From positions 1 through 64,000 of the forward strand of contig NZ_MUHX01000005.1 of NCBI RefSeq assembly GCF_002007215.1: 64,000 nt of DNA, given 5' to 3'. The notes under the pieces were generated by a model that was not told the DNA's origin, searched no databases, and saw only the letters and a list, made by a program, of their open reading frames with translations. Shown here one piece after another: positions 1-64,000 of this stretch. Positions within the stretch are counted from its first letter, which is position 1; the number at the start of each line of letters is the position of its first letter. The position numbers and the translations under genes are program-made. The DNA comes from Pyramidobacter sp. C12-8 (GTDB taxonomy: Bacteria > Synergistota > Synergistia > Synergistales > Dethiosulfovibrionaceae).

Positions 1-2
1 TC

Positions 3-815
3 TTCGCCGGCAAAGTGAGCGCCCAAGGCTTCGACGCAACCCACCACAAAATCGAGAACGTCAAAGCCGGAGACGTGAGCGCGGCCAGTACCGACGCCAT
101 CAACGGAGCGCAGCTGTGGAAGGCTTCGAGCAGCCTCGCCACCCACCTCGGCGGCGGCTCCTCCGTCAACCCCGACGGCACCGTCTCCGCCCCCACCTAC
201 AAGTTCAAGTACGTGGACGGCGGCAGCTACAACACCGTCGGCGACGCCTTGAGCGCCGTAGACAAACAGTTCGGCAAAGTCTACAACAACTTCGGCAACG
301 TCTACAACCAGATGGGCGAACTGCGGCGCGACCTCAAGAACGTCGGCGCGCTCGGCTCCGCCCTGAGTGCCTTGAAACCGATGCAGTACGACCCGCTCGA
401 ACCCAGCCAGCTCATGGCCGGCTTCGGAACGTACAAAGGCGAATACGCCCTGGCCCTCGGCTGGGCGCACTACGTGAAAGAAGACTTCATGGTCCACGCC
501 GGAGTGTCCGTCACCCACCACGGCGAGTCGATGGCCAACGCCGGCCTGACGTGGAAGATCGGCAGGAAAGCAGACAAGGAACAGATCCCCGAACGTTACC
601 GCAAAGGCCCGATGAGCAGCGTCTACGTGATGCAGAAGGAGAACGCCCAGCTGCAGGCGCAGGTGGCGTCGCATGCACACGAGATCGCGGAGCTGAAGGC
701 TTCCCAGGCGCACGAGATTGCCGAACTGAAGGCTTCTCAGGTCCGCGAGATGGCGGAACTGAAAGCCGACATGGAAGAGATGAAGCGTCTGCTGCGGGCT
801 TCGAAACGGAGATAA
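3..815 (+). CDS. Trimeric autotransporter adhesin (YadA-like), C-terminal part only
   Basis: The reading frame is open to the left edge, so the 5' part of the gene lies outside the window; the GTG at 15 is an internal Val codon. The first visible residues carry the stalk motif [16 protein letters not shown], typical of YadA/Hia stalk and head repeats. A short coiled coil ([19 protein letters not shown]) leads into a four-strand anchor that ends near TWKIGRK. The anchor normally forms the 12-strand trimeric outer-membrane pore. Unusually, about 80 further residues follow the anchor: a [13 protein letters not shown] linker, then a charged coiled coil with 11-residue repeats. Family proteins usually end at the last barrel strand. 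Family assignment is secure; the function of the tail is unknown. Confidence 0.9.
675..773 (+). repeat. Three tandem 33-bp units encoding hendecad coiled-coil repeats
   Basis: Three consecutive 33-bp units encode [22 protein letters not shown] and [11 protein letters not shown]. The 11-residue spacing of I/L positions is that of a hendecad coiled coil, not of heptads. The first two peptides are identical although their DNA differs at several third positions, which suggests selection on the protein after duplication. Confidence 0.85.
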
Positions 816-913
816 CGTTTCAGCCTAACGTTCCGATCCTTGGATCGGCACGTATCGGCAATGTAATGTAAAGAGAAAGGACTGCAAAGGAAAGGACCGG
901 CAATGCAGAGAAA

Positions 914-950
914 AAGGGCGGAGTCTTATTCGCTCCGCCCTTCTTCTTTG
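914..950 (+). terminator. Rho-independent terminator of the adhesin gene
   Basis: A 10-bp perfect stem, AAGGGCGGAG paired with CTCCGCCCTT (914-923 with 933-942), is followed by a T-rich tract. It lies 100 bp after the adhesin stop codon. Confidence 0.85.
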
Positions 951-1015
951 TTCGTTTTTTATCTGTTTCTATTTATTTTCTATCAATTTGCCATTTATTC
1001 GAGGAGGTTTTATCA

Positions 1016-1546
1016 GTGAAACGTTTGATGCAGGCGGCAGTTTTATTTCTGACATTCGCTATGTCCGCGGCGGCGTCCGCCACGGAGATCGCCGTGGTGG
1101 ACACGGAAAAGCTCCTGGTCCAGTCCGAACCCGGCAAGCTGGGACGGGCCCATCTGGAGGCAGTGCAGAAAGTGCTCCAGAAAGGGTATAACGACCTGCG
1201 GGCGCTGTACCGCGGCCAGGAGAACACGGCCGAGGCGCAGAACGCGGTCGCGCAGGGACAGGCGGCGCTGGAACGGCAGATGGAAGTGGAACGCGCGGCG
1301 GTGACGTCGGTGCTGCAGTCGGAACTGATGGCGTCCGTGGAAACGTGGCGGAAGAAGAATCCGAAGTTCCACGCGGTGATGGCGCGTCAGCTGCTGCTCG
1401 ACGCGGCGCCCAGGCTGGACGTCACCGACGCCGTGCTGAAGGAGATGAACAGGCGCAGGCCGAAGTTCGCCGCCCTTCCCACGGTGACGGTGAAGAAGCC
1501 GGAAGTCCCCGCCAAGGCGGAACAGGCGTCTGCGGAAGCGAAGTAA
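1016..1546 (+). CDS. skp: OmpH/Skp-like periplasmic chaperone
   Basis: Predicted 176-residue exported protein. GTG is chosen as start because GAGGAGG (1001-1007) lies 8 nt upstream and the reading begins with a signal peptide (KRLMQAAVLFLTFAMSAAASA). The mature part opens with EIAVVDTEKLL, which matches the AVVDxxKV/LL opening of Skp proteins. A long charged helical stretch follows (about 45-110), as in the Skp tentacles. Skp chaperones unfolded outer-membrane proteins across the periplasm. The C-terminal part (about 110-176) ends in a Lys/Pro/Ala-rich tail. It follows an outer-membrane adhesin, which fits, but the terminator between them says they are separate transcripts. Confidence 0.75.
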   Translation: MKRLMQAAVLFLTFAMSAAASATEIAVVDTEKLLVQSEPGKLGRAHLEAVQKVLQKGYNDLRALYRGQENTAEAQNAVAQGQAALERQMEVERAAVTSVLQSELMASVETWRKKNPKFHAVMARQLLLDAAPRLDVTDAVLKEMNRRRPKFAALPTVTVKKPEVPAKAEQASAEAK

Positions 1547-1741
1547 CGGCCGAAACAGGAAAAACGGAACGACAGGATCCCCGAGCGGGGGAGGCGCAAA
1601 AAACGCGTCCCCCGCGCGGGCATCGTTTCGTCTCGGGTGTCCCGTCAGCGCCGCTCGGAATCGAGATAATGCGGCGTCCGGTACGTGAGCACTTCGGCCG
1701 AGCTTTCGCCGACCAGCATCATGTCTTTGATTGGGAAGAAT
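1547..1741. other. Gene-free interval with a possible coding remnant on the minus strand
   Basis: No complete gene is visible. A GC hairpin (GCGGGGGA 1585-1592 with TCCCCCGC 1608-1615) lies 38 bp after skp but has no T tract. On the minus strand 1722-1645 reads MMLVGESSAEVLTYRTPHYL and ends four codons later. It has no evident ribosome site. It could be the end of a decayed gene; this is weak. Confidence 0.2.
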
Positions 1742-1820
1742 AAGGACAAAAAAGCGCCCCGGATTTTCAAGCCCAGTGTGCCGTTCCCGAACGGCACACC
1801 GGGCTCGAAAATCCGGGCGC
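1742..1820 (-). terminator. Terminator of the nitrogenase-like/ABC operon
   Basis: A long imperfect inverted repeat (1754-1786 with 1787-1820, arms beginning GCGCCCCGGATTTTC and ending GAAAATCCGGGCGC) is followed on the minus strand by a run of six T (1748-1753). It lies 35 bp after the stop codon of the last gene in the minus-strand operon. Confidence 0.85.
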
Positions 1821-1854
1821 TTGGTTGATTTCGATTTTCCGCCGCTCTTTGCCC

Positions 1855-2649
1855 TCACGCCTGCGCGGCGATGGACAGCGGCACGACGGTGTTGTAGGTG
1901 ACGCCGCCGCGCTGGAAATCGTGGATCGAGACGTTCACGCCGAAGGCGCGGCGCATGTTGTCTTCGGTGATGACGTCCGGCGCCGCGCCGTACAGATCCG
2001 TCTCGCCGCGCCCGAGCAGCAGCGCCTTGTCCGACAGCTTGAGGGCGTGCGCGGGAAAATGCGTGTTGACGATCACCGACATGCCGTGTTCGTGCGCCAG
2101 ATGGCGGATGATGTCGAGGATCACCAGCTGGTTGCGGAAGTCGAGGTTGGATTCCGGCTCGTCCATGACCAGCAGCCGCGGCTGCGCCGCCAGGGCGCGG
2201 GCGGTGAGCACGAGCTGCAGCTCGCCGCCGCTCATGCGGTCGCAGCGCTTGTCCGCCAGTTTGACGATGCCCGCTTCTTCCATGGCTGCCGTGGCGATCG
2301 CCTCGTCCTTCGGTCCCGGCTGGCGCGTCACGCCGAGATGGGCGCTGCGCCCCAGCAGCACCATCTCGCGGGCGGTGTAGGGGAACAGGCTTCCCTTGGC
2401 CTGCGGCACGTAGGAAACGCGGCTCCACAGCTCGCGCGCCGCATAGTCCGCCAGCGGTCGGCCGTCGATGACGGTGCGCCCGCTCTTCCACGGCAGAAAT
2501 CCCATCATGCAGCGCAGCAGCGTGGTCTTGCCGACGCCGTTGGGGCCGAGGATCGCCAGGATCTCGCCGGGGCGCACGGAGAAGGACAGGTCGCGCAGGA
2601 TCGCGCGCCCGCCGTAATCGAAGCAGCCTTTTTCGACGGAAAAGATCAT
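1855..2649 (-). CDS. FecE/BtuD-type ABC transporter ATPase
   Basis: 264-residue ATP-binding subunit of a metal-chelate importer at the inner membrane. Walker A is GPNGVGKTT (about 39-47), the signature is MSGGELQ, Walker B is LLVMDEPESNLD, and the switch His is in VNTHFP. Length and the SVRPGEILAILGPNG context match the iron-siderophore/heme/cobalamin class. The ATG at 2649 overlaps the permease stop as ATGA, so the two are translationally coupled. It is the last gene of an operon that begins with nifH-, nifD- and nifK-like genes. The substrate cannot be read from the ATPase. Confidence 0.9.
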   Translation of the reverse strand: MIFSVEKGCFDYGGRAILRDLSFSVRPGEILAILGPNGVGKTTLLRCMMGFLPWKSGRTVIDGRPLADYAARELWSRVSYVPQAKGSLFPYTAREMVLLGRSAHLGVTRQPGPKDEAIATAAMEEAGIVKLADKRCDRMSGGELQLVLTARALAAQPRLLVMDEPESNLDFRNQLVILDIIRHLAHEHGMSVIVNTHFPAHALKLSDKALLLGRGETDLYGAAPDVITEDNMRRAFGVNVSIHDFQRGGVTYNTVVPLSIAAQA

Positions 2650-3653
2650 TGCGCCGTCCCCCTCGTCCTGCGCAGCAGCGAGATGAACACCGGCGCGCCC
2701 ACGAGCGCTGTGAGGATCGACACGGGGATCTCGGCGGCGGTGAGGCTGCGCGAGCAGGTGTCGATGACGAGCGTGAAGACCGCGCCGAGCGAGACGCAGG
2801 CGGGGACGATGCGCTGGTTGTTGCCGCCGCGGAGCATGCGCGCGATGTGGGGGATCAGCAGGCCGATCCAGCCGATCTTGCCGCACATCGATACGCAGGA
2901 CGCCGTCATCGCCGTGGCCGCCAGAATCACCGCCAGGCGCATGGCGCGCAGGTTGACGCCCATGGAGCGGGCCTCGTCCTCGCTGAGGGCGAGGATGTTG
3001 AGCCGCCAGCGCAGCAGGTAGATCGTGAGCGCGCCCGCGGCGATCATCGGCAGGCCGACCAGCAGCGTCGAGTAATTGGCGGCCGAAAGGCTGCCCATCA
3101 GCCAGTAGGTGATCGTCGGCAGCACTTCTTCCGGGTCGGCCACGTACTTGAGCAGCGACACGGCCGCCTCGAACAGCGCGCCGATGACCAGGCCCGACAG
3201 CACGATCATGATGATCGAGTTCTTGCCGCGCACCTTGGAGATGGTCCACGTCAGCGCCACGGCGCCGAGGCCGAAACAGAGCGCGAAAAGCTGCACGGAG
3301 ACCATGTCGAGCCGGAACATCAGCGCCGCGACGGCGCCGCACGAAGCGCCGCTGGAAACGCCCAGCGTGTCGGGCGTCGCCAGCGGATTGTTGAACAGGC
3401 TTTGAAAGGCCGCTCCCGAGAGCGCCAGCGCCGCGCCGCAGCACAGCGCCGTGAGCACGCGGGGCAGGCGTACGCCGAAGACGACCGACCGCTCCATGGG
3501 CGCGATCTCCGCTCCGGTCAGCGGCGACAGCAGCACGCGCAGCGTGTCGCTCGTGCTCAGCGCGTAACGGCCGAAGCCGAGGCAGAGCAGCGCCGCCAGC
3601 ACGGGAACGGCCCAGAGCAGCAGCGCGCCGAAGCGACGTGATTGACCGGCCAT
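2646..3653 (-). CDS. FecCD/BtuC-type ABC transporter permease
   Basis: 335-residue inner-membrane permease. It has about ten hydrophobic segments. Family motifs are visible: PRVLTALCCGAALALSGAAFQ, NPLATPDTLGVSSGA and GKIGWIGLLIPHIAR. The last is the coupling region that docks on the ATPase. Length is normal for the family (about 330-350). FecCD permeases import Fe-siderophores, heme, cobalamin or related chelates. Its start overlaps the upstream binding-protein stop as ATGA and its stop overlaps the ATPase start the same way, so the subunits are made from one message. Confidence 0.92.
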   Translation of the reverse strand: MAGQSRRFGALLLWAVPVLAALLCLGFGRYALSTSDTLRVLLSPLTGAEIAPMERSVVFGVRLPRVLTALCCGAALALSGAAFQSLFNNPLATPDTLGVSSGASCGAVAALMFRLDMVSVQLFALCFGLGAVALTWTISKVRGKNSIIMIVLSGLVIGALFEAAVSLLKYVADPEEVLPTITYWLMGSLSAANYSTLLVGLPMIAAGALTIYLLRWRLNILALSEDEARSMGVNLRAMRLAVILAATAMTASCVSMCGKIGWIGLLIPHIARMLRGGNNQRIVPACVSLGAVFTLVIDTCSRSLTAAEIPVSILTALVGAPVFISLLRRTRGTAQ

Positions 3654-4735
3654 CAGAAGATCGCGGCCTCGCGGGGCGGGTTATAAATGGCTTTCAGATC
3701 CTCGCCGGTCAGCTCGTAACCGTAAAAGCGGCGGTAGTAATCCTTCATCATCGCGTCCAGGTCGACGTCGCCGAACAGCTCGGGATGCACGCGCTGCGCC
3801 ACCCAGACCAGGCTCAGCGGCGTGTCGCCGGAGGGCGGGTACCAGCGGTAGACGCCGAGCGGGAACTTGTGGACGCGCCTGTTTTTGACGGCGGCGACGT
3901 TGCTCCAGTCGTAGCCCTCGATGGCGTTGTCGTAGAAGTCCTCGGGCACGTAGGGGCAGAAGTTGTTGATGAAGATCACCTCGGGATCCCAGCTGTAGAT
4001 CTGCTCGAGGTTGACCGTCTTCCAGCCTTTCAGTTCCGCGGCCGCGTTGACGCCGCCGGCGTGTTTGAGGTAGAAGGAAGCGTAATCGCCTGAACCGGCG
4101 ACCACCAGCTGGCCGCCGCTGAATCCGGCGAACATCAGCGCGCGCGGTTTTTCGGCTGTGTTCGCTGTGCGTTCCTGGATCATCTTCAGCGTCTCGCGGC
4201 CGAAGTCCGCCACGCCGTCGGTCTTGTCGCCGGAGCCGAAGATCTTGCCAAGATAGTCCGCCCAGTCGGCGAACGTGCCCACGGGATCGCCGCCGTACTT
4301 GCCGGGTTTGAAGCCCACGGCGGGGATGCCGGCGCGCCGGTACATCTCGCCCTCGGCCTTCTCGCTGGCGCGGTAGAACACCACGTCGGGGGCCATCTTG
4401 ATGATCTCCTCGACGTTGATCTTGCCGCCTGTGGCGAAGTCGCACTTCAGCTTGAGGATGTCGGGATACATCTTCGCCAGGTAGGAATGTTCCGCCGCGC
4501 TCATGGCCGCCGCGGGGATGCCAACGAGCCCCTGCGCGCCGCCGCGGTAGAGGCAGTAAATGCTGGTCAGCGGCATGATCGAAGAGATCACCACGCGCTC
4601 GGGATTTTTCGGAACCGTCGCCTCGGCCCCCGTATCGTCGACAAAAGTCACCGTCTCCCCGCTTTTTCCCCAGCCGGGAGCGGCGAAAAAAAGCGCTCCG
4701 ATCAGCAGGAACGAAAGAAAATTTGTCCGCTTCAT
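3653..4735 (-). CDS. Periplasmic metal-chelate-binding protein, second copy
   Basis: 360-residue substrate-binding protein of the FepB/BtuF (periplasmic-binding type III) family. A signal peptide (KRTNFLSFLLIGALFFAAPG) is followed by the family opening TVTFVDDTGAEATVPKNPERVV. The long helix between the two lobes and the VIFINNFCPYVPEDFY region are present. It is closely related in sequence to the product of the gene just upstream, and the two share whole blocks such as NNFCPYVPEDFY and GYDWS, so they arose by tandem duplication. The stop overlaps the permease start. Two binding proteins for one permease suggest related ligands or different affinities. Confidence 0.9.
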   Translation of the reverse strand: MKRTNFLSFLLIGALFFAAPGWGKSGETVTFVDDTGAEATVPKNPERVVISSIMPLTSIYCLYRGGAQGLVGIPAAAMSAAEHSYLAKMYPDILKLKCDFATGGKINVEEIIKMAPDVVFYRASEKAEGEMYRRAGIPAVGFKPGKYGGDPVGTFADWADYLGKIFGSGDKTDGVADFGRETLKMIQERTANTAEKPRALMFAGFSGGQLVVAGSGDYASFYLKHAGGVNAAAELKGWKTVNLEQIYSWDPEVIFINNFCPYVPEDFYDNAIEGYDWSNVAAVKNRRVHKFPLGVYRWYPPSGDTPLSLVWVAQRVHPELFGDVDLDAMMKDYYRRFYGYELTGEDLKAIYNPPREAAIF

Positions 4736-4793
4736 CGCGATTCTCCTTTGATATGAACGAAATCGAATTTACGCGGCCGCGCCGCGAAAACGC

Positions 4794-5891
4794 CTAATAG
4801 ACGGCCGCTTCGCGCGGCGGGGCGCAGATGTATTCCACGTCTCCGTCGCTCAGATCGTAGCCGTAGAAGCGGCGGTAATAGTCCTTCATCGCCTGCGCCA
4901 TGTCCACATCGCCGAACAGTTCCGGCTGCAGGCATTTGGCCGCCCACAGCAGGCTGAGCGGCGCGTCGCCCGCGGGCGGGTACCAGCGGTACATGCCCAG
5001 CGGGAACTTGTAGACGCGCCTGTTCTTGACGGCGGAAACGCTGCTCCAGTCGTAGCCCTTGATGGCGTTGGCGTAGAAGTCCTCGGGCACGTAGGGGCAG
5101 AAGTTGTTGATGAAGATCACCTCGGGATCCCAGGCGTAGACCTGTTCGAGGTTGACCGTCTTCGAGCCGTTCAGCGCCGAAGCGACGTTGACGCCGCCGC
5201 CCTCGTTGATGTAGAACTCGGCGAAGATCGTGCCGCCGGCCGCCGCCAGCTGGCCGTCGCGGAACCCGGAGAAAACGATCGCGCGCGGACGCTGTTCGGG
5301 CTTGAGCGACGCGGTGCGGACGCGCAGTTTTTCCAGCGTCTCGCGGCCGTATTCGGCGATGCCGTTGGTCTGTCCGCCGCCGCCGAAGATCTGGTCGAGC
5401 CGCTCGATCCAGCCGGCGAACGTGGCGATGGTGTCGACGCCGTGCTTGCTGGTGCTGAACGCCACCGCGGGCAGCCCGGCCTTGCGGTACATGTCGCCCT
5501 CGGCGACCTCGTTGGCGCGGTAGAAGACCACGTCGGGATGCAGCTTCATCACTTCTTCGACGTTCACCTTGCCGCCTTTGGCGAAATCGCATTCCAGCGT
5601 GAGGATGTCGGGGTAGACCTTGGCCAGATAGGAATGGCGCGCCGCGCTCATGGCCGCCGCGGGGATGCCCACGAGATTCTGCACGCCGCCGCGGTACAGG
5701 CAGTAGACGCTGGTCAGCGGCAGGATCGAGGAGATCACGATGCGCTGGGGATTTTTCGGGAACGTCACTTCGACGCCGCGGTCGTCCACCAGCGTGATCG
5801 TCTCCCGCTCCGCGGCCGCAGCCGCAGCCGCGCCCGCCAGAGCCGCGCTGCAAAGCGCCGCGGCCAGAAAACTCGCGAAAAATCGTTTCAT
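4794..5891 (-). CDS. Periplasmic metal-chelate-binding protein, first copy
   Basis: 365-residue paralogue of the next gene in the operon. It has an Ala-rich signal peptide (residues 1-28), then TITLVDDRGVEVTFPKNPQRIV. Shared with its sister are IPAAAMSAA.HSYLAK.YPDI, the NNFCPYVPEDFY block, and YRWYPPxGDxPLSL. A good ribosome site (AAAGGAG) precedes the ATG. It starts 5 bp after the nifK-like gene, with no room for a promoter, which ties the importer to the nitrogenase-like genes. In this family the ligand is usually a siderophore, heme, corrinoid or metallophore; none can be singled out here. Confidence 0.9.
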   Translation of the reverse strand: MKRFFASFLAAALCSAALAGAAAAAAAERETITLVDDRGVEVTFPKNPQRIVISSILPLTSVYCLYRGGVQNLVGIPAAAMSAARHSYLAKVYPDILTLECDFAKGGKVNVEEVMKLHPDVVFYRANEVAEGDMYRKAGLPAVAFSTSKHGVDTIATFAGWIERLDQIFGGGGQTNGIAEYGRETLEKLRVRTASLKPEQRPRAIVFSGFRDGQLAAAGGTIFAEFYINEGGGVNVASALNGSKTVNLEQVYAWDPEVIFINNFCPYVPEDFYANAIKGYDWSSVSAVKNRRVYKFPLGMYRWYPPAGDAPLSLLWAAKCLQPELFGDVDMAQAMKDYYRRFYGYDLSDGDVEYICAPPREAAVY

Positions 5892-5896
5892 GTCTT

Positions 5897-7066
5897 TTAC
5901 GCTCCTTTACTCTTCGATAGAATCGCCTCGACGAGGCGGTCCATTTCGGCGCCCAGCCAATGGGGCGCGTGATCCCAATAGAGTTTGCTCGACAGCGCCG
6001 GATGAGGCAGTCCGACGAGTTCGACGCCGCTGTCCGGCGGGATCAGCCCGGCGAACAGCGGATCGCCGACGATCGTGCGGAAGCGCCCCGACTCGACCAG
6101 CCCGCGCAGCGCCGTTTCGTCGGCGACGTCCAGATCGCCGGGCGAAGCGAGGCGGCGGTCCAGCCCCAGCATCGTGCCGACCGTCACGGGCAGGCCGGGC
6201 GAACGGGCGAGGAGCTCCGCGCGCAGCGCGGCGGCGCACGCCTGTTCGCCGACGATCAGCACGCCGCCGTCGCGGCTGGGCGCGTTTTGCGCGCGGCATT
6301 GGCCGTCGGCCAGCGTCCGTTCGATCAGTTCCAGCGCCGTCTCGCCGCCGCACAGCGGCAGCGCCGCGACCCACGGGGCGCCGTAACGGCGGCGCAGCAG
6401 TTCCGCCGCGTCCATCCCCGACTGCGTGACGGCGAGGTTGAGCGCGGCTTCGCCGAGGCGTTCGATTTGTTCGAGCGAAACGCCCATCATCAGGCGGCCG
6501 TTCACTTTCAGCCCATGCCCTTCGAGGAACGCGGCCAGTTCGGCGGCGTTGCCGTTGTCGGCAAAGTCCAGCGGCGTCATGCCGAGGATGTTGACGCTGC
6601 GGGGGATCTTCTCTTTCGTTTCCTTCGCGAAGCGCTCGATCAGCGCGGTCTGCGCGGCGCCGACGCCCGCGCCGTAGCGGACGATGCCGTTGGTCGGGAA
6701 ACCGAAACAGGGCAGGCCGGTGTGGTTTTCCAGCTCCGCGGCGATGCCCTTGAAGTCCGTGCCGATCACCATCGGCACGGGGCTGCCGATCACGGCGACC
6801 ATCGTGGGACGGAGTTCCTCGCAGGCCGCGATGACGCGGTCGACGAGCTTGTCGTCGTCGCCCAGCACGGCGTCGATCTCGCGCAGTCCCGAACAGAACG
6901 TCCGCGCCGGCGCGTCGTACCAGCGCGGCTCGTCGTAGCCCGTGTAGTTGCCCGTGCAGCCCGAGGCGTCGTGAATGACGGCGAGGCCGCCCAGCTCGTA
7001 CATGGCGGAGCAGACGCCCGAATAATCGCCGGCGTAGGCCGGCAGCGTGATCCACAGTTTGCTCAC
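5897..7066 (-). CDS. Nitrogenase component 1-like protein, NifK-like subunit
   Basis: 389-residue protein of the nitrogenase component 1 fold (NifD/NifK, BchN/BchB and CfbD relatives). The GTG at 7066 is chosen because it overlaps the upstream stop as GTGA and the family sequence begins there. Candidate P-cluster-like ligands are Cys37 (HDASGCTGNYTG) and Cys58 (TFCSGLRE), with Cys19 near the start. The place where NifD/NifK carry their third Cys (TCxxxxxGDD) reads VIGSPVPMVIGTD, so that Cys is absent. It is shorter than NifK (about 520), like the simpler nitrogenase-like reductases. It should pair with the D-like subunit encoded just before it. Reaction unknown. Confidence 0.85.
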   Translation of the reverse strand: MSKLWITLPAYAGDYSGVCSAMYELGGLAVIHDASGCTGNYTGYDEPRWYDAPARTFCSGLREIDAVLGDDDKLVDRVIAACEELRPTMVAVIGSPVPMVIGTDFKGIAAELENHTGLPCFGFPTNGIVRYGAGVGAAQTALIERFAKETKEKIPRSVNILGMTPLDFADNGNAAELAAFLEGHGLKVNGRLMMGVSLEQIERLGEAALNLAVTQSGMDAAELLRRRYGAPWVAALPLCGGETALELIERTLADGQCRAQNAPSRDGGVLIVGEQACAAALRAELLARSPGLPVTVGTMLGLDRRLASPGDLDVADETALRGLVESGRFRTIVGDPLFAGLIPPDSGVELVGLPHPALSSKLYWDHAPHWLGAEMDRLVEAILSKSKGA

Positions 7067-8346
7067 AGCACCAGCCCCGCTTTCTTCACCATGTCTTTCA
7101 GGTCGCTCTCCGCGGCGGCCGCGGCGCGGATCATCTCCAGCATCGCCGCGATGCCGCGGTAGCCCCAGTGCCCCTGCTGCGCGTCGGCGGGGGCCACGTG
7201 CCGCGAGCCGGTGATGTAGCCGCTGTTGTAGCCGATGCAGAGGCTTCCGGGCAGGCGGTCGCGGAAAAGCGCGCGCTGCGGATCCTGCGGCTGCATGATC
7301 TCGACTGCGGCGCAGCGTTCGCGCAGCCAGCGGTAATTTTCCGCGTCGGGGCCGACGACGTCCTGCACGATCAGGCGCTTCACGCAGAAGCCGCGTTCCA
7401 GCAGCGCCCTGGCGAGATCGAACGGCCGCGTCACGGCGTCGCCGTCGAGGACGACGGGCTGTCCGGCCAGAACTTCGCGCGTGCGCGCGAAATCCTCTTC
7501 GCACGCCGCCTCGTAACCCGAAAGGTCGGGACAATCCGCGCCGAGCGCCGCCGCCAGAGCGCGATACGTTTTCGTCACCTCGCGCGGGTCGTAGCTGACC
7601 AGCGCCCGCAGCCAGGGCGTGCCGTGCTTCTTTTCCATCCGCTCCGCCGCGTAAACGCCCGGCGGCGCCAGAACCACGTTCAGGCGGCTGCGCGCCATCT
7701 GCTGGAACTCACCGAACGTCGAAAAGTCGGTGATCTGCCGCGCGGGAACCGCGCCCATGCGCGCCAGCAGATCGTAATACTCGCCGTCCTTCAGCAGCGG
7801 CACGAGGCTGCCGATCAGGTTGACGCCGCCGTCTTTCCGCTCGGCCACGTCGAGCGTGGAATAGATCTTGTCGCGGATGTTCACGGCCGGCGGCACCTTG
7901 GTGTCGGTGGTGATGGGGTTCATGTGGCAGTCGATGAAGCGCACTTCGGGATGGCGCGCGTGCAGTTCCGCCGCTAGCGCCTCGTGGTCGGTGCCGAGCA
8001 GGTCGTCGAGGCAGGTGACGAAGATCATCATCACCCGCGGCGTGCGGCCGCGCTTTTCCAGCCAAGCCAGCAGCTCTTCCGCGCCGTCGACGATGGCCTG
8101 TTCGTAGCCGCCGGAGACGATGTCGTCCTCGCTCAGATAGAGATAGGAGATGGTGTCCTTGCGCCCCTGCAGACAGGCGCTCAGCGCGCCGTGGCGGCCG
8201 CAGGCGGCCGGGCCGGCGAAAAGCTGATAGCTCTCGGGCAGCAGCTGCCCCATGCGCGCCACGCCCCAGCTGCCGTGAGCCGGCGACGTGTACGTCAGCG
8301 TGCCGCGAAACGGGCTGCCGCAGGAAGCGCAGCCGCCGCAGCTCAT
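7063..8346 (-). CDS. Nitrogenase component 1-like protein, NifD-like subunit
   Basis: 427-residue component 1-like subunit. The N-terminus has CxxCxxC (Cys3, Cys6, Cys9), then [10 protein letters not shown] with Cys49 where NifD has its PxGC ligand, and [11 protein letters not shown] with Cys112 where NifD has its third ligand. So all three ligand regions for a bridging Fe-S cluster are present here, unlike in the partner subunit. The C-terminal half has the repeated Rossmann-like layout of the family and ends with the HWGYRG stretch. There is no evidence for a FeMo-cofactor pocket (no nifB, nifE or nifN nearby). Its start overlaps the nifH-like stop by 4 bases. Confidence 0.87.
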
Positions 8347-9098
8347 GAGCAGACCTCCATGACTTTTTGCGCCAACTCGCGGTAGCGAGACGCCATGGCC
8401 GAATCGGGCAGCGCTTCGACGACGGTTTTGCCCTGCGCTTCGGCGGCCTGCACGGCCCCGTCGCGAGGCACCGTGTAGAGCACCCGCGTCCCCATCTCCG
8501 AGGCGGCCTTTTCCACGAGCGCCTGTTCGTCCGCCACGTTGCGCGAGTTGAGGATCAGCCCGGCGACGCCGGCGTAGCCGCGCTTGCCGAAGTTATTCAC
8601 GGCGCTCACGATGTTCGAAGCCGCGTAGAGCGCCATCATCTCGCCCGAGGTGACGATCAGCACGCGGTCGGCGTAGCCGCCGCGGATCGGCATCGCGAAA
8701 CCGCCGCAGACCACGTCGCCGAGCACGTCGTAAAAGACGACGTCGGGCCGGTATGCGTCGTAGGCGCCGAGTTCCTCGAGCTTTTCGAAGGCGGTGATGA
8801 TGCCGCGCCCCGCGCAGCCGATGCCGGGCGTGGGGCCGCCGGCTTCGACGCAGAGGATGCCGTCGAAGCCCGTAAAAACGATGTCTTCCAGCGTCACGCC
8901 GGTCGCGCCTTTTTCGCGGATGCGGTCCAGCACCGTCGGGATCCGCACGCCCCCCATGAGCGTTTTGGTGGAGTCCGACTTGGGATCGCAGCCGATCTGC
9001 ATGACTTTATGGCCGAGGCGGCTCAGCGCCGCCGAGAGGTTGGACGCCGTCGTCGATTTGCCGATGCCGCCCTTTCCGTAAATCGCGATTTTGATCAT
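8343..9098 (-). CDS. NifH-like iron protein (dinitrogenase reductase family)
   Basis: 251-residue ATP-dependent reductase. Walker A is [11 protein letters not shown] (residues 7-17). Switch I is CDPKSDST. The two Cys that hold the inter-subunit [4Fe-4S] cluster are Cys95 in GIGCAGRG and Cys131 in [11 protein letters not shown], both in canonical context. NifH, BchL and CfbC all share this plan; such proteins pass single electrons to a component 1 partner with ATP hydrolysis. It is the first gene of the operon and is followed by both partner subunits. The family is certain, the pathway is not: similarity motifs alone do not tell NifH from CfbC-type proteins. Confidence 0.93.
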
Positions 9099-9129
9099 TC
9101 TTTTGCCCCCGAAGATCTCTCTTTAAAAG

Positions 9130-9143
9130 TTAGATTTCTCTAA
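9130..9143. promoter_or_regulatory. Candidate operator 2, TTAGA-N4-TCTAA
   Basis: A perfect 5-4-5 inverted repeat, TTAGA TTTC TCTAA, lies in the 5' leader 31 bp before the nifH-like start. It has the same spacing as operator 1 at 9187-9200. The TTAG...CTAA pattern resembles sites of DtxR/MntR-type metal-responsive repressors. Confidence 0.45.
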
Positions 9144-9186
9144 TTCGGATGTTGAAAATAAAAGTCAGTCTCCGCCCGAATTTTTA

Positions 9187-9200
9187 TTAGTTGAGACTAA
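9187..9200. promoter_or_regulatory. Candidate operator 1, TTAGT-N4-ACTAA
   Basis: A perfect 5-4-5 inverted repeat, TTAGT TGAG ACTAA, lies immediately downstream of the -10 element, where a repressor would block transcription start. It matches operator 2 in size and in the TTAG/CTAA ends. Confidence 0.5.
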
Positions 9201-9208
9201 CTTTTTGA

Positions 9209-9237
9209 GTTATACCATTCCAATCGGACGCTGTCAA
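9209..9237 (-). promoter_or_regulatory. Sigma70-type promoter of the nitrogenase-like operon
   Basis: On the minus strand a consensus -35 TTGACA (9237-9232) and a near-consensus -10 TATAAC (9214-9209) are separated by exactly 17 bp. It lies 111 bp upstream of the nifH-like ATG. No sigma54 (GG-N10-GC) site is seen, unlike many nif promoters. Confidence 0.8.
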
Positions 9238-9284
9238 TCCGCCTCGCGTCATGGGAACGTTCTTCTCCATGGCTCTTTCTTGTG

Positions 9285-9356
9285 CCGATAAAAAAGCTCC
9301 CCCTCGGGAGCGCCTCGCGAAATTTCTTCGCGTGTTCGCTTTGAGTGGGAGCTTGG
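9285..9356 (-). terminator. Terminator of the aromatic operon
   Basis: AAGCTCCC (9294-9301) pairs with GGGAGCTT (9347-9354), with a further internal stem CGCGAA/TTCGCG. On the minus strand the stem is followed by TTTTTATC. It is the first terminator downstream of aroQ; the MITE-like repeat lies between aroQ and this site. Confidence 0.65.
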
Positions 9357-9365
9357 CTCCGTTTT

Positions 9366-9524
9366 ATACTATTTCTTAATTAAAAGGCCGAACGCAAGGG
9401 TGCTGCGGGGGAGTTCAGTCGCTCGGACATACTCGACCGCTACGCGGTCTGCGCGGCTCGCTTTGTGAATCTCCCCCGCAGCACCCGGAAAACTATGTTA
9501 ATACTTTCTATCAAGAATTAGTAT
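9366..9524. mobile_element. MITE-like repeat, copy 1 (159 bp)
   Basis: Non-coding element with terminal inverted repeats (ATACTATTTCTT at the left, AAGAATTAGTAT at the right) bounded by TA. Inside is a second inverted repeat, GGGTGCTGCGGGGGAG (9398-9413) and CTCCCCCGCAGCACCC (9471-9486), that encloses a 57-bp core. Two more copies lie at 19603 and 23625. No transposase is visible in or near it, so it would depend on one elsewhere. The outer arms run in the same direction in all copies. Confidence 0.85.
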
Positions 9525-9585
9525 TATTTTTTCTCGATAATCTCCACGACAGGCGCGGGCCATCTCCGCGTCGTCGCGGCGCCCG

Positions 9586-10020
9586 CTATTCCCGATCCCG
9601 GTCCAGCAGCAGGTCGACGGCGTCGAGGTAGCCTTTCAGGCCGCGCCCGGCGATCTGGGCGACGCAGGCGGCGCGGGTGTAGGAATGGCGGCGGAAATCC
9701 TCGCGCGACTGGATGTCGCTGACGTGGACTTCGACGGCGGGAATGCCCACGGCGCGCAGCGCGTCGGGAATGGCGACGCTGGTATGGGTGTAGGCGGCGG
9801 GATTGATGACGATGCCGTCGACCTTCCCATAGGCTTCCTGGATGCGGTCGACGATCGCGCCTTCGTGGTTGCTTTGGAAGAATTCCACGTCCGCGCCGGC
9901 GGCGGCGCAGTGCGCGCAGATCATTTTCTCCAGGTCGGCCAGCGTGGCGCGGCCGTAGATCTCCGGCTCGCGCACGCCGAGCATGTTCATGTTGGGGCCG
10001 TTGACGACGAGGATCTTCAT
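9586..10020 (-). CDS. aroQ: 3-dehydroquinate dehydratase, type II
   Basis: 144-residue cytosolic enzyme that dehydrates 3-dehydroquinate in the shikimate pathway. Type II motifs are clear: [19 protein letters not shown] with the catalytic Tyr, [27 protein letters not shown], and [18 protein letters not shown] with the catalytic His. Length is normal (about 145). The ATG at 10020 overlaps the aroE-aroK stop as ATGA. It is the last gene of the operon. Its placement at the end is out of pathway order, as is common. Confidence 0.96.
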
Positions 10021-11234
10021 AGCTGCAAAGCCTCCTTGATTTTTGCGGCGGCGTCCTGCGCCGACGACGCGGAAACGGTCAGGTCGGCCCAGGCGCGGTA
10101 CAGCGGCAGACGCCGGCGGCGCAGTTCTTCCACGCCGACGGACTGCGACAGGGGCCTTCCGTCGACGGGCAGTTCGCCAGGGCGGTCGAGCCAGACGCAG
10201 ATCCCGTTCTGGCGGAGCAGCGGGCGGTTGCGCGGCTGCGTGACCACGCCGCCGCCGGTGGCGATGACGATGCCGCTCTCCTTGGAGACGTCGGCCAGCG
10301 CCTCGGTCTCGAGCCTGCGGAAGGCGGCTTCGCCGCGGCGGGCGAAAATTTCCGCGATCGGGCAGCCCTCGCGTTCGGCGACGATCCGATCGAGGTCGCG
10401 CACGGGGCGCCCCGTCAGCCGGCCGAGAACCTGCGCCGTCGTGGTCTTGCCGCAGCCGGGCATGCCGATGAGCGCGACGTTGCCGGTACGGCGGGCGATG
10501 GCTGCGGCGATGCGGTCCGTCAGCGCCGCGGGCAGTCCGCGGCCGAGGAACAGTTCGCCGGCGCGCACGGCCTGGGCGGCCAGCATCGCCAGGCCGCCGC
10601 GCGCGGGGAGGCCGAGTTCTTCGGCCTGAAGGAGCAGCGCCGTGCGCAGCGGGTTGTAGATCACGTCGAGCACGAGCCGGCATCTGGGAAAGAGCCGCAG
10701 ATCCACGGGGGAGGCGCCGTTTTTCGGGTACATTCCCACGGGCGTCGCGTTGACGATCAGCTCGGCGTCGGCGTGCCTTTCGAGGGTGGCGTAGGTGTCG
10801 CTCCCCGAGCGCGAGATCACGGCGAAGGGGATGCCGCAGCTTGTCAGCACGGCGCGCACGGTGCGCGAAGCGCCGCCGCTGCCCAGCACGAGCGCGGGGC
10901 GACCGCGCAGACGTTCCGCGTCTTCCCCGAGCAGATGCAGAAAACCGTCCCAGTCCGTGTTGTCGCCGCGCCATCCCCCGCCGGGCAGGCGCGTCAGCGT
11001 GTTGACGCAGCCGACGGCGCGGGCGCGCTCCGACAGCTCGCGGCAGCTTTTCATCGCGTCGATCTTGTAGGGAATGGTGACGTTGAAGCCGTCGCCGTCG
11101 CTCGCGCGCAGAAAGCCGTCCAGCTCTTCCGGCTCCAGGGGATAGAGCTTGTACTCGTAATCGCCGATCAGGGCGTGGATGGCGGGCGAGAAGCTGTGGC
11201 CGAGCGCGCGTCCGATCAGGCCGAAGCGCCCCAT
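10017..11234 (-). CDS. aroEK: Bifunctional shikimate dehydrogenase - shikimate kinase
   Basis: 405-residue fusion of two consecutive shikimate-pathway enzymes. Residues 1-245 are Aro[11 protein letters not shown] shikimate-binding start, NVTIPYK with the catalytic Lys, GDNTDWDGF, and the nucleotide loop LGSGGASRT. Residues about 250-405 are AroK: Walker [11 protein letters not shown], the DLDR motif, [13 protein letters not shown], and ATGGGVV. Both active sites look intact, so NADPH-dependent reduction of dehydroshikimate and ATP-dependent phosphorylation occur on one chain. Separate proteins are the usual bacterial state. The ATG directly follows the pheA stop with no gap. Confidence 0.93.
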
Positions 11235-12374
11235 TTACACCACCTCGGAGTAGCTGCCCAGATATTTGAGCGTGGTGACGGCGCCCTGCAGGTCGTCGAA
11301 GATGCGCAGGAAGGAATCGTCATAGACGGAGGAGTCGAGGTCGAAATAGAACATGAATTCGAAATCGCTGTTGGCCAGCGGCCGGCTCTCCAGCTTGAGC
11401 AGATTGATGTCCAGCGCCTTGAAGCGGGACAGCACGTGCGACAGCGAGCCGCGCTTGTGCGGCAGCACCATCATCAGGCTGGTGCGGTTGGCGCCGGGAT
11501 AAATTTCCAGATCTTTGGCGATGCAGATGAAGCGCGTGAAGTTGCTGCCCGCGTCCTGTACGGAAGCCTTGAGGCAGTCCAGGCCATAGAGTTCGGCGCA
11601 GCCGCGCGACGACAGCGCCGCCAGATCCTTGCGCCCCGACTCGCGCACCATCTGCGCGGCGACGGCCGTGTTCTTGACGGGCGTGGCCTTGACGCCGAGC
11701 GACTTGAGAAAGCTCTGGCTCTGCGCCAGCGCCTGCTCGTGAGAGATGATCTCTTTGATGTCGCCGATGGAAACTCCGGGATTGGCGAGCAGGCAGTGGT
11801 CGATCTTGACGCGGCAGCTGCGCACGATGTAGCAGCTGTGCTCCATCATCAGATCGTAGATACGGTTCACCGAGCCGGCCGTGCTGTTCTCGATGGGCAG
11901 CACGCCGTAGCGGCACAGCCCCTGCTCGACGGCGGAAAAGACGTTTTCGAAGTACTGAAAGTACATGATGCTGCCCGAGGGGAACATGCGCTCGCAGGCC
12001 ATCTGCGAATTGGCCCCCTCCGCGCCCTGACAGGCGACCGCGGAACGGATGGGAAACTGCGCCGGCGTGTTGGCCAGCGCCAGCGAGATCTGCCGCTTGA
12101 GCGGCGAACCGCCGGCGATGATGCGGTGCTGCTCGGAACGACTCAAGTCGAAGATCAGCGAGAACAGCGCGTCCATGGACGGCGCCATCTCTTCCCCGAC
12201 CGAACCGGCCAGATCGTTGAGCTTCTGACGTTCGCGGGCGGGATCGTAGATGGGGATCTTGTTTTTGGCTTTGTAGGCGGCGATGTCGCGCACGACGGCG
12301 AAGCGCCGCGTGATCAGGTCGACCAGACCGCGGTCGATCTCGTCGATCTGGGTGCGAAAATCTTTCATGTCCAT
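11235..12374 (-). CDS. pheA: Chorismate mutase / prephenate dehydratase (P-protein)
   Basis: 379-residue bifunctional enzyme for phenylalanine synthesis. Residues 1-90 are an AroQ-class chorismate mutase helix bundle ([18 protein letters not shown], then YDPARERQK). Residues about 105-285 are prephenate dehydratase with [21 protein letters not shown], and [10 protein letters not shown], which holds the catalytic Thr-Arg-Phe. Residues about 295-375 are an ACT domain with [10 protein letters not shown] and LESRPL, the Phe-binding motif for feedback inhibition. So the product controls both this enzyme and, through the leader peptide far upstream, probably the operon. It starts 3 bp after aroC. 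Confidence 0.95.
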
Positions 12375-12377
12375 TTT

Positions 12378-13487
12378 TCATTCGGCTCCTTTGAGCGGTT
12401 CGTAATTTCCCGGAAGCAGGGCGTCGCAGAGGGCGACGGCGGCGGCCGCTTCGACGACGGGGACGGCGCGCACGGCCGCGCAGGGATCGTGACGGCCTTT
12501 GACTCTCAGCTCCGTGGGCTGCATGGTCCTGAGGTTGAGGGTCCGCTGCGCGCGGGCGATGGAAGGCGTCGGCTTGAAGGCGGCGCGGAAGATCAGCGGC
12601 ATGCCCGTGGAGATGCCGCCGAGAATGCCGCCGGCGTGGTTCGTGGCCGTGCGTACGGCGCCGTCTTCGCACACGAACGGGTCGTTGTGCTCGCTGCCCC
12701 TCATGGCCGCGGCCGCGAAACCGCTGCCGAATTCCACGCCCTTGACGGCGGGAATGCCGAAAAGCAGCGAGGCGATCCCGCCTTCGAGCCCGCCGAACAT
12801 CGGCTCGCCGAGCCCCGCCGGCAGGCCGACGGCGGCGCATTCGACCACGCCGCCGAGCGAATCCCCCGCGGCGCGGGCGGCCTCGATCGCCGCGGCCATA
12901 CGCGCCCCGGCGGCCGCGTCGAGCACCGTCAGCGGCGAGAAAAGGCGCGCGTCGAAATCGGACCGGGAGACGGACACGGCGTCGAAAGCGCGATCCTCCA
13001 CGCCGCCGACGCTCCTGAGATGCGCGCCGACGAAGATCCCCCGCGCCTCGAGGATTTGCAGACAAACGCCGCCGGCCGCGGTCAGCGGCGCCGTGAGCCG
13101 GCCGGAAAAATGGCCGCCGCCCGAGGCGTCCTGAAAGCCGCCGTACTTGACGGCACTCGTGTAGTCGGCGTGCCCCGGCCGCGGCACGTCCCGAAATTCG
13201 GAGTAATCGCCGGGCCGCGCGTCGGCGTTGCGGATGATCAGGCAGAGCGGAGAGCCGCACAGCCGCCCGCCGGCAAGACCCGAAAGGAACTCGATCCGGT
13301 CGGCCTCGCGGCGCGGCGTCGCCAGCGGGCCGCCGGGCGCGCGGCGTTTCATGAAGGCGTCCAGCCGCTCCATGTCCACGCGGAACCCGGCCGGCAGCCC
13401 CTCGATCACGGCGCCGACGGCGGCCGAATGGGACTGCCCGAAGATGGAGAGGCGGATGCGTTCCCCCCAGCTTGAACTCATGATCAT
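12378..13487 (-). CDS. aroC: Chorismate synthase
   Basis: 369-residue FMN-dependent enzyme that makes chorismate from EPSP. Motifs: GQSHSAAVGAVIEGLPAG, the RAPGG loop, GRPGHADYTSAVKYG-type region (PRPGHADYTSAVKYGGFQDASGG), and GGISTGMPLIFRAAFKPTPSI. The ATG at 13487 overlaps the aroA stop (ATGA); a second ATG two codons later is also possible. Length is typical (350-390). The enzyme needs reduced FMN but does no net redox, and usually acts as a tetramer in the cytosol. Confidence 0.95.
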   Translation of the reverse strand: MIMSSSWGERIRLSIFGQSHSAAVGAVIEGLPAGFRVDMERLDAFMKRRAPGGPLATPRREADRIEFLSGLAGGRLCGSPLCLIIRNADARPGDYSEFRDVPRPGHADYTSAVKYGGFQDASGGGHFSGRLTAPLTAAGGVCLQILEARGIFVGAHLRSVGGVEDRAFDAVSVSRSDFDARLFSPLTVLDAAAGARMAAAIEAARAAGDSLGGVVECAAVGLPAGLGEPMFGGLEGGIASLLFGIPAVKGVEFGSGFAAAAMRGSEHNDPFVCEDGAVRTATNHAGGILGGISTGMPLIFRAAFKPTPSIARAQRTLNLRTMQPTELRVKGRHDPCAAVRAVPVVEAAAAVALCDALLPGNYEPLKGAE

Positions 13488-14749
13488 GCCTCCGTTCTGA
13501 CGACGCCGCCGAGCGCGGCGAAGTCGCCGAAAAAGCCCGGATAGGACTTGTCCACCGCTTCCGCGCCCGTGATCGTCACCGTCTCGGAACACAGCACCGA
13601 GGCGGCCGCGCCCAGCATGGCGATGCGGTGATCGCCGCACGCGTCGACGATGCCGCCGCGCAGCGAGCCGCACCCGTCGATGAGGATGCAGTTGCCGTCG
13701 GGCACCGCGTGTCCCCCCAGAGCGTTCAGCGCGCCGCAGACCGAGGCGACGCGGTCGCTCTCTTTGAGCCGCAGCCGCCCGACGTTCGCGATCGCCGTGC
13801 GCCCTTTGACCGCCGCCGCGGCGACGGCCAGCGCGGGCACCAGATCGGGCGTGTCGCTCGCGTCGATGCATGTTTCGCGCAGCTCCGCCGGCGCCGCCGC
13901 GATGGAATCGCCGGCGATCGAGACTTCGGCCCCCATGCGCCGCAGGAACTCCGCCACGGCGCTGTCGCCCTGCAGCGACGGCAGCGCCAGCCCCGTGACG
14001 GCGAGCTTTGCGCCGGCCGCCCCGGCGCAGAGCCAAAAGGCCGCGTTGGACCAATCGCCTTCGGCTCTCAGCTTGGCGGGGGCGACGTATCGCTGCGCGC
14101 CGGAGACGGAGAAGCCGCCGACGGAACGGCCGACGGTGATGCCGAAAGCCGCCAGCGCCGCCAGCGTCATGTCGACGTAACCGGCCGATTCCAGCCGGTC
14201 GGCGATGAGGACGCGGCTGCTGCCTTCGAGCAGCGGCAGCGCAAAGAGCAGTCCCGTGAAAAACTGCGACGACACCGTGCCGGGCAGACGGTACCGGCCC
14301 GCCGTCAGCCGCCCCTCGACGACGGGGTGAACCGTTCCCTTGCCGGTGATGACGGCGCCGTGCCGCTCCATTTCGTTCCACAGATCGTCCATCGGCCGCG
14401 ACGGCAGTTTGCCGTGCAGCGTGAAGCGTGCCTTTCGCCCCAGCGCGGCCGCCAGCGGCGTCATGAACCGGTACGTGGAGCCGCTTTCCCCCGGATCGAG
14501 TTCGACCGCGCCGCCCGCGTTCCGGTCCAGCGGCGTGACGGCGATGGCGCTGCCGTCGAAGGCGATCCCGGCTCCCAGCGCTTTCAGGCAGCGCACCGTG
14601 GCCTCGATGTCCTGCGAGACGACGCGGCAGGGCAGCTTCGTCGGCCGGTCGCCCAGCGCGGCGCAGATCAGCAGACGATGGACGTGCGACTTCGAAGGGA
14701 TGGCGGCGATCGTGCCGCTCAGTTTGCGGGGCGTGATGGTGACGATCAT
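13484..14749 (-). CDS. aroA: 3-phosphoshikimate 1-carboxyvinyltransferase (EPSP synthase)
   Basis: 421-residue enzyme that joins shikimate-3-phosphate and phosphoenolpyruvate. The PSKSHVHRLLI start matches the SKS substrate loop, and GESGSTYRFM, LHGKLPSRPMDDL, TVSSQFFTGLLFALP, EGDWSNAAFWL and LRLKESDR are recognisable. The family's usual LxGDxDxxxR block is replaced by weaker variants, so it belongs to a divergent group, but the catalytic Lys/Asp/Glu regions are in place. The start at 14749 overlaps the aroB stop. Confidence 0.93.
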   Translation of the reverse strand: MIVTITPRKLSGTIAAIPSKSHVHRLLICAALGDRPTKLPCRVVSQDIEATVRCLKALGAGIAFDGSAIAVTPLDRNAGGAVELDPGESGSTYRFMTPLAAALGRKARFTLHGKLPSRPMDDLWNEMERHGAVITGKGTVHPVVEGRLTAGRYRLPGTVSSQFFTGLLFALPLLEGSSRVLIADRLESAGYVDMTLAALAAFGITVGRSVGGFSVSGAQRYVAPAKLRAEGDWSNAAFWLCAGAAGAKLAVTGLALPSLQGDSAVAEFLRRMGAEVSIAGDSIAAAPAELRETCIDASDTPDLVPALAVAAAAVKGRTAIANVGRLRLKESDRVASVCGALNALGGHAVPDGNCILIDGCGSLRGGIVDACGDHRIAMLGAAASVLCSETVTITGAEAVDKSYPGFFGDFAALGGVVRTEA

Positions 14750-15843
14750 GCCGTGACGCCCTCCGTTTCGTCCGCGGACAGGGCTTCGAGCCCGTCTTCG
14801 AGGAATTCTCGCGCCTCTTCGAGCATGACCTTGCGCCGCTCCACGCTGCCGATGCCGCGGGGAAGCACGAGCGTGACCGTGTCGGAAGCGCGCTTTTTGT
14901 CGGCGAGCATGCCCGCGAAAAGTTCGTCGGCTCCGAACCGGGTCGTCTGCGGCAGGCCGCGCCGCCGCAGGGCGCCGGACAGCTGGACGAGCGTCTCCGG
15001 CGCGCAGATGCCGCGTTTGGCGCTGGCGGCGGTGATGATCATCATGCCGATGGCGACGCAAAAACCGTGCGGGATCGAAAAGCCGCTGCATTTTTCCACG
15101 GCGTGGCCGAACGTGTGCCCGAAGTTGAGGATCTGGCGCAGCCCCGTCTCCTTCTCGTCGCGGCGCACCACGTCGCGTTTGATCTCCACGCAGCGGTGCA
15201 CGATCCCGGCGATCTCGGCGGCGCCGAGGTCGGGCTTGCACGCCGCGCCGAAAAGTTTGGCGTCGCGGATCATGCCCGTCTTGACGATCTCGCCGAAGCC
15301 GTTGGCCAGCTGCTCTTTCGGCAGCGTCGCCAGCGTTTCCGTGTCGTAGAGCACCAGATCGGGCTGATAGAACGTGCCGACCAGGTTTTTGCCCGTCTCG
15401 AGGTCGATGGCCGTCTTGCCGCCCACCGATGAGTCGACCGCGGCCAGCAGCGACGTCGGCAGTTGTACGAGGCCGATGCCGCGCATATACAGCGAGGCCG
15501 CCAGCCCGCCCAGGTCGCCGACGACCCCGCCGCCGAGGGCGAAGAGCGTGTCGCTGCGGATCATGCGCAGCGCGGCCATGCGGTTGAGCAGGTCGAGGAG
15601 CGAACGCATGTTCTTGTTCCGCTCGCCGGCGGGAACGACGTGCAGGGTCGGCCGGAAGCCGGCGCGTTCCAGCGAGTCGGCGACGCGCCGCGCGTAAAGC
15701 GGCGCCACGTTGGCGTCGGAGACGATCAGCGCCTGACCGGCGCCGCGCAGGGGCGCGGCGATCTCGCCGGCGGCGCCGAGCAGATCGGCGCCGGTGTGCA
15801 CGTAGTACTTCTTCGAAGGCGTGGAAACTGTGACGCTGTTCAT
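14746..15843 (-). CDS. aroB: 3-dehydroquinate synthase
   Basis: 365-residue NAD- and metal-dependent enzyme that cyclises DAHP to 3-dehydroquinate. Motifs are GGGVVGDLGGLAASLYMRGI, LPTSLLAAVDSSVGGKTAID, NLVGTFYQP, ANGFGEIVKTGMI, and the metal-binding LNFGHTFGHAVE. All are intact. Its ATG abuts the tyrA stop codon directly, so reinitiation is likely. Length is normal (about 360). Confidence 0.96.
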   Translation of the reverse strand: MNSVTVSTPSKKYYVHTGADLLGAAGEIAAPLRGAGQALIVSDANVAPLYARRVADSLERAGFRPTLHVVPAGERNKNMRSLLDLLNRMAALRMIRSDTLFALGGGVVGDLGGLAASLYMRGIGLVQLPTSLLAAVDSSVGGKTAIDLETGKNLVGTFYQPDLVLYDTETLATLPKEQLANGFGEIVKTGMIRDAKLFGAACKPDLGAAEIAGIVHRCVEIKRDVVRRDEKETGLRQILNFGHTFGHAVEKCSGFSIPHGFCVAIGMMIITAASAKRGICAPETLVQLSGALRRRGLPQTTRFGADELFAGMLADKKRASDTVTLVLPRGIGSVERRKVMLEEAREFLEDGLEALSADETEGVTA

Positions 15844-16683
15844 TTATCCGTCCACCTCTTCCTTTCTCCGGCGTCCCTCTTCGAGCAGCCGCCAGAGCCG
15901 TTTTTCGTCGCCGGCGGCGATGGCGTCGCGGTACTGCCGCAATTCGCCGAGAATCTGGTCGATCTCGGAGAGCAGATGATCGCGGTTTTCGAGGAACAGA
16001 TCCGTCCACATCGTCGGGTTGAGCCAGGCCACGCGGGTCAGGTCGCGGTAGGAACCGGCGGAGAAGCCGCGGTGCTCGCGCGCCGTCGGGCTCTTCACGT
16101 AGGCGTTCGAGACCACGTGCGCCAGCTGCGACGTGAAGGCGATCAGCCGGTCGTGATTCTCCGCCGTCGTCACGGCGAGGCGTTGGAACCCCGCCGGCAT
16201 CACGAAACTCCTGACGCGCTCCAGCAGCGCGACGTCGTCGTACACGCGCGGCACCACGACGAAACTGGCGCCGCGGAACATGTCGGCGCGGCTGTTTTTG
16301 AAACCCCAGCGGTGCGTGCCCGCCATCGGGTGCCCGCCGGCGTACTCGAAACCGTACCGCCTGGCGAGCCGAAAGCCGGCTTCGCAAATGCGGCGCTTGA
16401 TGCCGCAGCAGTCCATCACCAGCGCCGCCGCCGGAATGAAGGGTGCGTTCGCCTCCAGCCACTGGCAGGAAAGTTCCGTGTGCAGGCAGACCAGCACGCC
16501 GTCGCATTTCCCCAGCGTCTCGCGGTCCAGCTCGCCGTCGATGGCCCCCAGCAGCCGGGCGAATTGCAGCGTGGACTGATCCCGATCGGCGGCGTAGACG
16601 GCAAACGTCTCGTCGGCCGCCTTGTAGGCGCGCGCGAACGAGCCGCCGATCAATCCCAGCCCGACGATGCCGATCGTCTTCAT
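15844..16683 (-). CDS. tyrA: Prephenate dehydrogenase
   Basis: 279-residue monofunctional TyrA for tyrosine synthesis. It begins IGIVGLGLIGGSFARAY, the NAD-binding loop, and has GGHPMAGTHRWGF with the catalytic His region. A helical C-terminal dimerisation domain follows (LAHVVSNAYV, HRGFSAGSYRDLTRVA). There is no fused chorismate mutase and no ACT domain, so feedback by tyrosine is not evident in this protein. ATG at 16683 overlaps the aroF stop as ATGA. Confidence 0.94.
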   Translation of the reverse strand: MKTIGIVGLGLIGGSFARAYKAADETFAVYAADRDQSTLQFARLLGAIDGELDRETLGKCDGVLVCLHTELSCQWLEANAPFIPAAALVMDCCGIKRRICEAGFRLARRYGFEYAGGHPMAGTHRWGFKNSRADMFRGASFVVVPRVYDDVALLERVRSFVMPAGFQRLAVTTAENHDRLIAFTSQLAHVVSNAYVKSPTAREHRGFSAGSYRDLTRVAWLNPTMWTDLFLENRDHLLSEIDQILGELRQYRDAIAAGDEKRLWRLLEEGRRRKEEVDG

Positions 16684-17681
16684 GCCAGCGCCTCGCGCAC
16701 GGCGCGCACCTTCCGCGCCGCCGCGTCGAACTGCTCGGGCGTCAGCGACTGGGCGCCGTCGCACAGCGCGTGGGCGGGATCGTTGTGGACCTCGATGATC
16801 AGCCCGTCGGCGCCGGCCGCGGCGGCGGCGTAGGACATCGGCGCCACGTAGCGCGAGTAGCCCGTGGAATGGCTGGGGTCGATGATCACGGGCAGATGGG
16901 TGAGCTCGTGCAGCACGGGCACGGCGGAAAGATCGAGCGTGTTGCGCGTGTAGGTCTCGAACGTGCGGATGCCGCGCTCGCAGAGAATGACGTTCTCGTT
17001 GCCGCCGGCCATGATGTACTCCGCGCTCATCAGCAGTTCCTTGAGCGTGTTGGCCAGCCCCCGCTTGAGCAGGATCGGTTTGCGGCAGCGTCCCAGTTCC
17101 TTGAGCAGGTCGAAGTTCTGCATGTTGCGCGCTCCCACCTGAAGCACGTCCACCTCGGCGAACAGGTCGAGATCGTTGATGTTCATGATCTCCGAGACCA
17201 GCGGCAGCCCCGTTTCCTTCTTGGCCTCGAGCAGCAGCCCGATCCCCTCGCCGCGCAGCCCCTGGAACGCGTAGGGCGACGTGCGCGGCTTGAACGCGCC
17301 GCCGCGCAGCATCGTCGCGCCCGACGCCTTGACGGCTTTGGCGATCGAAACGATCTGCTCGCGGCTTTCCACCGAGCAGGGGCCGGCGATGATCTGGAAA
17401 TGGCCGCCGCCGATCTTGACGCCGTTCACGTCGACGACGGTCGGCTCCTCGTGGAACTTGCGGTTCGCCTTTTTGAACGGATCGCTGATGCGCGTGACGC
17501 GCTCGACGATGGACAGGCTCTCGAGCATCTCGATGTCGACCTTGCTGACGTCGCCGATGAGGCCGATGATGGTGTGGAACTCGCCCTGCGAAACGTGGCA
17601 GGAGAGCCCCATGCCCTCGAACCATTTGCAGAGACTGTCGCGCTGCTCCGGGGTGGTGCCGTTCTTCAAGACTGCGATCAT
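16680..17681 (-). CDS. aroF: DAHP synthase, class I beta, with N-terminal regulatory domain
   Basis: 333-residue entry enzyme of the shikimate pathway (PEP plus erythrose-4-phosphate). Residues 1-70 form a ferredoxin-like regulatory domain ([13 protein letters not shown] to ERVTRI), typical of Thermotoga-type enzymes inhibited by Tyr/Phe. The barrel has [52 protein letters not shown] and DPSHSTG, all intact. The ATG at 17681 is chosen because AAGGAGG sits 9 nt upstream; longer readings run through the attenuator stem. First structural gene of the aromatic operon. Confidence 0.95.
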
Positions 17682-17734
17682 GTGAAAACTCCTCCTTAGG
17701 AAATCGTCGAAACCGTCTCGTCCTCCGCGGACGG

Positions 17735-17771
17735 AAAAAAACAAGGCCGTGCAGCGATTCTGCACGGCCTT
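17735..17771 (-). terminator. Leader terminator (attenuator) of the aromatic operon
   Basis: A perfect 12-bp stem, AAGGCCGTGCAG (minus strand from 17771) with CTGCACGGCCTT and a 5-nt loop, is followed on the minus strand by a run of seven T. It lies upstream of aroF and 25 nt after the stop of a leader peptide, where a ribosome stalled in the leader could prevent its formation. Confidence 0.85.
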
Positions 17772-17796
17772 ATGACTCTCCGAAAAAAACTGCGTT

Positions 17797-17895
17797 TTAC
17801 CGATCAGCTTTTTGGCAGCACAAAATCACTTTTCTGGAAGCTCCAAAAAAGTAAAAGTAATAGCATTCGGCTGCAAAAAAGCTGACGTTCATCAT
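17797..17895 (-). CDS. Phe/Tyr-rich leader peptide of the aromatic operon
   Basis: A 32-residue reading frame (two ATG codons, GGAG 8-11 nt upstream) begins MMNVSFF and contains the run YYFYFF; four Phe/Tyr-type residues cluster twice, giving five Phe and three Tyr codons in twelve. There is no Trp codon. It ends with TAA 25 nt before a perfect terminator hairpin that precedes aroF. This is the layout of pheA/pheST-type transcription attenuation: starvation for Phe or Tyr tRNA would stall the ribosome and favour readthrough. Every downstream gene serves Phe or Tyr synthesis, which fits. I did not resolve the competing antiterminator stem. Confidence 0.8.
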   Translation of the reverse strand: MMNVSFFAAECYYFYFFGASRKVILCCQKADR

Positions 17896-17946
17896 CAGGA
17901 ACGCTCCGTCATGCCTCTGTGGGCAGGATACTTTTCGATACCGTTA

Positions 17947-17976
17947 AGTATACTGCGCCTCCCCCGGAATTGTCAA
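17947..17976 (-). promoter_or_regulatory. Promoter of the aromatic operon
   Basis: On the minus strand TTGACA (17976-17971) and TATACT (17952-17947) are separated by 18 bp. It lies 52 bp upstream of the leader peptide start. Confidence 0.8.
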
Positions 17977-18083
17977 TTATTGCGAAGATCGCGGGACGAG
18001 CGCGCAAACGGCGGTGGCTTTTGCCGCGTTTCTGCCTTAAAATAGCTCCAGATTCCCCCAACGACTTTCAAGGAGGCATGCTG

Positions 18084-19208
18084 ATGAAAAAGTTTCTGGC
18101 CTGTGCGGTCGTTTTTCTGAGCGCCGCGGCGCCGGCGGCCGCGTCCGAGTCGCTCACGGTCTACGGCTTCGACGCCGCCCAGATGCAGCGCTTCATCCTG
18201 GCGACGTTCGACGGTTCCGCCCGCATGGACGTGATCGAGCAGAACGACGTCGTGCTGGCGCTGGCGAAAGAGATCCCCGCGTCCCGCGTGGAACATTTGA
18301 TGCCGGAATACCGCGTCCCCTCGCGCGACCCCCTCGTTCCCGACCGCTGGGAACGCGAGCCCGTCGACTTTGCCGAAGAGCGGGCCACGTTCAGCTTCCG
18401 TCCCTCCCGCGACGGCGGCCTGACCGTGACGATGCGCGCCGACCTCGTCGCCAACCCCGGCATGTGGCGCCGGGAACGCACCGTATCGCGCGACTGCGGC
18501 GATTTCCACGCCTACGCCCGCTACGCCCAGGCCTTCTTCACCGGCGGCTGGGGCTCGGGCATGGATCTCGAAGAGCGGAACGGCCGCATGCACGTGCTCG
18601 ACGTGCTCGAAGGCAGCTCGGCCTGGAACGCCGGCATCCGCGAAGGCGACCGCATCCGCGTCATCAATAAGACCCCTGCCGACAGCGTGGCGCTCGATTA
18701 TTTCGGCCGCAAATACCAGTGGAGCGACTACGGCAAGCCCTTCACCGTCGAGATGGAGCGCCCCAACGGCGAACGCTGGCACGCCGAGCTGAGCAACGAC
18801 TACATCCCCGCCCAGACGGCGCGGCTCGAACGATTCTTCGGAGTGAGCGGCGTCCAGCCCGGCCGGACGCGCGAAGAAGTGGAAGCCTCGACGCGGCGCT
18901 GGGTCTCCCCCGAGGAGAAAAGGGCGCGCGAAAATGCCCCCGCCGTACCGTCCAGCGGCATGGAATTCGACGACGCCGGCCGCGTCGCGTCGGTCGCGCC
19001 CGGTTCGCCGGCCGATCTTGCGGGCGTGAAGCCCGGCGACGTGATCGTCGAGCTCAATCTGGTCAAGTTCGGCGACACGGGCGCGGCGAAAGCCCGCGAA
19101 ACCATCGAAAAGCGCGTCGCCGGCGGCCTGACGGCCATCCTCGACCTGAAGCGCGGCGGTGCGACCTTCACCGTCCGGGTGAAAAAGCCCGCCTCGGGCA
19201 AAAAATAA
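18084..19208 (+). CDS. Exported protein with two PDZ domains
   Basis: 374 residues. The ATG at 18084 is preferred to that at 18078 because AAGGAGG (18070-18076) is 7 nt away. A signal peptide (MKKFLACAVVFLSAAAPAAA) is followed by an unassigned N-terminal region (about 25-150). PDZ 1 spans about 160-240 (GSGMDLEE, then GSSAWNAGIREGDRIRVIN). PDZ 2 spans about 295-370 (GSPADLAGVKPGDVIVELN). No Ser-protease triad is seen, so it is not a DegP-type enzyme as read. PDZ domains bind protein C-termini, so a scaffolding or adaptor role in the periplasm is possible. Followed at 16 bp by ridA. Confidence 0.8.
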   Translation: MKKFLACAVVFLSAAAPAAASESLTVYGFDAAQMQRFILATFDGSARMDVIEQNDVVLALAKEIPASRVEHLMPEYRVPSRDPLVPDRWEREPVDFAEERATFSFRPSRDGGLTVTMRADLVANPGMWRRERTVSRDCGDFHAYARYAQAFFTGGWGSGMDLEERNGRMHVLDVLEGSSAWNAGIREGDRIRVINKTPADSVALDYFGRKYQWSDYGKPFTVEMERPNGERWHAELSNDYIPAQTARLERFFGVSGVQPGRTREEVEASTRRWVSPEEKRARENAPAVPSSGMEFDDAGRVASVAPGSPADLAGVKPGDVIVELNLVKFGDTGAAKARETIEKRVAGGLTAILDLKRGGATFTVRVKKPASGKK

Positions 19209-19224
19209 AAGGAGCGTGCGTTCG

Positions 19225-19603
19225 ATGAAAGAAATCATGCAGGTCAAAGGCCTGAAACCCCGCGGGCATTACGCGCTGGCGCTGATCCACGACGGACTGA
19301 TCTTCATCTCCGGCCAGCTCTCCAAGGATCCGGAAACGGGCGAGAACCGACCCGGATCCATATAAAGATGAAACCATGCGCGCGCTGAACAACGTCGACC
19401 TCATCCTCAGAGAGTGCGGTTCCTCGCGCGACAAGGTGCTGAAGACCACCGCCTTCGTCGGCGGCGAAGACGACTGGGCCGCGGTGAACCAGTGCTACGC
19501 CGAGTTCTTCGGCGCCCGTCACCCGGCCCGCTCGATCGTCCCCGTCGGCGCGCTGAACGCCGGCCTGAAAGTGGAGATCGAAGTCATCGCCGCCGTCGAG
19601 TAA
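19225..19603 (+). pseudogene. ridA: RidA-family gene split by a single-base frameshift
   Basis: The first frame reads MKEIMQVKGLKPRGHYALAL to FISGQLSKDPETGEN and then runs into TAA at 19363. The next frame (+1) continues the family sequence DPYKDETMRALNNVDLILRE to the normal end EVIAAVE. The break is near 19346-19352; one extra C between AAC and GAC would account for it. Intact RidA proteins (about 125 residues) deaminate reactive enamines/imines; the conserved Arg and Glu regions of the C-terminal part survive. It could be a pseudogene, a sequencing error, or much less likely a recoded gene. A MITE-like element begins at the last base of its stop codon. Confidence 0.8.
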
Positions 19604-19762
19604 TACTGTTTCTCAATTAAAAGGCCGAACATAAGGGCGCTGCGAGGGAGATTCGCAAAGCGAGCTGCGCAGACCGCGCAGCGGTCGAGCTCCTTCTGAG
19701 CGACTGAACTTCCCCGCAGTCCCCCGAAAACTGTGCTGATGCTTTCTATCGAGAAATAGTAT
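19603..19762. mobile_element. MITE-like repeat, copy 2 (160 bp, core inverted)
   Basis: Same outer arms as copy 1 (ATACTGTTTCTCAATTAAAAG left, CTTTCTATCGAGAAATAGTAT-type right end). The central part between the inner GC-rich repeats matches the reverse complement of the copy 1 core (GATTCGCAAAGCGAGC here against GCTCGCTTTGTGAATC there). It abuts the ridA stop codon. Confidence 0.85.
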
Positions 19763-19794
19763 TACTTTTCCAATTTGCGATAGAAGTGCCGGCA

Positions 19795-19848
19795 ATAAAA
19801 AGCCGTTCCCATCTCTGCGCCGCGGCGCGGAGACGGGAACGGCTTTTT
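19795..19848 (-). terminator. Bidirectional terminator of the fRMsr gene
   Basis: AGCCGTTCCC (19801-19810) pairs with GGGAACGGCT (19835-19844), with an inner GC stem. A run follows on both strands (TTTTT after the plus-strand arm, TTTTT on the minus strand from 19800). Confidence 0.85.
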
Positions 19849-19858
19849 CGTTTGGGGC

Positions 19859-20350
19859 TTACAGGCGCGCGGCCTGCGCTTCGATCTGGGCGGCGATCTT
19901 TTCCAGCGCGGCGCGGTCCGTTTCGTCGAAGCGAGCCGGTTCGGGGCTGTCGAGATCGAGCACGCCCCAGAGGCGGCCGCCGACGGTCAGCGGGATCACC
20001 AGCTCGGAGCGGGAGGCGTCGTCGCAGGCGATGTGCCCGGGGAAGGCGCGCACGTCGGGGACGAGCTGACTTTTGCCGGCGCGGACGGCGGCGCCGCACA
20101 CGCCCTTGCCGGGCGCGAGGCGCGAGCAGGCGGGCTTGCCCGCGAAGGGGCCGAGCACGAGCTCGCCGCCGCGCAGGAGATACAGCCCGACCCAGTTGAC
20201 GCCGCCCACGGTCCAGTACAGATAGGCCATGAAGTTGCACAGGTTGGCGAGCGGGTCGCGTTCGGCGGCGGCCAGGGCGGCCAGCCGGGCGGAAATGAGG
20301 CGGTAGCGTTCGTCCTTCGTCAGTTTGGCGGGGATTTCGACGGAGATCAT
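19859..20350 (-). CDS. msrC: Free methionine-(R)-sulfoxide reductase (GAF domain)
   Basis: 163-residue single GAF-domain enzyme that reduces free methionine R-sulfoxide in the cytosol. The three conserved Cys are present: Cys75 (KPACSRL), Cys85 (GKGVCGAAV) and Cys109 (HIACDDASRSELVIP). The FPGHIACDxxSRSE block is diagnostic for fRMsr rather than a sensory GAF domain. Start at 20350 has GGAG upstream. It is a lone gene closed by its own terminator; an oxidative-repair role is reasonable for an anaerobe. Confidence 0.92.
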   Translation of the reverse strand: MISVEIPAKLTKDERYRLISARLAALAAAERDPLANLCNFMAYLYWTVGGVNWVGLYLLRGGELVLGPFAGKPACSRLAPGKGVCGAAVRAGKSQLVPDVRAFPGHIACDDASRSELVIPLTVGGRLWGVLDLDSPEPARFDETDRAALEKIAAQIEAQAARL

Positions 20351-20491
20351 CTCACAGGCTCCTTTCGCAGCGGGCGCTTTTGCGCCGCGTTTCTGCCGGC
20401 ATTGTACCACGAAAGGCCGAGCGGGCGGCGGGAAAATATTGTACAATAAGACCACGCCGGGAAAAATCCGGCGCGAGGAGGAATAAAAGTC

Positions 20492-21586
20492 ATGAAGTAC
20501 GTCTGTTCGAGATGCGGGAAAGAGGAAGACGCCGCAACGCGAAAGCCGCGCTGCGAGTGCGGCGGGCTGTGGGATCTCGAGTTCGAAAAGCCGAAGTTCA
20601 GCCTCGACCTCGTCGACCGGGACGAGTGGAGCGTTTTCCGCTACCGCGCCTTCATGCCGCCGCTCGGCGAGGCATGGAGAGCCGTCAGCCTCGGCGAGGG
20701 GCTGACGCCCGTGGTGCGCTTCGACGACGATCTGTCGCTGAAGATGGATTACTTCATGCCGACGCTGTCGTTCAAGGACCGCGGCGCCGCCGTGCTGGTG
20801 TCGCACTGCCGCGCCGCCGGCGTAGAATCGGTGGCGCAGGACAGCAGCGGCAACGCCGGCAACAGCGTGGCGGCCTACTGCGCGCGGGCCGGCATCGCCT
20901 GCGAGATCTTCGTGCCCGAAGGCACCTCGCCGAAGAAGATCGACATGATCCGCGCCCACGGCGCCGTCGCCAACGTGGTTCCCGGCTCTCGCGACCACTG
21001 CGCTGACGTGTGCCGCGCCGCCGTGCGCGAGCGCGGATTGTATTACGCCAACCACGTCTACAATCCCTTCTTCTACGAAGGGACCAAGACCTACCTGTAC
21101 GAGATTTACGAGCAGCTGGGGCGCGTGCCGCGGAACATCTTCGTGCCTGTCGGCAACGGCACGCTCTACCTCGGCGTCGTCAAAGCGCTGGAAGAGTTCC
21201 TCGCCGCCGGGATCATCACGGGAATGCCCAACGTCGTCGTCATGCAGAGCGAGAACTGCGCGCCGCTGCTGGAAGCCTGGCGCAGCGGCGAGGAGCGGCT
21301 GGCGCGGATCGTCCCCCGTCCCACGCTGGCCGAGGGCATCGCCATCGGACAGCCGATGCGCGGCGAAGCCATCCTCGCGTCGGTGCGCAAGTACCATTTC
21401 AAGATCGTCGCCGTGCCCGAGGACGCGATCCTCGCCTGCCGCCGCGAACTGGCCGCGAAAGGCGTTTACTGCGAGCACACGGCGGCCGCCAACTACGCCG
21501 GCTACCGCCGCTACTGCGAACTGTACGGGAGAACGCCCGACAGCGTCATCCCCATGTGCGGCGCGGGGCTGAAATCCGATCACTGA
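20492..21586 (+). CDS. thrC: Threonine synthase
   Basis: 364-residue PLP-dependent enzyme, fold type II, that converts O-phosphohomoserine to threonine. A zinc-ribbon-like start (Cys5, Cys8, Cys21, Cys23) is typical of the archaeal/Gram-positive-like branch. The PLP Lys is Lys95 in LSFKDRGA, with DSSGNAGNSVAAY binding the phosphate and PVGNGTLYLG following. GAGGAGG lies just before the ATG. thrB or hom genes are not adjacent. A related cysteate or other beta/gamma-replacement synthase cannot be fully excluded. Confidence 0.88.
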   Translation: MKYVCSRCGKEEDAATRKPRCECGGLWDLEFEKPKFSLDLVDRDEWSVFRYRAFMPPLGEAWRAVSLGEGLTPVVRFDDDLSLKMDYFMPTLSFKDRGAAVLVSHCRAAGVESVAQDSSGNAGNSVAAYCARAGIACEIFVPEGTSPKKIDMIRAHGAVANVVPGSRDHCADVCRAAVRERGLYYANHVYNPFFYEGTKTYLYEIYEQLGRVPRNIFVPVGNGTLYLGVVKALEEFLAAGIITGMPNVVVMQSENCAPLLEAWRSGEERLARIVPRPTLAEGIAIGQPMRGEAILASVRKYHFKIVAVPEDAILACRRELAAKGVYCEHTAAANYAGYRRYCELYGRTPDSVIPMCGAGLKSDH

Positions 21587-21662
21587 GGCGCGAAAACGAC
21601 GCCCGGCATGAAACGGCGAAAACGGGGACATCTCGCCGACACAGGAGACATCGGCGTCGAGC

Positions 21663-21690
21663 GCGAAATGTTCCACGTGGAACATTTCGC
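21663..21690. promoter_or_regulatory. parS-like ParB-binding site 1
   Basis: The 16-bp palindrome TGTTCCACGTGGAACA (21669-21684) matches the bacterial parS consensus TGTTYCACGTGRAACA. It sits inside a longer perfect 28-bp palindrome. It lies in the gap between thrC and cdd. The same 16-mer recurs at 59652. Confidence 0.8.
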
Positions 21691-21719
21691 GGCGGCGCGC
21701 ATCGACAGGAGCGAATCGC

Positions 21720-22502
21720 ATGGAACGGGACGGCGGGGAAACGATCATTCGGTTGGATATGAGTCGGAGCAGGACTTGCGTGTACGCTGAACTCGCCGCG
21801 TTTCTGGACGAAGCGGCGCGGGCCGCGCGGACGCCGCTGAGCGGCTTTCGCGTCGGCGCGTCGGCGCTGGGAAATTCGGGGCGCGTCTATCTGGGCGCCA
21901 ATCAGGAGTTCGCGGGGCTGCCGCTGAACTTCACCGTCCACGCCGAACAGGCCGCGGCGATCGCCGCCCGCGCGCACGGCGAAACGCGGCTGATCGCGCT
22001 GGCCGTGTCGGCCGCGCCCTGCGGCTACTGCCGCCAGTTTTTGACGGAGCTGAAAGCGCCGCTGGACGTTGTGCTGAACGGCGAAGCGCGGCCGCTCGGC
22101 GCTTATCTGCCGCACGCTTTCGTCCTGGAACGCGGCGGCGAGAATCTGCTTACCCGCGCCGCGGTTCTGAAAGCGGCCGACCTGGACGGGCTGGCGCGGG
22201 CCGCGGCCGCGCACGGCTACGCCCCCTACACGGGCACGCGCAGCGGCCTGGCGCTGCGCACGGCTTCCGGCCGGGTCTACGCCGGCTGTCTGCTGGAAAG
22301 CGGCGCCTACAACCCTTCGCTGACGGCGCTGCAGACGGCCCTGACGCTGCGCGCCCTCGACGGCGCGGCGGACGACCCTGTCGCCGCGGCCGTGCTGGCC
22401 GAGGCCGGCCCTGCTCCCTTGGCCCCGCTCCTGCCCGCGCTGCTGGCGCGCATCGCGCCGCGCGCGGAAGTTCGGACGATCCCTTTGAACGACGTCTCAT
22501 AA
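21720..22502 (+). CDS. cdd: Cytidine deaminase (two-domain type)
   Basis: 260-residue pyrimidine-salvage enzyme that deaminates cytidine and deoxycytidine. The catalytic domain (about 22-140) has HAEQ (His74, Glu76) and PCGYCRQF (Cys101, Cys104) for zinc. The second half (about 165-260) repeats the fold without zinc ligands, as in the dimeric E. coli type. The ATG at 21720 follows AGGAG at 9 nt; an internal ATG at 21759 is an alternative that would remove 13 residues. A terminator follows closely. Confidence 0.9.
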   Translation: MERDGGETIIRLDMSRSRTCVYAELAAFLDEAARAARTPLSGFRVGASALGNSGRVYLGANQEFAGLPLNFTVHAEQAAAIAARAHGETRLIALAVSAAPCGYCRQFLTELKAPLDVVLNGEARPLGAYLPHAFVLERGGENLLTRAAVLKAADLDGLARAAAAHGYAPYTGTRSGLALRTASGRVYAGCLLESGAYNPSLTALQTALTLRALDGAADDPVAAAVLAEAGPAPLAPLLPALLARIAPRAEVRTIPLNDVS

Positions 22503-22508
22503 ACGACA

Positions 22509-22557
22509 AGCCTGTCTCAAAGCTCGCGTAAGGCGAACCGGGAGACAGGCTCTTTTT
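22509..22557 (+). terminator. Terminator of cdd
   Basis: AGCCTGTCTC (22509-22518) pairs with GAGACAGGCT (22542-22551), followed by CTTTTT. Confidence 0.85.
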
Positions 22558-22641
22558 GTGGGATGACCGTAGATCGTGCCGTTTTTTTTCCGCGGCTGGC
22601 GCCGTTTCCCTTGACGCTTTTGCGGCGCGTTCCGTTTACGT

Positions 22642-23463
22642 CTAAAAGAACAGAGGGCGCTCCCCCAGCCGCGCCGTCACGAACAGGCTGTCGGTAAAAA
22701 CCGGCCGCAGCAGGCGGAAGAACAGCTTCATACTTCCGTGAAGGCGGCGCAGCAGCCCGCTGTCGCCGTAATTGCTGACCTCGATGTCGCCGAGGACGGG
22801 GAACAGCGCCTTGACCTGTTCGGGGCGCGCGTCGTATTTGAAGCCCCAGCCGCCGAACAGCCCCGGTTTGACGCCGCGCACGATGCGGTGCGCGTGGCGG
22901 GCGAAAAACGGCGTGGCCGTGTCGAAGAGCACCGCCGCTCCCGGGCTGTGCCGCGCCAGCCGCGCGAACATCTCGTTCAGCGCGTCCGCTTTGAGGTACA
23001 TGAGAACGCCGCAGGCGTAAAACAGATCGACGCGCGGCGGCAGGAGCTCGACAAACTCGGGCTGCAGCACGTCGGCGGCGATGAAATGGTGCGCCGCGTC
23101 CTCGGCGTAGACCGACCGGCGGGCCGCGATCCCGTCCGGCAGGTCGTAGTCGTACCACCGCGCGGCCAGATCGCCGAGGCGGAACGGGCGGCTGTCCAGC
23201 CCCGCGCCGAGATTGGCGACCACGCCCTGCGGCTTCTCCTTCAAAATTTTCGCGACGGCGGCGTCGAAGGCCAGCTCGCGTACCAAAACGCCCGCGTTGA
23301 TGCGCCCCGTTTCCACACTTTTGATCTGCTCGGGCGTCAGGTTCCCGACGATCTCCTCCGCCCACGGGTCGTAAAAGTCTTCGTCCGGGTTCTGCGACGC
23401 CCGCGCCCGGGCGACGACGGTGATCAGCGCCGTGCCTTCCAGCTCTCGAAGTTTCAGTTCCAT
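22642..23463 (-). CDS. Class I SAM-dependent methyltransferase, LCM/PPM-like
   Basis: 273-residue protein of the leucine carboxyl methyltransferase-like family. The SAM loop is NLGAGLDSRPFR (about 84-95), preceded by RxxxFDAAV. DYDLPDG and DLFYACGVLMYL follow in the order expected for this family. Members methylate carboxyl or hydroxyl groups on proteins, polyketides and other small molecules; the substrate here is not evident. It is monocistronic with its own promoter. Confidence 0.8.
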   Translation of the reverse strand: MELKLRELEGTALITVVARARASQNPDEDFYDPWAEEIVGNLTPEQIKSVETGRINAGVLVRELAFDAAVAKILKEKPQGVVANLGAGLDSRPFRLGDLAARWYDYDLPDGIAARRSVYAEDAAHHFIAADVLQPEFVELLPPRVDLFYACGVLMYLKADALNEMFARLARHSPGAAVLFDTATPFFARHAHRIVRGVKPGLFGGWGFKYDARPEQVKALFPVLGDIEVSNYGDSGLLRRLHGSMKLFFRLLRPVFTDSLFVTARLGERPLFF

Positions 23464-23489
23464 CGTGTTCCCTCCTTGCGCGCAATTGA

Positions 23490-23505
23490 GTTAGTCTATT
23501 ATAAC
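23490..23505 (-). promoter_or_regulatory. -10 element with overlapping partial palindrome, methyltransferase gene
   Basis: On the minus strand TATAAT (23503-23498) lies 35 bp before the ATG. It is embedded in GTTATAATAGACTAAC, whose ends pair (GTTA/TAAC). The half AGACTAACT is also found in operator 1 of the nitrogenase-like operon. No good -35 is seen. Confidence 0.4.
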
Positions 23506-23624
23506 TTGCTCCGCTCCCCTTGAAAAGGCGCGCCCGCGGGCGATTCCATGAGGAACGTTCATCGGCTGTAATGGAACGCGGCGACGGTCGGAGTTCCCTG
23601 TTTTGCGAAGCCGGCGCCGCAGTA

Positions 23625-23720
23625 ATACTAATTCTTAATTAAAAGGCCGAACGCAAGGGGCTGCGGGGGAGTTCAGTCGCTCGGAAAACTATGTTAATAC
23701 TTTCTATCAAGAATTAGTAT
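23625..23720. mobile_element. MITE-like repeat, copy 3 (96 bp, internally deleted)
   Basis: Both ends match copy 1 closely (ATACTAATTCTTAATTAAAA and CTATCAAGAATTAGTAT). The terminal inverted repeat is perfect over 12 bp. About 63 bp are missing between two GGA triplets of the copy 1 sequence, so one inner arm and half the core are gone. Confidence 0.87.
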
Positions 23721-23750
23721 AAAACCGGCTCCCGCACCAAAACGCGCGCG

Positions 23751-23784
23751 AAAAATCGCCCGGCCAGTGGATTTGGCCGGGCGA
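23751..23784 (-). terminator. Terminator of the C69 dipeptidase operon
   Basis: TCGCCCGGCCA (23756-23766) pairs with TGGCCGGGCGA (23774-23784); on the minus strand TTTTT follows. Confidence 0.88.
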
Positions 23785-23807
23785 TCCTTTGTGCGCGGAT
23801 ACGTTTG

Positions 23808-25415
23808 TTATTTGGCGGGACGGGTGACGGGGCCGTAGCCGATGAAGTCGTTCCACTCCTGCGGATAGGGCGTGGTCTTGAAGTTGACGTAGCCGAGGGC
23901 GTATTTACCCAGCAGCACGTCGCCGAGGGTCTGCCAGCGCTGGTTGAAATCGACGGCGTTGGCGTAGGCGAAGTCGGTGATCAGGGAGACGGCTTCGTCG
24001 CGCTTGCCGGCCTTGATCAGCTCGGCGGCCTTGTCCTGGACCATGGGCGTCAGCACGTAGAGCGGCTGAAGTTTCTCGTCGCGGGCGGCGTGGATGTCCT
24101 TGCGGGCGTCCTGATAGTGCAGGCCGGCGATCTCCTGGACGCGGGTGTTGACCCACCAGCCGGACTTGCTGTCGTAGGGGTGGAAGCGGTCGCCGATGTT
24201 GTAGAAATCGGGCAGCTTTCTCATGATGGGCCACAGCGGCGTGATGTAGGTGGTGTCGGAAGCGCCGTAGCCGAACCAGCTGATGCCGCGGATCTCTTCG
24301 GGCAGGTCGCCGCGGACCTGGGCGATGTGCACGTAGCAGGTGCGCATCATGTTGATGGAGCGCTCCCACGTCGAACCGGGCTTGGTCTTGCTGCTGTTGG
24401 CGAAGCGGATCGGATTGCCCCAGGGGCCGGCGGCGGGACCCTTGCTGAGGTCGTAGGGCGTGCCTCCGTACCAGTCGCCGGTGATCGTGAAGATGTCCTG
24501 AACGCTGACCTTCTTGTCGGGAACGATGGACATGGGCAGCTCCATGGCGTTGGGATCGAACGTCTTGCTGGGGGCGATCAGCGACAGCACGCGCCACTCG
24601 CGGCGCATGGCGTACAGCTCGGTGCTGGGGCAGTACACGTCGGCAGGGCTGAAGTTCTTGCGGTCGACCTTTTTGGCGTCGACGAAGCCGTTCTTGACGG
24701 CGAAGTCGACGATGTCGGGGCAGGCCATGACGTTTTCCTTGTCGTCCAGATTCAGATTGCGCAGACGGGCGCGGTTGGCGGCCACGAAGATGTGGTCGTC
24801 GGGCATGCGCCAGGCGGCCCAGATGCCGTTGCCGTAGACTTCGAAGATCCAAACCTCGTTGCCGTCGGTGATCGGCATGGTCTCGCTGAGATCGTAGAAG
24901 CCGTGCTTCTCGACCATCTCGCCCATGACCTTGACGGCCTCGCGGGCGGTGGAAGCGCGCTCGAGGGCGATGTCCTGAAGGCTCCAGGCGTCCAGAGAGC
25001 CGACGGCGTCCTTCTCCATGATCTGCTTGACTTTGAGCGCGCGTTCGTCGGTGTCGTCCACGCCGTTGGTGGCTTCGCTCATGGCGACGCCCTTCTCGTT
25101 CATGAAGGAATAGCGGGAAGAGAAATAACGGTAGGTGTGCTTGACCTGGGGCGTCTCGTCGAGCTTCTGCTGTTCGCCCGGGTAACCGTGCTGGTCCTTG
25201 ACGATCGCGCGCATGGATCCTTCGGGCCAGTCGGCCTCGGGCACGATGTACAGGCGCGAATTGGCCGTGCGCGAGTCGTCGTTGTGCGTGATCATGGCGC
25301 TGCCGTCGACGCTGGCCTTCTTGCCGACGGCGATGACGGTGCAGGCGAACGACGCCTGGGCGGTCAGCGACAGGGCGAGCAGTGCGCCGACGAGAACTTT
25401 GCGGTTCAGTTTCAT
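23808..25415 (-). CDS. Secreted C69-family dipeptidase
   Basis: 535-residue N-terminal-nucleophile peptidase of family C69 (formerly U34). A signal peptide (residues 1-24) ends directly at Cys25 in FACTVIAVGKKAS, which becomes the N-terminal nucleophile. The DGSAMITHNDD and EGVAMSEATNG-type (KGVAMSEATNG) motifs match. Family members cleave dipeptides of broad specificity. It is the last gene of an operon with a deacylase and a DctM-like permease, which points to use of peptides or N-acyl amino acids. Length is usual for the family. Confidence 0.9.
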   Translation of the reverse strand: MKLNRKVLVGALLALSLTAQASFACTVIAVGKKASVDGSAMITHNDDSRTANSRLYIVPEADWPEGSMRAIVKDQHGYPGEQQKLDETPQVKHTYRYFSSRYSFMNEKGVAMSEATNGVDDTDERALKVKQIMEKDAVGSLDAWSLQDIALERASTAREAVKVMGEMVEKHGFYDLSETMPITDGNEVWIFEVYGNGIWAAWRMPDDHIFVAANRARLRNLNLDDKENVMACPDIVDFAVKNGFVDAKKVDRKNFSPADVYCPSTELYAMRREWRVLSLIAPSKTFDPNAMELPMSIVPDKKVSVQDIFTITGDWYGGTPYDLSKGPAAGPWGNPIRFANSSKTKPGSTWERSINMMRTCYVHIAQVRGDLPEEIRGISWFGYGASDTTYITPLWPIMRKLPDFYNIGDRFHPYDSKSGWWVNTRVQEIAGLHYQDARKDIHAARDEKLQPLYVLTPMVQDKAAELIKAGKRDEAVSLITDFAYANAVDFNQRWQTLGDVLLGKYALGYVNFKTTPYPQEWNDFIGYGPVTRPAK

Positions 25416-25506
25416 AAATGAATCCCTCCTGAAAAATCATTTTCTCTCCGGCAGCCGGAGAGGGCGGTGCAAGGGCAGCCGAAAGCCGCCCGAAAAACCA
25501 GTCGCG

Positions 25507-26691
25507 TCAGTCGAGGAACACTTTCTTGGGATCGGCCGTGGCCGGATCGTGCAGGAACGCGCCCAGCCCCTTTTCCTTCAGGTCGGGATGGCGCGGGAAC
25601 TCCACCAGCAGCTCTTTTTCGGGCTCGTCGATCAGGAAGTCGTTCATCTGGTTGATCATCTCGAGCGCGCCCGAAAGGTGACGGCCGACGCGGTCCCACA
25701 TCGGGCAGCCGTCCTTGATGTCGTAGTCGCAGTAAAGCAGGCCGTGATCGGCCGCCGTCTGCAAAAATTCGTCCTTGCCGTCCATCATCAGCTTCTCGGT
25801 GATCTTGCCGGCGACGCGGTCGATGAACGGTTCCGGCGTCTCCATCAGCACCACGTAGGAGTCGCAGAAGTCGCCCGCGTCGCGGTGGCTCAGACCGCGC
25901 AGGCTCTTGGGCGAAGCTTCGCACTTCATCGGGAACTCGGAAGCCGTCAGCACCATCGAAGCCATCATGGCCATGTCCAGCGAACGGTCGTGGGCCACGT
26001 AGGTGGCGACCACGGGGTACATCAGCGACGCTTCGTGGGAATCGACGAACAGCGTGATGTTCTCCTTGCGGTTCACTTCCATGATCGCCCAGGTCAGCTG
26101 CTCGGTCAGGTTGCCGTCGGGGCGGCCGGGATAGGTGCGGTTGAGGTTGCGCGAGTCGGTGTAGTCGAGGTTCTGTCCCGAAGGATAGTGCACGTAGGTG
26201 AACGGGTCGGGCCACTGATCGACGGGCGCCGTGTTGCGGTCGCCGATGCGGTAGCGGCGCAGGCCGTGATCGGTCTCCACGTGGAAGAACTTGGGATAGG
26301 CGTTGCCCAGCATGCCCACGGTGGAGGCGCTGTAATTGGCATGCGGCGCGATCAGCACGCGGCCTTTTTTGACCTTGATGTTTTCCATCATCACGTAGGC
26401 CGACATCGACGTGGCCGGCTCGTAAGGGTGCGTGCCGCCGAGGTAGAACATGCTGCCGCCGGGCACGCCCGAGTCGAACACGTAGACGGGGGTGTCCACG
26501 CCCGTGCCCTTGATCGGCGGGAACCAGTCGGAGAGCATCTTCTTCTCCGTGAACGAATCGGAAACGACCACCTGTTCCTTGTAGTTGCGAAGCTCCAAAA
26601 ATTCTTTGCCGCCCAGCCAGGCCATGACGCCCGCGACGGCGAGGAACGCCAGCTTGCGCGCGACGGCGCCTTTTTCGTAGTTGAAAGCCAT
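25507..26691 (-). CDS. AstE/aspartoacylase-family metallo-deacylase, membrane-anchored
   Basis: 394-residue M14-like zinc hydrolase. One hydrophobic segment near the N-terminus (KLAFLAVAGVMAWLGG) should anchor or export it. Zinc ligands are His88 and Glu91 in GGTHPYEP; SRNLNRTYPG (180-189) holds the substrate-binding Arg, and DSHEASLMY (His219) supplies the third ligand. AstE removes succinate from succinylglutamate and AspA removes acetate from N-acetylaspartate; this one is a distant member, so the acyl group and amino acid are open. The catalytic Glu of the family is not pinned down here. Confidence 0.78.
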   Translation of the reverse strand: MAFNYEKGAVARKLAFLAVAGVMAWLGGKEFLELRNYKEQVVVSDSFTEKKMLSDWFPPIKGTGVDTPVYVFDSGVPGGSMFYLGGTHPYEPATSMSAYVMMENIKVKKGRVLIAPHANYSASTVGMLGNAYPKFFHVETDHGLRRYRIGDRNTAPVDQWPDPFTYVHYPSGQNLDYTDSRNLNRTYPGRPDGNLTEQLTWAIMEVNRKENITLFVDSHEASLMYPVVATYVAHDRSLDMAMMASMVLTASEFPMKCEASPKSLRGLSHRDAGDFCDSYVVLMETPEPFIDRVAGKITEKLMMDGKDEFLQTAADHGLLYCDYDIKDGCPMWDRVGRHLSGALEMINQMNDFLIDEPEKELLVEFPRHPDLKEKGLGAFLHDPATADPKKVFLD

Positions 26692-26704
26692 TGTGTCCGT
26701 CCTC

Positions 26705-26896
26705 CTACTTGATGCGCAGCGCGCGCAGGATGAAGGGGATCAGCGTGTACGCGTAGACGATGTCGTAAACGATCGAGCGGCGCGTTTTCCTGAAAAACAG
26801 CCCCCTCAGCAGGACGAGGCCGCAGATTCCGGCCATGCCGAAGTAGATGTAGTGGATGATCTCATTGGCGTTGCGCATGAATTCGTCCATGTTCAA
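26705..26896 (-). CDS. Small two-segment membrane protein of the DctM-like operon
   Basis: 63 residues, unrecognised. Residues 14-34 (IHYIYFGMAGICGLVLLRGLF) form one membrane segment and about 43-58 (VYDIVYAYTLIPFIL) a shorter one, with FFRKTRR between them, which predicts a cytoplasmic loop. It lies 9 bp after the DctM-like permease and 13 bp before the deacylase gene. Such placement suggests a subunit of the transporter, in the place where TRAP systems have the larger DctQ. No sequence motif confirms that. Confidence 0.65.
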   Translation of the reverse strand: MNMDEFMRNANEIIHYIYFGMAGICGLVLLRGLFFRKTRRSIVYDIVYAYTLIPFILRALRIK

Positions 26897-26905
26897 CCAT
26901 CCTCC

Positions 26906-28201
26906 CTAGTAAACGATGAGCCAGCTCAGCTTGTTGGCGTAGATCAGCATGAGCACGGCGACGACGGCCATGAAGATGCAGGGGACGAGAATGGCCCCAA
27001 GGAACGACATGTAGCTGCCCTTGTAGCCCGAAACGTCGACCGCGACGCGGCCGGAGATGCGCGAGGGCGGCAGGCAGTCGCCCAGCGGGTAGAGCAGGCT
27101 CAGCGCCGTGGCGATGATCGTCACGTTGACGCCGACCGAGTTGAACAAAAAGATCAACGGCGTGCCGAGGATGATGCCGCTGCTGTAACTGAGCGAGCCC
27201 TGCGCGAGGGGCAGCACGAACGGCGCGAAGACGTAGATCAGCACCACCGGCAGCGTCACGAACGTGATCGCGATCAGGCCGCGCACGCCCGTGGCGGTCA
27301 TGATGTTGACCAGCACGCCGACGCTGATGACCGTCGCCAGCAGCGGGAACACCTGCTCCGACGTGTTGGCGAGCACCTCGTACCAGCGCTTGAAGCCGCT
27401 CCTTTTGGGCGAGACCAGCACGGCCACCAGCGTGCTGATCAGGAAGATCAGCGGGATGCCCAGCGTCGGGATGCTGAAAGCCGCGTACTTGGAAAGCAGC
27501 AGCAGCACGATGAAGACAGCCAGCGGCGCGAGGATGCGGAACCAGTTCATGCCCGCCGGCGCTTCGGGCAGCTCGGCCAAAATCTGTTCCTTGGATTCGG
27601 GCTTGCCGCCGCGCAGCAGATAGAACACTGTGAAAACCGTGATGAGGACGATCGGCGCCAGCAGCGGCACGTCGAAACCGACGTAGGGCATGTTGGCCTG
27701 GGCGCACATCAGCATCACCCACAGGTTGATGGGCGGCGCCACGGCGGCCAGCATCGAAGTGACGTAGATGAAGGCGACGATCTTCCTGTCGCCGATGCCC
27801 ATGAAGCGCAGCACCGTCGCGACCATGCCGCCGACCACGAACATGGAGACGCTGCCCGCGCCGGTCAGCGCGCCGGGGATCAGCATGATCACCGCCAGCA
27901 GAAAGAAGAGCACCCATTTGGAGCCGTAGAAGCGCTCCACCATCTTGCGCACGAGCGCGTCCATGGCGCCCGTCTCGGAGTAGAAATTGATGAAGATCGA
28001 GGCGGTCAGGAACGTGAAGGCCACGTCGAAATACGTGAACGTTCCCTCCACGAAAAGGCGGACGGGGAACCCCAGACCGCCGGCCAGCGCTCCGGCGATG
28101 GCCGTGACGACCATGGAAAGCTCGGGCGATTTCAGCTTCCAGCTGGCCAGGGCGAAGACGATCACCATGACCGCCAGAACCATAGAAGTTTCGGCGTACA
28201 T
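26906..28201 (-). CDS. DctM-like (TRAP large subunit/ion transporter superfamily) permease
   Basis: 431 residues with about twelve hydrophobic segments in two halves. GALTGAGSVSMFVVGGMV and AAVAPPINLWVMLMC in the first half, and SLSYSSGIILGTPLIF in the second, resemble the re-entrant loops of DctM and related transporters. Length matches DctM (about 425). DctM works with DctQ and a periplasmic DctP; no DctP is present, but a DUF6305 exported protein precedes it and a small membrane protein follows it. Substrate unknown; enzymes of the operon suggest acylated amino acids or peptides. Confidence 0.8.
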   Translation of the reverse strand: MYAETSMVLAVMVIVFALASWKLKSPELSMVVTAIAGALAGGLGFPVRLFVEGTFTYFDVAFTFLTASIFINFYSETGAMDALVRKMVERFYGSKWVLFFLLAVIMLIPGALTGAGSVSMFVVGGMVATVLRFMGIGDRKIVAFIYVTSMLAAVAPPINLWVMLMCAQANMPYVGFDVPLLAPIVLITVFTVFYLLRGGKPESKEQILAELPEAPAGMNWFRILAPLAVFIVLLLLSKYAAFSIPTLGIPLIFLISTLVAVLVSPKRSGFKRWYEVLANTSEQVFPLLATVISVGVLVNIMTATGVRGLIAITFVTLPVVLIYVFAPFVLPLAQGSLSYSSGIILGTPLIFLFNSVGVNVTIIATALSLLYPLGDCLPPSRISGRVAVDVSGYKGSYMSFLGAILVPCIFMAVVAVLMLIYANKLSWLIVY

Positions 28202-28311
28202 TACGAACCTCCTGTCACAATAAAGAGCGCTCGATCGGCGACGCGGGGGGAAACGAAAACTTCTCTCTCACAGGCCGGGATCCAGCGCTCAGCTTCTGGT
28301 GCCGCGAAATT

Positions 28312-28905
28312 CTACTTGGCGTACATCGTCTTGACGAATTCGCCCAGATCCATAGCGCTGTCAAGATAGGTGATAGGGATGTTCTTTTCCTTGGCGAGGT
28401 TCGTGAACTTGCCGTCGGCGTCGCCTTCCTTGTTGACCACGATCTGGTCGGCCAGAGGGATGATGGCGTCGATGGAACGCTCGTCGGCGCTGCCGGGCTT
28501 GCCGCGGCGGGCCTTGCCTTCGATGTGGGCGGCGATGACCTGGATGCCCAGCTCCTTGGCCTTGGCCATCATCGCGTCCAGACGGACGATCTCCTGATCG
28601 ATGGTGATGCCGGAAGCGCCCAGCCCCTTGGCGGACGAGCCGATCACCACGACCATGGTCTTGTAGCCGCCGGCGACCAGGTCTTCGGGCTTGGGTTCGG
28701 CATTGTAGGTCATGTCTTCCACGGCCTTGGCGCGGCGGATCAGCAGACGGCCCATCTTGCCTCCGGGGCCCTGCCCGGCGTTGGTCACCAGCAGCGGCAG
28801 ATCGCCCTTGGGCGCTTCGGCGCCGGTTACGGCGGCGAACGAGCCCGCCGCGAGCGCAAGGCACAGCAGCATGATTACCAGCAGCGACAACGAAATCTTC
28901 TTCAT
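28312..28905 (-). CDS. DUF6305-like exported protein
   Basis: 197 residues. GAGGAGG precedes the ATG at 28905; a signal peptide (MKKISLSLLVIMLLCLALAA) follows. The body is a Rossmann-like alpha/beta protein: LLVTNAGQGPGGKMG, KTMVVVIGSSAKGLGASGITIDQE, GIQVIAAHIEGKARRGKPGSADERS, and DQIVVNKEGDADGKF. I recall this pattern as DUF6305; the assignment is from memory of motifs. Function is not known. It is the first gene of the operon and could bind or process the ligand of the DctM-like permease. Confidence 0.7.
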   Translation of the reverse strand: MKKISLSLLVIMLLCLALAAGSFAAVTGAEAPKGDLPLLVTNAGQGPGGKMGRLLIRRAKAVEDMTYNAEPKPEDLVAGGYKTMVVVIGSSAKGLGASGITIDQEIVRLDAMMAKAKELGIQVIAAHIEGKARRGKPGSADERSIDAIIPLADQIVVNKEGDADGKFTNLAKEKNIPITYLDSAMDLGEFVKTMYAK

Positions 28906-29001
28906 GAAAAAAGCCTCCTCACAAAAAATGGCGGTCAAACTTTTTCCCGACGCCGTTTCACCGGGAAATCGCCGCGGCATAGACCACGGTGTACCGAACT
29001 T

Positions 29002-29030
29002 TTATAAAGCGAAAATGCCTTTTCATCAAG
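29002..29030 (-). promoter_or_regulatory. Promoter of the DUF6305/DctM-like operon
   Basis: On the minus strand TTGATG (29030-29025) and TATAAA (29007-29002) are separated by 17 bp, 97 bp upstream of the first ATG. The rest of the 28906-29311 gap holds only this and the purC terminator; the stretch 29031-29230 shows no gene. Confidence 0.65.
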
Positions 29031-29230
29031 AAGAAAATCAATGTAATATTGTATACGTGCCGTTGTGCAGAGCGCCGCGCGGGCGGTGTTGGGGACTAAA
29101 TCGAACAAAACCGAACAAAATTTTTATTGCGTGAATCGGAATCTTTTGTAAATCAACGGAACACGGAATCCGGCGCGTTGCGTCGATCAAATCTCCCGGT
29201 TTTTGTTCACGTTCGAAACGGACGACAAAC

Positions 29231-29284
29231 TATAAAAAATATCCGGCCTCCTTCCACGGCGGAAGAAAACCGGATATTTTGCTG
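29231..29284 (-). terminator. Terminator of purC
   Basis: AAATATCCGG (29237-29246) pairs with CCGGATATTT (29270-29279); an inner stem CTTCC/GGAAG extends it. On the minus strand ATTTTTTATA follows. Confidence 0.85.
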
Positions 29285-29311
29285 TTGTTTGCGGATTTTC
29301 TTGCTAATGGT

Positions 29312-30181
29312 TTAAAGTTCCTTGCCGGTGAGGAGCTTATAGGCTTCTTTGTACTTGCCAATCGTCTTTTCGACGACGTCGGGGGGCAGCGTGCCGTCGT
29401 TGCCGGGATGGGCCTTGTACCAGTCGCGGGCGAACTGCTTGTCGAACGACGGCTGGCCGTGCCCCGGCTCGTAGCCTTCCAGCGGCCAGAAGCGGCTGCT
29501 GTCGGGCGTGAGCATTTCGTCGCCGAGCACGACGCGCCCGTTCTCGTCGACGCCGAACTCGAATTTGGTGTCGGCGATGATGAGGCCGCGCGACAGCGCG
29601 TAGGCGGCGCATTTTTCGTACAGCGCCAGCGTGCGGTCGCGGATCGTGCGCGCGTACTCTTCGCCGCGGCCGGGAAAAGCCTTTTCGAGCAGCGCCGCGC
29701 TCCGCGCGAAGTCGATGTTCTCGTCGTGATCGCCGATCTCGGCCTTGGTACTGGGCGTGAAGATCGGCTTGGGCAGCTTCTGGCACTCTTTCAGCCCCGC
29801 GGGCAGGCGGACGCCGCAGACGGCCCCGTCCTTTTGGTAACTGGCCCAGCCGCTGCCGGTGATGTAACCGCGCACGATGCACTCCACGGGGATCATCTTC
29901 AGTTTTTTGCACAGCATGGCGCGGCCCTGGAAGCGGGGCGCGCGGAAGAACTCCGGCATCGCCGCGTTGTCGGTGCCGATCATGTGGTTGGGGACGATGT
30001 CCCGCGTGAAGTCGAACCAGAACCGGCTCATCTGCGTGAGCACGGCGCCCTTGCCGCGCACCTCGTTCCTGAGGATGATGTCGAAGACGCTGATGCGGTC
30101 GGTGGCGATCATGACGAGATTTTCGCCGAGGTCGTAGATCTCGCGGACTTTCCCTTCTTTTACGGGCACGAACTGCTGCAT
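29312..30181 (-). CDS. purC: SAICAR synthetase
   Basis: 289-residue purine enzyme that condenses CAIR with aspartate using ATP. Motifs are KVREIYDLGENLVMIATDRISVFD (nucleotide loop and DR.SAFD equivalent), PVECIVRGYITGSGW, and IIADTKFEFG. Start at 30181 is preferred because AGGAG lies 11 nt upstream and overlaps the GTG at 30193. Length is like the eukaryote/Bacteroides-type of about 290-300 rather than the 240-residue type. It stands alone, without other pur genes. Confidence 0.94.
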   Translation of the reverse strand: MQQFVPVKEGKVREIYDLGENLVMIATDRISVFDIILRNEVRGKGAVLTQMSRFWFDFTRDIVPNHMIGTDNAAMPEFFRAPRFQGRAMLCKKLKMIPVECIVRGYITGSGWASYQKDGAVCGVRLPAGLKECQKLPKPIFTPSTKAEIGDHDENIDFARSAALLEKAFPGRGEEYARTIRDRTLALYEKCAAYALSRGLIIADTKFEFGVDENGRVVLGDEMLTPDSSRFWPLEGYEPGHGQPSFDKQFARDWYKAHPGNDGTLPPDVVEKTIGKYKEAYKLLTGKEL

Positions 30182-30233
30182 CGTTTGTATCACTCCTGAT
30201 TTTTAAGGATGAAAAATCTTAATTTCAGCATTC

Positions 30234-30261
30234 AGTATAAAGCAATTTCCGCAGGACACAA
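30234..30261 (-). promoter_or_regulatory. Promoter of purC
   Basis: On the minus strand TTGTGT (30261-30256) and TATACT (30239-30234) with a 16-bp spacer. Confidence 0.55.
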
Positions 30262-30325
30262 GAGATAAATAAGAAATGCGAATGAAAATTTTATGCATCC
30301 GCGCCGCGCCGGAACGCCGGGCGCG

Positions 30326-30354
30326 TTGCTCTTTGGCCGCGCAGATTCTATAAT
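30326..30354 (+). promoter_or_regulatory. Promoter of hydF
   Basis: TTGCTC (30326-30331) and a consensus TATAAT (30349-30354) with a 17-bp spacer, 79 bp before the hydF ATG. Confidence 0.65.
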
Positions 30355-30433
30355 GGAACCGATTCCACCGGCGGTGCGCGACGGCGCGCCGCCGCGGCTG
30401 AAAAGATCCTTTCAGCGGAAGGGAGCGAGTCCA

Positions 30434-31645
30434 ATGAGTCTGAACGAAACGCCGCGCTCGGAGCGGCTGCACATCGGCATTTTCGGGCGGCGCAACAGCG
30501 GCAAGTCGTCGCTGATCAACGCGCTGACCGGGCAGGCGGCGGCCATCGTCAGCGACGTGCCGGGCACCACCGCCGACCCGGTCTACAAGGCCATGGAGAT
30601 CCGCGGCGTCGGCCCAGCGGTGCTGATCGACACGGCCGGATTCGACGACGAAGGCGGGCTCGGCGCGCTGCGCGTGGGCAAAACGCGCGAGGCCTCCGAC
30701 CGCACCGACGTGGCGCTGATGGTCTTTGCCGGCGCTGCATGTCCCGAAGATCTGGAATGGATCGGTCTGCTGAAAGCGAAAGGTGTCCCCGTGATCGCCG
30801 TCCTGAACAAGATCGACCGCATGAGCGACGGCGAGCGGGAAGCGGCGCTACGAAGTCTTAAAGCCGCGACCGGATTCGACGCCGTGCCCGTCAGCGCCGC
30901 GAACGGCGAAGGCGTGGCGGCGCTGCGCGAGGCGCTGCTGACGGCGCTGCCCGAGCGGGAAGACCTGAGCATCACCGGCTCGCTGTGCCGTGCCGGCGAC
31001 ACGGTGGTGCTGGTGATGCCTCAGGACATCCAGGCGCCGAAAGGGCGTCTGATCCTGCCGCAGGTGCAGACAATCCGCGAGCTGCTCGACAAGAAATGCC
31101 GCGCCCTCTGCGCGACATCCGACGGTTTTGCCTCGGCGCTGGCGTCGCTGAAGGAGCCACCGGCGCTGGTGATCGTCGATTCGCAGACGTTCGCCGAAAT
31201 TTACCCGCAGGTCCCGCCAGGCGTGAAGCTGACGTCGTTCTCGATCCTGTTTGCCGGCTACAAGGGCGACATCGCCGCCTTCGCCGCCGGGGCGCGGGCG
31301 CTGGAAAAACTGACCGGACGGTCGCGCGTGCTGATCGCCGAAGCCTGCACGCACGCGCCTTTGGAAGAGGACATTGGCCGCGTCAAGATCCCGCGCCTGC
31401 TGCGCAAACGTTTCGGCGCGGGGCTGACGATCGATTTCGCGCGCGGCGTCGATTTTCCCGCCGATCTGGGCGGCTACGACCTCGTCGTCCATTGCGGCGC
31501 CTGCATGTTCAACCGCCGCTTCGTGCTGGCCCGCATCGCCGAAGCGCGCCGGCAGGGCGTGCCCATCACCAACTACGGCATCGCGCTGGCGTGGCTGACG
31601 GGCATCCTCGACAAGGTCAGCCTCGGCGTGGAGGTCCGCCCATGA
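30434..31645 (+). CDS. hydF: [FeFe]-hydrogenase H-cluster maturation GTPase HydF
   Basis: 403-residue scaffold GTPase on which the 2Fe subcluster of the [FeFe]-hydrogenase is assembled before transfer to the enzyme. GTPase domain: Walker A GRRNSGKSS (18-26), the PGTTADPV switch, DTAGFDD, and NKID. The C-terminal cluster-binding domain has Cys305 x His307 (EACTHAP) and His353-Cys354-x-x-Cys357 (HCGACMF), the HydF [4Fe-4S] signature. Partners HydE and HydG are not in the window. Its stop overlaps the start of an ABC permease gene as ATGA, an unusual partnership. Confidence 0.95.
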   Translation: MSLNETPRSERLHIGIFGRRNSGKSSLINALTGQAAAIVSDVPGTTADPVYKAMEIRGVGPAVLIDTAGFDDEGGLGALRVGKTREASDRTDVALMVFAGAACPEDLEWIGLLKAKGVPVIAVLNKIDRMSDGEREAALRSLKAATGFDAVPVSAANGEGVAALREALLTALPEREDLSITGSLCRAGDTVVLVMPQDIQAPKGRLILPQVQTIRELLDKKCRALCATSDGFASALASLKEPPALVIVDSQTFAEIYPQVPPGVKLTSFSILFAGYKGDIAAFAAGARALEKLTGRSRVLIAEACTHAPLEEDIGRVKIPRLLRKRFGAGLTIDFARGVDFPADLGGYDLVVHCGACMFNRRFVLARIAEARRQGVPITNYGIALAWLTGILDKVSLGVEVRP

Positions 31646-32403
31646 CCCGACGAATTTTCGCCAAGCGCTGCATCCTGCCGGCGCTGCTGTTCGCGCTCTG
31701 GTGGTGGGGGAGCTCACGCCAGTGGTGGAGTCCGTACGTGCTGCCGTCGCCCGCGCAGGTGTGGCGGGCCTTCTGGTCGATGACATGCAGCGGCGCGTTG
31801 CTCGGCGATCTGTGGGCCAGCGTGCGTCGCGTCGCTGTCGGCTTTTCCATCTCCTTCGCTCTGGCATTCGCGTTGGGGTTGGCGTCGATCTGGACGCGCC
31901 GCGCCGAGTACTACGGGCACCTCGTCGAATTCTTGCGCCACGTGCCGCCGCTCAGCCTGATCCCGCTGCTGATCCTCTGGTTCGGCATCGGCGAAAAGTC
32001 CAAGACCGTGCTGATCGTGCTGGCGACGTTTTTCCCCATCTACATGAGCGTCCACAAGGGCTTCGTCACCGCCAACAGGAAGCTGATGGAGGTGGGGCGC
32101 ACGATGGGATTCTCCAAATGGCGGCTGTTCTCGCGCATCATGTTTCCCTGCGCCGTGCCCGACATCCTCGTGGGCATGCGCATCGGCATCGGCTACAGCT
32201 GGCGCGCCATCATCAGCGCGGAGATGATCGCTGCCGCCAGCGGGCTTGGCTACATGATCCTCGACGCCCAGCAGATGTCGCGTTCCGACAAAGTCGTGGC
32301 CGGCGTCTTCGTGATCGGCCTCGTCGGTTATCTGACCGACGCGGCGCTGGCGGCGCTGATCGCCCGCGTCGCGCCCGGAGCGGGAGGCGACGGCGTTGGC
32401 TAA
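31642..32403 (+). CDS. SsuC/TauC-like ABC transporter permease
   Basis: 253 residues with about six membrane segments. The EAA-type loop, EVGRTMGFSKWRLFSRIMFPCAVPDILVGMRIGIG, matches nitrate/sulfonate/taurine/thiamine-precursor permeases. It is coupled by ATGA to hydF upstream and overlaps the ATPase gene by 8 bp. Permeases of this class import small sulfonates, nitrate or pyrimidine precursors; the substrate is not fixed by sequence. Confidence 0.88.
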   Translation: MTRRIFAKRCILPALLFALWWWGSSRQWWSPYVLPSPAQVWRAFWSMTCSGALLGDLWASVRRVAVGFSISFALAFALGLASIWTRRAEYYGHLVEFLRHVPPLSLIPLLILWFGIGEKSKTVLIVLATFFPIYMSVHKGFVTANRKLMEVGRTMGFSKWRLFSRIMFPCAVPDILVGMRIGIGYSWRAIISAEMIAAASGLGYMILDAQQMSRSDKVVAGVFVIGLVGYLTDAALAALIARVAPGAGGDGVG

Positions 32404-33127
32404 GTATGAGATCGTCGGTCTGCGCAAAAGCTTCGCCTTCGGCGGCGAAAAGCTGACCGTGCTGCGCGGCCTGAACCTGACGCTGGAAGACGGGGACTTC
32501 GTGGTCGTGGCTGGCCGCAGCGGCTGCGGCAAGACCACGCTGCTGCGCGTCCTCGCCGGGCTGGAGTCCTACGAGGGCGAGGTGCGCGCTCCGGAGCGCG
32601 CCCGCGTCGGCATGGTCTTTCAGGAGCCGCGCCTGATGCCGTGGCTGAACGTGTACGACAACGTCGCTTTCGGCGTCGAAAAACCGGAGAAAGCCCGCAT
32701 CATGGAGCTGATCCACGCCGTGCACCTCGACGGCTTCGAAAACGTCAGGCCGGCGCAGCTTTCCGGCGGCATGCAGCACCGCGCCGCTCTGGCCCGCGCG
32801 CTGGCGCTCGACCCCGGCGTGCTGCTCATGGACGAACCGTTCGCGGCGCTCGATTACTTTACGCGCATGGCCATGCAGGAACTGCTCATCGAGCTGTACC
32901 AACGCACCGGCGTCACCGTGGTGTTCGTCACTCACAGCATCGACGAGGCGCTGCTGCTCGGGCGCCGGGTCGTCGTCCTCGACCGCGGCGTCATCGACGC
33001 CCGCTACGACCTCGGCTCGCTGCCCTATCCGCGCGATCTTTCGCTGCCCGAGGTGGGCAGGCTGCGCCGGGAAATACTCGCGCGCATCATGAATCAGGAT
33101 CCTCAGAAGAAAGAAGGAAAACGATGA
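32396..33127 (+). CDS. SsuB/TauB-like ABC transporter ATPase
   Basis: 243 residues. Walker A GRSGCGKTT, Q-loop FQEPRLMPWLNV, signature LSGGMQHR, Walker B VLLMDEPFAALD, switch VTHSIDEA. The FQEPRLMPW block is characteristic of SsuB/TauB/NrtD-type ATPases. The start is TTG at 32396, 8 nt after GGGAGG, overlapping the permease end. Its stop overlaps the next gene as ATGA. Confidence 0.9.
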   Translation: MAKYEIVGLRKSFAFGGEKLTVLRGLNLTLEDGDFVVVAGRSGCGKTTLLRVLAGLESYEGEVRAPERARVGMVFQEPRLMPWLNVYDNVAFGVEKPEKARIMELIHAVHLDGFENVRPAQLSGGMQHRAALARALALDPGVLLMDEPFAALDYFTRMAMQELLIELYQRTGVTVVFVTHSIDEALLLGRRVVVLDRGVIDARYDLGSLPYPRDLSLPEVGRLRREILARIMNQDPQKKEGKR

Positions 33128-33807
33128 AAAAATATGTATGTTTGTGTCTGTTCTGGTTTGTGTCCGCCGCGCCCGTCCTGGCGGTCCCCGCGCCGCTGGA
33201 GCGGCTGCGCGTCGCCTTTGCGCCGGGCGCGGAGCGTCTCTCCGTGCTGGCCGCCGCGCCGGAATCGCTGTGGCGCGACCATCTCGGTCTGCCGGTGGAG
33301 AAAGTTTTCTGCGCCGGCGACGAGGAACAGTTGGCGGCTCTGGCCGAAGGGCGCGTCCACATCGTCGCTTCGATCCGCGCCTCGAAAGTCTTCGCGGCTG
33401 CCGCCCGGGGCCAGGTGTTGCGCATCGTCACCATCGCCTGTCGCCCGCGGCCGGAACGTGCCGGATATACGGCGGAAGACGACGAACTGGTCTCCGTCAC
33501 GACCGGCCAGTTCATCATGGATCACAACGACGCCGTGCGCGCTTTCATGGACGCGCAGGCCGACGCGGCCGAATGGCTGGAACGGGATGGAGAAGCGGCG
33601 GCGCTCCTGGCGCGGACTGCCGGTCTTGACGCCGCTCAGGGCGAAGAACTGCGCCGCGGACGTTCCTTCTCGCCGCAGCTGACCGACAAGGATTTCGACG
33701 CGCTCACGCGCACGCAGGCGCGCCAAAGAGCGCTCGGACTCACCGGGCCGCGGGCCCTGCGCTCGTTTATTTACTATCGTCAGCTGCGCCTGCTGACGCC
33801 CAGCTGA
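33124..33807 (+). CDS. Shortened SsuA/NMT1-like substrate-binding protein
   Basis: 227 residues with a signal peptide (MKKYVCLCLFWFVSAAPVLA). The N-terminal lobe is like the binding protein encoded at 34287, up to GQVLRIVTIA. It then jumps to ELVSVTTGQFIMDHNDAVRAFMDAQ, which aligns with EVLSVTTEATLRDHPDLVEKFLAAR of the other protein. About 100-110 residues that form most of lobe II are missing. The frame is intact and coupled by ATGA to the ATPase, so it may still be made. It could be a degraded paralogue or a protein with a changed role. Confidence 0.7.
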   Translation: MKKYVCLCLFWFVSAAPVLAVPAPLERLRVAFAPGAERLSVLAAAPESLWRDHLGLPVEKVFCAGDEEQLAALAEGRVHIVASIRASKVFAAAARGQVLRIVTIACRPRPERAGYTAEDDELVSVTTGQFIMDHNDAVRAFMDAQADAAEWLERDGEAAALLARTAGLDAAQGEELRRGRSFSPQLTDKDFDALTRTQARQRALGLTGPRALRSFIYYRQLRLLTPS

Positions 33808-33891
33808 TGCAGCGAATGATCTCCGGCGGAGATCGTGCATCTGAAAAAAAATCGCGCCGCAGCGCGGCGCTCGCGCGAAGGAGGTTACCCC

Positions 33892-34275
33892 ATGCGCATC
33901 ACGGATTTTGATCATCTCGTTCTCACCACGGCCGACCCCGAATCCTGCCGCCGCTTCTACTGCGGCGCGCTCGGCATGGAGTATCGCGAACAGGATGGCC
34001 GCGGCGCCTTCCATTTCGGTGCCCGCAAGATCAACGTTCACACCCGCCCCGCCGAGTTCCTGCCGGCGGCGGAACGCCCTCTCTCTGGCAGCCTCGACTT
34101 CTGCCTGATCACGACGGACGACATCGAAACCGTCAAAGCCGAACTCGTCGCCAAAGGCGTGCCCATCGTCGCGGGCGTTGTCGACAGGAACGGCGCTCGC
34201 GGTCCGATACGGAGCGTTTACGCGCGCGACCCCGACGGCAATCTCGTAGAGATCGCCCAGTACGCTCATCGATAA
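33892..34275 (+). CDS. VOC (glyoxalase/bleomycin-resistance) family protein
   Basis: 127 residues with a single VOC domain pair: DFDHLVLTTADPESCRRFYCGALGMEYRE at the start and RDPDGNLVEIAQY at the end. The latter gives the metal-ligand Glu; the first ligand position is His9. GAAGGAGG precedes the ATG. The family includes glyoxalases, dioxygenases and fosfomycin-type thiol transferases. It sits between two binding-protein genes of the importer. Function not assigned. Confidence 0.82.
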   Translation: MRITDFDHLVLTTADPESCRRFYCGALGMEYREQDGRGAFHFGARKINVHTRPAEFLPAAERPLSGSLDFCLITTDDIETVKAELVAKGVPIVAGVVDRNGARGPIRSVYARDPDGNLVEIAQYAHR

Positions 34276-34286
34276 GGGGGCCGACG

Positions 34287-35219
34287 ATGAACGGGCGTCT
34301 GAAAGAATGTGCCGCCGCGCTGCTGCTGGCGCTTTCCTCCCTGCCCGCGCGCGCCGGCGGCAGGATCGCCGTGACCTACATCACGCCGCCGCTCAACGTC
34401 CCCTCCATGGTCGAAAAACGCCTCGGGCTGTTCGCAAAGCATTTCGGCCAGCCCGTGGAATACGTCGTCCTCAGGAATGGCCCCGAACAGGCTCACGCTC
34501 TCGCTGCCGGCGACGTTCAGTTTCTGCCCGCGGCCGGCTCCACCAACGTGTTCCTGTCCGTTGCCAGCGGCGCGCCGTTCAGGATCCTCGGCATCTTCGC
34601 GCGCTCGCCGCAAAGCTTCAAGATCCTCGCGCCCAAGGGCTCGCCGCTGACGTGTCCCGAAGATTTGCGCGGCAAAACCGTCGCCGGACCGCGCGGTACC
34701 ATTCTGCACGAACTGCTCGCTCTCTGGCTGGCCGGAGCCGGCATGACCGTCAACGACGTGAATTTCGTCTCCATGAACGTGCCCGCGGCGGCGGCCGCTC
34801 TCGCCGCCGGCAGGGTCGACGCCGCGCTCGTCACCGGCGTGCCGGCCTGGCGGATGGCCCGCGACGGCTACACAGTGCTGCGCGACGGCGACGGGCTGGT
34901 CGGCGGCGAAGTGCTTTCCGTCACCACGGAAGCGACGCTGCGTGACCACCCCGACCTGGTGGAAAAATTCCTTGCCGCTCGCCGCGAGACGCTGCGATGG
35001 ATCGCCGATCATCGCGGCGAGGCCGTGCGCATCGCTGCCGAAGAACTGGACCTGAGCCCCGAAGACGTGGAAGCGCAGCTGCCGCTCTACGATTTTTCCA
35101 TGGAGATCACTCCCGCCGACGCCGCGGGCTTGCAGCGCACCGCCGACTTCATGGCCGCGCAGGGCATGATGGAACGCCCCATCGACGTGCGCAGCCTGTT
35201 CGCCGCGCCGCGGCCGTAA
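34287..35219 (+). CDS. SsuA/NrtA-like substrate-binding protein
   Basis: 310 residues, full length for the family. Signal peptide (about 1-23), then RIAVTYITPPLNVPSMVEKRLGLF; CPEDLRGKTVAGPRGTILHELL and GRVDAALVTGVPAW follow as in sulfonate/taurine/nitrate/pyrimidine-precursor binding proteins. It is the last gene of the unit hydF-permease-ATPase-short binding protein-VOC. As the only complete binding protein it should be the partner of the permease at 31642. Confidence 0.87.
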   Translation: MNGRLKECAAALLLALSSLPARAGGRIAVTYITPPLNVPSMVEKRLGLFAKHFGQPVEYVVLRNGPEQAHALAAGDVQFLPAAGSTNVFLSVASGAPFRILGIFARSPQSFKILAPKGSPLTCPEDLRGKTVAGPRGTILHELLALWLAGAGMTVNDVNFVSMNVPAAAAALAAGRVDAALVTGVPAWRMARDGYTVLRDGDGLVGGEVLSVTTEATLRDHPDLVEKFLAARRETLRWIADHRGEAVRIAAEELDLSPEDVEAQLPLYDFSMEITPADAAGLQRTADFMAAQGMMERPIDVRSLFAAPRP

Positions 35220-35251
35220 AAAAGCGCGAGGACGCGAATCCCCGCTCGTCG

Positions 35252-35291
35252 AAAAATCCCCTGCAGCCTGGCGACTGCAGGGGATTTTTTT
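35252..35291. terminator. Terminator after the importer operon
   Basis: A 15-bp stem, AAAAATCCCCTGCAG (35252-35266) with CTGCAGGGGATTTTT (35275-35289), and a T run. It can act on both strands. Confidence 0.9.
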
Positions 35292-35303
35292 GCGCATGCG
35301 ATA

Positions 35304-35350
35304 CTGACGTTGATTTTCAATTGAAAGCCGTAATTGAAAATCGGTGTCAG
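35304..35350. repeat. Long inverted repeat overlapping the end of the chromate transporter gene
   Basis: CTGACGTTGATTTTCAATT (35304-35322) pairs with AATTGAAAATCGGTGTCAG (35332-35350) with two mismatches. It includes the stop codon of the minus-strand gene at 35347. No T run, so it may stabilise the mRNA 3' end or cooperate with the neighbouring terminator. Confidence 0.6.
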
Positions 35351-35907
35351 GATCCGTATGCGGCGATGCCGAGGAAGGCTGACAGAATGATCAGCGCGAT
35401 CGGCGATATTCTCCGCCGATGCGGCAGGATGGGGAAGAAAAACGCTGCCGCCAAAAGGGCCGAAAGAGCCATGGCCTTTACGTCGGCTCCGCCCGCCTCC
35501 TTGCGCAGGCAGTTATGAATGGTCATGCTGACGCCGGCCGCGAGGACGATGCCGATCACGGCCGGTTTCAGGCCGGATAGGACGGCCTGGAAACGTCGGT
35601 TGCGGAACGCGGCGCTGAAGAAGCCCATGACCAGCAGGATCATGACGAAAGACGGCAGCACGACGGCGGCAGTGGCGACAAGCGCTCCCGGAATGCCGGC
35701 CTGTTGGCTGCCGACGCAGGTCGCCAGATTGACCATAATGGGGCCGGGCGTGCTTTCGCTGACGGCGATCCAGTAGCTCAGTCGCTCCTCGCTGAGCCAG
35801 CCGTAAGACAGAACGACGTCGCGGATGAGAGGGATGGCTCCGTAGGCGCCGCCGAAAGCGAAAAAGCCCACCTTGAGAAAAGCGCACAGCAGATCGGCAA
35901 GGATCAT
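35347..35907 (-). CDS. chrA: Chromate transporter, half-size subunit 2
   Basis: 186 residues with about five membrane segments; one domain of the CHR family (chromate ion transporter). Family motifs: FFAFGGAYGAIPLIRDVV, SESTPGPIMVNLATCVG, and GIPGALVATAAVVLPSFV. Single-domain CHR proteins work as pairs. It is coupled by ATGA to the other half and lies behind an arsR gene. Family members export chromate; some may move sulfate or other anions. Confidence 0.88.
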   Translation of the reverse strand: MILADLLCAFLKVGFFAFGGAYGAIPLIRDVVLSYGWLSEERLSYWIAVSESTPGPIMVNLATCVGSQQAGIPGALVATAAVVLPSFVMILLVMGFFSAAFRNRRFQAVLSGLKPAVIGIVLAAGVSMTIHNCLRKEAGGADVKAMALSALLAAAFFFPILPHRRRISPIALIILSAFLGIAAYGS

Positions 35908-36488
35908 TTTTCTTCTCTCCCGGCGCGGAGAAGGTTTCCCGCTGAAAACAGCGCGAGGCTCAGCAGAGCGGCGCACGACAGGAGCGCGATCGAAGAAATT
36001 TTCAGCGCGAAAATTTCCGACGCTCCCATGGTTAAGAACGCGCCGGCCATGAACAGGCGGGGGCGCGCCTTTTTCGGCATCTTCCGGACCATGCGGATCC
36101 CCGCGTCCAAAACAAGAAGGCCGACAGACAGCTTGATGCCCCGAAACGCGGACGACACGGCTCGTATCGCGAGAAAACGGTCGAAGCGGGAGGCGATGAG
36201 ATAGATCACCGCAAAAGACGGCAGCACGATTCCCAGCGTCGCCGCCAGCGCGCCGCTCAGACCGGCCTGGCGGTAACCGACGAAGGTGGCGCAGTTGATG
36301 GCGATCGGTCCGGGCGTCGACTCGGCGATGACGACGACGTTCATCATCTCGTCGTGAGTGATCCAGCCTTCTCGCTCGACGCAGAGATGTTCAATCAGAG
36401 AGATCATGGCATAGCCGCCGCCAAACGTGAAAAAACCGACTTTCATGAAGACGAGCAGCAGCCTGAGCAGAATGCCGGGCTTTTTCAT
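35904..36488 (-). CDS. chrA: Chromate transporter, half-size subunit 1
   Basis: 194 residues, sister of the next gene. KVGFFTFGGGYAMISLIEH, AESTPGPIAINCATFVGY and GLSGALAATLGIVLPSF are the CHR motifs. The pair should form an antiparallel heterodimer, as known for two-gene CHR systems. Both start and stop overlap neighbours as ATGA (arsR upstream, second half downstream). Confidence 0.88.
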   Translation of the reverse strand: MKKPGILLRLLLVFMKVGFFTFGGGYAMISLIEHLCVEREGWITHDEMMNVVVIAESTPGPIAINCATFVGYRQAGLSGALAATLGIVLPSFAVIYLIASRFDRFLAIRAVSSAFRGIKLSVGLLVLDAGIRMVRKMPKKARPRLFMAGAFLTMGASEIFALKISSIALLSCAALLSLALFSAGNLLRAGREEK

Positions 36489-36853
36489 TGTCTCTCCTCC
36501 TTCGTCTCGCGCTCGCCGGCAGTTGAAAAGTCCGATCGACAACGAGCACCCGCGTTTTGGCAGCGCCGTGCGTCGGGCGGGCACGTCCGTTCGACGGCGC
36601 CCAGGTCTCCGATTTCCCGGGCCAGATCTTGAAGGGTCCGACGATCGGCGTCGTAATGCATAAAATATCCCCGCCTCTGCCCGATGACGATGCCGGCCTC
36701 CCGCAGCACTTTCAGATGCTGGGATACGGCGGCTTCGGAAAGCTCCAGCTCGCGGGCCAGCGCGCGTACGCAACGGCGATGTTCGAGCAGCAGCCTGACG
36801 ATTTTCAGGCGCGTCCCGTCCGCAAGCGCTTTGAAAAGAACCAGATGATCCAT
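36485..36853 (-). CDS. ArsR/SmtB-family transcriptional regulator
   Basis: 122 residues. Winged-helix core: LVLFKALADGTRLKIVRLLL, the recognition helix region LSEAAVSQHLKVLREAGIV, and the wing QRRGYFMHYD. The C-terminus carries CPPDARRC and a further Cys six residues later, which could sense metal or thiol-reactive anions. The ELCVCDL metal site of classical ArsR is not present (RRCVRALA has one Cys). It is first in an operon with the chromate transporter pair and probably represses it through the palindrome at 36867. Confidence 0.88.
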   Translation of the reverse strand: MDHLVLFKALADGTRLKIVRLLLEHRRCVRALARELELSEAAVSQHLKVLREAGIVIGQRRGYFMHYDADRRTLQDLAREIGDLGAVERTCPPDARRCQNAGARCRSDFSTAGERETKEERQ

Positions 36854-36866
36854 TTTGCACGCTCCT

Positions 36867-36890
36867 TTAATTAAGTGTCTGCTTAATTAA
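36867..36890. promoter_or_regulatory. Palindromic operator of the arsR-chr operon
   Basis: A perfect 9-bp inverted repeat, TTAATTAAG-N6-CTTAATTAA, lies 14 bp upstream of the arsR start. This size and position fit an ArsR-family operator. Confidence 0.75.
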
Positions 36891-36938
36891 ATTTTAGCGG
36901 GAGCTTCCGATGAAGTCAACGATAAAAACATGGCGGAT

Positions 36939-36983
36939 ACAAAACGGGCTGCGGCGAAAGACTTTTCCTTTCGCTGCAGCCCG
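36939..36983 (-). terminator. Terminator of the dpaL-ygeY unit
   Basis: CGGGCTGCGGCGAAAG (36945-36960) pairs with CTTTCGCTGCAGCCCG (36968-36983) with one mismatch; TTTTG follows on the minus strand. Confidence 0.85.
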
Positions 36984-37014
36984 GTCGTACAGGTTTTCGA
37001 TTTAACCTTATTGA

Positions 37015-38232
37015 TCAAGAAACCGAACGGCCCCGCGCAAACGCGCCGTCCCAGACGATGCGGCGGTAGTTGGCGCGGTCGGTGGCGCCTTCGGTGGAAA
37101 AGCAGAGCACGCGCGAGTTTTCGTCGAGGCGCAGCTGCTCCTTGAGCCATTTCAGCCCGGGGCTGCGCAGGACCTCGGTCACCAGGCCGAAGGCGGAAGC
37201 GCCGCTTTCGCCGGAGATCACGCGCGGATCGCCGGGCAGCGGCGCGCCGAGGATGCGCATGCCCTGCGCGGCCGGGTAGTCGGGCATGGAGACGAAGTTG
37301 TCGGCGCAGCGCCGCAGCAGCTCCCAGGCCGTCATGCCCGGCACGCCGCAGGCCAGCCCGGCCATGATCGTACGCATGTCGCCGTTCACGGCATGGATCT
37401 TGCCGTCCCGCGCCGCGGCGGTGCGGTAGATGCAGTCGGCCTGATTCGACTCGACGATGGTGACGATCGGGCGTTCCGCGCCGTACAGATTGGCGAAGAA
37501 CGCCGCCGCCGCGGCCGGCATGGAACCGACGCCGGCCTGCAGGAACACGTGCGTGGGCTTTTTGCCGCCCAGCTGCTCCGCCGTCTCCAGCGTCATGGTC
37601 AGATAGCCCTGCATGATCCGCAGAGGGATCTCCTCGTAGCCCGGCCAGGAAGTGTCCTGCACCAGCGTCCAGCCGTTCTTCGCAGCGGTATCGCGGGCCA
37701 GCGCCACGGTATCGTTGTAATTGAATTCCGTAATCGACGCGTCGGCGCCTGTCCTGCGGATGTTCTCGAGGCGCTCGGCGGCGCTGCCCTTGGGCATGTA
37801 AACGACGCAGCGCTGTTTCAGCTTGGCGGCCGTCCAGGCCACGCCGCGGCCGTGGTTGCCGTCGGTGGCGGTGACGAAGGTGGAGCCGTCGATCTTCGCC
37901 AGCACTTCGGGGCTGGTCAGCTCCGCGAAGGTCAACGAATCGGGATCGAGCCCGAGCCGTTCGGCGACGCAGCGGCCGAGGCAGTAGCTGCCGCCGAGCA
38001 CTTTGAAAGCGTTGAGGCCGAAGCGATGGCTTTCGTCCTTGACGCGCAGCGCCGCGATCCCCAGTTCACGCGCCAAATGCGGCAGGTCGGCCAGCGGCGT
38101 GGGGGCGTACTCGGGAAAGCTGCGGTGGAAGGCGCGCACCTTCTCCGCCTGAGCCGGGCCGAATTGTTCCATCGCCGCGGGGCCGATGCCGGCGTCGCGC
38201 TCGTAATGAATCGCCTTGAACCGTTCCTCCAT
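37015..38232 (-). CDS. dpaL: Diaminopropionate ammonia-lyase
   Basis: 405-residue PLP enzyme (YgeX family) that degrades 2,3-diaminopropionate to pyruvate and ammonia. The PLP Lys is Lys77 in GLNAFKVLGGSY; TATDGNHGRGVAWTA is the cofactor phosphate loop region; VFLQAGVGSMPAA and SGESGASAFG follow. Start at 38232 has AAGGAGG. It is followed upstream by ygeY 53 bp away, the same pairing as in the E. coli ygeW-ygeX-ygeY cluster. Amino-acid catabolism of this kind suits an asaccharolytic anaerobe. Confidence 0.93.
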   Translation of the reverse strand: MEERFKAIHYERDAGIGPAAMEQFGPAQAEKVRAFHRSFPEYAPTPLADLPHLARELGIAALRVKDESHRFGLNAFKVLGGSYCLGRCVAERLGLDPDSLTFAELTSPEVLAKIDGSTFVTATDGNHGRGVAWTAAKLKQRCVVYMPKGSAAERLENIRRTGADASITEFNYNDTVALARDTAAKNGWTLVQDTSWPGYEEIPLRIMQGYLTMTLETAEQLGGKKPTHVFLQAGVGSMPAAAAAFFANLYGAERPIVTIVESNQADCIYRTAAARDGKIHAVNGDMRTIMAGLACGVPGMTAWELLRRCADNFVSMPDYPAAQGMRILGAPLPGDPRVISGESGASAFGLVTEVLRSPGLKWLKEQLRLDENSRVLCFSTEGATDRANYRRIVWDGAFARGRSVS

Positions 38233-38285
38233 TTTCGTTCCTCCTTGAATGGTCATACAAAAAGGGCAAGGAACTCGCACCCTTT

Positions 38286-39452
38286 TCAGAGCGTCTCGAT
38301 CAGATGGATATAAAAACAGCAGGCCTCTTCGACCTTTGCGAGAGCGCAGCGTTCGTCGGTCATGTGCGCCAGCTTGTACTCGCCGGGGCCGAAGCCGATC
38401 GTGGGCACGCCCATCGCCACGGGAACGACGGCGTTGGTGCCGAAGTCCCAGAAGTCGTAGCGAGCGGGCGCTTCGCCGAACGTCTTTTCGTACGCGGCGT
38501 TGCAGGCGAGCGTGAGCGGGTGGCTCTCGCCGATCTTCCAAGGATCGTGCTCGGGCCGATAGACGAGCCGCGCTCCGTTCCAGCTGGTGTGGATCAGCGT
38601 GCCGGGTTCGACGGAAGCTCGTTTGCCGGCGGCCAGCGCCGCCAGTTCCGTCGCGACCTGCGCGGTGGTCTCGCCGAGGCGCAGGCGCCGGTCGAGATAG
38701 ATCTCGCAGCGGTCGGGCACGGCGTTCAACGACGCCGTCTGGCAGGAGATGTGCGACAGCACGATGGTGCCGCCGCCGTTCTCGCGCAGTGCGGCGTTGA
38801 GGGCTTCGACGCGCTGGATGATCTCCGCCATCTCGTAGACGGCGTTGACGCCCTTTTCGGGCGCCGAGCCGTGCGCCGAGACGCCGTGCGTGACGAGGCG
38901 CGCCTGCACTTTGCCGGTGTGCCCGAGCGTGATCACGTTGTCGGACGGCTCGCAGATCACGCAGAAGTCGGGCCTGACGCCGCTGTCGCGGTAAAAATGT
39001 TCGAGACAGACGCCGTCGCAGTACTCCTCGCAGACGGAGCCTGTCACCCAGACGGTCTTGCCTTCGAGCAGACCGAGCTTCTTCGCCGCTCCCGCCGCGC
39101 AGATCGACGCGGTCAGGCCGCCTTTCATGTCCACGGCGCCGCGGCCGTAGAGCATGCCGTCCTCGATCTCGCCGGCAAAGGGCGGATGCTTCCATTCGTC
39201 TGCGTTCTCGGCCAGCACGGTGTCCATGTGCGAATCGAAGTGAACCACCTTGTCGCCGCAGCCGACGCGGCCGCAGACGTTGCCCGCGGCATCGACGTAT
39301 GCCTCGTCATAATCCAGCTCCTTCATTTTGGCGAGGAGTTTCTGCGCCAGTTCGCCCTCCTGATCGGAATAGCTGCGCGTTTTCACGGTTTCGACGTAAA
39401 AATCCAGCAGGTCGCTGCGGTGCGTTTCGTTCCAGAATTTCTGAGCGATCAT
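38286..39452 (-). CDS. ygeY: YgeY-family M20 metallohydrolase
   Basis: 388 residues. M20 zinc site: HFDSHMDTV (His75, Asp77), GRGAVDMKGG, EEYCDG with the Glu ligands, CEPSDN, and a C-terminal His. The dimerisation lid begins near LGHTGKVQARL. YgeY proteins are found with selenium-dependent molybdenum hydroxylase genes in several bacteria; no such genes are in this window. Its link with dpaL suggests action on a diaminopropionate conjugate or related amide. Substrate unproven. Confidence 0.87.
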   Translation of the reverse strand: MIAQKFWNETHRSDLLDFYVETVKTRSYSDQEGELAQKLLAKMKELDYDEAYVDAAGNVCGRVGCGDKVVHFDSHMDTVLAENADEWKHPPFAGEIEDGMLYGRGAVDMKGGLTASICAAGAAKKLGLLEGKTVWVTGSVCEEYCDGVCLEHFYRDSGVRPDFCVICEPSDNVITLGHTGKVQARLVTHGVSAHGSAPEKGVNAVYEMAEIIQRVEALNAALRENGGGTIVLSHISCQTASLNAVPDRCEIYLDRRLRLGETTAQVATELAALAAGKRASVEPGTLIHTSWNGARLVYRPEHDPWKIGESHPLTLACNAAYEKTFGEAPARYDFWDFGTNAVVPVAMGVPTIGFGPGEYKLAHMTDERCALAKVEEACCFYIHLIETL

Positions 39453-39614
39453 AAAAAAGCCCCCTTTGCGGATGATGTTCTCCGAGCTGAATCAAGTATA
39501 TTGATTTCTGCGCCGTAAAGTATCACAATAGAAGCGAAAAATGCAGCGTCATTGCGCAAAAACTTCCCCAACCGGTATGAGAGCGCATTGTGCAGAAAGA
39601 TTCGGAGGAAGACC

Positions 39615-40238
39615 ATGAGGCCCGCCAGGGAATACCGCAACATCGTTTTCGACATGGGACACGTGCTGTCCGAGTACGACTCGCGCCGCGCCATCGAGCG
39701 GTTCACGGACGACGAGGCCGTGATCAAGGAGATCCGTTACGTGCTGTACTGCTCCTGCGAGTGGCAGATGCTCGATGCGGGCCTCATCGACGAGGACACG
39801 GCGCTGCGGTACACGCTGCGCCGCCTCAGCTCCGACGCCGTGCGAGAGATCGCGCGGAAAAGCTTCGAGCACTGGGAGGATTACAACCTGTGGCCCAAGC
39901 CCGGCATGGAAGAAGTGGTCAAAGCCGTCAAAGCGCGCGGCCAGAACGTCTACGTGCTTTCCAACGCGGGGATGCGCCTGACGCAGTGCTGGCGGCGCGT
40001 GCTGCCCTGCCCGGATCTGTACGACGGCGTCGTCTTCTCCGCGCCGGAACGGTGCGTCAAGCCGCAGAAATGGATCTATCGGCTTTTTTTCGAGCGCTAC
40101 GGCCTGGACCCGGCCGACTGCCTCTTCATCGACGACCTGCCATGGAACGTGCAGGGGGCCGTCGACTGCGGCATGGACGCCTGGCAGTTCGCCAGCGGCG
40201 ACGTGGCCGAACTGCGCCGCGTGCTGGAGCTGGATTGA
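39615..40238 (+). CDS. HAD-superfamily phosphatase, YihX-like
   Basis: 207 residues. Start at 39615 has GGAGGA at 5 nt. Motif I NIVFDMGHVL has the nucleophile Asp13 (second position Gly, as often in this subgroup), motif II YVLSNAG, motif III CVKPQKWIY, motif IV LFIDDLPWNV. A helical cap lies between 25 and 95. YihX acts on alpha-glucose-1-phosphate; the substrate here may differ. Confidence 0.85.
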   Translation: MRPAREYRNIVFDMGHVLSEYDSRRAIERFTDDEAVIKEIRYVLYCSCEWQMLDAGLIDEDTALRYTLRRLSSDAVREIARKSFEHWEDYNLWPKPGMEEVVKAVKARGQNVYVLSNAGMRLTQCWRRVLPCPDLYDGVVFSAPERCVKPQKWIYRLFFERYGLDPADCLFIDDLPWNVQGAVDCGMDAWQFASGDVAELRRVLELD

Positions 40239-40316
40239 AAAACTTCCGCGCCGCCGCGCGAATAAAAACGAGCGGCCGCTCGCACGTCATACGGTTGTTG
40301 ATCGGCGGAACGGAGG

Positions 40317-40937
40317 TTACCTTTCGAAAGACTTCATCAACGCGGCGAAGTATTCGGGTTCTCCGGTAGAAAAATAGTCGTACCACGCGCTTACGGTCGC
40401 TGGCGAATAGAGGGCCAACCGTTCGATGATATATCTTGCCCAGAGCAGGGAGCCTGCCGAGCCGGCCGTTATCAGATTCCCGTCGCAAACGGCCGGGACG
40501 TGCCTGTAATGAGCCAGGCCGCCGTAATTCTTAGCCAGTCCGCTCAGGAAGGAAGGCGAGTTGCTGGTATGCTCCCTGTCGTTCAGGATCCCTCGCTCGG
40601 CCAATCCCAATGTCGCGCCGCAGATCGCCGCGACTACGGCGTTTTTTTCGACCAGAGCGGCCGCTAGATCGAGCGCTTCTTTTTGTTCTTCTTTCAGCCA
40701 CGCGTCTCCGCCGATCAGCAGCAAGGCGGAGACGCTGTTTCCGTCGATCTCTTTCAGCGCGGCGTCTGGGACGATCGTCAGTCCGCCTGCGGTATGAACG
40801 GGATTTTTTGAATTCGAAACGGTGAGAAGTTCGTATTTTTTCTCGGGCAGCATCTTCTGCAGCGACAGCCCCTGCAGCGCATAACCGTGCTCCCAGTCCG
40901 CCATTGCCTCGCATAAATACATGCATATTTTTTTCAT
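40317..40937 (-). CDS. DJ-1/PfpI-family protein
   Basis: 206 residues. The nucleophile elbow is AAICGATLGLA with Cys106, and Glu16 (DWEHG) sits where the family has its paired acid. HTAGGLTIVPD and LLLIGGDAW are typical. This resembles the type-1 glutamine-amidotransferase-like YoaZ group. Possible roles include deglycase, chaperone or isonitrile hydratase activity; context gives no clue. Confidence 0.85.
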   Translation of the reverse strand: MKKICMYLCEAMADWEHGYALQGLSLQKMLPEKKYELLTVSNSKNPVHTAGGLTIVPDAALKEIDGNSVSALLLIGGDAWLKEEQKEALDLAAALVEKNAVVAAICGATLGLAERGILNDREHTSNSPSFLSGLAKNYGGLAHYRHVPAVCDGNLITAGSAGSLLWARYIIERLALYSPATVSAWYDYFSTGEPEYFAALMKSFER

Positions 40938-41061
40938 TCGCGTTCGCTTCTCTCTGGATAAAATGTATATTTATAATAACATGTCAGGCAATTTTGCCGC
41001 AACATGTTCATGGACAGGGAATCTGAACGCCGGCCGGTCCAGAAGCGTTTGAAAAATTTTC

Positions 41062-41090
41062 TTGTAAGGCTGCCCGCGGCGGGCTATGAT
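41062..41090 (+). promoter_or_regulatory. Promoter of the LigB-type dioxygenase gene
   Basis: TTGTAA (41062-41067) and TATGAT (41085-41090) with a 17-bp spacer. Confidence 0.55.
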
Positions 41091-41139
41091 CCGGGCAGGT
41101 CCAAAATTCGAATGGAATTCATTTGAAGGAGTCATTCAC

Positions 41140-41922
41140 ATGAAACGAATGCCCGCGGTTTTCCTCGGTCACGGCGATCCGATGATCGCGCTGGCCGACA
41201 ACGAGCTGACGCGCCGCTTCCGCGCGTTGGGGGAGCGGATCGTCGCCGGATTCGGCAGGCCGAAAGCGATCCTGGCGGTCTCCGCCCATTGGTACAACGC
41301 GCGCACGTTTGTGCAGACCGATTCCGAGCCGCGTCAGGTCTACGACATGACGGGCTTTCCGAAAGAATTGTACGAGCTGAAGTACCCCGTCCGCGGCGAC
41401 GCGGGGCTGAGCGCCCGCGTGCTGGCCGCGCCGGGGCTCGACGCGCGCGTCGACGACAGCTGGGGCGTCGACCACGGCGTGTGGTCGGTGCTGGTGCACG
41501 TGTTCCCCGAAGCCGACGTGCCGGTGGTGCAGCTGAGCGTGAACCGCTTTCTGGACGCATCGGCGTCCTACGAAGCCGGCAAAAAGCTGGCCTTCCTGCG
41601 CGACGAGGGCTATCTGATCCTCGCCAGCGGCAACGTGGTGCACAATCTGCGCCGCGTGAACTGGGACAACCCCGCTGGAACGCCCGAGGCGGACGCTTTC
41701 GACGAGTGGATCCGCGCGCAGGTGGAAGCGCGCCGCGACGACGCCGTGATCGACTACAGGCGGCACGAGGACGCGGCCTACGCCGTTCCGTCGCCCGATC
41801 ACTTCCTGCCGCTGCTTTACGCGCTGGGCGCGTCGGCCGGCGAAAAACCCTGCGTGTTCAACGCCGTGCGCACGCTGGCCGCCATTTCGATGACCAGCTA
41901 TGCTTTCGGCATGGATGCTTGA
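41140..41922 (+). CDS. ygiD: LigB-family (YgiD, 4,5-DOPA dioxygenase-like) protein
   Basis: 260 residues of the class III extradiol ring-cleavage fold. Four conserved His are seen: His11 (LGHGDPMIA), His50 (SAHWYN), His112 (GVDHGVWSVL) and His168 (NVVHNL), which give the metal site and the acid/base. AAGGAG precedes the ATG. YgiD opens catechol amines using O2 and usually binds zinc or iron; in an anaerobe the true activity may be different. It is monocistronic between a promoter and a terminator. Confidence 0.88.
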   Translation: MKRMPAVFLGHGDPMIALADNELTRRFRALGERIVAGFGRPKAILAVSAHWYNARTFVQTDSEPRQVYDMTGFPKELYELKYPVRGDAGLSARVLAAPGLDARVDDSWGVDHGVWSVLVHVFPEADVPVVQLSVNRFLDASASYEAGKKLAFLRDEGYLILASGNVVHNLRRVNWDNPAGTPEADAFDEWIRAQVEARRDDAVIDYRRHEDAAYAVPSPDHFLPLLYALGASAGEKPCVFNAVRTLAAISMTSYAFGMDA

Positions 41923-41950
41923 GCTGCGCCGCCCGAAAATCTTTCGATAC

Positions 41951-41992
41951 AAAATATCCAGCCTTCGCGTACGCGCGGGCTGGATATTTTTT
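41951..41992. terminator. Bidirectional terminator between ygiD and pyrG
   Basis: AAAATATCCAGCC (41951-41963) pairs with GGCTGGATATTTT (41978-41990), with T runs on both strands. Confidence 0.88.
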
Positions 41993-42004
41993 CGCCTGGC
42001 GCGC

Positions 42005-43615
42005 TCACTCCGCGGCGGGCTGTTTTTTCATCGCCGCGGCGATGAAGGACGCGAACAGCGGATGGGGACGGACGGGGCGGGATTTGAACTCGGGGTGGAA
42101 CTGCACGCCCACGAACCAGCGGCAATCGACGTTCTCCATGATCTCCACCTGTCCGCCGCTTGGACAGACGCCGGCCACTTTCATGCCGGCGGCTTCGTAA
42201 CGGGCGCGATAGCGCTCGTTGAACTCGAAGCGGTGACGGTGGCGTTCGCTGACGGCGGCGACGCGATAGATTTCGTCCCGCGCCTTGGAACCGGCGACGA
42301 GATCGCAGGGATACGCGCCGAGGCGCATGGTGCCGCCCCGCACGACGACGCCCTTTTGAGTCTCCATAAGGTGGATCACGGGATCGGGAGTGTCGGGGTT
42401 GAACTCGCAGCTGTCGGCTTCGGCGAGGCCCAGCACGCCGCGGGCGAACTCGATGGCGGCGACCTGCATGCCCAGACAGATGCCGAGGTAAGGCACGTCG
42501 TGCACGCGGGCGAAGCGGGCGGCGAGGATCTTGCCGGGGATGCCGCGGGCGCCGAAGCCGCCGGGCACGAGGATGCCGTCGGCGCAGGCCAGCGTCTCGT
42601 CCACGTTTTCGGGCGTCAGCGTTTCCGAGTCGACGGGAACGATCGTAACGGCGGCGCCGTTGGCGATGGCCGCGTGGGACAGCGCTTCGTTGACGCTCAG
42701 ATAGGCGTCCCTGTTCTCGGTGTACTTGCCGACGAGCGCAATGGTCACGGTTTGGGCGGCGGCGTCGCGCCTCCTCAGGAACTGGCTCCAGTCGCTCCGG
42801 TCGGGCTCCTTCGCGCCGTCGAGCCCGAGACAACGCAGCACGAGCGCGTCGAAGTTTTGGGCGCGGAGTACCTCCGGCACGCGGTAGATCGTGTCGGCGT
42901 CGCGCTCCTCGATAACGTTCTGCGGCGGCACGGAGCAGAACAGGGCGATCTTCTCGCGCGTCTCCGCCGTGACGGGCAGGGGCGAGCGGCAGACGATGAC
43001 GTCGGGCTGGATGCCGAGACGGCGCAGCTCGTTGACGCTGTGCTGGGTGGGCTTGGTCTTCAGCTCGCCGGAGGCGCCGATGTAGGGCAGCAGCGTCACG
43101 TGGCAGTACAAAACGTTGCCCTTGCCGACGCGCGCGGGCAGCTGACGGATGGCTTCGAGAAAGGGCTGCCCCTCGATGTCGCCGACGGTGCCGCCGATTT
43201 CGGAGATGAGCACGTCGCACGCGGCGCCGAGCGCGGTGATGCGGCGCAGGATCTCGTCGGTGACGTGGGGAATGACCTGTACGGTGCGGCCGTCGTAATC
43301 GCCGCGGCGCTCGTTGGTGATGACCGACAGGTAGACCTTGCCGGAAGTGCAGCTGTTGGCGCCGCTCAGGTTTTCGTCGATGAAGCGTTCGTAGTGGCCG
43401 AGGTCGAGGTCGGTCTCGGCGCCGTCGTCGGTGACGAACACCTCGCCGTGCTGGAACGGGCTCATGGTCCCCGCGTCCACGTTCAGATAGGGATCCATCT
43501 TGAGGATGCCGACGTTCAAGCCGCGCTGTTTCAGCAGCATGCCCAATGAGGCCGCGGTGATGCCCTTGCCGAGCGACGAAACGACGCCGCCGGTGACGAA
43601 AACGTATTTTGCCAT
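42005..43615 (-). CDS. pyrG: CTP synthase
   Basis: 536 residues, normal length. Synthetase domain (1-270): [66 protein letters not shown]. Glutaminase domain (about 295-536): [17 protein letters not shown] with the nucleophile Cys, and FHPEF. It makes CTP from UTP with glutamine ammonia. Start at 43615 with GGAGAG. Followed upstream by a HAD gene with its own terminator, so probably a separate transcript. Confidence 0.97.
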
Positions 43616-43700
43616 ACAGATCTCTCCTTTGATGGCGGCGCAACCCTTATCTCCGCTGCGTGATTCGGTTTTGCGCCGCCGTGGTCGCGTCTCGAAGACG

Positions 43701-43738
43701 CTTAAAAAATAAGAACGCCCCCGCGGAGACGGGGGCGC
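43701..43738 (-). terminator. Terminator of the HAD-like gene
   Basis: CGCCCCCG (43716-43723) pairs with CGGGGGCG (43730-43737); ATTTTTTAAG follows on the minus strand. Confidence 0.85.
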
Positions 43739-43745
43739 GTGACGC

Positions 43746-44564
43746 CTAGACGACGCCGAGGATCGCCCTGAGGGCATCGGCGGCGCTTGGGAATTTGACG
43801 ACGTTGTGGTTGAGCTGCGTACCGACGGAGATGAAATCGCCGCAGCCGAAGCTTTCCATCAGCTCGAGGTCGGCGGGAAGACTGCCGAGATAGAGCGGCC
43901 AGCGGCAGCCCAACGATCTGCACAGATTCTCGAGCCCGGCAGTGTCGGGTTTGCGGGCGATATCCGACGTGACGCAGCGTTCCTTGGGCAGGTCCTGCCA
44001 GCCGAGCGTCCGTAAGGCGCAGTCAAGCTCGTCTCGATCGCGCGAGGTGCAGATGCCCACGGGAAGCGGCAGTTTGTCCCAGCGCGTCGAAAAAAGCGGT
44101 CTTTCAAGGACGCAAGCTCCTTCCGGCAGGTCTTCCAGCAACGGCGCCTTGCCGTCGGTCGGTCCGAAGTAGATGTCGTTGTAAAGGGCGACGATAGTGC
44201 GGCAGTCGGCGGCGGAGATCGTGGACGTGAAATCCTCCATGCCGTGTCCGTCTTCGGCGGCGATCAGGCGGGCCTCCCATTGTTCCGGGGCAGGCAGCGC
44301 CTCGGCGAGACGTTGCCGTTCGCTCTTCATGGCCAGGGACAGAAGCGTCCAGGCTATGTCGCCGCGACTGCCGAAAATGTTGTGACGGCGCGCCGCCTGC
44401 AGGTAGGGCGCCGCGTCGACCGCCTCCGACGCTTCCCGCTTCAGCAGCTCGCTCCAGCTGAGCGAAAGCGCGCGGGAAAGGGCGGCGGAGATGCCGGCGC
44501 CGTCGACGAGAACGCCGTCGACGCTGAAGACGATACAGTCCGCGCGGCTGGGACTCAACAGCAT
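43746..44564 (-). CDS. HAD-superfamily protein lacking the nucleophile Asp
   Basis: 272 residues. Motif I reads [12 protein letters not shown]: the usual DxD is SxD, with Ser14 where the phosphoryl-accepting Asp should be. Motif II is probably [10 protein letters not shown] and motif III is near [11 protein letters not shown]. The last part ([21 protein letters not shown]) resembles motif IV but has Ser-Leu rather than Asp-Asp. Two motif losses argue against phosphatase activity. It may be a regulatory or binding derivative. Upstream are acs-like genes, with a hairpin between. Confidence 0.72.
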
Positions 44565-44599
44565 AGATCACACTTCCTTTCGCAAAAGCTTCTCTCAAA

Positions 44600-44630
44600 T
44601 GAAAGCCCCCTCGCCATCGGCGGGGGCAAA
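44600..44630 (-). terminator. Possible terminator of the acyl-CoA synthetase gene
   Basis: GCCCCC(T)CGCC (44605-44615) pairs with GGCGGGGGC (44619-44627); on the minus strand the weak tract CTTTCATTT follows. Confidence 0.5.
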
Positions 44631-44702
44631 TTTCTACGGGAAATATCATACCACATTCTTGAGCGGCTGAGAAAAACAGCTCCCAAAATTTGTGGAGACG
44701 GC

Positions 44703-46193
44703 CTAGTCGTCACCGCTGTTCTGGGATTCTTCGCGCAGCTTGCGGCGCAGGATTTTGCCGAGAGCGTTGCGGGGCAGATCGGTGACCAGCTTGATGCTGC
44801 GCGGCACTTTGTAGTGAGGCAGGCGCTCGCGGCACCATTCCGTCAGCTCGGAAGACGAGCAGGTGACGCCCTCCTTGAGGATGACGAAGGCGCGCACGAT
44901 CTGTCCCGTAACCGAGCGCGACACGCCGACGGCGGCCGATTCTCTGACTTTGGGATTGGCGTTGAGCACGGCTTCGACTTCCTGCGGGTAGACGTTGAAG
45001 CCGCCGACGATGATAAGGTCGCTGACGCGTTCCTGGATGAAGACGTTGCGCTTCTCGTCGACGCGCACCATGTCGCCGGTGTTGAACCAGCCGTCTTGAA
45101 ATTTCTCGGCCGTGATCTGGGGGGCGTTGAAGTATCCCGACGCCACGTTGGGGCCTTTGACCCAGAGCACGCCTTCGTCGCCAGTCGCGGGGGAGCCGTC
45201 GATGTCGCGCAGCTGGTATTCGATGCCTTCGAGCAGCGGACCCACGGAACCTTCGGGAGAACCACCCGTCGCCTGCGCTGCGAGGATCGGCGAGCACTCG
45301 GTCAGGCCGTACCCCTCGATGGGCTTGCCGCCGAGAAGCTGAGCGATGCGGCCGCGCAGCGAGGGCACGAGGCGGTCGCCGCCGGAGACCACGTATTTGA
45401 CGCGGCGGGGCTTCCAGCCGGTCTTGACGGCGGCGCCGCAAAGGAAGTGCAGCAGCGTGGGCACCGTCACCAGCAATGTAGCGTCGCCTTCGTCGATGGC
45501 GCGCATGGTGCCTTCGACGGGCAGGAAGCTGTTGCGGATCACCTGAGGAATGCCGACAAACAGGGGCATGAAACCGGAAACGACGCAGCCGAGCGTGTGA
45601 AAGTTGGGCAGCACGTTGAGCATGGTCTGTTCGCCGATGTCGGGAAGCACCTGTTTCAGCGCCTGATCCAGGCAGGTGAGGATGTTCATGTGAGTGAGCG
45701 GCACGCCCTTGGGCGTGCCCGTCGTGCCGGAGGTATAGAAGATCGAGCAGCAGTCTTCGCTGGATTTGAGCGAAGGCACGGCTCTGAACTCGGGCAGCGG
45801 GCCCGTGGCTTCGAGAAACACGAGCGGGAACGGCAGCCCTTTGAGCCCCTCGGCATGTCCCTTCAACGCCGGATCGGCAACGATCACCGCCGGCATGGAA
45901 TGCTCGATCAGCGCGCCGAGCGCCTGAGGTCCGGCCAGGGCGTTGAGCGGGGTCACTGAACCGCGCATTTCCCAGGCAGCCATGCACAGCGCCAGAAACG
46001 ACGGACTGTTGGGCAGCATCGTCACGATGCGGTCTCCGGCGCCGAAACCGGCGGCCTGCAGCCGCTTTACGTTTTCCCCCACAAGACGGAACACGCGCTC
46101 CGCGGTCCACCATTCGCCTTCGTACCATGCCATCTGCCGAGGCGCCGACCAGTGAGCCGCAATAACGTCTTCCAGTCTCAATTTCTCTGCCAT
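44703..46193 (-). CDS. AMP-forming acyl-CoA synthetase-like enzyme
   Basis: 496 residues of the ANL superfamily. Core motif CCSIFYTSGTTGTPKGVPLTH (A3), GYGLTECSPI (A5), DGWFNTGDMVRVDE (A7), and the C-terminal hinge with ERVSDLIIVGGFNVYPQEVE (A8) and the catalytic Lys in RNALGKILRRKL (A10). All catalytic parts are intact. It activates a carboxylic acid to the acyl-AMP and then the CoA thioester; length and absence of a targeting extension fit medium/long-chain acyl-CoA ligases. No fatty-acid genes are adjacent, so the acid is unknown. Confidence 0.87.
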   Translation of the reverse strand: MAEKLRLEDVIAAHWSAPRQMAWYEGEWWTAERVFRLVGENVKRLQAAGFGAGDRIVTMLPNSPSFLALCMAAWEMRGSVTPLNALAGPQALGALIEHSMPAVIVADPALKGHAEGLKGLPFPLVFLEATGPLPEFRAVPSLKSSEDCCSIFYTSGTTGTPKGVPLTHMNILTCLDQALKQVLPDIGEQTMLNVLPNFHTLGCVVSGFMPLFVGIPQVIRNSFLPVEGTMRAIDEGDATLLVTVPTLLHFLCGAAVKTGWKPRRVKYVVSGGDRLVPSLRGRIAQLLGGKPIEGYGLTECSPILAAQATGGSPEGSVGPLLEGIEYQLRDIDGSPATGDEGVLWVKGPNVASGYFNAPQITAEKFQDGWFNTGDMVRVDEKRNVFIQERVSDLIIVGGFNVYPQEVEAVLNANPKVRESAAVGVSRSVTGQIVRAFVILKEGVTCSSSELTEWCRERLPHYKVPRSIKLVTDLPRNALGKILRRKLREESQNSGDD

Positions 46194-46537
46194 GGAAATA
46201 CCCCTCCTGAAAAATTCCTTTGAACTCTCATGAATCCGCCGTAAAAAGCATAAGAAAACCTACGGGAAGAACTCCGCTGCATAAAAAACGGCGTTTCGAG
46301 CGCAAGCGGCAAACGTCGTAAAATCGTTTTTGGGCCGCAGCGCTTGTCCCTCGGCGTGCAAAAAAGAAAAAAAGAGACAAATTTTCCCCCTGAAAAAATG
46401 TCCCGACCGCGTCTCAAATGCCAGGCAATAGTGTATCATATACAAGATAAAGTGGAGCGATTTTTTTGAAATCTTTTCGCCCTTTCGTGGGATAATAGAC
46501 GGCGAATGAAAATATTCAGCGTAGGAGGCTGATGGCA
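46194..46537. other. Divergent intergenic region between acyl-CoA synthetase and asnS
   Basis: About 340 bp without a gene. It is AT-richer than the flanks from 46330 on and must carry promoters for both directions. TATGAT on the minus strand near 46436 and GATAAT at 46491 are candidate -10 boxes, but I could not pair either with a good -35. No tRNA, T-box or other RNA element is seen. Confidence 0.4.
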
Positions 46538-47845
46538 ATGGCAGCACCATGGGTATACGTCAAAGATCTGAAAGAGCACGTGGGCGAGAGCGTCTGCGTG
46601 AAAGGCTGGATGTACAACAAACGCAGTTCGGGAAAGATCCACTTCCTCCAGCTCCGCGACGGCTCGGGAACCGTTCAGGGCGTGGTGGTCAAAGGCGAAG
46701 TCCCCGACGGACAGTTCGACGCCGCCAAGGGGCTCTGGCTCGAGGCCAGCCTCGAAGTCGCCGGCGTCGTCCGCGCGGACGGCCGCGCCCCTTCCGGCGT
46801 GGAGCTGACCGTGACGGATCTGAAAATCCTTCAGAACCCCAGCGAAGAGTACCCCATCGGCAAGAAGGACCACGGCATCGACTTCCTGCTCGATCAGCGC
46901 CATCTCTGGCTGCGCTCCAGCCGTCAGAACGCGCTGATGAAGATCCGCAACGAGATCATCTGGAGCTGGCGCTGCTTCTTCCACGACCGCGGCTTCATGC
47001 TCATGGACAGCCCCATCCTCACCGGCTCCATCGGCGAAGGATCCGACGGCCTGTTCGAGCTCGACTACTTCGACCAGAAAGCCTATCTGGCCCAGACCGG
47101 CCAGCTCTACGCCGAAGCGGCGGCCATGGCCTTCGGCAAAGTTTACTGCTTCGGCCCCACCTTCCGCGCCGAAAAATCGAAGACCCGCCGCCACCTCACC
47201 GAGTTCTGGATGCTCGAGCCGGAAATGGCGTTCTACGACAACAAGATGAACATGCAGCTTCAGGAAGACCTGGTCGCCGACACGGTGAAGAACGTCCTCG
47301 CCCGCTGCGGGAAGGAACTGGCCGCGCTCGAACGCGACGTCGAGCCGCTCGAGAAAGTCGTCGCCGGCCCGTTCTACCACCTCGACTACCGCGACGCCGT
47401 CAAGAAACTCAACGAACTGGGCAGCGACATCGAATTCGGCGACGACCTCGGCGCCGACGACGAGACCGTCCTCACCCGGCAGTACGACCGCCCCGTCTTC
47501 GTCGAGAACTACCCCAGAGACGCCAAGGCGTTTTACATGAAAGCCAACCCCGAAGACAACGGCGAGACCGTGGTCTGCTCCGACCTGCTCGCGCCCGAAG
47601 GCTACGGCGAGATCATCGGCGGTTCGCAGCGCGAAGACGATTACGACACACTCGTCGCCCGCATGAAAGAGCTGAAGATGGACCCCGCCGCCTACGACTG
47701 GTACCTCGACCTGCGCAAGTTCGGCTCCGTGCCCCACAGCGGCTTCGGCATCGGCCTCGAACGCACCATCACCTGGATCTGCGGCCTGCCCCACATCCGC
47801 GAAGTCATCCCCTTCCCCAGAACCATCTACCGCCTCAAGCCGTAA
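46538..47845 (+). CDS. asnS: Asparaginyl-tRNA synthetase
   Basis: 435-residue class II aminoacyl-tRNA synthetase. N-terminal OB-fold for the anticodon (VCVKGWMYNKRSSGKIHFLQLRDG), motif 2 FGPTFRAEKSKTRRHLTEFWMLEPE, motif 3 GSVPHSGFGIGLERTI. The HLTEFWMLEPEMAF block and lack of a GAD insertion separate AsnRS from AspRS. AGGAGG (46523-46528) is 9 nt from the ATG at 46538 and only 3 nt from that at 46532, so the later start is chosen. Confidence 0.96.
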   Translation: MAAPWVYVKDLKEHVGESVCVKGWMYNKRSSGKIHFLQLRDGSGTVQGVVVKGEVPDGQFDAAKGLWLEASLEVAGVVRADGRAPSGVELTVTDLKILQNPSEEYPIGKKDHGIDFLLDQRHLWLRSSRQNALMKIRNEIIWSWRCFFHDRGFMLMDSPILTGSIGEGSDGLFELDYFDQKAYLAQTGQLYAEAAAMAFGKVYCFGPTFRAEKSKTRRHLTEFWMLEPEMAFYDNKMNMQLQEDLVADTVKNVLARCGKELAALERDVEPLEKVVAGPFYHLDYRDAVKKLNELGSDIEFGDDLGADDETVLTRQYDRPVFVENYPRDAKAFYMKANPEDNGETVVCSDLLAPEGYGEIIGGSQREDDYDTLVARMKELKMDPAAYDWYLDLRKFGSVPHSGFGIGLERTITWICGLPHIREVIPFPRTIYRLKP

Positions 47846-47868
47846 GCGACGGACGCTTTCGAAACAAC

Positions 47869-47927
47869 ACGCTCTCCCCGATCCTCGCGCGAAAAAAGAA
47901 TCCGCGCTGCGGGATCGGGGAGAGCGT
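47869..47927 (+). terminator. Strong hairpin after asnS
   Basis: A 16-bp stem, ACGCTCTCCCCGATCC (47869-47884) with GGATCGGGGAGAGCGT (47912-47927). There is no T run after it, so it may terminate poorly or protect the mRNA end. Confidence 0.6.
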
Positions 47928-47942
47928 GTCCCAAGAGGGCTG

Positions 47943-47971
47943 TTGACAGAAGTTTGCTCCCAATGTAGACT
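47943..47971 (+). promoter_or_regulatory. Promoter of the sugar-type ABC operon
   Basis: TTGACA (47943-47948) and TAGACT (47966-47971) with a 17-bp spacer, 64 bp before the first ATG. Confidence 0.7.
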
Positions 47972-48034
47972 CATAAAGTATATAAATATAAAGAATCATA
48001 AGATTCTGCATCAACGAAAGGAGCTTGTTTTTGG

Positions 48035-49018
48035 ATGAAAAAACTGTTTCTGGCGGCTGCCGCCGCCGCGGTGCTTGCCGGTGCGGCCGGCGCGGCGGAG
48101 ATGACGCAGAGCGGCAAGGGCATGACGGTGTGGTTCGACGCGGGCGGCTCGGTCGGCGAGCCGTACGCGACGACTGTGGTCAACGGCGCCAAGCAGGCGG
48201 CCGTCGATCTGGGCGTCGAGCTCAAGATCGTCTATTCGGACTGGAACCCGGAAAAGATGCTCGAAAACTTCAAGACCGGCCTGGCTGCCAATCCCACCGG
48301 ATTCGTGGTGATGGGACATCCCGGCGACGATGCCTACGAGCCGCTGATCGACGAGGCGTTCGCCAAGGGCATGATCGTTACCTGCGTGGACACGGCGCTG
48401 CCACGTCTGCAGGGCAAGTATCAGGCGCGTGGCTTCGGCTACATCGGCACGGACAACTGGCGTCAGGGCGCCGAGATGGCGCGCGAGATCCTGCGCCGCG
48501 GCGGCGCCAAGCAGGGCGATCGCGCCTTCGTGTGGGGGCTGAAGCGTCTCGAAGGCCGCGGCCGCCGCGCTCGCGCGTTGCTGGAAGAGTTCGAAAAAGC
48601 CGGGCTGACCGTGGACTACCTCGAAATCTCCGACGAGATCAACAAGGACGCGGCCCTCGGCGCGCCGGTACTGGCGGGCTATCTGGCTTCGCATCCCGAC
48701 TGCAGGGCGATCGTCGTCGATCACGGCGGACTGACGGGACAGCTGGGCAACTTCCTGCAGGCGGCGGGCGTCAAGCCGGGCGAGATCTACGCCACGGGAT
48801 TCAGCCTCACTCCGGCAACGGTCAGTGGCATCGAGCGCGGCTACGTGAGTCTGACTTCCGAAGCGCAGCCCTATCTGATGGGTTACCTGTCGGTGCTGCA
48901 GATCGTCAGCACGGCCAAGTACAAGTTCGGCGGTCTGAACGTGGACACGGGCGGCGGCTACGTCTCGCAGGACAACATCGCGACGGTCGCGCCGCTGGCG
49001 AACGCCGGCATCCGATAA
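48035..49018 (+). CDS. RbsB-type periplasmic sugar-binding protein
   Basis: 327 residues. Signal peptide (1-20), then KGMTVWFDAGGSVGEPYATTVVNGAKQAAVDLGVELKIVYSDW as in the periplasmic-binding type I family. NPTGFVVMGHPGDDAYEPLIDEAFAKGM and GYIGTDNWRQGAEMAREI are the hinge and ligand regions. Family ligands are pentoses, hexoses, autoinducer-2 or purine nucleosides. It is the first gene of a three-gene importer and is followed by an intra-operon terminator, which should give it more message than its partners. Confidence 0.9.
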   Translation: MKKLFLAAAAAAVLAGAAGAAEMTQSGKGMTVWFDAGGSVGEPYATTVVNGAKQAAVDLGVELKIVYSDWNPEKMLENFKTGLAANPTGFVVMGHPGDDAYEPLIDEAFAKGMIVTCVDTALPRLQGKYQARGFGYIGTDNWRQGAEMAREILRRGGAKQGDRAFVWGLKRLEGRGRRARALLEEFEKAGLTVDYLEISDEINKDAALGAPVLAGYLASHPDCRAIVVDHGGLTGQLGNFLQAAGVKPGEIYATGFSLTPATVSGIERGYVSLTSEAQPYLMGYLSVLQIVSTAKYKFGGLNVDTGGGYVSQDNIATVAPLANAGIR

Positions 49019-49033
49019 AGCGGCTTTTTCGCG

Positions 49034-49062
49034 GCGGGGAGAGTTTTTCTCCCCGCTTTTTG
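49034..49062 (+). terminator. Intra-operon terminator between binding protein and ATPase
   Basis: GCGGGGAGA (49034-49042) pairs with TCTCCCCGC (49048-49056), followed by TTTTTG. Partial termination here would set the excess of binding protein over membrane subunits. Confidence 0.85.
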
Positions 49063-49103
49063 TTTATGACGGGGAAAATTTTTTTCGAATCGGAGGCGAT
49101 GGA

Positions 49104-49871
49104 ATGGCGTCATCATACGCGGTGGAGCTGCGCGGGCTGTGGAAGTCCTTCGGCGCGGTGTCGGCGCTGCGCGGCGTCGATCTGGAGCTGAAAAAGGGCG
49201 AGATTTTGGCGCTGCTGGGCGACAACGGCGCGGGCAAATCGACGTTGATCAAAATTCTGGCCGGAGTCCATCGTCCGGACCGCGGCGAGATGATCGTGGA
49301 CGGGCGGCCGGTCGATTTCCGCGCATATTCGGTGTCGCAGGCACGGGCGATGGGGATCGAGACAGTCTATCAGGAACGGTCGCTGGGGGAGCGTCAGCCG
49401 CTGTGGCGCAACGTCTTCGCGGGACGGCCGCTGAAGAATCGGCTGGGCTTCATCGACGCGCGGCGCGAGAAGGCGGAGACGATGAAGCTGCTGTCGGACG
49501 TTCTTGGCCTGAAGGGCGCGGGGCTGCACGCCGACGCCAGCGTCCTTACGCTTTCCGGCGGCGAGCGGCAGGGGCTGGCCATCGCGCGGGCCATGTACTT
49601 CGACGCTTCGATCATCGTTCTCGACGAGCCGACCACGGCGCTGGCCGTCTCGGAGGTGGAGAAGGTGCTCCAGTTCGTGGCGCGCATCCGCGCCGCGGGC
49701 AAAAGCTGCATCTTCATCAGCCACGAGCTGCCGCACGTTTACCGTGCCGCCGACCGCTTCGCGGTGCTGGAGCGCGGGCGAATCGCCGTCGTGCTGGATA
49801 AATCCGCAGTATCGCTGGACGGGCTGATGCGCCGTCTGATGGCGGGAGGCGAAGGCGATGAACTGGCGTAA
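49104..49871 (+). CDS. Sugar-type ABC transporter ATPase, single domain
   Basis: 255 residues. Walker A GDNGAGKST, ETVYQERSLGERQPLWRN Q-loop region, signature TLSGGERQ, Walker B IIVLDEPTTALA, switch ISHELPH. The sequence belongs to the RbsA/XylG class, but has one nucleotide-binding domain rather than two (RbsA is about 500 residues), like FrcA. It overlaps the permease gene by 14 bp. Two copies should form the motor. Confidence 0.9.
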   Translation: MASSYAVELRGLWKSFGAVSALRGVDLELKKGEILALLGDNGAGKSTLIKILAGVHRPDRGEMIVDGRPVDFRAYSVSQARAMGIETVYQERSLGERQPLWRNVFAGRPLKNRLGFIDARREKAETMKLLSDVLGLKGAGLHADASVLTLSGGERQGLAIARAMYFDASIIVLDEPTTALAVSEVEKVLQFVARIRAAGKSCIFISHELPHVYRAADRFAVLERGRIAVVLDKSAVSLDGLMRRLMAGGEGDELA

Positions 49872-50811
49872 TTACCGTCGCCAGATGCTGGTGACGCTGC
49901 TTTTGCTGGTGCTGTGGGGCGCGTTCGCTCTCGCCAGCCCGGTTTCGTTTGGCAGCGCGCGGCTGTATCGTTCCTTTATGTCCACCATTCCCGTGACGAC
50001 GGTTCTAACGCTGGGCATGACGCTGCTGATCGTGGCGGGCGAGATGGACATGAGTTTTCCGTCTGTGTCGGCGGCCGCGGCCTTCGTCTTCGCCTGGGCC
50101 TACGCGAAGGCGGGGATCGATCCGTGGGCGGCGTTCGTCGCCGCGCTGGCGGCGGGCGCTCTGATGGGCTGGCTCAACGGTCTGCTGGTCGTCGTCGTGG
50201 GCGTGCCGTCGATCATCGCTACGATCGGTGCGCAGTTTTTGTGGCGCGGTCTGGCACTGCTGCTTTCCGACGGCGTGGCGATCCCGCTGGCGCAAGTGCG
50301 CGGTACGGCGCTGCATCAAGTTTTCGCGGGCCGTCTGGGCGCGTGGGGAGTTCCCGCTCAGGCGCTCTGGGCGGTGGGGGCGGCCGTCTGTCTGGGGCTG
50401 TTGTTGAGCCGCCGCCCGTTCGGCGAGGCGCTGTTGTTCATCGGCGACAACCGCAAGACGGCGGAGATGATGGGTATCCGCGTGCCGCGCGTGCGCGTCG
50501 GCGCGTTCGTGCTGATGGGTTTTCTGGCGGCTTTCGCCGGGATGCTGGCGACGCTGGAACTGAACAACTGGTGGCCGACGCAGGGCGACGGCTATATGCT
50601 GTTGGTCTTTGCGGCCGTCTTCGTGGGCGGCACGTCGGCCTACGGCGGACAGGGAACGGTCTACGGCTCGTTCATTGGCTCCGTCGTCATCGGCATCATT
50701 GAAGCCGGCATCGTCAGCGCCGGGCTGACGGGCCTCTGGACGCGGTTTGTCCACGGGATGGTGATCATCCTTTCCCTGTCGGGCTACGCGCTGTTCGCCC
50801 GCCGCCGCTGA
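49858..50811 (+). CDS. RbsC-type ABC transporter permease
   Basis: 317 residues with eight to ten membrane segments. TLGMTLLIVAGEMDMSFPSVSAAAA matches the start of the RbsC family (GxDLSVG region with Glu-Met-Asp here), and GVPSIIATIGAQFLWRGLALLLSDG, FIGDNRKTAEMMGIRVPRVR and AVFVGGTSAYGGQGTVYGSFIG are family blocks. It is the sole permease of the operon and should act as a homodimer. Ligand unknown. Confidence 0.9.
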   Translation: MNWRNYRRQMLVTLLLLVLWGAFALASPVSFGSARLYRSFMSTIPVTTVLTLGMTLLIVAGEMDMSFPSVSAAAAFVFAWAYAKAGIDPWAAFVAALAAGALMGWLNGLLVVVVGVPSIIATIGAQFLWRGLALLLSDGVAIPLAQVRGTALHQVFAGRLGAWGVPAQALWAVGAAVCLGLLLSRRPFGEALLFIGDNRKTAEMMGIRVPRVRVGAFVLMGFLAAFAGMLATLELNNWWPTQGDGYMLLVFAAVFVGGTSAYGGQGTVYGSFIGSVVIGIIEAGIVSAGLTGLWTRFVHGMVIILSLSGYALFARRR

Positions 50812-50842
50812 AAACCGAGGACAATGGAAGGAGCCCAATATC

Positions 50843-51205
50843 ATGGAAGCGATTCTCGGCAACGTGATGGTCGACTGCGGCGACGAAACGGAACTGCAAA
50901 ATTTTTACGCCGAGCTGCTGGGCTGGGAAAAGTGTGCGCTGTTTGGCTGCCCGGCGGTCAGAAGCTCGGGCGGCGTCGTCTTCCTGTTCATCGAGGAAGA
51001 AGATTACGCGCCGCCCGTGTGGCCGGAGGAAAAAGGGAAACAGCAGAAGCAGATGCACTTCGACTTTCAGGTGGAGGATCTGCCGGAGGCGGTGAAAAGA
51101 GCCGAAGCGCTGGGCGCGGTCAAAGCCGCGGCGCAGTTCGGCGGCGAACGGTTCGTGACCATGATCGACCCGGCCGGGCACCCGTTCTGCCTGTGCCGGA
51201 AGTGA
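50843..51205 (+). CDS. VOC-family protein (glyoxalase-like)
   Basis: 120 residues. The layout LGNVMVDCGDETELQNFYAELLGWEKC, then MHFDFQVEDLPEAVKRAEALGAV and MIDPAGHPFCL is a glyoxalase-like fold as in PhnB/antibiotic-resistance-like proteins. His ligands are weak: the first position is Asn7 or Val9, so metal binding is uncertain. AAGGAG lies 14 nt before the ATG. It follows the importer by 31 bp and may be cotranscribed. Confidence 0.78.
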   Translation: MEAILGNVMVDCGDETELQNFYAELLGWEKCALFGCPAVRSSGGVVFLFIEEEDYAPPVWPEEKGKQQKQMHFDFQVEDLPEAVKRAEALGAVKAAAQFGGERFVTMIDPAGHPFCLCRK

Positions 51206-51403
51206 CCCGCGCGGCGTTTTTCGGAGTTTTTTCTCAAATATAAAAAACAACATGTAATGAGAGAGCAGTTCCTGCAATGAACCGCGGAAAATGTTCCACG
51301 CCTAGATATACAATCTAAGAGCACCATGAGAAGAAAATAAGCAAGGGCTCATAGTTTCCGGTAAAATGATGTTTACGCCAACAACCATATTACGAGGAGA
51401 ACT

Positions 51404-51780
51404 ATGAGATCCTATATTCATCTTACGCCATTCGATCGCGAAAAGCTCATGTTGCTTCACAATAACGGCGAAGGAATCTCCGAAATCGCACGCCGTCCTG
51501 GACGTCATAAATCGACGATCTCCAGAGAGCTGAAGAGGGACTCTTTTCCCGGATGTTACTCTTCGTTTGCGGCACAGGGAGCATATCGTTCCCGCAGAAA
51601 GGTTGCTGTCCCCGGCGAAAGCTCGACGACGGGGAGACTTTGAAGCGGGTACGGGAACTTTTCTGCTTCGGGCAGTGGTCTCCCGAACAGATCGCTGCCC
51701 GCCCGAAAGAAGAGAAAAACCCGATCTCCATCAGCTATGCGACGCTCTACCGCGGTATCTCCAGCGGCGCTTTTGTCTGT
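51404..51780 (+). pseudogene. Truncated, frameshifted IS30-family transposase
   Basis: The first frame reads HLTPFDREKLMLLHNNGEGI and ISEIARRPGRHKSTISRELKR, the N-terminal helix-turn-helix of IS30 transposases. Near 51595 the frame shifts and continues as RRKLDDGETLKRVRELF and WSPEQIAARPKEEKNPISISYATLYRGI. The DDE catalytic domain that should follow (about 200 residues) is missing. AGGAG precedes the ATG. Remnant of a mobile element; terminal inverted repeats were not found. Confidence 0.85.
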
Positions 51781-51864
51781 ACGTACTTCAAGAGCGTCGC
51801 CAGTTCCGTCCAAAACGGCGGACTCGCGGCGTGTTTTGGAACATGTGCGGCCGGCTTGTGCGCT

Positions 51865-51873
51865 TGATATAAT
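51865..51873 (+). promoter_or_regulatory. Extended -10 promoter of the EamA gene
   Basis: TGATATAAT has a consensus -10 preceded by the extended TG. No strong -35. It lies 51 bp before the EamA ATG, within the end of the IS30 remnant. Confidence 0.5.
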
Positions 51874-51923
51874 GGAACAGCCTTTTTCTGTCTCCGCGAT
51901 CCTGCCCAAAGGAAGTGTTTCCG

Positions 51924-52781
51924 ATGAACTCGATGAAATGGCTCATGGCCGGGGCGATGCTGATCTTCGGCTCGATCGGCCTGTTCGCGCGCCGCGTTCC
52001 GCTTTCATCGGCGCAGCTCTCGCTGTGGCGCGCCGCCGTCGGCGGCCTTTGCCTGCTCGCCGCGGCCGTGACGGTGGGCAATGGACTCTCGTGGAAGAGG
52101 ATCCGTGCCAACGCCCGATATTTGCTCACGGCCGGAGCTTTTATAGGCATGAACTTGATTTTGTTCTTCGAGGCTTTCCGCTGGACGTCGATCGCCACGG
52201 GCACGGTCTGTTATTATCTGGCTCCCGTGTTCATGCTCTGTCTTGCGCCGTGGCTGCTGCGCGAAAAGCTGGAAAAGCGTACGGTCGTCTGCGTCTTCGT
52301 CTCGCTGTGCGGCCTGGCCTGCGTCGCGGGCGGCAGCGGCGGCGCGGGGAGAAACGACCTGCTCGGCGTCGCCTGCGGCGTCGGCGCGGCCGTCTTCTAC
52401 GCCTGCGCGGTCATGGCCAACAAGTTCCTGCGCGGCGTCACGCCGTACGAGTCCACCGCCGCCGAGCTGCTGCTCGCGGCGGCTTTTCTCGCCCCCTACG
52501 TGCTCGTCGAAGGGGGCCCCCCGCTGGCCAGCCTGGACGGCGCGGGCTGGTCCTGCCTGGCGGCGCTGTGCCTGATCCACACCGGGCTGGCCTATCTGAT
52601 GTACTTCACGGCGCTGCGCCGCCTGCCCGCCCAGACCACGGCGGCGCTGAGCTATATCGACCCGCTCTCGGCGGTCCTCATGAGCTGGCTGCTCCTCGGC
52701 GAATCGATAACGCCGCTGCAGCTCGCCGGCGGCGCCCTGATCCTCGGCGCGACGTTCCTGAACGAAATGAAAAAGGATTGA
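51924..52781 (+). CDS. EamA/DMT-family exporter
   Basis: 285 residues, ten membrane segments in two repeated EamA domains (about 1-135 and 145-285). Typical features: FGSIGLFARRVPLSSAQLSLWRA, the AP-x-F/M region of TM4 (CYYLAPVFMLCLAPWLLREKL), and YIDPLSAVLMSWLLLGESITPLQLAGGALILGATF at the end. AAAGGAAG is 9 nt before the ATG; a GTG at 51915 is possible. Family members export amino acids, metabolites or drugs. Substrate unknown. Confidence 0.9.
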   Translation: MNSMKWLMAGAMLIFGSIGLFARRVPLSSAQLSLWRAAVGGLCLLAAAVTVGNGLSWKRIRANARYLLTAGAFIGMNLILFFEAFRWTSIATGTVCYYLAPVFMLCLAPWLLREKLEKRTVVCVFVSLCGLACVAGGSGGAGRNDLLGVACGVGAAVFYACAVMANKFLRGVTPYESTAAELLLAAAFLAPYVLVEGGPPLASLDGAGWSCLAALCLIHTGLAYLMYFTALRRLPAQTTAALSYIDPLSAVLMSWLLLGESITPLQLAGGALILGATFLNEMKKD

Positions 52782-52825
52782 CGCACAAAGTCCCCGCTTC
52801 CAGACGGAAGCGGGGACTTTGTGCG
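52782..52825. terminator. Bidirectional terminator between EamA and M20 genes
   Basis: A stem of about 20 bp: CGCACAAAGTCCCCGCTTCC (52782-52801) with its complement ending at 52825, loop AGAC. It serves convergent genes. Confidence 0.8.
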
Positions 52826-52834
52826 CGATGCGCG

Positions 52835-54031
52835 CTATTGATTGAGGAACGCCCAGGCGCAGGCGGCTTCGAAGGCCGCGCCTTTGCAGAGTTGAGATTC
52901 GTCGATGGTGAACTTGCAGTGATGGTGCGGCCAGTCGGAGCCTTTGGCGGCGTCGCCGCAGCCGATGAAGAAGAACGCGCCGGGGATTTTTTCGAGGTAG
53001 AAACTGAAATCCTCGCCGCCCATGGTCGGCGGCACTTCGCGCACCATGTCGGCGCCGAAGATCCCGCGGCCGGTCTCCGCTCCCAGCCGCGCCATTTCCG
53101 CGTCGTTGACGGTGGGCGGCAGGTTGCGGCGGTAATCCAGCTCGGCCGTGCAGCGGAAGGCCGCGCCGATGTTCTCGGCCATGCGGCGGATGAACGCCTC
53201 GCAGTCGCGGCTGATCTGCGGCTCGAAGGATCGGGCCGTGCCGATCAGCTCCGCTTCCGAAGGGATGACGTTGAACGCGCCGCCGGCTTTCATGACGCCG
53301 GTGGAGAGCACGGCGCTCTTTTGCGGGTCGAGCTCGCGGCTGACGAACGTTTGCAGCGCGCAGATCAGCTGCGCCGCCGCCACGGTCGGGTCGTGCGTCT
53401 GATGGGGCGAGGCGCCGTGCCCGCCTTGTCCGCGCAGCTTCACCGTCCACGAGTCGGAACAGGCCATCATCGGCCCGGCGCGCCAGCCCAGCACGCCCGA
53501 CGGCAGCGGGCTCCACAGGTGCGCGCCGAAGATCGCGTCCACTCCGTCGAGCGCGCGCCCGTCTTCCACTACGGCCCGCGCACCCTGCACGAAATTGGCC
53601 GATTCTTCCGAGGGCTGGAAGATCAGCCGCACCGAGCCGCGCAGCTGGGTCCTCGCTTCGCAGAGCATCCGCGCCGCCCCCAGCAGCATGGCCATGTGGC
53701 CGTCGTGCCCGCAGGCGTGCATGACGCCGGGGCGCTGCGAGGAAAACGGCAGTCCCGTCTCCTCCGCGACCGGCAGCGCGTCGATGTCGGCGCGCAGGGC
53801 AACCCGCCGCCCGGGAAGCGCGCCCGCAATGTCGGCGATCACGCCGGTGGGCCGTCCGCGCGTGCCGACGGCGACGTTCTCGCAGCCCATCTCCGACAGC
53901 GCCGCGGCGATGTAATCGCTGGTCTTCACTTCGTCGAAGGAGAGCTCGGGAAAAGCATGAAGATGCCGCCGCCAGGCGACGACGGCACTTTCAAGTTCTT
54001 CGGCGCGGGTTTTGAAGTCAGGCGTTTTCAT
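52835..54031 (-). CDS. M20 amidohydrolase (hippurate hydrolase/IAA-amino acid hydrolase-like)
   Basis: 398 residues. RRHLHAFPELSFDE, HACGHDGHMAMLLG with metal ligands, FQPSEES, DAIFGAHLWS, and PPTMGGEDFSFYL are the M20D amidohydrolase motifs. Family members cleave N-acyl amino acids (hippurate, N-acetyl-diaminopimelate, aminobenzoyl-glutamate). It follows a YfcC-type transporter gene by 3 bp, so uptake of an amide and its cleavage are probably linked. Confidence 0.92.
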   Translation of the reverse strand: MKTPDFKTRAEELESAVVAWRRHLHAFPELSFDEVKTSDYIAAALSEMGCENVAVGTRGRPTGVIADIAGALPGRRVALRADIDALPVAEETGLPFSSQRPGVMHACGHDGHMAMLLGAARMLCEARTQLRGSVRLIFQPSEESANFVQGARAVVEDGRALDGVDAIFGAHLWSPLPSGVLGWRAGPMMACSDSWTVKLRGQGGHGASPHQTHDPTVAAAQLICALQTFVSRELDPQKSAVLSTGVMKAGGAFNVIPSEAELIGTARSFEPQISRDCEAFIRRMAENIGAAFRCTAELDYRRNLPPTVNDAEMARLGAETGRGIFGADMVREVPPTMGGEDFSFYLEKIPGAFFFIGCGDAAKGSDWPHHHCKFTIDESQLCKGAAFEAACAWAFLNQ

Positions 54032-54034
54032 GGT

Positions 54035-55432
54035 TCAATTCCAGCCGATGGCGATTCCCACGCACATGAAGACCCAGCCGAGCAGCACCACCTTGACGAC
54101 CAGCGGGAACACGAAACGGAACCAGCGGTCGAAGGGCACGCGGGTCAGAGCCAGCATGGCCAGCATGCCGCCGCCGGTGGGATAGCACAGGTTGGTGACG
54201 CCGTCGCCGATCTGGAACGCCATCACGGAGACCTGGCGCGTCATGCCGACGAGGTCGGAGAGCGGGATCATCACCGGCATCGTCGCCAATGCCTGGCCGG
54301 AGCCGGAGGGGATCAGGAAGTTGATCAGGCAGTGGGCGACCGACATCAGCACGGCGGAGGCGTAAATGCCGAGCCCCTGCAGCGGCGCGACCAGCCCGTG
54401 GATGACGGCGTCGGTGATGTTGCCGTCCTTCATGACGACCTGAATGGCCAGAGCCACGCCGATGGCCAGCGCGCCGCCGGCGACCGACTTGGCCCCCTCG
54501 ATCATCAGCTCCACCATCCGGTTGGGACGGATACCGCCCACAAAAGCGCCGACGATGCCGATGAGCAGGAACAGCCCCGCCATCTCGTTCAGGTACCATT
54601 TCCATCTGAGCACGCCGAAGATCGTGAAGGCCATGCCGGCCACGAACACCGAGAGCACGGCCTTGTCGCGGGCGGTCAGCTCGTATTCCTCGATCGGCTT
54701 GGTCAGCGTCAGCCCCGAAGTGTCCGCGTCGGGAACAAGGCTCTTGGAAGGATCGCGTCGGATCCTGTCCATGTAACTGGTGACGTGGAAGCCCGTGAGG
54801 ATGATGGCGCACAGGCAGTAGAGCGAGCGGAAGGCGATGCCCGAATAGATGGGCAGCTGGGCGATGGCGTGAGCCGTGCCGACCGTGTAGGGATTGATCG
54901 GCGACGTGGCGAAGCCGATGCCGATGCCGGCGATGGCCATGCCCGCGCCGACCATCACGTCGCCGCCGAGCGCCAGCGCCACGAACACGGCGATGGGCGT
55001 GACGGCGATGTTGTTCTCGAAGCCGACGGTCGCGCCGAGGAAGCCGAAGATCAACATGACGATCCAGATCAGCTTCCTGTAGTTGCCGACGCCGATCCGC
55101 TTCACCGCGTAGCCGACGCCGTGCTCGATGGCGCCCGTGCTCTGCAGCACTTTGAACATCGCTCCGGAGATGAACGTGATGACCACGACGATGCCGGCGT
55201 TGACGATGCCGCGAGGAATGGCCGTGAGGAACTGCATCAGCGTCACCGGCGTGGGATCGACCGCGTGATACGTGGTGGGATCGACGACTTTGCGTCCGTT
55301 CACGACGACGCGGTCGTACACTCCCGGCGGCAGGAAATACGTCAGGATCGCTACCGCGACGACGATCAGGAACAGCAGGATATAAGGATGGGGCAGTTTT
55401 TCATACCAGCGCTTCTGTGCAGTTTCCATCAT
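54035..55432 (-). CDS. YfcC-family (AbgT-like ion transporter superfamily) transporter
   Basis: 465 residues, about eleven to twelve membrane segments. KLPHPYILLFLIVVAVAILTYFLPPGVYDR start, GATVGFENNIAVTPI, NPYTVGTAHAIAQLPIYSG, and NFLIPSGSGQALATMPVMIPLSDLVGMTRQ are features of YfcC/ArcD-like carriers. Such proteins carry basic peptides, amino acids or aminobenzoyl-glutamate-like compounds. Coupled to the amidohydrolase gene downstream. Confidence 0.87.
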   Translation of the reverse strand: MMETAQKRWYEKLPHPYILLFLIVVAVAILTYFLPPGVYDRVVVNGRKVVDPTTYHAVDPTPVTLMQFLTAIPRGIVNAGIVVVITFISGAMFKVLQSTGAIEHGVGYAVKRIGVGNYRKLIWIVMLIFGFLGATVGFENNIAVTPIAVFVALALGGDVMVGAGMAIAGIGIGFATSPINPYTVGTAHAIAQLPIYSGIAFRSLYCLCAIILTGFHVTSYMDRIRRDPSKSLVPDADTSGLTLTKPIEEYELTARDKAVLSVFVAGMAFTIFGVLRWKWYLNEMAGLFLLIGIVGAFVGGIRPNRMVELMIEGAKSVAGGALAIGVALAIQVVMKDGNITDAVIHGLVAPLQGLGIYASAVLMSVAHCLINFLIPSGSGQALATMPVMIPLSDLVGMTRQVSVMAFQIGDGVTNLCYPTGGGMLAMLALTRVPFDRWFRFVFPLVVKVVLLGWVFMCVGIAIGWN

Positions 55433-55594
55433 AGAAAATCCCCTTTCTGAAAATAATGACGAACTATGAAACTAAACAATAGAATAGCATCACAAGAAGC
55501 CAAAATCAAGAATAAAACTGCACAATGCCCGAAAAGAATCGAGCAAAAACATTTTCAGTCAGCAAAATGCCTGAAGCGAAAAACAATAAACCGC

Positions 55595-55652
55595 GAAAAA
55601 ATGCGGGAGCGGATAGCCGGCAGAGGCCGGGCATTCGCTCCCGCATTTTTTC
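55595..55652 (-). terminator. Terminator of the GNAT/DJ-1 gene
   Basis: AAAAAATGCGGGAGCG (55596-55611) pairs with CGCTCCCGCATTTTTT (55636-55651). T runs on both strands. Confidence 0.88.
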
Positions 55653-55686
55653 GCGGCGTCCGGCGCGGGATCCCGCGCCGGCAAAA

Positions 55687-56784
55687 CTAACGCCGTGAAT
55701 TTTCCGAGAAGGGATCGTCGTCCGGGTCGTCGTTCCAGCGGTACTCGATCTGGCGCGCGATCTCCGCCGCCCGTTCGCGGCCGAAGCGGTCGGCGACGAA
55801 GCCCAGCGCCATGTCCATGCCCGCGGAAACGCCCGAGGACGTGTAGAATTTGCCGTCTTTCGTCCAGCGCGCGCGGTCGCGCCACAGGACTTTTTCGCCG
55901 CACGACGTGGCCCAGGCCAGCGCGCGCTTGTTCGACGTGGCTTCGCGCCCGTCCAGCGCGCCGCACCCGGCCAGCAGCGCCGAGCCGGTGCAGACGGACA
56001 GGCAGTAGGTGGAAGCGTCGGCCAGTTCCCGCAGCATGGCGAGAAACTCTCCGTTGCCGGCCAGCGGCCGCGTGCCCCGGCCGCCCGGCAGCAGCAGCGC
56101 GCCGCGCGGGTCGGCCGCCGAGAGCGGTTCGGTGAGGACGCGCAGCCCTTGGGCGTTGATCACCTCGCCGCCGCCGCGCGAGAACCAGCGCAGCCGGTAG
56201 TCGCCGATGTGAGCGAGGATCTCCGCGGGGCCGAAGACGTCGAGCGTCTCGTAACCTTCGAAAAGGAACGCGTTCACGTCGAGCGAACGTCCGGGCAGGT
56301 CGGTCTTCTCGCGGCGCAGACCGCGGTATAGTCCGTCCTCCACGGTCCCGGCGGCGCGGAAGCCGAGATTCTCGTAAAAACGGTTCAGTTTCGCGTTGTC
56401 CGCGGCGCAGTCGAGGCGCAGCGCGCGTTTTCCCAGCGCCGCCGCCCGCTCGCCGGCCAGCCGCAGGAACTCGCGTCCCGCACCGCGGCCGCGCAGCGAC
56501 GAGACCAGGTTGTGCACGGACAGCGCCGGCAGCGGCGCGTCGCGCCAGCGCGGATCCTCTTCGAGCAGGACCGCCGCCGCGACCGCTTCGCCGCCGTCGT
56601 CGAGCACGAACAGTTTGCCCTCGCGCAGCATCCGCTCGTAGTAGCCGCGCGGGTAGACTTCCCGGTAGTTCGTGACGTTCCACTGCCGGATGCCCGTTTC
56701 GTCCATCCAGCGGATGCGCGCGTCGATCAGCGCTTCGATCTGTTCCAGGTCGCCGCCGCGGGCGGCGCGAAATCGAGAGGTCAT
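55687..56784 (-). CDS. Fusion of GNAT acetyltransferase and DJ-1/PfpI domain
   Basis: 365 residues. Residues 1-160 are a GNAT domain: VHNLVSSLRGRGAGREFLRLA has the acetyl-CoA loop (RGRGAG), followed by LRLDCAADNAKLNRFYENLGFR. Residues about 165-365 are a DJ-1 domain of the isonitrile-hydratase/transcription-factor-like group: FLFEGYETLDVFGPAEIL, YCLSVCTGSALLAGCG with nucleophile Cys265, and VSAGMDMALGFVADRFG. One continuous frame with no stop or shift. The two activities may act on one substrate. The last residues are Asp-rich. Confidence 0.87.
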   Translation of the reverse strand: MTSRFRAARGGDLEQIEALIDARIRWMDETGIRQWNVTNYREVYPRGYYERMLREGKLFVLDDGGEAVAAAVLLEEDPRWRDAPLPALSVHNLVSSLRGRGAGREFLRLAGERAAALGKRALRLDCAADNAKLNRFYENLGFRAAGTVEDGLYRGLRREKTDLPGRSLDVNAFLFEGYETLDVFGPAEILAHIGDYRLRWFSRGGGEVINAQGLRVLTEPLSAADPRGALLLPGGRGTRPLAGNGEFLAMLRELADASTYCLSVCTGSALLAGCGALDGREATSNKRALAWATSCGEKVLWRDRARWTKDGKFYTSSGVSAGMDMALGFVADRFGRERAAEIARQIEYRWNDDPDDDPFSENSRR

Positions 56785-56812
56785 GAGAAAATCCCCTGTC
56801 TGAGAACGTCCG

Positions 56813-57268
56813 TTATTCCGTTTTCAGCCACTCTGCGACGCCCTCGTCCGTCAGCTTGTTGGCGTCAAGGCAGTCCTTGACGTCGCCGGCGCAGTGGGCG
56901 CGGATCTTCCCCGCGCTGCCGCGCGGGCCGCTGCCGCCGTGCGTGCAGAACGGCCAGACCGTCTTGCCGGAAAAGTCGTACTGCGACAGGAAGCTGACGA
57001 CGGCCTGCGGGCAGGTGAACCACCACACGGGGAACCCCAGCGCGACGCGGTCGTAAGCGGCGAAGTCCTCCACGCGGCCCGTCAGCTTGGGCAGCTCGCC
57101 GGTGAGCTGTTCTTTTTTGCCGACGATCACCGTGCCGGCGTAGCTTTGCGGATACGCCTTCTCCGTCTTGATCTCGAACAGGTCGCCGCCCGTAACGCGC
57201 GCGATCTGCTCGGCTTTGGCCCGGGTCGTGCCCGATTTGGAGAAGTACGCGATCAAAAGTTTAGCCAT
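56813..57268 (-). CDS. Flavodoxin-like protein
   Basis: 151 residues. AKLLIAYFSKSGTTRAKAEQIA is the FMN-phosphate loop; DRVALGFPVWWFTCPQAVVSFLSQYDFSGKTVWPFCTHGGSG follows, with the isoalloxazine-contacting WW region and the THGGSG loop typical of the flavodoxin_4 group (Bacteroides/Clostridia 'flavodoxin' BilS-like). Start at 57268 is chosen for the spacing to AAAGGA. It could donate electrons or be an NAD(P)H:quinone-type reductase. It borders the DnaA-box region. Confidence 0.88.
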   Translation of the reverse strand: MAKLLIAYFSKSGTTRAKAEQIARVTGGDLFEIKTEKAYPQSYAGTVIVGKKEQLTGELPKLTGRVEDFAAYDRVALGFPVWWFTCPQAVVSFLSQYDFSGKTVWPFCTHGGSGPRGSAGKIRAHCAGDVKDCLDANKLTDEGVAEWLKTE

Positions 57269-57402
57269 GAAAACCATCCTTTCCGCAAAAAATTTTCGCA
57301 GCGCGGCGGACGGGCGTTTGGCGCGAAGAACGCGCGCCCGGCTTGGCCGCGTCTTTATTGTATCATGCGGACCGTTTCTCCTGCGCGGCGGCGGGAAGAG
57401 AC

Positions 57403-57625
57403 TTTTCCACAGCGCTCGGCCCGTTCCGTCTTTTTCGACCGACGACAAAAGCCGCCGCCGTCCAGCCCGCCGCGATAGGTTGATTGTCGGCGGAACTATG
57501 CACGCCGGGACGCCCGGGGCATGTGGAAAACGCGGTCTGATCTTTGGCTCCACGAGGACTTTTGAAACCACGATGCGAAGACTATCCACAGAAGAGGCAC
57601 ATTATCCACAAAATAATGTGTATAA
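57403..57625. other. oriC: DnaA-box cluster, candidate replication origin
   Basis: Five matches to TTWTNCACA in a non-coding gap: TTTTCCACA (57403-57411, plus), TTTTCCACA (57530-57522, minus), CTATCCACA (57582-57590, plus, one mismatch), TTATCCACA (57602-57610, plus, perfect) and TTATACACA (57625-57617, minus). By chance one would expect about one exact site per 16 kb on both strands with equal bases, and fewer at this GC content. The 57269-57882 gap has no clear gene. A perfect parS site lies 2 kb away. dnaA is not in the window. Confidence 0.55.
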
Positions 57626-57882
57626 GTCGGCTTGATTGTCGATAGTCTTTCCGCAATAACGCGGAGGTTTTCTGGCGATAAAAGTTTTGATACGTCCGTT
57701 CCTGGCCTCAAAATGAGCGGAGCCGCCGCGTCCGGCTTGACAACGCTCCGTTGCTTCGATATCTTCATGGGCAGGAAATTCTTGAAGAAGGAGGCGTTTC
57801 CCTTGCGTGACTCAAAAAAAATCTCTGCTGCGCCGCCGACCTGCGGACGCGGCCCCGCAGGCGCTTCGGCGGGAGCGGCGCG

Positions 57883-58548
57883 ATGAGACGCGAAGCCGCC
57901 GCCCCCTTTTTCTCCATGCTGCGCGGCATGGCGGCTGCGGTCGCCGCGCAGCTTGCGGGCGGGTTCGAAGAAGCCGCGGTCCGCGACATGCTGACGCGGG
58001 CGGACGAAGCCTTTCAAGCCAATGTCCCGTCCATTCCCGAAGTCGGCGCCGACAACCCCTGGCTCAAGAGCCTCGTCGGCGTCGCCTGGCTGTCGGGCGT
58101 GTGGCTCCAACTGGAAAAGCGCGGCTGGAGCCTGCCGCGCATCTCCCTGGCGACGCAGAAAGCGCTGGCCGCTTTCGCCCAATCCAGCCTTCCCGCGGAA
58201 AAGCGTTCCGCCATGGGCGCGGCCATGTGCTCGCCGGAGCTGGCCGAAAAGATCGCCGCGCGCTCGCGCGAACGCCGCTTCCCTGACGACTGGCTCGTCG
58301 AAGCTGTGTTGCCGCGCGAAGGCGAATCCTTCGACGTCGGCTACGACGTCTTCAAGTGCCCCGTCGTCCAGTACCTTGAGGAGCGCGGCCTGCGGCGCTT
58401 CGCCGCCTGGTTCTGCCGCGACGACTATCCGCTCCATGCCGCCATGGGCGTCCGCCTCGAACGGACGCGGACGCTCGCCGACGGGGCGGACCGCTGCGAT
58501 TTCAGGCTGAAACTTTGTGAAGAACCGTTCACACAGATCATGGAGTAG
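57883..58548 (+). CDS. L-2-amino-thiazoline-4-carboxylate hydrolase-like protein
   Basis: 221 residues. The C-terminal signature FCRDDYPLHAAMGVRLERTRTLADGADRCDFRL matches the ATC-hydrolase-like family: two Cys/Asp regions and the R-T-x-T-L-x-x-G motif. The ATG follows GGGAG by 9 nt; the frame is closed further upstream by TGA at 57808. True ATC hydrolases make L-cysteine from a thiazoline, but most family members are uncharacterised. A 27-codon frame starting with TTG at 57803 after AAGGAGG ends in ATGA overlap with this gene and may be a leader. Confidence 0.75.
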   Translation: MRREAAAPFFSMLRGMAAAVAAQLAGGFEEAAVRDMLTRADEAFQANVPSIPEVGADNPWLKSLVGVAWLSGVWLQLEKRGWSLPRISLATQKALAAFAQSSLPAEKRSAMGAAMCSPELAEKIAARSRERRFPDDWLVEAVLPREGESFDVGYDVFKCPVVQYLEERGLRRFAAWFCRDDYPLHAAMGVRLERTRTLADGADRCDFRLKLCEEPFTQIME

Positions 58549-58562
58549 CCGCCGCGTTTTGC

Positions 58563-58591
58563 TTGACAAGGTCCCGCCGTTTGATTATCTT
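58563..58591 (+). promoter_or_regulatory. Promoter of the exported phosphoglycerate mutase gene
   Basis: TTGACA (58563-58568) and TATCTT (58586-58591) with a 17-bp spacer, 45 bp before the start codon. Confidence 0.7.
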
Positions 58592-58636
58592 AAAGCGGCA
58601 AAAACATCTTTTGACTTTTTACAGGAGGCGATTTGT

Positions 58637-59503
58637 TTGAAGAACCTGAAACGGCTTTTGGGAGCGCTGGCCCTGCTGACGGTCCTGGCGGCTTCCGCCT
58701 GGGCGGCGCCCAAGAACGTGACGCTGGTGCTGCTCCGTCACGGCGAGAGCGAATGGAACCTCGAGGACCGCTTCACCGGCTGGTCCGACGTGCGCCTGAC
58801 CCGCAAAGGCGTGAAAGGCGCTTTCAACGCCGGCATCGCCATGAAGAACGCCGATCTGACGTTCGACGTCGTGCACACCTCGCTGTTGAGCCGCGCCATC
58901 GCCACCGCCTGGCTGGCCATGAGCGCCCTGGACTGCCGCTGGCTGCCCGTGGAGAAGTTTTGGCGCCTCAACGAGCGCTGCTACGGCGACCTCGAGGGCA
59001 AGACCCGCACGGAAGTGGCCGAAGCCGTCGGCAAGGAGCAGGTCGACATCTGGCGCCGCAGCTACGACGTGCCGCCTCCGGCCCTGGCCTACGAGGACCC
59101 TCGTTCGCCCGTGCACGATCCCCGCTATGCCAGCCTTGACCGCCGCTTTATCCCTCAGGCCGAGAGTCTCAAGGACGTGATCGCCCGCGAAGCGCCCTAT
59201 TGGAGCGACACGCTCGCCCCCACGCTCCGCGCCGGCATGAACGTGCTCGTGGTCGGTCACAGCACCGCCCTGCGCGCCCTCTCCTCGTGGGTCGAGCCTC
59301 ACCTGACCCCGGAAGAGTTGCAGAAGCTCGAGATCCCCAACTCCACGCCCGTGGTCTACAATCTCGAGATCAGCGACGACGGTTTCAACGTCGTCTCCCG
59401 CGAAGTCATGAAGGTCGAAGACGTGCCTCTGCCGCCGCCTCCCGAGGCCGACAAACCCGCGGAAAAGCCGGCCGAAGCTCCCGCTCCGGCCGCCGGCAAA
59501 TAA
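58637..59503 (+). CDS. Exported GpmA-like phosphoglycerate mutase
   Basis: 288 residues. TTG at 58637 is the start, 8 nt after AGGAGG. Residues 1-23 are a clear signal peptide (KNLKRLLGALALLTVLAASAWA), after which the cytosolic enzyme would begin (KNVTLVLLRHGESEWNLEDRFTGW). Catalytic His35 and Arg in RHGESEWN, LNERCYGDLEGKTRTE, and GHSTALRAL with the second His are all intact. The C-terminal tail is Pro/Ala/Glu-rich. GpmA interconverts 2- and 3-phosphoglycerate; a periplasmic copy cannot serve glycolysis, so it is probably a periplasmic phosphatase or of other use. Confidence 0.85.
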   Translation: MKNLKRLLGALALLTVLAASAWAAPKNVTLVLLRHGESEWNLEDRFTGWSDVRLTRKGVKGAFNAGIAMKNADLTFDVVHTSLLSRAIATAWLAMSALDCRWLPVEKFWRLNERCYGDLEGKTRTEVAEAVGKEQVDIWRRSYDVPPPALAYEDPRSPVHDPRYASLDRRFIPQAESLKDVIAREAPYWSDTLAPTLRAGMNVLVVGHSTALRALSSWVEPHLTPEELQKLEIPNSTPVVYNLEISDDGFNVVSREVMKVEDVPLPPPPEADKPAEKPAEAPAPAAGK

Positions 59504-59651
59504 CCGCGGACACAACTGAAAACATCGAAAACGAAAAAGCGGCCGAGGGGCGATGAATTGGACTTCACCGCCTTGCGGACGCTTTTATCGTTTCGTCATA
59601 TTTTTTGAGTACGTTACCCGAACGCCGTCGACGACTGGCTCCAAGACAAAA

Positions 59652-59667
59652 TGTTCCACGTGGAACA
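59652..59667. promoter_or_regulatory. parS-like ParB-binding site 2
   Basis: TGTTCCACGTGGAACA, identical over 16 bp to the site at 21669-21684. It lies in a 246-bp gap between the exported mutase and the DUF4276 gene, with no other feature seen there. Confidence 0.8.
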
Positions 59668-59749
59668 TTCCGTACGATTTCGTTGAGGACTTTGCCGCGA
59701 TGGCGGTATTTTCTGTCTACGGAAAAAAGCTCGCCTCACATCGATAACA

Positions 59750-60406
59750 TCAAGAGGTCCCCATCGCCGCGATTCCCGCGATCCATTTCCGGAAATACGG
59801 GCATTGCCCCATTATGACATCCAGCCCCATATCGATTGAAAGCAGCGAACCGTTGATGATCTTGGCGTAACGTGGGATAAGAGCTTCAAGTCGCTTCGAC
59901 GGCGCGGTTTCGGGAGAATCGTCGATATGTTCTGGAGTGGGGTAGGAATCCCGTATTTTCCGAACGCGGCTCACGACGTCATCATCGGCAATGAGGCGGA
60001 ACGACTCCGGACGTGAAAATAGTATTCCCTCGAATTCGTGCACCATAAAGTGGAAGTGGCAGTTCGCTTCGCCGATATCGGCATCGATGGCGGACTCTAT
60101 CGCCTCCATGCGCTCATAGAGATCCCGAATATCGGAGGCAATGCCCGGTGTATTTTCCGGCATGGCGAAATAATCGAACATGGTCGTCACGTATTCGCTA
60201 CGATGCTGCCTGCAGAGCATGGTGAGTTCCTTCCTGATCTTCGCGTAGTCTCTCACCCCGCCCCTGTACTTCTTGACCGCCGTGCGCTTCGTCTGGCAGA
60301 CGATCGGGACGACGATAATGCCGATATCGAGTAAATAAGGGTACAGCACTTTGTCGACAAAGGATTCTTCCGTCTGGCCTTCGCAATAAATATAGACCCG
60401 CGTCAT
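59750..60406 (-). CDS. DUF4276 family protein
   Basis: 218 residues. It begins TRVYIYCEGQTEESFVDKVLYPYL, which is the E-G-x-T-E opening of DUF4276/TOPRIM-like proteins, and has MVHEFEGILFSRPESF later. TOPRIM-like acidic residues (Glu9, Glu12-13) are kept. The ATG at 60406 is 2 bp after the ATPase gene stop. In many genomes such proteins pair with an AAA ATPase and are suspected defence modules; function is not proved. Confidence 0.82.
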   Translation of the reverse strand: MTRVYIYCEGQTEESFVDKVLYPYLLDIGIIVVPIVCQTKRTAVKKYRGGVRDYAKIRKELTMLCRQHRSEYVTTMFDYFAMPENTPGIASDIRDLYERMEAIESAIDADIGEANCHFHFMVHEFEGILFSRPESFRLIADDDVVSRVRKIRDSYPTPEHIDDSPETAPSKRLEALIPRYAKIINGSLLSIDMGLDVIMGQCPYFRKWIAGIAAMGTS

Positions 60407-60408
60407 TG

Positions 60409-61503
60409 TTAAGGCCGACCTCCCAGCAGATTCTTTTTCCACAGCTCCCCCAGAGAGTAATCCTCCTCGAGCCACGCCTTCAAAGCGTCCGCGTCCAGCC
60501 GTTTGAATTCCGATCCGTTTTCGCCCCTGTCAACGACGATCACGTCTTCGGCGTCGAATTCGTTGAGCAGCTCGACGGACTGGGTCGATACGATGATTTG
60601 CTTTTCGTCCGCAAGCTGCCGTACCATTTCGGAAAAGATGGCGATCGCATAGGGATGGAGTCCCAGTTCCGGCTCGTCGACAACAATCGTGGCCGGCTGC
60701 AGTTCATGAGGCTGAAGAAGCAGCGTCGCCAGACAAATGAAGCGAAGCGTGCCGTCCGAAAGCTGGGAAGCGTTGAAGATGTCGTCGCAGCCGACCTGGC
60801 GCCATTTCAGCACGATCTGCTCCTCGTTGCCCTCCTGCGGTTCGAGAACGAAATCGGAAAAATACGGAGCGATCAGACGGATCGTCCGAACTATTTCATC
60901 GTAGTCCCGTTTATAGCTGTTTTTCAAGCGATACAGGAACGCGGCCAGATTCGCCGCGTCGTACATGAGGACTTTGCTGTTGGAAATATTGTGCTCCTGC
61001 TTGACCCTCGCACTCCGCCCCGTGTCATGAAAATGGTAGACCCGCCAGTTCTGTTTTTGCAGAATGGGAATGACGTACTGATCGATATTGTTGCCTGCGC
61101 CATTCTCCCACATCGATTCGCCGTGCCCTCGGCCGACGTTGCTCTCGTTCTCCCATTGTCCGTGATAACAAAAGTATTCCTTGCGGAAAATTAGCCTGTT
61201 GTCGTCGGTCGGGACCAGGATAAAGCCATAGGAATTATGACCGAAGAACACCTCGAAAGCGAGCTCGTCCGTCTCTTTACGGCCTTTGTAGAGAAGCGCA
61301 TTTACGCCGCTCTGAGCGACAAAAACCTGGAGATTTTTCGACAGGATGTTCTGCAGCAGAGAAAAGGCGGAGATAAAGTTGGATTTTCCCGCGCCGTTGC
61401 TGCCGATAAGGACATTGATCCTGCCGAAATCAAGGTCGCAATCCTTAATGGACTTATAGCCGCTGATTTTCATCCGGCTCAGCTGATCGCCTTGCAAAAG
61501 CAT
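60409..61503 (-). CDS. AAA15/21-family ATPase of the RecF/OLD type
   Basis: 364 residues. Walker A GSNGAGKSN (34-42) follows MKISGYKSIKDCDLDFGRINVLI, an SMC/RecF-like start. The signature is near QLSDGTLRFICLATLLLQP and Walker B is TIVVDEPELGLHP; VSTQSVELLNEF follows. The ATG at 61503 has GGGGAG 10 nt upstream; a start at 61524 is possible. It is coupled to the DUF4276 gene. Paired with it, the layout is like RloA/RloB- and AbiL-type anti-phage systems. The fbpC-like gene ends 88 bp upstream. Confidence 0.85.
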   Translation of the reverse strand: MLLQGDQLSRMKISGYKSIKDCDLDFGRINVLIGSNGAGKSNFISAFSLLQNILSKNLQVFVAQSGVNALLYKGRKETDELAFEVFFGHNSYGFILVPTDDNRLIFRKEYFCYHGQWENESNVGRGHGESMWENGAGNNIDQYVIPILQKQNWRVYHFHDTGRSARVKQEHNISNSKVLMYDAANLAAFLYRLKNSYKRDYDEIVRTIRLIAPYFSDFVLEPQEGNEEQIVLKWRQVGCDDIFNASQLSDGTLRFICLATLLLQPHELQPATIVVDEPELGLHPYAIAIFSEMVRQLADEKQIIVSTQSVELLNEFDAEDVIVVDRGENGSEFKRLDADALKAWLEEDYSLGELWKKNLLGGRP

Positions 61504-61591
61504 GGATGTTTCACTCCCCTTCATGAGATCTTAAGGTAACGGACAGAGTCTTTTTCGCGGATCGCTTCGCGATTTCCCCGCCGCTCCCCCG

Positions 61592-62656
61592 CTACGATAA
61601 AATCTGCGTCTGGTCTTTGCCGTCGTCCTCGAAGACGAGATACTCGTCGAAGTCGAGCCACAGCTCTTCGCCCTCGGGGATCTGGCCGTAAGTGTGGCCG
61701 GCGGCGATCACGCGCACGTCGGCGGCGCCGATGCGCACGCGGCAGTCGTTGGTGTCGCCGAGATAATAGGCTTTGGCCAGCGTGCCCTTGAGCACGCCGC
61801 GGTCGCGGCGCATGACCATGTTCTCGGGGCGCACGGCCACCACCACGGGACCGCGCCGCCCGCCGCCGTACGCCATCCACTGGCCGCCGGGAAAGTCGAC
61901 GCGCCCTTCCGAGGCGTCGCCGCGGATGAAGTTGATCTTGCCGACGAAATCGGCCACGAATTGACTGGCCGGGTGACGGTAAACGTTCGTCGGCGTGTCC
62001 ATCTGCTGCACCGCGCCTTTGTTGAATACAATGACGCGGTCGCTCATGGCCATGGCCTCGGTCTGGTCGTGGGTGACGTAGACCACGGTGATGCCGAAGC
62101 GGCGCTGCATGTCTTTGATCTCGAAGCGCATCGATTCGCGCAGCTTGGCGTCGAGGTTGGAAAGCGGCTCGTCGAGCAGCAGCACGCGTGGATTGCACAC
62201 CAGCGCGCGCCCCAGCGCGACGCGTTGCTGCTGACCGCCGGAAAGCTCGTTGGGCAGGCGCTTGACGTACTGCGTCAGGTGAACGGCCTCCAAAATGTCG
62301 AAGACGCGCTTCTTGATTTCGTCGCGGGGCAGGCCCTGGATCTTGAGCGGATAGGCGACGTTGTCGAACACGTTCATGTGCGGCCACACGGCGTAGGTCT
62401 GAAAGACCATGCCGATGTTGCGGCGGTTGGGCGGCACGAATTGCCCGCGGCCGCTGACCACCGCGTCGTCGATGAGGATCTCGCCCGAAGTGGGCTTCTC
62501 GAAGCCGGCGATCATGCGCAGCATCGTGGTCTTGCCGCAGCCGGAAGGTCCCAGCAGCGTCACGAACTCGCGATCGCGGAAGACGCTGCTGAACTTTTGG
62601 ATCACCTGCGCGCTGCCGTAGGATTTGGTCACTTCGTTCAACGTAATCGAGGACAT
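61592..62656 (-). CDS. FbpC/PotA-type ABC transporter ATPase
   Basis: 354 residues. Walker A GPSGCGKTT, Q-loop VFQTYAVWPHMNV, signature LSGGQQQR, Walker B VLLLDEPLSNLD, switch VTHDQTEA; residues about 240-354 form the TOBE regulatory domain. The CysA/MalK/FbpC/PotA type. It is paired with an FbpB-type permease, so ferric iron, a phosphonate or a polyamine-like ligand is likely. Binding-protein gene is expected to the right of the window. Confidence 0.9.
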   Translation of the reverse strand: MSSITLNEVTKSYGSAQVIQKFSSVFRDREFVTLLGPSGCGKTTMLRMIAGFEKPTSGEILIDDAVVSGRGQFVPPNRRNIGMVFQTYAVWPHMNVFDNVAYPLKIQGLPRDEIKKRVFDILEAVHLTQYVKRLPNELSGGQQQRVALGRALVCNPRVLLLDEPLSNLDAKLRESMRFEIKDMQRRFGITVVYVTHDQTEAMAMSDRVIVFNKGAVQQMDTPTNVYRHPASQFVADFVGKINFIRGDASEGRVDFPGGQWMAYGGGRRGPVVVAVRPENMVMRRDRGVLKGTLAKAYYLGDTNDCRVRIGAADVRVIAAGHTYGQIPEGEELWLDFDEYLVFEDDGKDQTQILS

Positions 62657-62674
62657 GCGAAAAGCGCTCCTTGT

Positions 62675-64000
62675 CTAAATCGAGAACTCGCCCTTGGTGA
62701 GCTTGTTGAGGATCCAGTTGACGACGGCCACCAGCCCGAGGATCCCCGTGGCGATGGCCGCGGCGGTCTGCTGGCTGTGGTAGGTCTGATAGGTGAACAG
62801 CTCGTAGCCGATCGTCTTGGTGTCGGTGGAGTAGAGCAGCGTCGACATGGTCAGCTCGTAGAAGCTGGGCATGAAGATCAGAAACCACCCCGCCACGATC
62901 GACGGCGCGATCAGCGGCAGCGTCACGTCCCTGAAACTGCGCAGCCAGCCCGCGCCGGAAATCAGCGACGCCTCTTCCAGCGACGGGTGGATCTGGCTCA
63001 TGGCCGACACCACCGTGCGCATTCCCATCAGCAGATATTTGATCATGTAGGCGACGATCATGATCGTCAGCGTGTTGTAAATGTTGATGCCGAAGCGCCC
63101 CGACATCGTCATGATCAGCGCCAGGGCGATGACCACGCTGGGCGTTCCGCTGCCGACCGTGATCAGAAAGTCGGGGATGCGCCGTCCCTTGGCCTGCGTG
63201 CGCGTCAGCAGCCAGGCCATCGCGCAGGAGATCGCCATGCCCGCCGTGGCCGCCGCCGAGGCGGCGACGAGGCTGTTCTTGGCCGTGTCGAGGATGCCCT
63301 TGCGCGTGAAGAGGATGTGCCAGTAGCGCGTCGTGAAGTTGGAGGCCGTCAACGCCTTGCCGAGATTCTTCGTGAACGACGTCATCGCCACCGTGGCGAA
63401 CGGCAGCACCACCACGACCAGCGCGAACAGCGCCACCAGGACCGTGACCGGCAGACGCCAGCGCCCCAGCTCGACGATGTTGGGGCGCGTCGACTTGCCC
63501 GACACGGTGATATACTGCTTTCTGCCGCACAGGAACGTCGACGCGTAAAGCACCAGATTGGCGATCAGCATCAGCGACACCGCCAGCGTGGTGGCGTCCG
63601 TCAGGCCTTCCGCCGAGCCCACGTAAACGTAGTCGATGATGCGCGTCGTCACCGTGTCGATCTGCCCCGGCGCGCCGATGATGGAGGGGATGCCATAACA
63701 CGACGCCGCCGAGACGAAGACCAGCAGCCCCGCGGCGACGATCGACGGCAGCATGATCGGGAACGTCACCGTCAGCACCGTTTTCAGCGGCGAGGCGCCC
63801 GAGATCTTCGAAGCCTCTTCCAGCGAGGGATCCATCTTCTCCATGGCGCGCGAGATGGTGATGAAGGCGTAGGGATAGTAGAACGTCGTCAGCACCCAGA
63901 CCAGCCCGCCGATGCTGTAGATGTTGAACGGGTTTTCCGCCAGTCCGAAAAGACGCGCCAGCCACACGTTCAGCGTGCCCACGCGTGGGTTGAGCAGTCG
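62675..64000 (-). CDS. FbpB-type ABC permease, two-domain, partial
   Basis: The frame is open to the right edge, so the N-terminus lies outside; the GTG at 63982 is an internal Val codon. About 440 residues are visible. Two EAA loops are seen: SLEEASKISGASPLKTVLTVTFPIMLPS and SLEEASLISGAGWLRSFRDVTLPLIAPS. So two permease domains are fused, as in FbpB/SfuB (about 500-560 residues). With the FbpC-like ATPase it forms a ferric- or small-anion importer. Confidence 0.88.
   Translation of the reverse strand, partial: RLLNPRVGTLNVWLARLFGLAENPFNIYSIGGLVWVLTTFYYPYAFITISRAMEKMDPSLEEASKISGASPLKTVLTVTFPIMLPSIVAAGLLVFVSAASCYGIPSIIGAPGQIDTVTTRIIDYVYVGSAEGLTDATTLAVSLMLIANLVLYASTFLCGRKQYITVSGKSTRPNIVELGRWRLPVTVLVALFALVVVVLPFATVAMTSFTKNLGKALTASNFTTRYWHILFTRKGILDTAKNSLVAASAAATAGMAISCAMAWLLTRTQAKGRRIPDFLITVGSGTPSVVIALALIMTMSGRFGINIYNTLTIMIVAYMIKYLLMGMRTVVSAMSQIHPSLEEASLISGAGWLRSFRDVTLPLIAPSIVAGWFLIFMPSFYELTMSTLLYSTDTKTIGYELFTYQTYHSQQTAAAIATGILGLVAVVNWILNKLTKGEFSI

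Follow-up and report, generated by a model that had tools for sequence, protein, structure and literature searches.

A nitrogenase-like reductase operon joined to a FecCD-type importer in Pyramidobacter, a candidate anaerobic iron-acquisition system

Several enzymes built like nitrogenase function without its FeMo cofactor (FeMoco). DPOR (BchL/BchN/BchB) combines a NifH-like ATPase with a two-subunit component 1 that holds a [4Fe-4S]-type site; CfbC/CfbD, the coenzyme F430 reductive cyclase, also has a NifH-like partner and no FeMoco machinery, but only one catalytic subunit. The group IV sulfur enzymes MarHDK and IsrHDK are encoded in the order H, D, K and have a radical SAM partner (MarB, IsrB). 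Mar carries a six-cysteine P-cluster and an [Fe8S9C] cluster (PMC12552129), while growth on isethionate via Isr requires an ABC importer (PMC11423573). A further clade, drawn in red in Figure 4 of Dos Santos et al. 2012 (PMC3464626), is uncharacterised; it includes Mlab_1040/1039, Dhaf_1539/1540 and proteins of Coprococcus catus and Dorea longicatena. Its members, found in anaerobes, retain two cysteines in D, at the positions of alpha C88 and C154, and one in K, at that of beta C95, and lack FeMoco ligands. That study noted, separately, nif-like genes beside ABC transporters (M. labreanum included) or beside hydrogenase maturation genes, as in C. catus. Regulation and systematic linkage formed no part of it, function was only speculated on, and the literature searched gives none for the clade.

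The locus described here lies in a window of 64,000 nucleotides of Pyramidobacter sp. C12-8 (NZ_MUHX01000005.1). On the minus strand, from 9098 to 1855, a single promoter, before nifH, precedes seven genes; a preliminary description of the same DNA had listed these genes and the lack of internal promoter gaps, and Pfam and the open reading frames agree with it. In the direction of transcription the features are:

9296..9311, minus strand: terminator-like hairpin (hairpin search), which sets the operon apart from the upstream sequence
9209..9237, minus strand: sigma-70-type promoter, TTGACA (9237-9232)-N17-TATAAC (9214-9209), 11/12 consensus positions
9186..9201, minus strand: candidate operator GTTAGTCTCAACTAAT, a motif match with one mismatch to GTTAG-N6-CTAAC
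8343..9098, minus strand: nifH-like Fe protein, 251 aa, P-loop and cluster cysteines present
7063..8346, minus strand: nifD-like component-1 protein, 427 aa, C49 and C112 family-invariant
5897..7066, minus strand: nifK-like component-1 protein, 389 aa, GTG start, C37 invariant, D14 near-invariant, DEPRWY motif
4794..5891, minus strand: substrate-binding protein 1 (SBP1), Peripla_BP_2 (Pfam), 365 aa
3653..4735, minus strand: substrate-binding protein 2 (SBP2), Peripla_BP_2 (Pfam), 360 aa
2646..3653, minus strand: FecCD-type permease (Pfam), 335 aa
1855..2649, minus strand: ABC ATPase (Pfam), 264 aa
about 1745..1820 (approximate ends), minus strand: long inverted repeat followed by a T run, probable operon terminator (sequence reading, partial hairpin-search matches)

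The assignments are firm at the level of families: Fer4_NifH is matched at 8e-100, Oxidored_nitro twice (2e-29 and 3e-31) and FecCD at 4e-85, and the importer families, with two Peripla_BP_2 proteins and an ABC_tran ATPase, all exceed their Pfam cut-offs within one operon. The genes are tightly packed, although the description of most junctions as ATGA was slightly overstated. The four-nucleotide ATGA overlap holds for H/D and permease/ATPase; D/K overlaps by four nucleotides as GTGA (GTG start) and SBP2/permease by one nucleotide as TGATG, and gaps of 5 and 58 nt separate K from SBP1 and SBP1 from SBP2. Rfam scans of 16 loci showed no metal riboswitch close to the operon, whether of the cobalamin, Moco, NiCo or another type, and the operon holds no radical SAM partner of the MarB or IsrB type beside H.

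None of the reductase proteins reaches a curated cut-off of a characterised system (NifH, CfbC/D, BchL/N/B or BchX). The NifH-like protein scores 345.4 bits against the NCBIfam NifH model (cut-off 394.35), 343.5 against CfbC (402), 215.6 against BchL (345) and 204 against BchX (331); the scores for CfbD, BchN and BchB are 30.5 (268.4), 24.7 (420) and 50.9 (490). The genome contains one true NifH and one D-type match, so that it probably lacks a NifEN pair; the preliminary description had listed no nifB, nifE or nifN. In trees, D and K group separately from the references for Nif, Mar/Nfa-like, DPOR and COR enzymes, excluding a group IV reference from Chlorohelix (typed by its neighbours only) with SH-aLRT values of 99 and 100. 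The tree held no Isr and no Cfb sequence, and separation from CfbC/CfbD comes from HMM scores only; with that scope, the phylogenetic check suggested in the preliminary description placed the proteins outside the clades compared. The D and K genes are paired in the loci seen, unlike the single catalytic subunit of Cfb. The likeness to the clade of Dos Santos et al. is judged from the cysteine pattern and the lack of FeMoco ligands described for it.

In family alignments only three P-cluster cysteines are kept, C49 and C112 of D and C37 of K, and the equivalents of alpha C62, beta C70 and beta C153 are not conserved cysteines. As for the FeMoco ligands alpha Cys275 and His442, no Cys or His of D besides C49 and C112 is conserved at 90%, judged by conserved columns rather than by structure. 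Together with the near-invariant Asp14 of K, the three cysteines give the same count as the three Cys and one Asp of the DPOR [4Fe-4S] cluster, although the arrangement differs: BchB has its Asp at the position of K C37. AlphaFold2 models of D (pLDDT 83.5) and K (pLDDT 82.3) both adopt the nitrogenase fold, and the K model resembles BchB of DPOR with a TM-score of about 0.74-0.76. The locus differs from DPOR in that D and K lie outside its branch and an importer is attached.

The importer combines three common families, Peripla_BP_2, FecCD and ABC_tran, as do other FecCD/BtuC-type systems (MolBC-A, FhuB, HmuUV, BtuCD-F), and its proteins fall below all curated substrate-specific cut-offs. The closest solved permease is Haemophilus influenzae MolB (2nq2, 275 bits), reported as a molybdate carrier (PMC4031551), with FhuB at 183 bits; HmuU, a second haem permease and BtuC are among the further solved relatives. 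The binding proteins best match 4ovk, which is uncharacterised (181 bits), with MolA (3psa, 96.5 bits) among the nearer ones. Their conserved residues (E109, E244 and Y296-R297-W298) name no ligand.

Relatives were sought by a K-alignment scan of genome contigs, a query with a single D protein having returned no matches, and a partial scan of public genomes yielded at least 583 related stretches. The preliminary description had suggested looking for a linked importer in relatives; a FecCD permease is present in 69 of the 73 public loci with enough flank, where HDK is linked to binding protein, permease and ATPase. This linkage occurs in Bacillota, Spirochaetota, Synergistota and Chloroflexota with varying gene order, and the order of the window recurs in about 15 Synergistota genera; carriers are anaerobes of the gut, mouth, rumen, termite gut and sediment. 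As a genome of this type holds five strong FecCD genes in 2.67 Mb, one would lie within 5 kb by chance in about 2% of cases, and the linkage of reductase and importer is far from chance. An exception (L090) has an Opp/Nik-type importer block directly upstream of HDK, for which nickel and metallophore models score best. Two subfamilies can be distinguished. The window operon belongs to subfamily A, which has no hydrogenase-maturation neighbours, whereas in subfamily B HDK lies beside hydrogenase maturation genes.

A 16-bp operator motif, GTTAG-N6-CTAAC, was found de novo in 27 of 85 upstream regions, where 0.03 were expected. The promoters that it overlies are strong (21 of 39 reach 10/12 or more, against 10% in the control). 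Its consensus is found 3-16 times in each of 15 genomes out of 16, and the reversed control 0-5 times, mostly 0-1. In four genomes FeoA/FeoB lie behind it. Upstream of feoB it is present exactly in 10 of 30 cases and with at most one mismatch in 16 of 30, one in each of 16 relatives' genomes; six permuted controls gave no exact match there. Because the HDK operon and feoB have this operator in common, the system belongs to an iron regulon in relatives. In the window the operator begins 13 nt beyond the first base of the -10 element, over the presumed transcription start, and its core TTAGTNNNNACTAA occurs in the genome only at this operon. Neither feoB of this organism has a close upstream match, one of them having a one-mismatch match about 970 nt upstream, and for these two reasons iron control is claimed in relatives and not for the window organism.

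The operator has the spacing of CRP-type operators, and a gene of the CRP/FNR family adjoins 13 loci. FNR, CRP, Rex and NikR-like consensus sites are not enriched in the upstream regions of the loci. The Fur-box consensus is weakly above its shuffle (3 loci with two mismatches and 9 with three; 1.3 and 4 expected). What first looked like a DtxR signal was the GTTAG-N6-CTAAC element itself, and no control by DtxR is proposed.

The preliminary description had read the operon as a chelate importer with a reductase acting on the chelate or its metal. That reading gains from the conserved unit outside the clades compared and from the iron operator in relatives, and it withstood both of the refuting conditions named with it, a place inside a characterised clade and absence of the importer in all relatives; the specific chelate and its reduction are a proposal, set out here. 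Since the operon of relatives shares its operator with the main iron-uptake gene, the enzyme probably strips iron from imported carriers. We put at about even the chances that the operon is an anaerobic iron-acquisition system in which an ATP-driven reductase frees iron from an imported ferric chelate. The two binding proteins, permease and ATPase would carry the chelate into the cytosol, the likeliest cargo being a siderophore or comparable Fe(III) complex that other organisms produce. There the NifH-like protein with MgATP would pass low-potential electrons to a [4Fe-4S] cluster between D and K, whose ligands would be C49 and C112 of D, C37 of K and perhaps Asp14 of K. The complex may then be reduced in the cavity where nitrogenase holds FeMoco, releasing Fe(II), and a putative repressor at GTTAG-N6-CTAAC would switch the operon off when iron is plentiful. 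The likeness of the K model to BchB is consistent with this, as DPOR works on a bulky ligand and reduces it through a [4Fe-4S] cluster. Counted against the iron reading are the want of an operator close upstream of either feoB in the window organism, the closeness of the permease to MolB, with MolA among the nearer binding proteins, and the hydrogenase maturation genes beside subfamily B, which fit metallocofactor assembly better.

The ferric-siderophore reductases known so far, those of the FhuF type among them, take electrons from NAD(P)H or ferredoxin and do not hydrolyse ATP. They have in common with the present system the role proposed for it, freeing the iron of an imported siderophore by reduction (flavin-containing SIP family, PMC11965169; FhuF type). 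An ATP-driven nitrogenase-like chelate reductase is not described in the literature searched. The preliminary description knew of no system with this arrangement; this is accurate as to function in that literature, but the cysteine pattern and the co-location of nif-like and ABC transporter genes had been noted in PMC3464626. New relative to that study are the quantified linkage, the iron-regulon operator in relatives, the near-invariant Asp and the distinction of two subfamilies.

A broader version of the iron reading has a slightly less than even chance of being right: that nitrogenase-like, ATP-driven reduction of imported ferric chelates (siderophore or haem), so stable that ordinary reductases fail on them, is a widespread and hitherto unrecognised anaerobic iron route, the same machinery in a sister subfamily feeding hydrogenase cofactor assembly. 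If true, one large branch of the nitrogenase superfamily that has no assigned function would acquire one, in nutrient uptake, and a new pathway of iron uptake would be added for hundreds of anaerobes of the gut, mouth, rumen and sediment. This would suggest a means by which strict anaerobes might exploit ferric chelates of great stability from other microbes or hosts, and would tie nitrogenase evolution to metal scavenging. It would also be a warning that gut surveys based on nifH/nifDK include enzymes with no part in nitrogen fixation. Both the operator and the compactness of the operon open the question to direct testing, with the operator DNA GTTAGYNNNNRCTAAC as bait for the regulator.

The alternative that fares best, though unlikely, is that haem or another metallo-tetrapyrrole is imported and the reductase acts on the macrocycle or its metal, recovering iron without oxygen. 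The characterised cofactor-free members BchLNB, BchXYZ and CfbCD all act on tetrapyrroles, the K model is close to BchB, and an iron regulon would suit haem too. The ATPase and permease lie near haem and B12 models in score, but far under the cut-offs, and HmuU, the other haem permease and BtuC are among the permease's solved relatives. However, IsdE and haem-binding proteins are only weak matches to the binding proteins, no haem-specific partner was found among the neighbours examined, and in the rumen, termite-gut and sediment lineages where the family is widespread haem seems an unlikely main iron source.

Rather less probable is a role in metallocofactor assembly, the proposal of Dos Santos et al. 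2012 (PMC3464626), in which imported iron or another metal would be reductively inserted by the NifH/DK-like proteins into a metallocluster, the hydrogenase cofactor in subfamily B. The neighbours in that subfamily argue for it: HydE and HydF in one block (L122; HydE 552 bits, cut-off 254.6), HydE directly before nifH (G168), HypD/HypE (L124), HypF (L126), and an ABC ATPase fused to a TM1266 hydrogenase-regulator domain (L045). The window's subfamily A has no such neighbours. A replacement of HydG by HDK in H-cluster synthesis was also considered. Among 73 near-complete HydE-positive Synergistota genomes, HydG is missing from 9 of the 18 that carry HDK and from 10 of the 55 that do not (Fisher p 0.013, with no correction for relatedness). 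Ten of the 19 genomes with HydE and no HydG thus lack HDK, which is not needed for the HydG-less state; being neither necessary nor sufficient, HDK is unsupported as a HydG replacement for the window's subfamily.

Import of an oxyanion or other metal (molybdate or tungstate by a MolBC-A-like system, nickel or cobalt), with the reductase reducing that species, is improbable. MolB is the best solved permease match, ahead of FhuB, and MolA is among the binding-protein matches; against this, 4ovk outscores MolA, the operator is common to feoB and not to a molybdenum gene, and the 16 loci scanned hold no Moco riboswitch. A Mar- or Isr-like reductase cleaving C-S bonds with its own importer, suggested by the group IV nitrogenase-like character of both enzymes and the importer needed by Isr, is hardly credible, given three cysteines here instead of the six of Mar, a lack of any conserved cysteine for a cofactor, an operon without a radical SAM gene, the separate clade, an operator shared with feoB in relatives that points to iron rather than sulfur compounds, and an importer of the chelate type, not the sulfonate type.

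The seven genes first described at 9098-1855 on the minus strand (nifH-, nifD- and nifK-like genes, two encoding Peripla_BP_2 binding proteins, and those for a FecCD permease and an ABC ATPase) are borne out by gene coordinates and clear Pfam assignments. The ATGA junctions ascribed to most of the unit occur at two positions, but not at the remaining four.

Gene junctions, promoter and flanking hairpins of the unit
H/D junction: -4 (ATGA)
D/K junction: -4 (GTGA)
K/first binding protein junction: +5
first/second binding protein junction: +58
second binding protein/permease junction: -1
permease/ATPase junction: -4 (ATGA)
9237-9209, minus strand: single near-consensus promoter TTGACA-N17-TATAAC, 5' of nifH
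9311-9296: terminator-like hairpin upstream of the operon
~1820-1745: long hairpin with a T run, 3' of the ATPase gene

By sequence criteria, the junctions, the one promoter and the flanking hairpins mark out a predicted seven-gene operon. The organism's genome (2.67 Mb, 99% complete), which by its matches in genome contigs has its relatives in the Synergistota, contains one true NifH, two further matches being short P-loop matches, and one D-type match. Adjoining the operon on the same strand, an aromatic amino acid block was read from the sequence at 9586-15843 (type II dehydroquinase, an AroE-shikimate kinase fusion at 10017-11234, chorismate mutase/prephenate dehydratase, AroC and AroA), and 15-815 reads as the C-terminal part of a YadA-like trimeric autotransporter.

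The nitrogenase-like H, D and K proteins (HDK) score under every curated NCBIfam cut-off. In the D and K trees the HDK family forms a single branch (SH-aLRT 99 and 100) apart from NifD/E, NifK/N, BchN/BchB, BchY/BchZ and one group IV (Mar/Nfa-like) reference; because the reference branches are long, deep order is unreliable and the claim is one of separation only. Placement inside one of these reference clades, which would have counted against the preliminary description, was not seen. In the H tree, the references all fall on one side with weak support. The statement that no described system was known is incorrect in part: a 2012 paper (PMC3464626) noted both the clade and nif-like genes beside ABC transporters. 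No function, regulation or name for the clade was found in the open-licence literature searched. New here are the cross-phylum linkage counts, the operator common with feoB, the separate-clade test, one further conserved aspartate and a division of the family into two subfamilies.

A D-type match was found in 31 of 188 Synergistota genomes (a few weak), representing 16 of 63 genera. Where these loci have enough flank, HDK stands upstream of one or two binding-protein genes, a FecCD permease gene and an ATPase gene, with L052 the sole exception, and the linkage persists though D identity drops to 29-30%. Searching public genome contigs with the K alignment returned at least 583 relatives. The best 80 span Lachnospiraceae, Ruminococcus, Christensenella, Tissierella, Treponema of mouth and rumen, further Spirochaetota, Chloroflexota (a Dehalococcoidia MAG among them), Accumulibacter-labelled MAGs and one Lactococcus. 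Among these 80, a FecCD permease, standing before or after HDK, is linked in 69 of the 73 loci with enough flank (68 by script, L091 by inspection), a count not readable as a family-wide census because the loci were chosen by similarity to the window's K and include close duplicates. The reductase-importer linkage sought in other Synergistota and gut anaerobes is thus found across phyla, in varying gene order. The linked permease is missing from L064, L090, L124 and L126; at L090:2-9098 (Lactococcus hodotermopsidis) a methyltransferase and an Opp/Nik-type importer block precede HDK in place of the FecCD importer, the block lying directly upstream and best matching nickel and metallophore transporter models, all below cut-off. 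A complete HDK-importer operon is carried by plasmid pTS1 of Treponema saccharophilum (L133; NZ_AP025289.1, 424 kb). A Sporomusa termitida plasmid bears a more distant copy with two permease genes, whose D and K fall outside the family branch in both trees. The window's D and K cluster with Clostridia/Lachnospiraceae sequences, not with other Synergistota (K is 59% identical to that of locus L053 vs at most 45%), so that horizontal transfer is the probable origin of this copy.

AlphaFold2 models of D (pLDDT 83.5) and K (pLDDT 82.3) have a predicted nitrogenase component-1 fold, the K model matching BchB of DPOR (TM ~0.74-0.76) and also NifN/NifEN well. Three cysteines, D C49, D C112 and K C37, are invariant in the 52 D and 53 K sequences compared and correspond by alignment to NifDK residues alpha C88, alpha C154 and beta C95. 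K D14, next to the beta C70 position, is kept in 52/53. No further D cysteine reaches 90% conservation among the 52 D sequences, so that, judged by conserved columns, the FeMoco ligands are missing from the D family. By its published description, the cysteine pattern of Mlab_1040/1039 and Dhaf_1539/1540 is alike, and Dos Santos et al. (PMC3464626) suggested that a non-cysteine residue completes the Fe-S site, as in DPOR. DK would hold one [4Fe-4S] cluster, through which electrons of the Fe protein would reach a substrate lodged in a cavity that is otherwise empty.

When all 5-bp inverted repeats were enumerated in 85 dereplicated 350-bp regions 5' of nifH, one element stood out: GTTAG-N6-CTAAC, in 27 regions vs 0.03 expected (no repeat exceeded 5 regions in 40 dinucleotide shuffles). 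At one mismatch or fewer it occurs in 40/98 regions, the window's included (9201-9186). It lies just 3' of the -10 of strong promoters (21/39 score at least 10/12, vs 10% of control positions), a placement that resembles repressor-site geometry. The GTTAGYNNNNRCTAAC consensus has 3-16 copies per genome in 15/16 genomes (reversed control 0-5, mostly 0-1), and other sites precede FeoA/FeoB in four genomes, genes for heterodimeric ABC transporters, in one case accompanied by an AraC regulator, and a P-type ATPase gene. Conversely, 10/30 feoB upstream regions carry the exact site and 16/30 one that differs at no more than one position, covering at least one feoB per genome in 16/16; by comparison, six permuted palindromes yielded no exact match and 0-2 near ones. 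This common operator places the HDK-importer operon in an iron regulon in operator-bearing relatives. In Clostridia, Christensenella and Treponema (genomes G188-G203, loci L163-L202), GTTAGYNNNNRCTAAC is an iron-regulon operator used throughout the genome. Its half-sites are spaced as in CRP-type operators, and 13 loci have a neighbouring CRP/FNR-family gene; a protein of that family is one candidate regulator. In the window organism neither of two feoB genes has a close site and the core occurs solely at the HDK-importer operon, which makes iron control there an extrapolation.

The permease and ATPase score under every substrate-specific cut-off. Among solved permeases, MolB of H. influenzae comes closest (275 bits), followed by FhuB, a haem permease, HmuU and BtuC. 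Among solved binding proteins it is the uncharacterised 4ovk (181 bits), then MolA and several annotated iron- or nickel-complex proteins. Two conserved glutamates of the binding protein, E109 and E244, resemble those that serve docking in importers of this class, and a Y296-R297-W298 motif may face the ligand.

We give an even chance to a pathway in which the importer would bring in a ferric chelate, H and DK would reduce it in an ATP-driven reaction, Fe(II) would be freed, and the operon would be repressed under iron repletion. Tris-catecholate chelates have potentials under those of NAD(P)H-driven reductases, and a low-potential, ATP-gated reductase is therefore chemically sensible for chelates of this sort. 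Action on a tetrapyrrole or haem is unlikely, and a role in metallocofactor assembly less likely still. Transport of molybdate or another metal is kept as a rival because MolBC-A, whose permease is the nearest solved one, carries molybdate (PMC4031551); it is quite improbable, the operator common with feoB and the absence of a Moco riboswitch near the operon in 16 loci arguing for iron as cargo. Action on sulfur compounds is very improbable.

Set against the window's subfamily, there is a sister subfamily whose loci are associated with hydrogenase maturation; its D proteins share 25-33% identity with that of the window, and most have a C terminus rich in cysteine, for example IKGWGCCC. In L122, HydE (552 bits) and HydF adjoin HDK and the importer, a TM1266 domain is fused to the ABC ATPase in L045, and HydE lies directly 5' of nifH in G168; [NiFe] maturation genes are HypD/HypE in L124 and HypF in L126. 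A Coprococcus case was noted in PMC3464626. Loci of this subfamily are L122:2734-11526, L045:8192-14591, L112, L127, L130, L124, L126 and G168:C32. The window organism encodes HydE (G000:C118:11035-12042, 512 bits); it and 18 others make up the 19/73 near-complete HydE-positive Synergistota genomes from which HydG is absent. HDK as a HydG replacement is not supported for the window's subfamily, being neither necessary nor sufficient in near-complete HydE-positive Synergistota genomes. At L067:3687-5988, and also in L063, L076, L081 and L107, a HypB/UreG-like GTPase and a small ABC ATPase, with an SBP_bac_6 protein where read, adjoin the HDK operon as a possible metal chaperone module.
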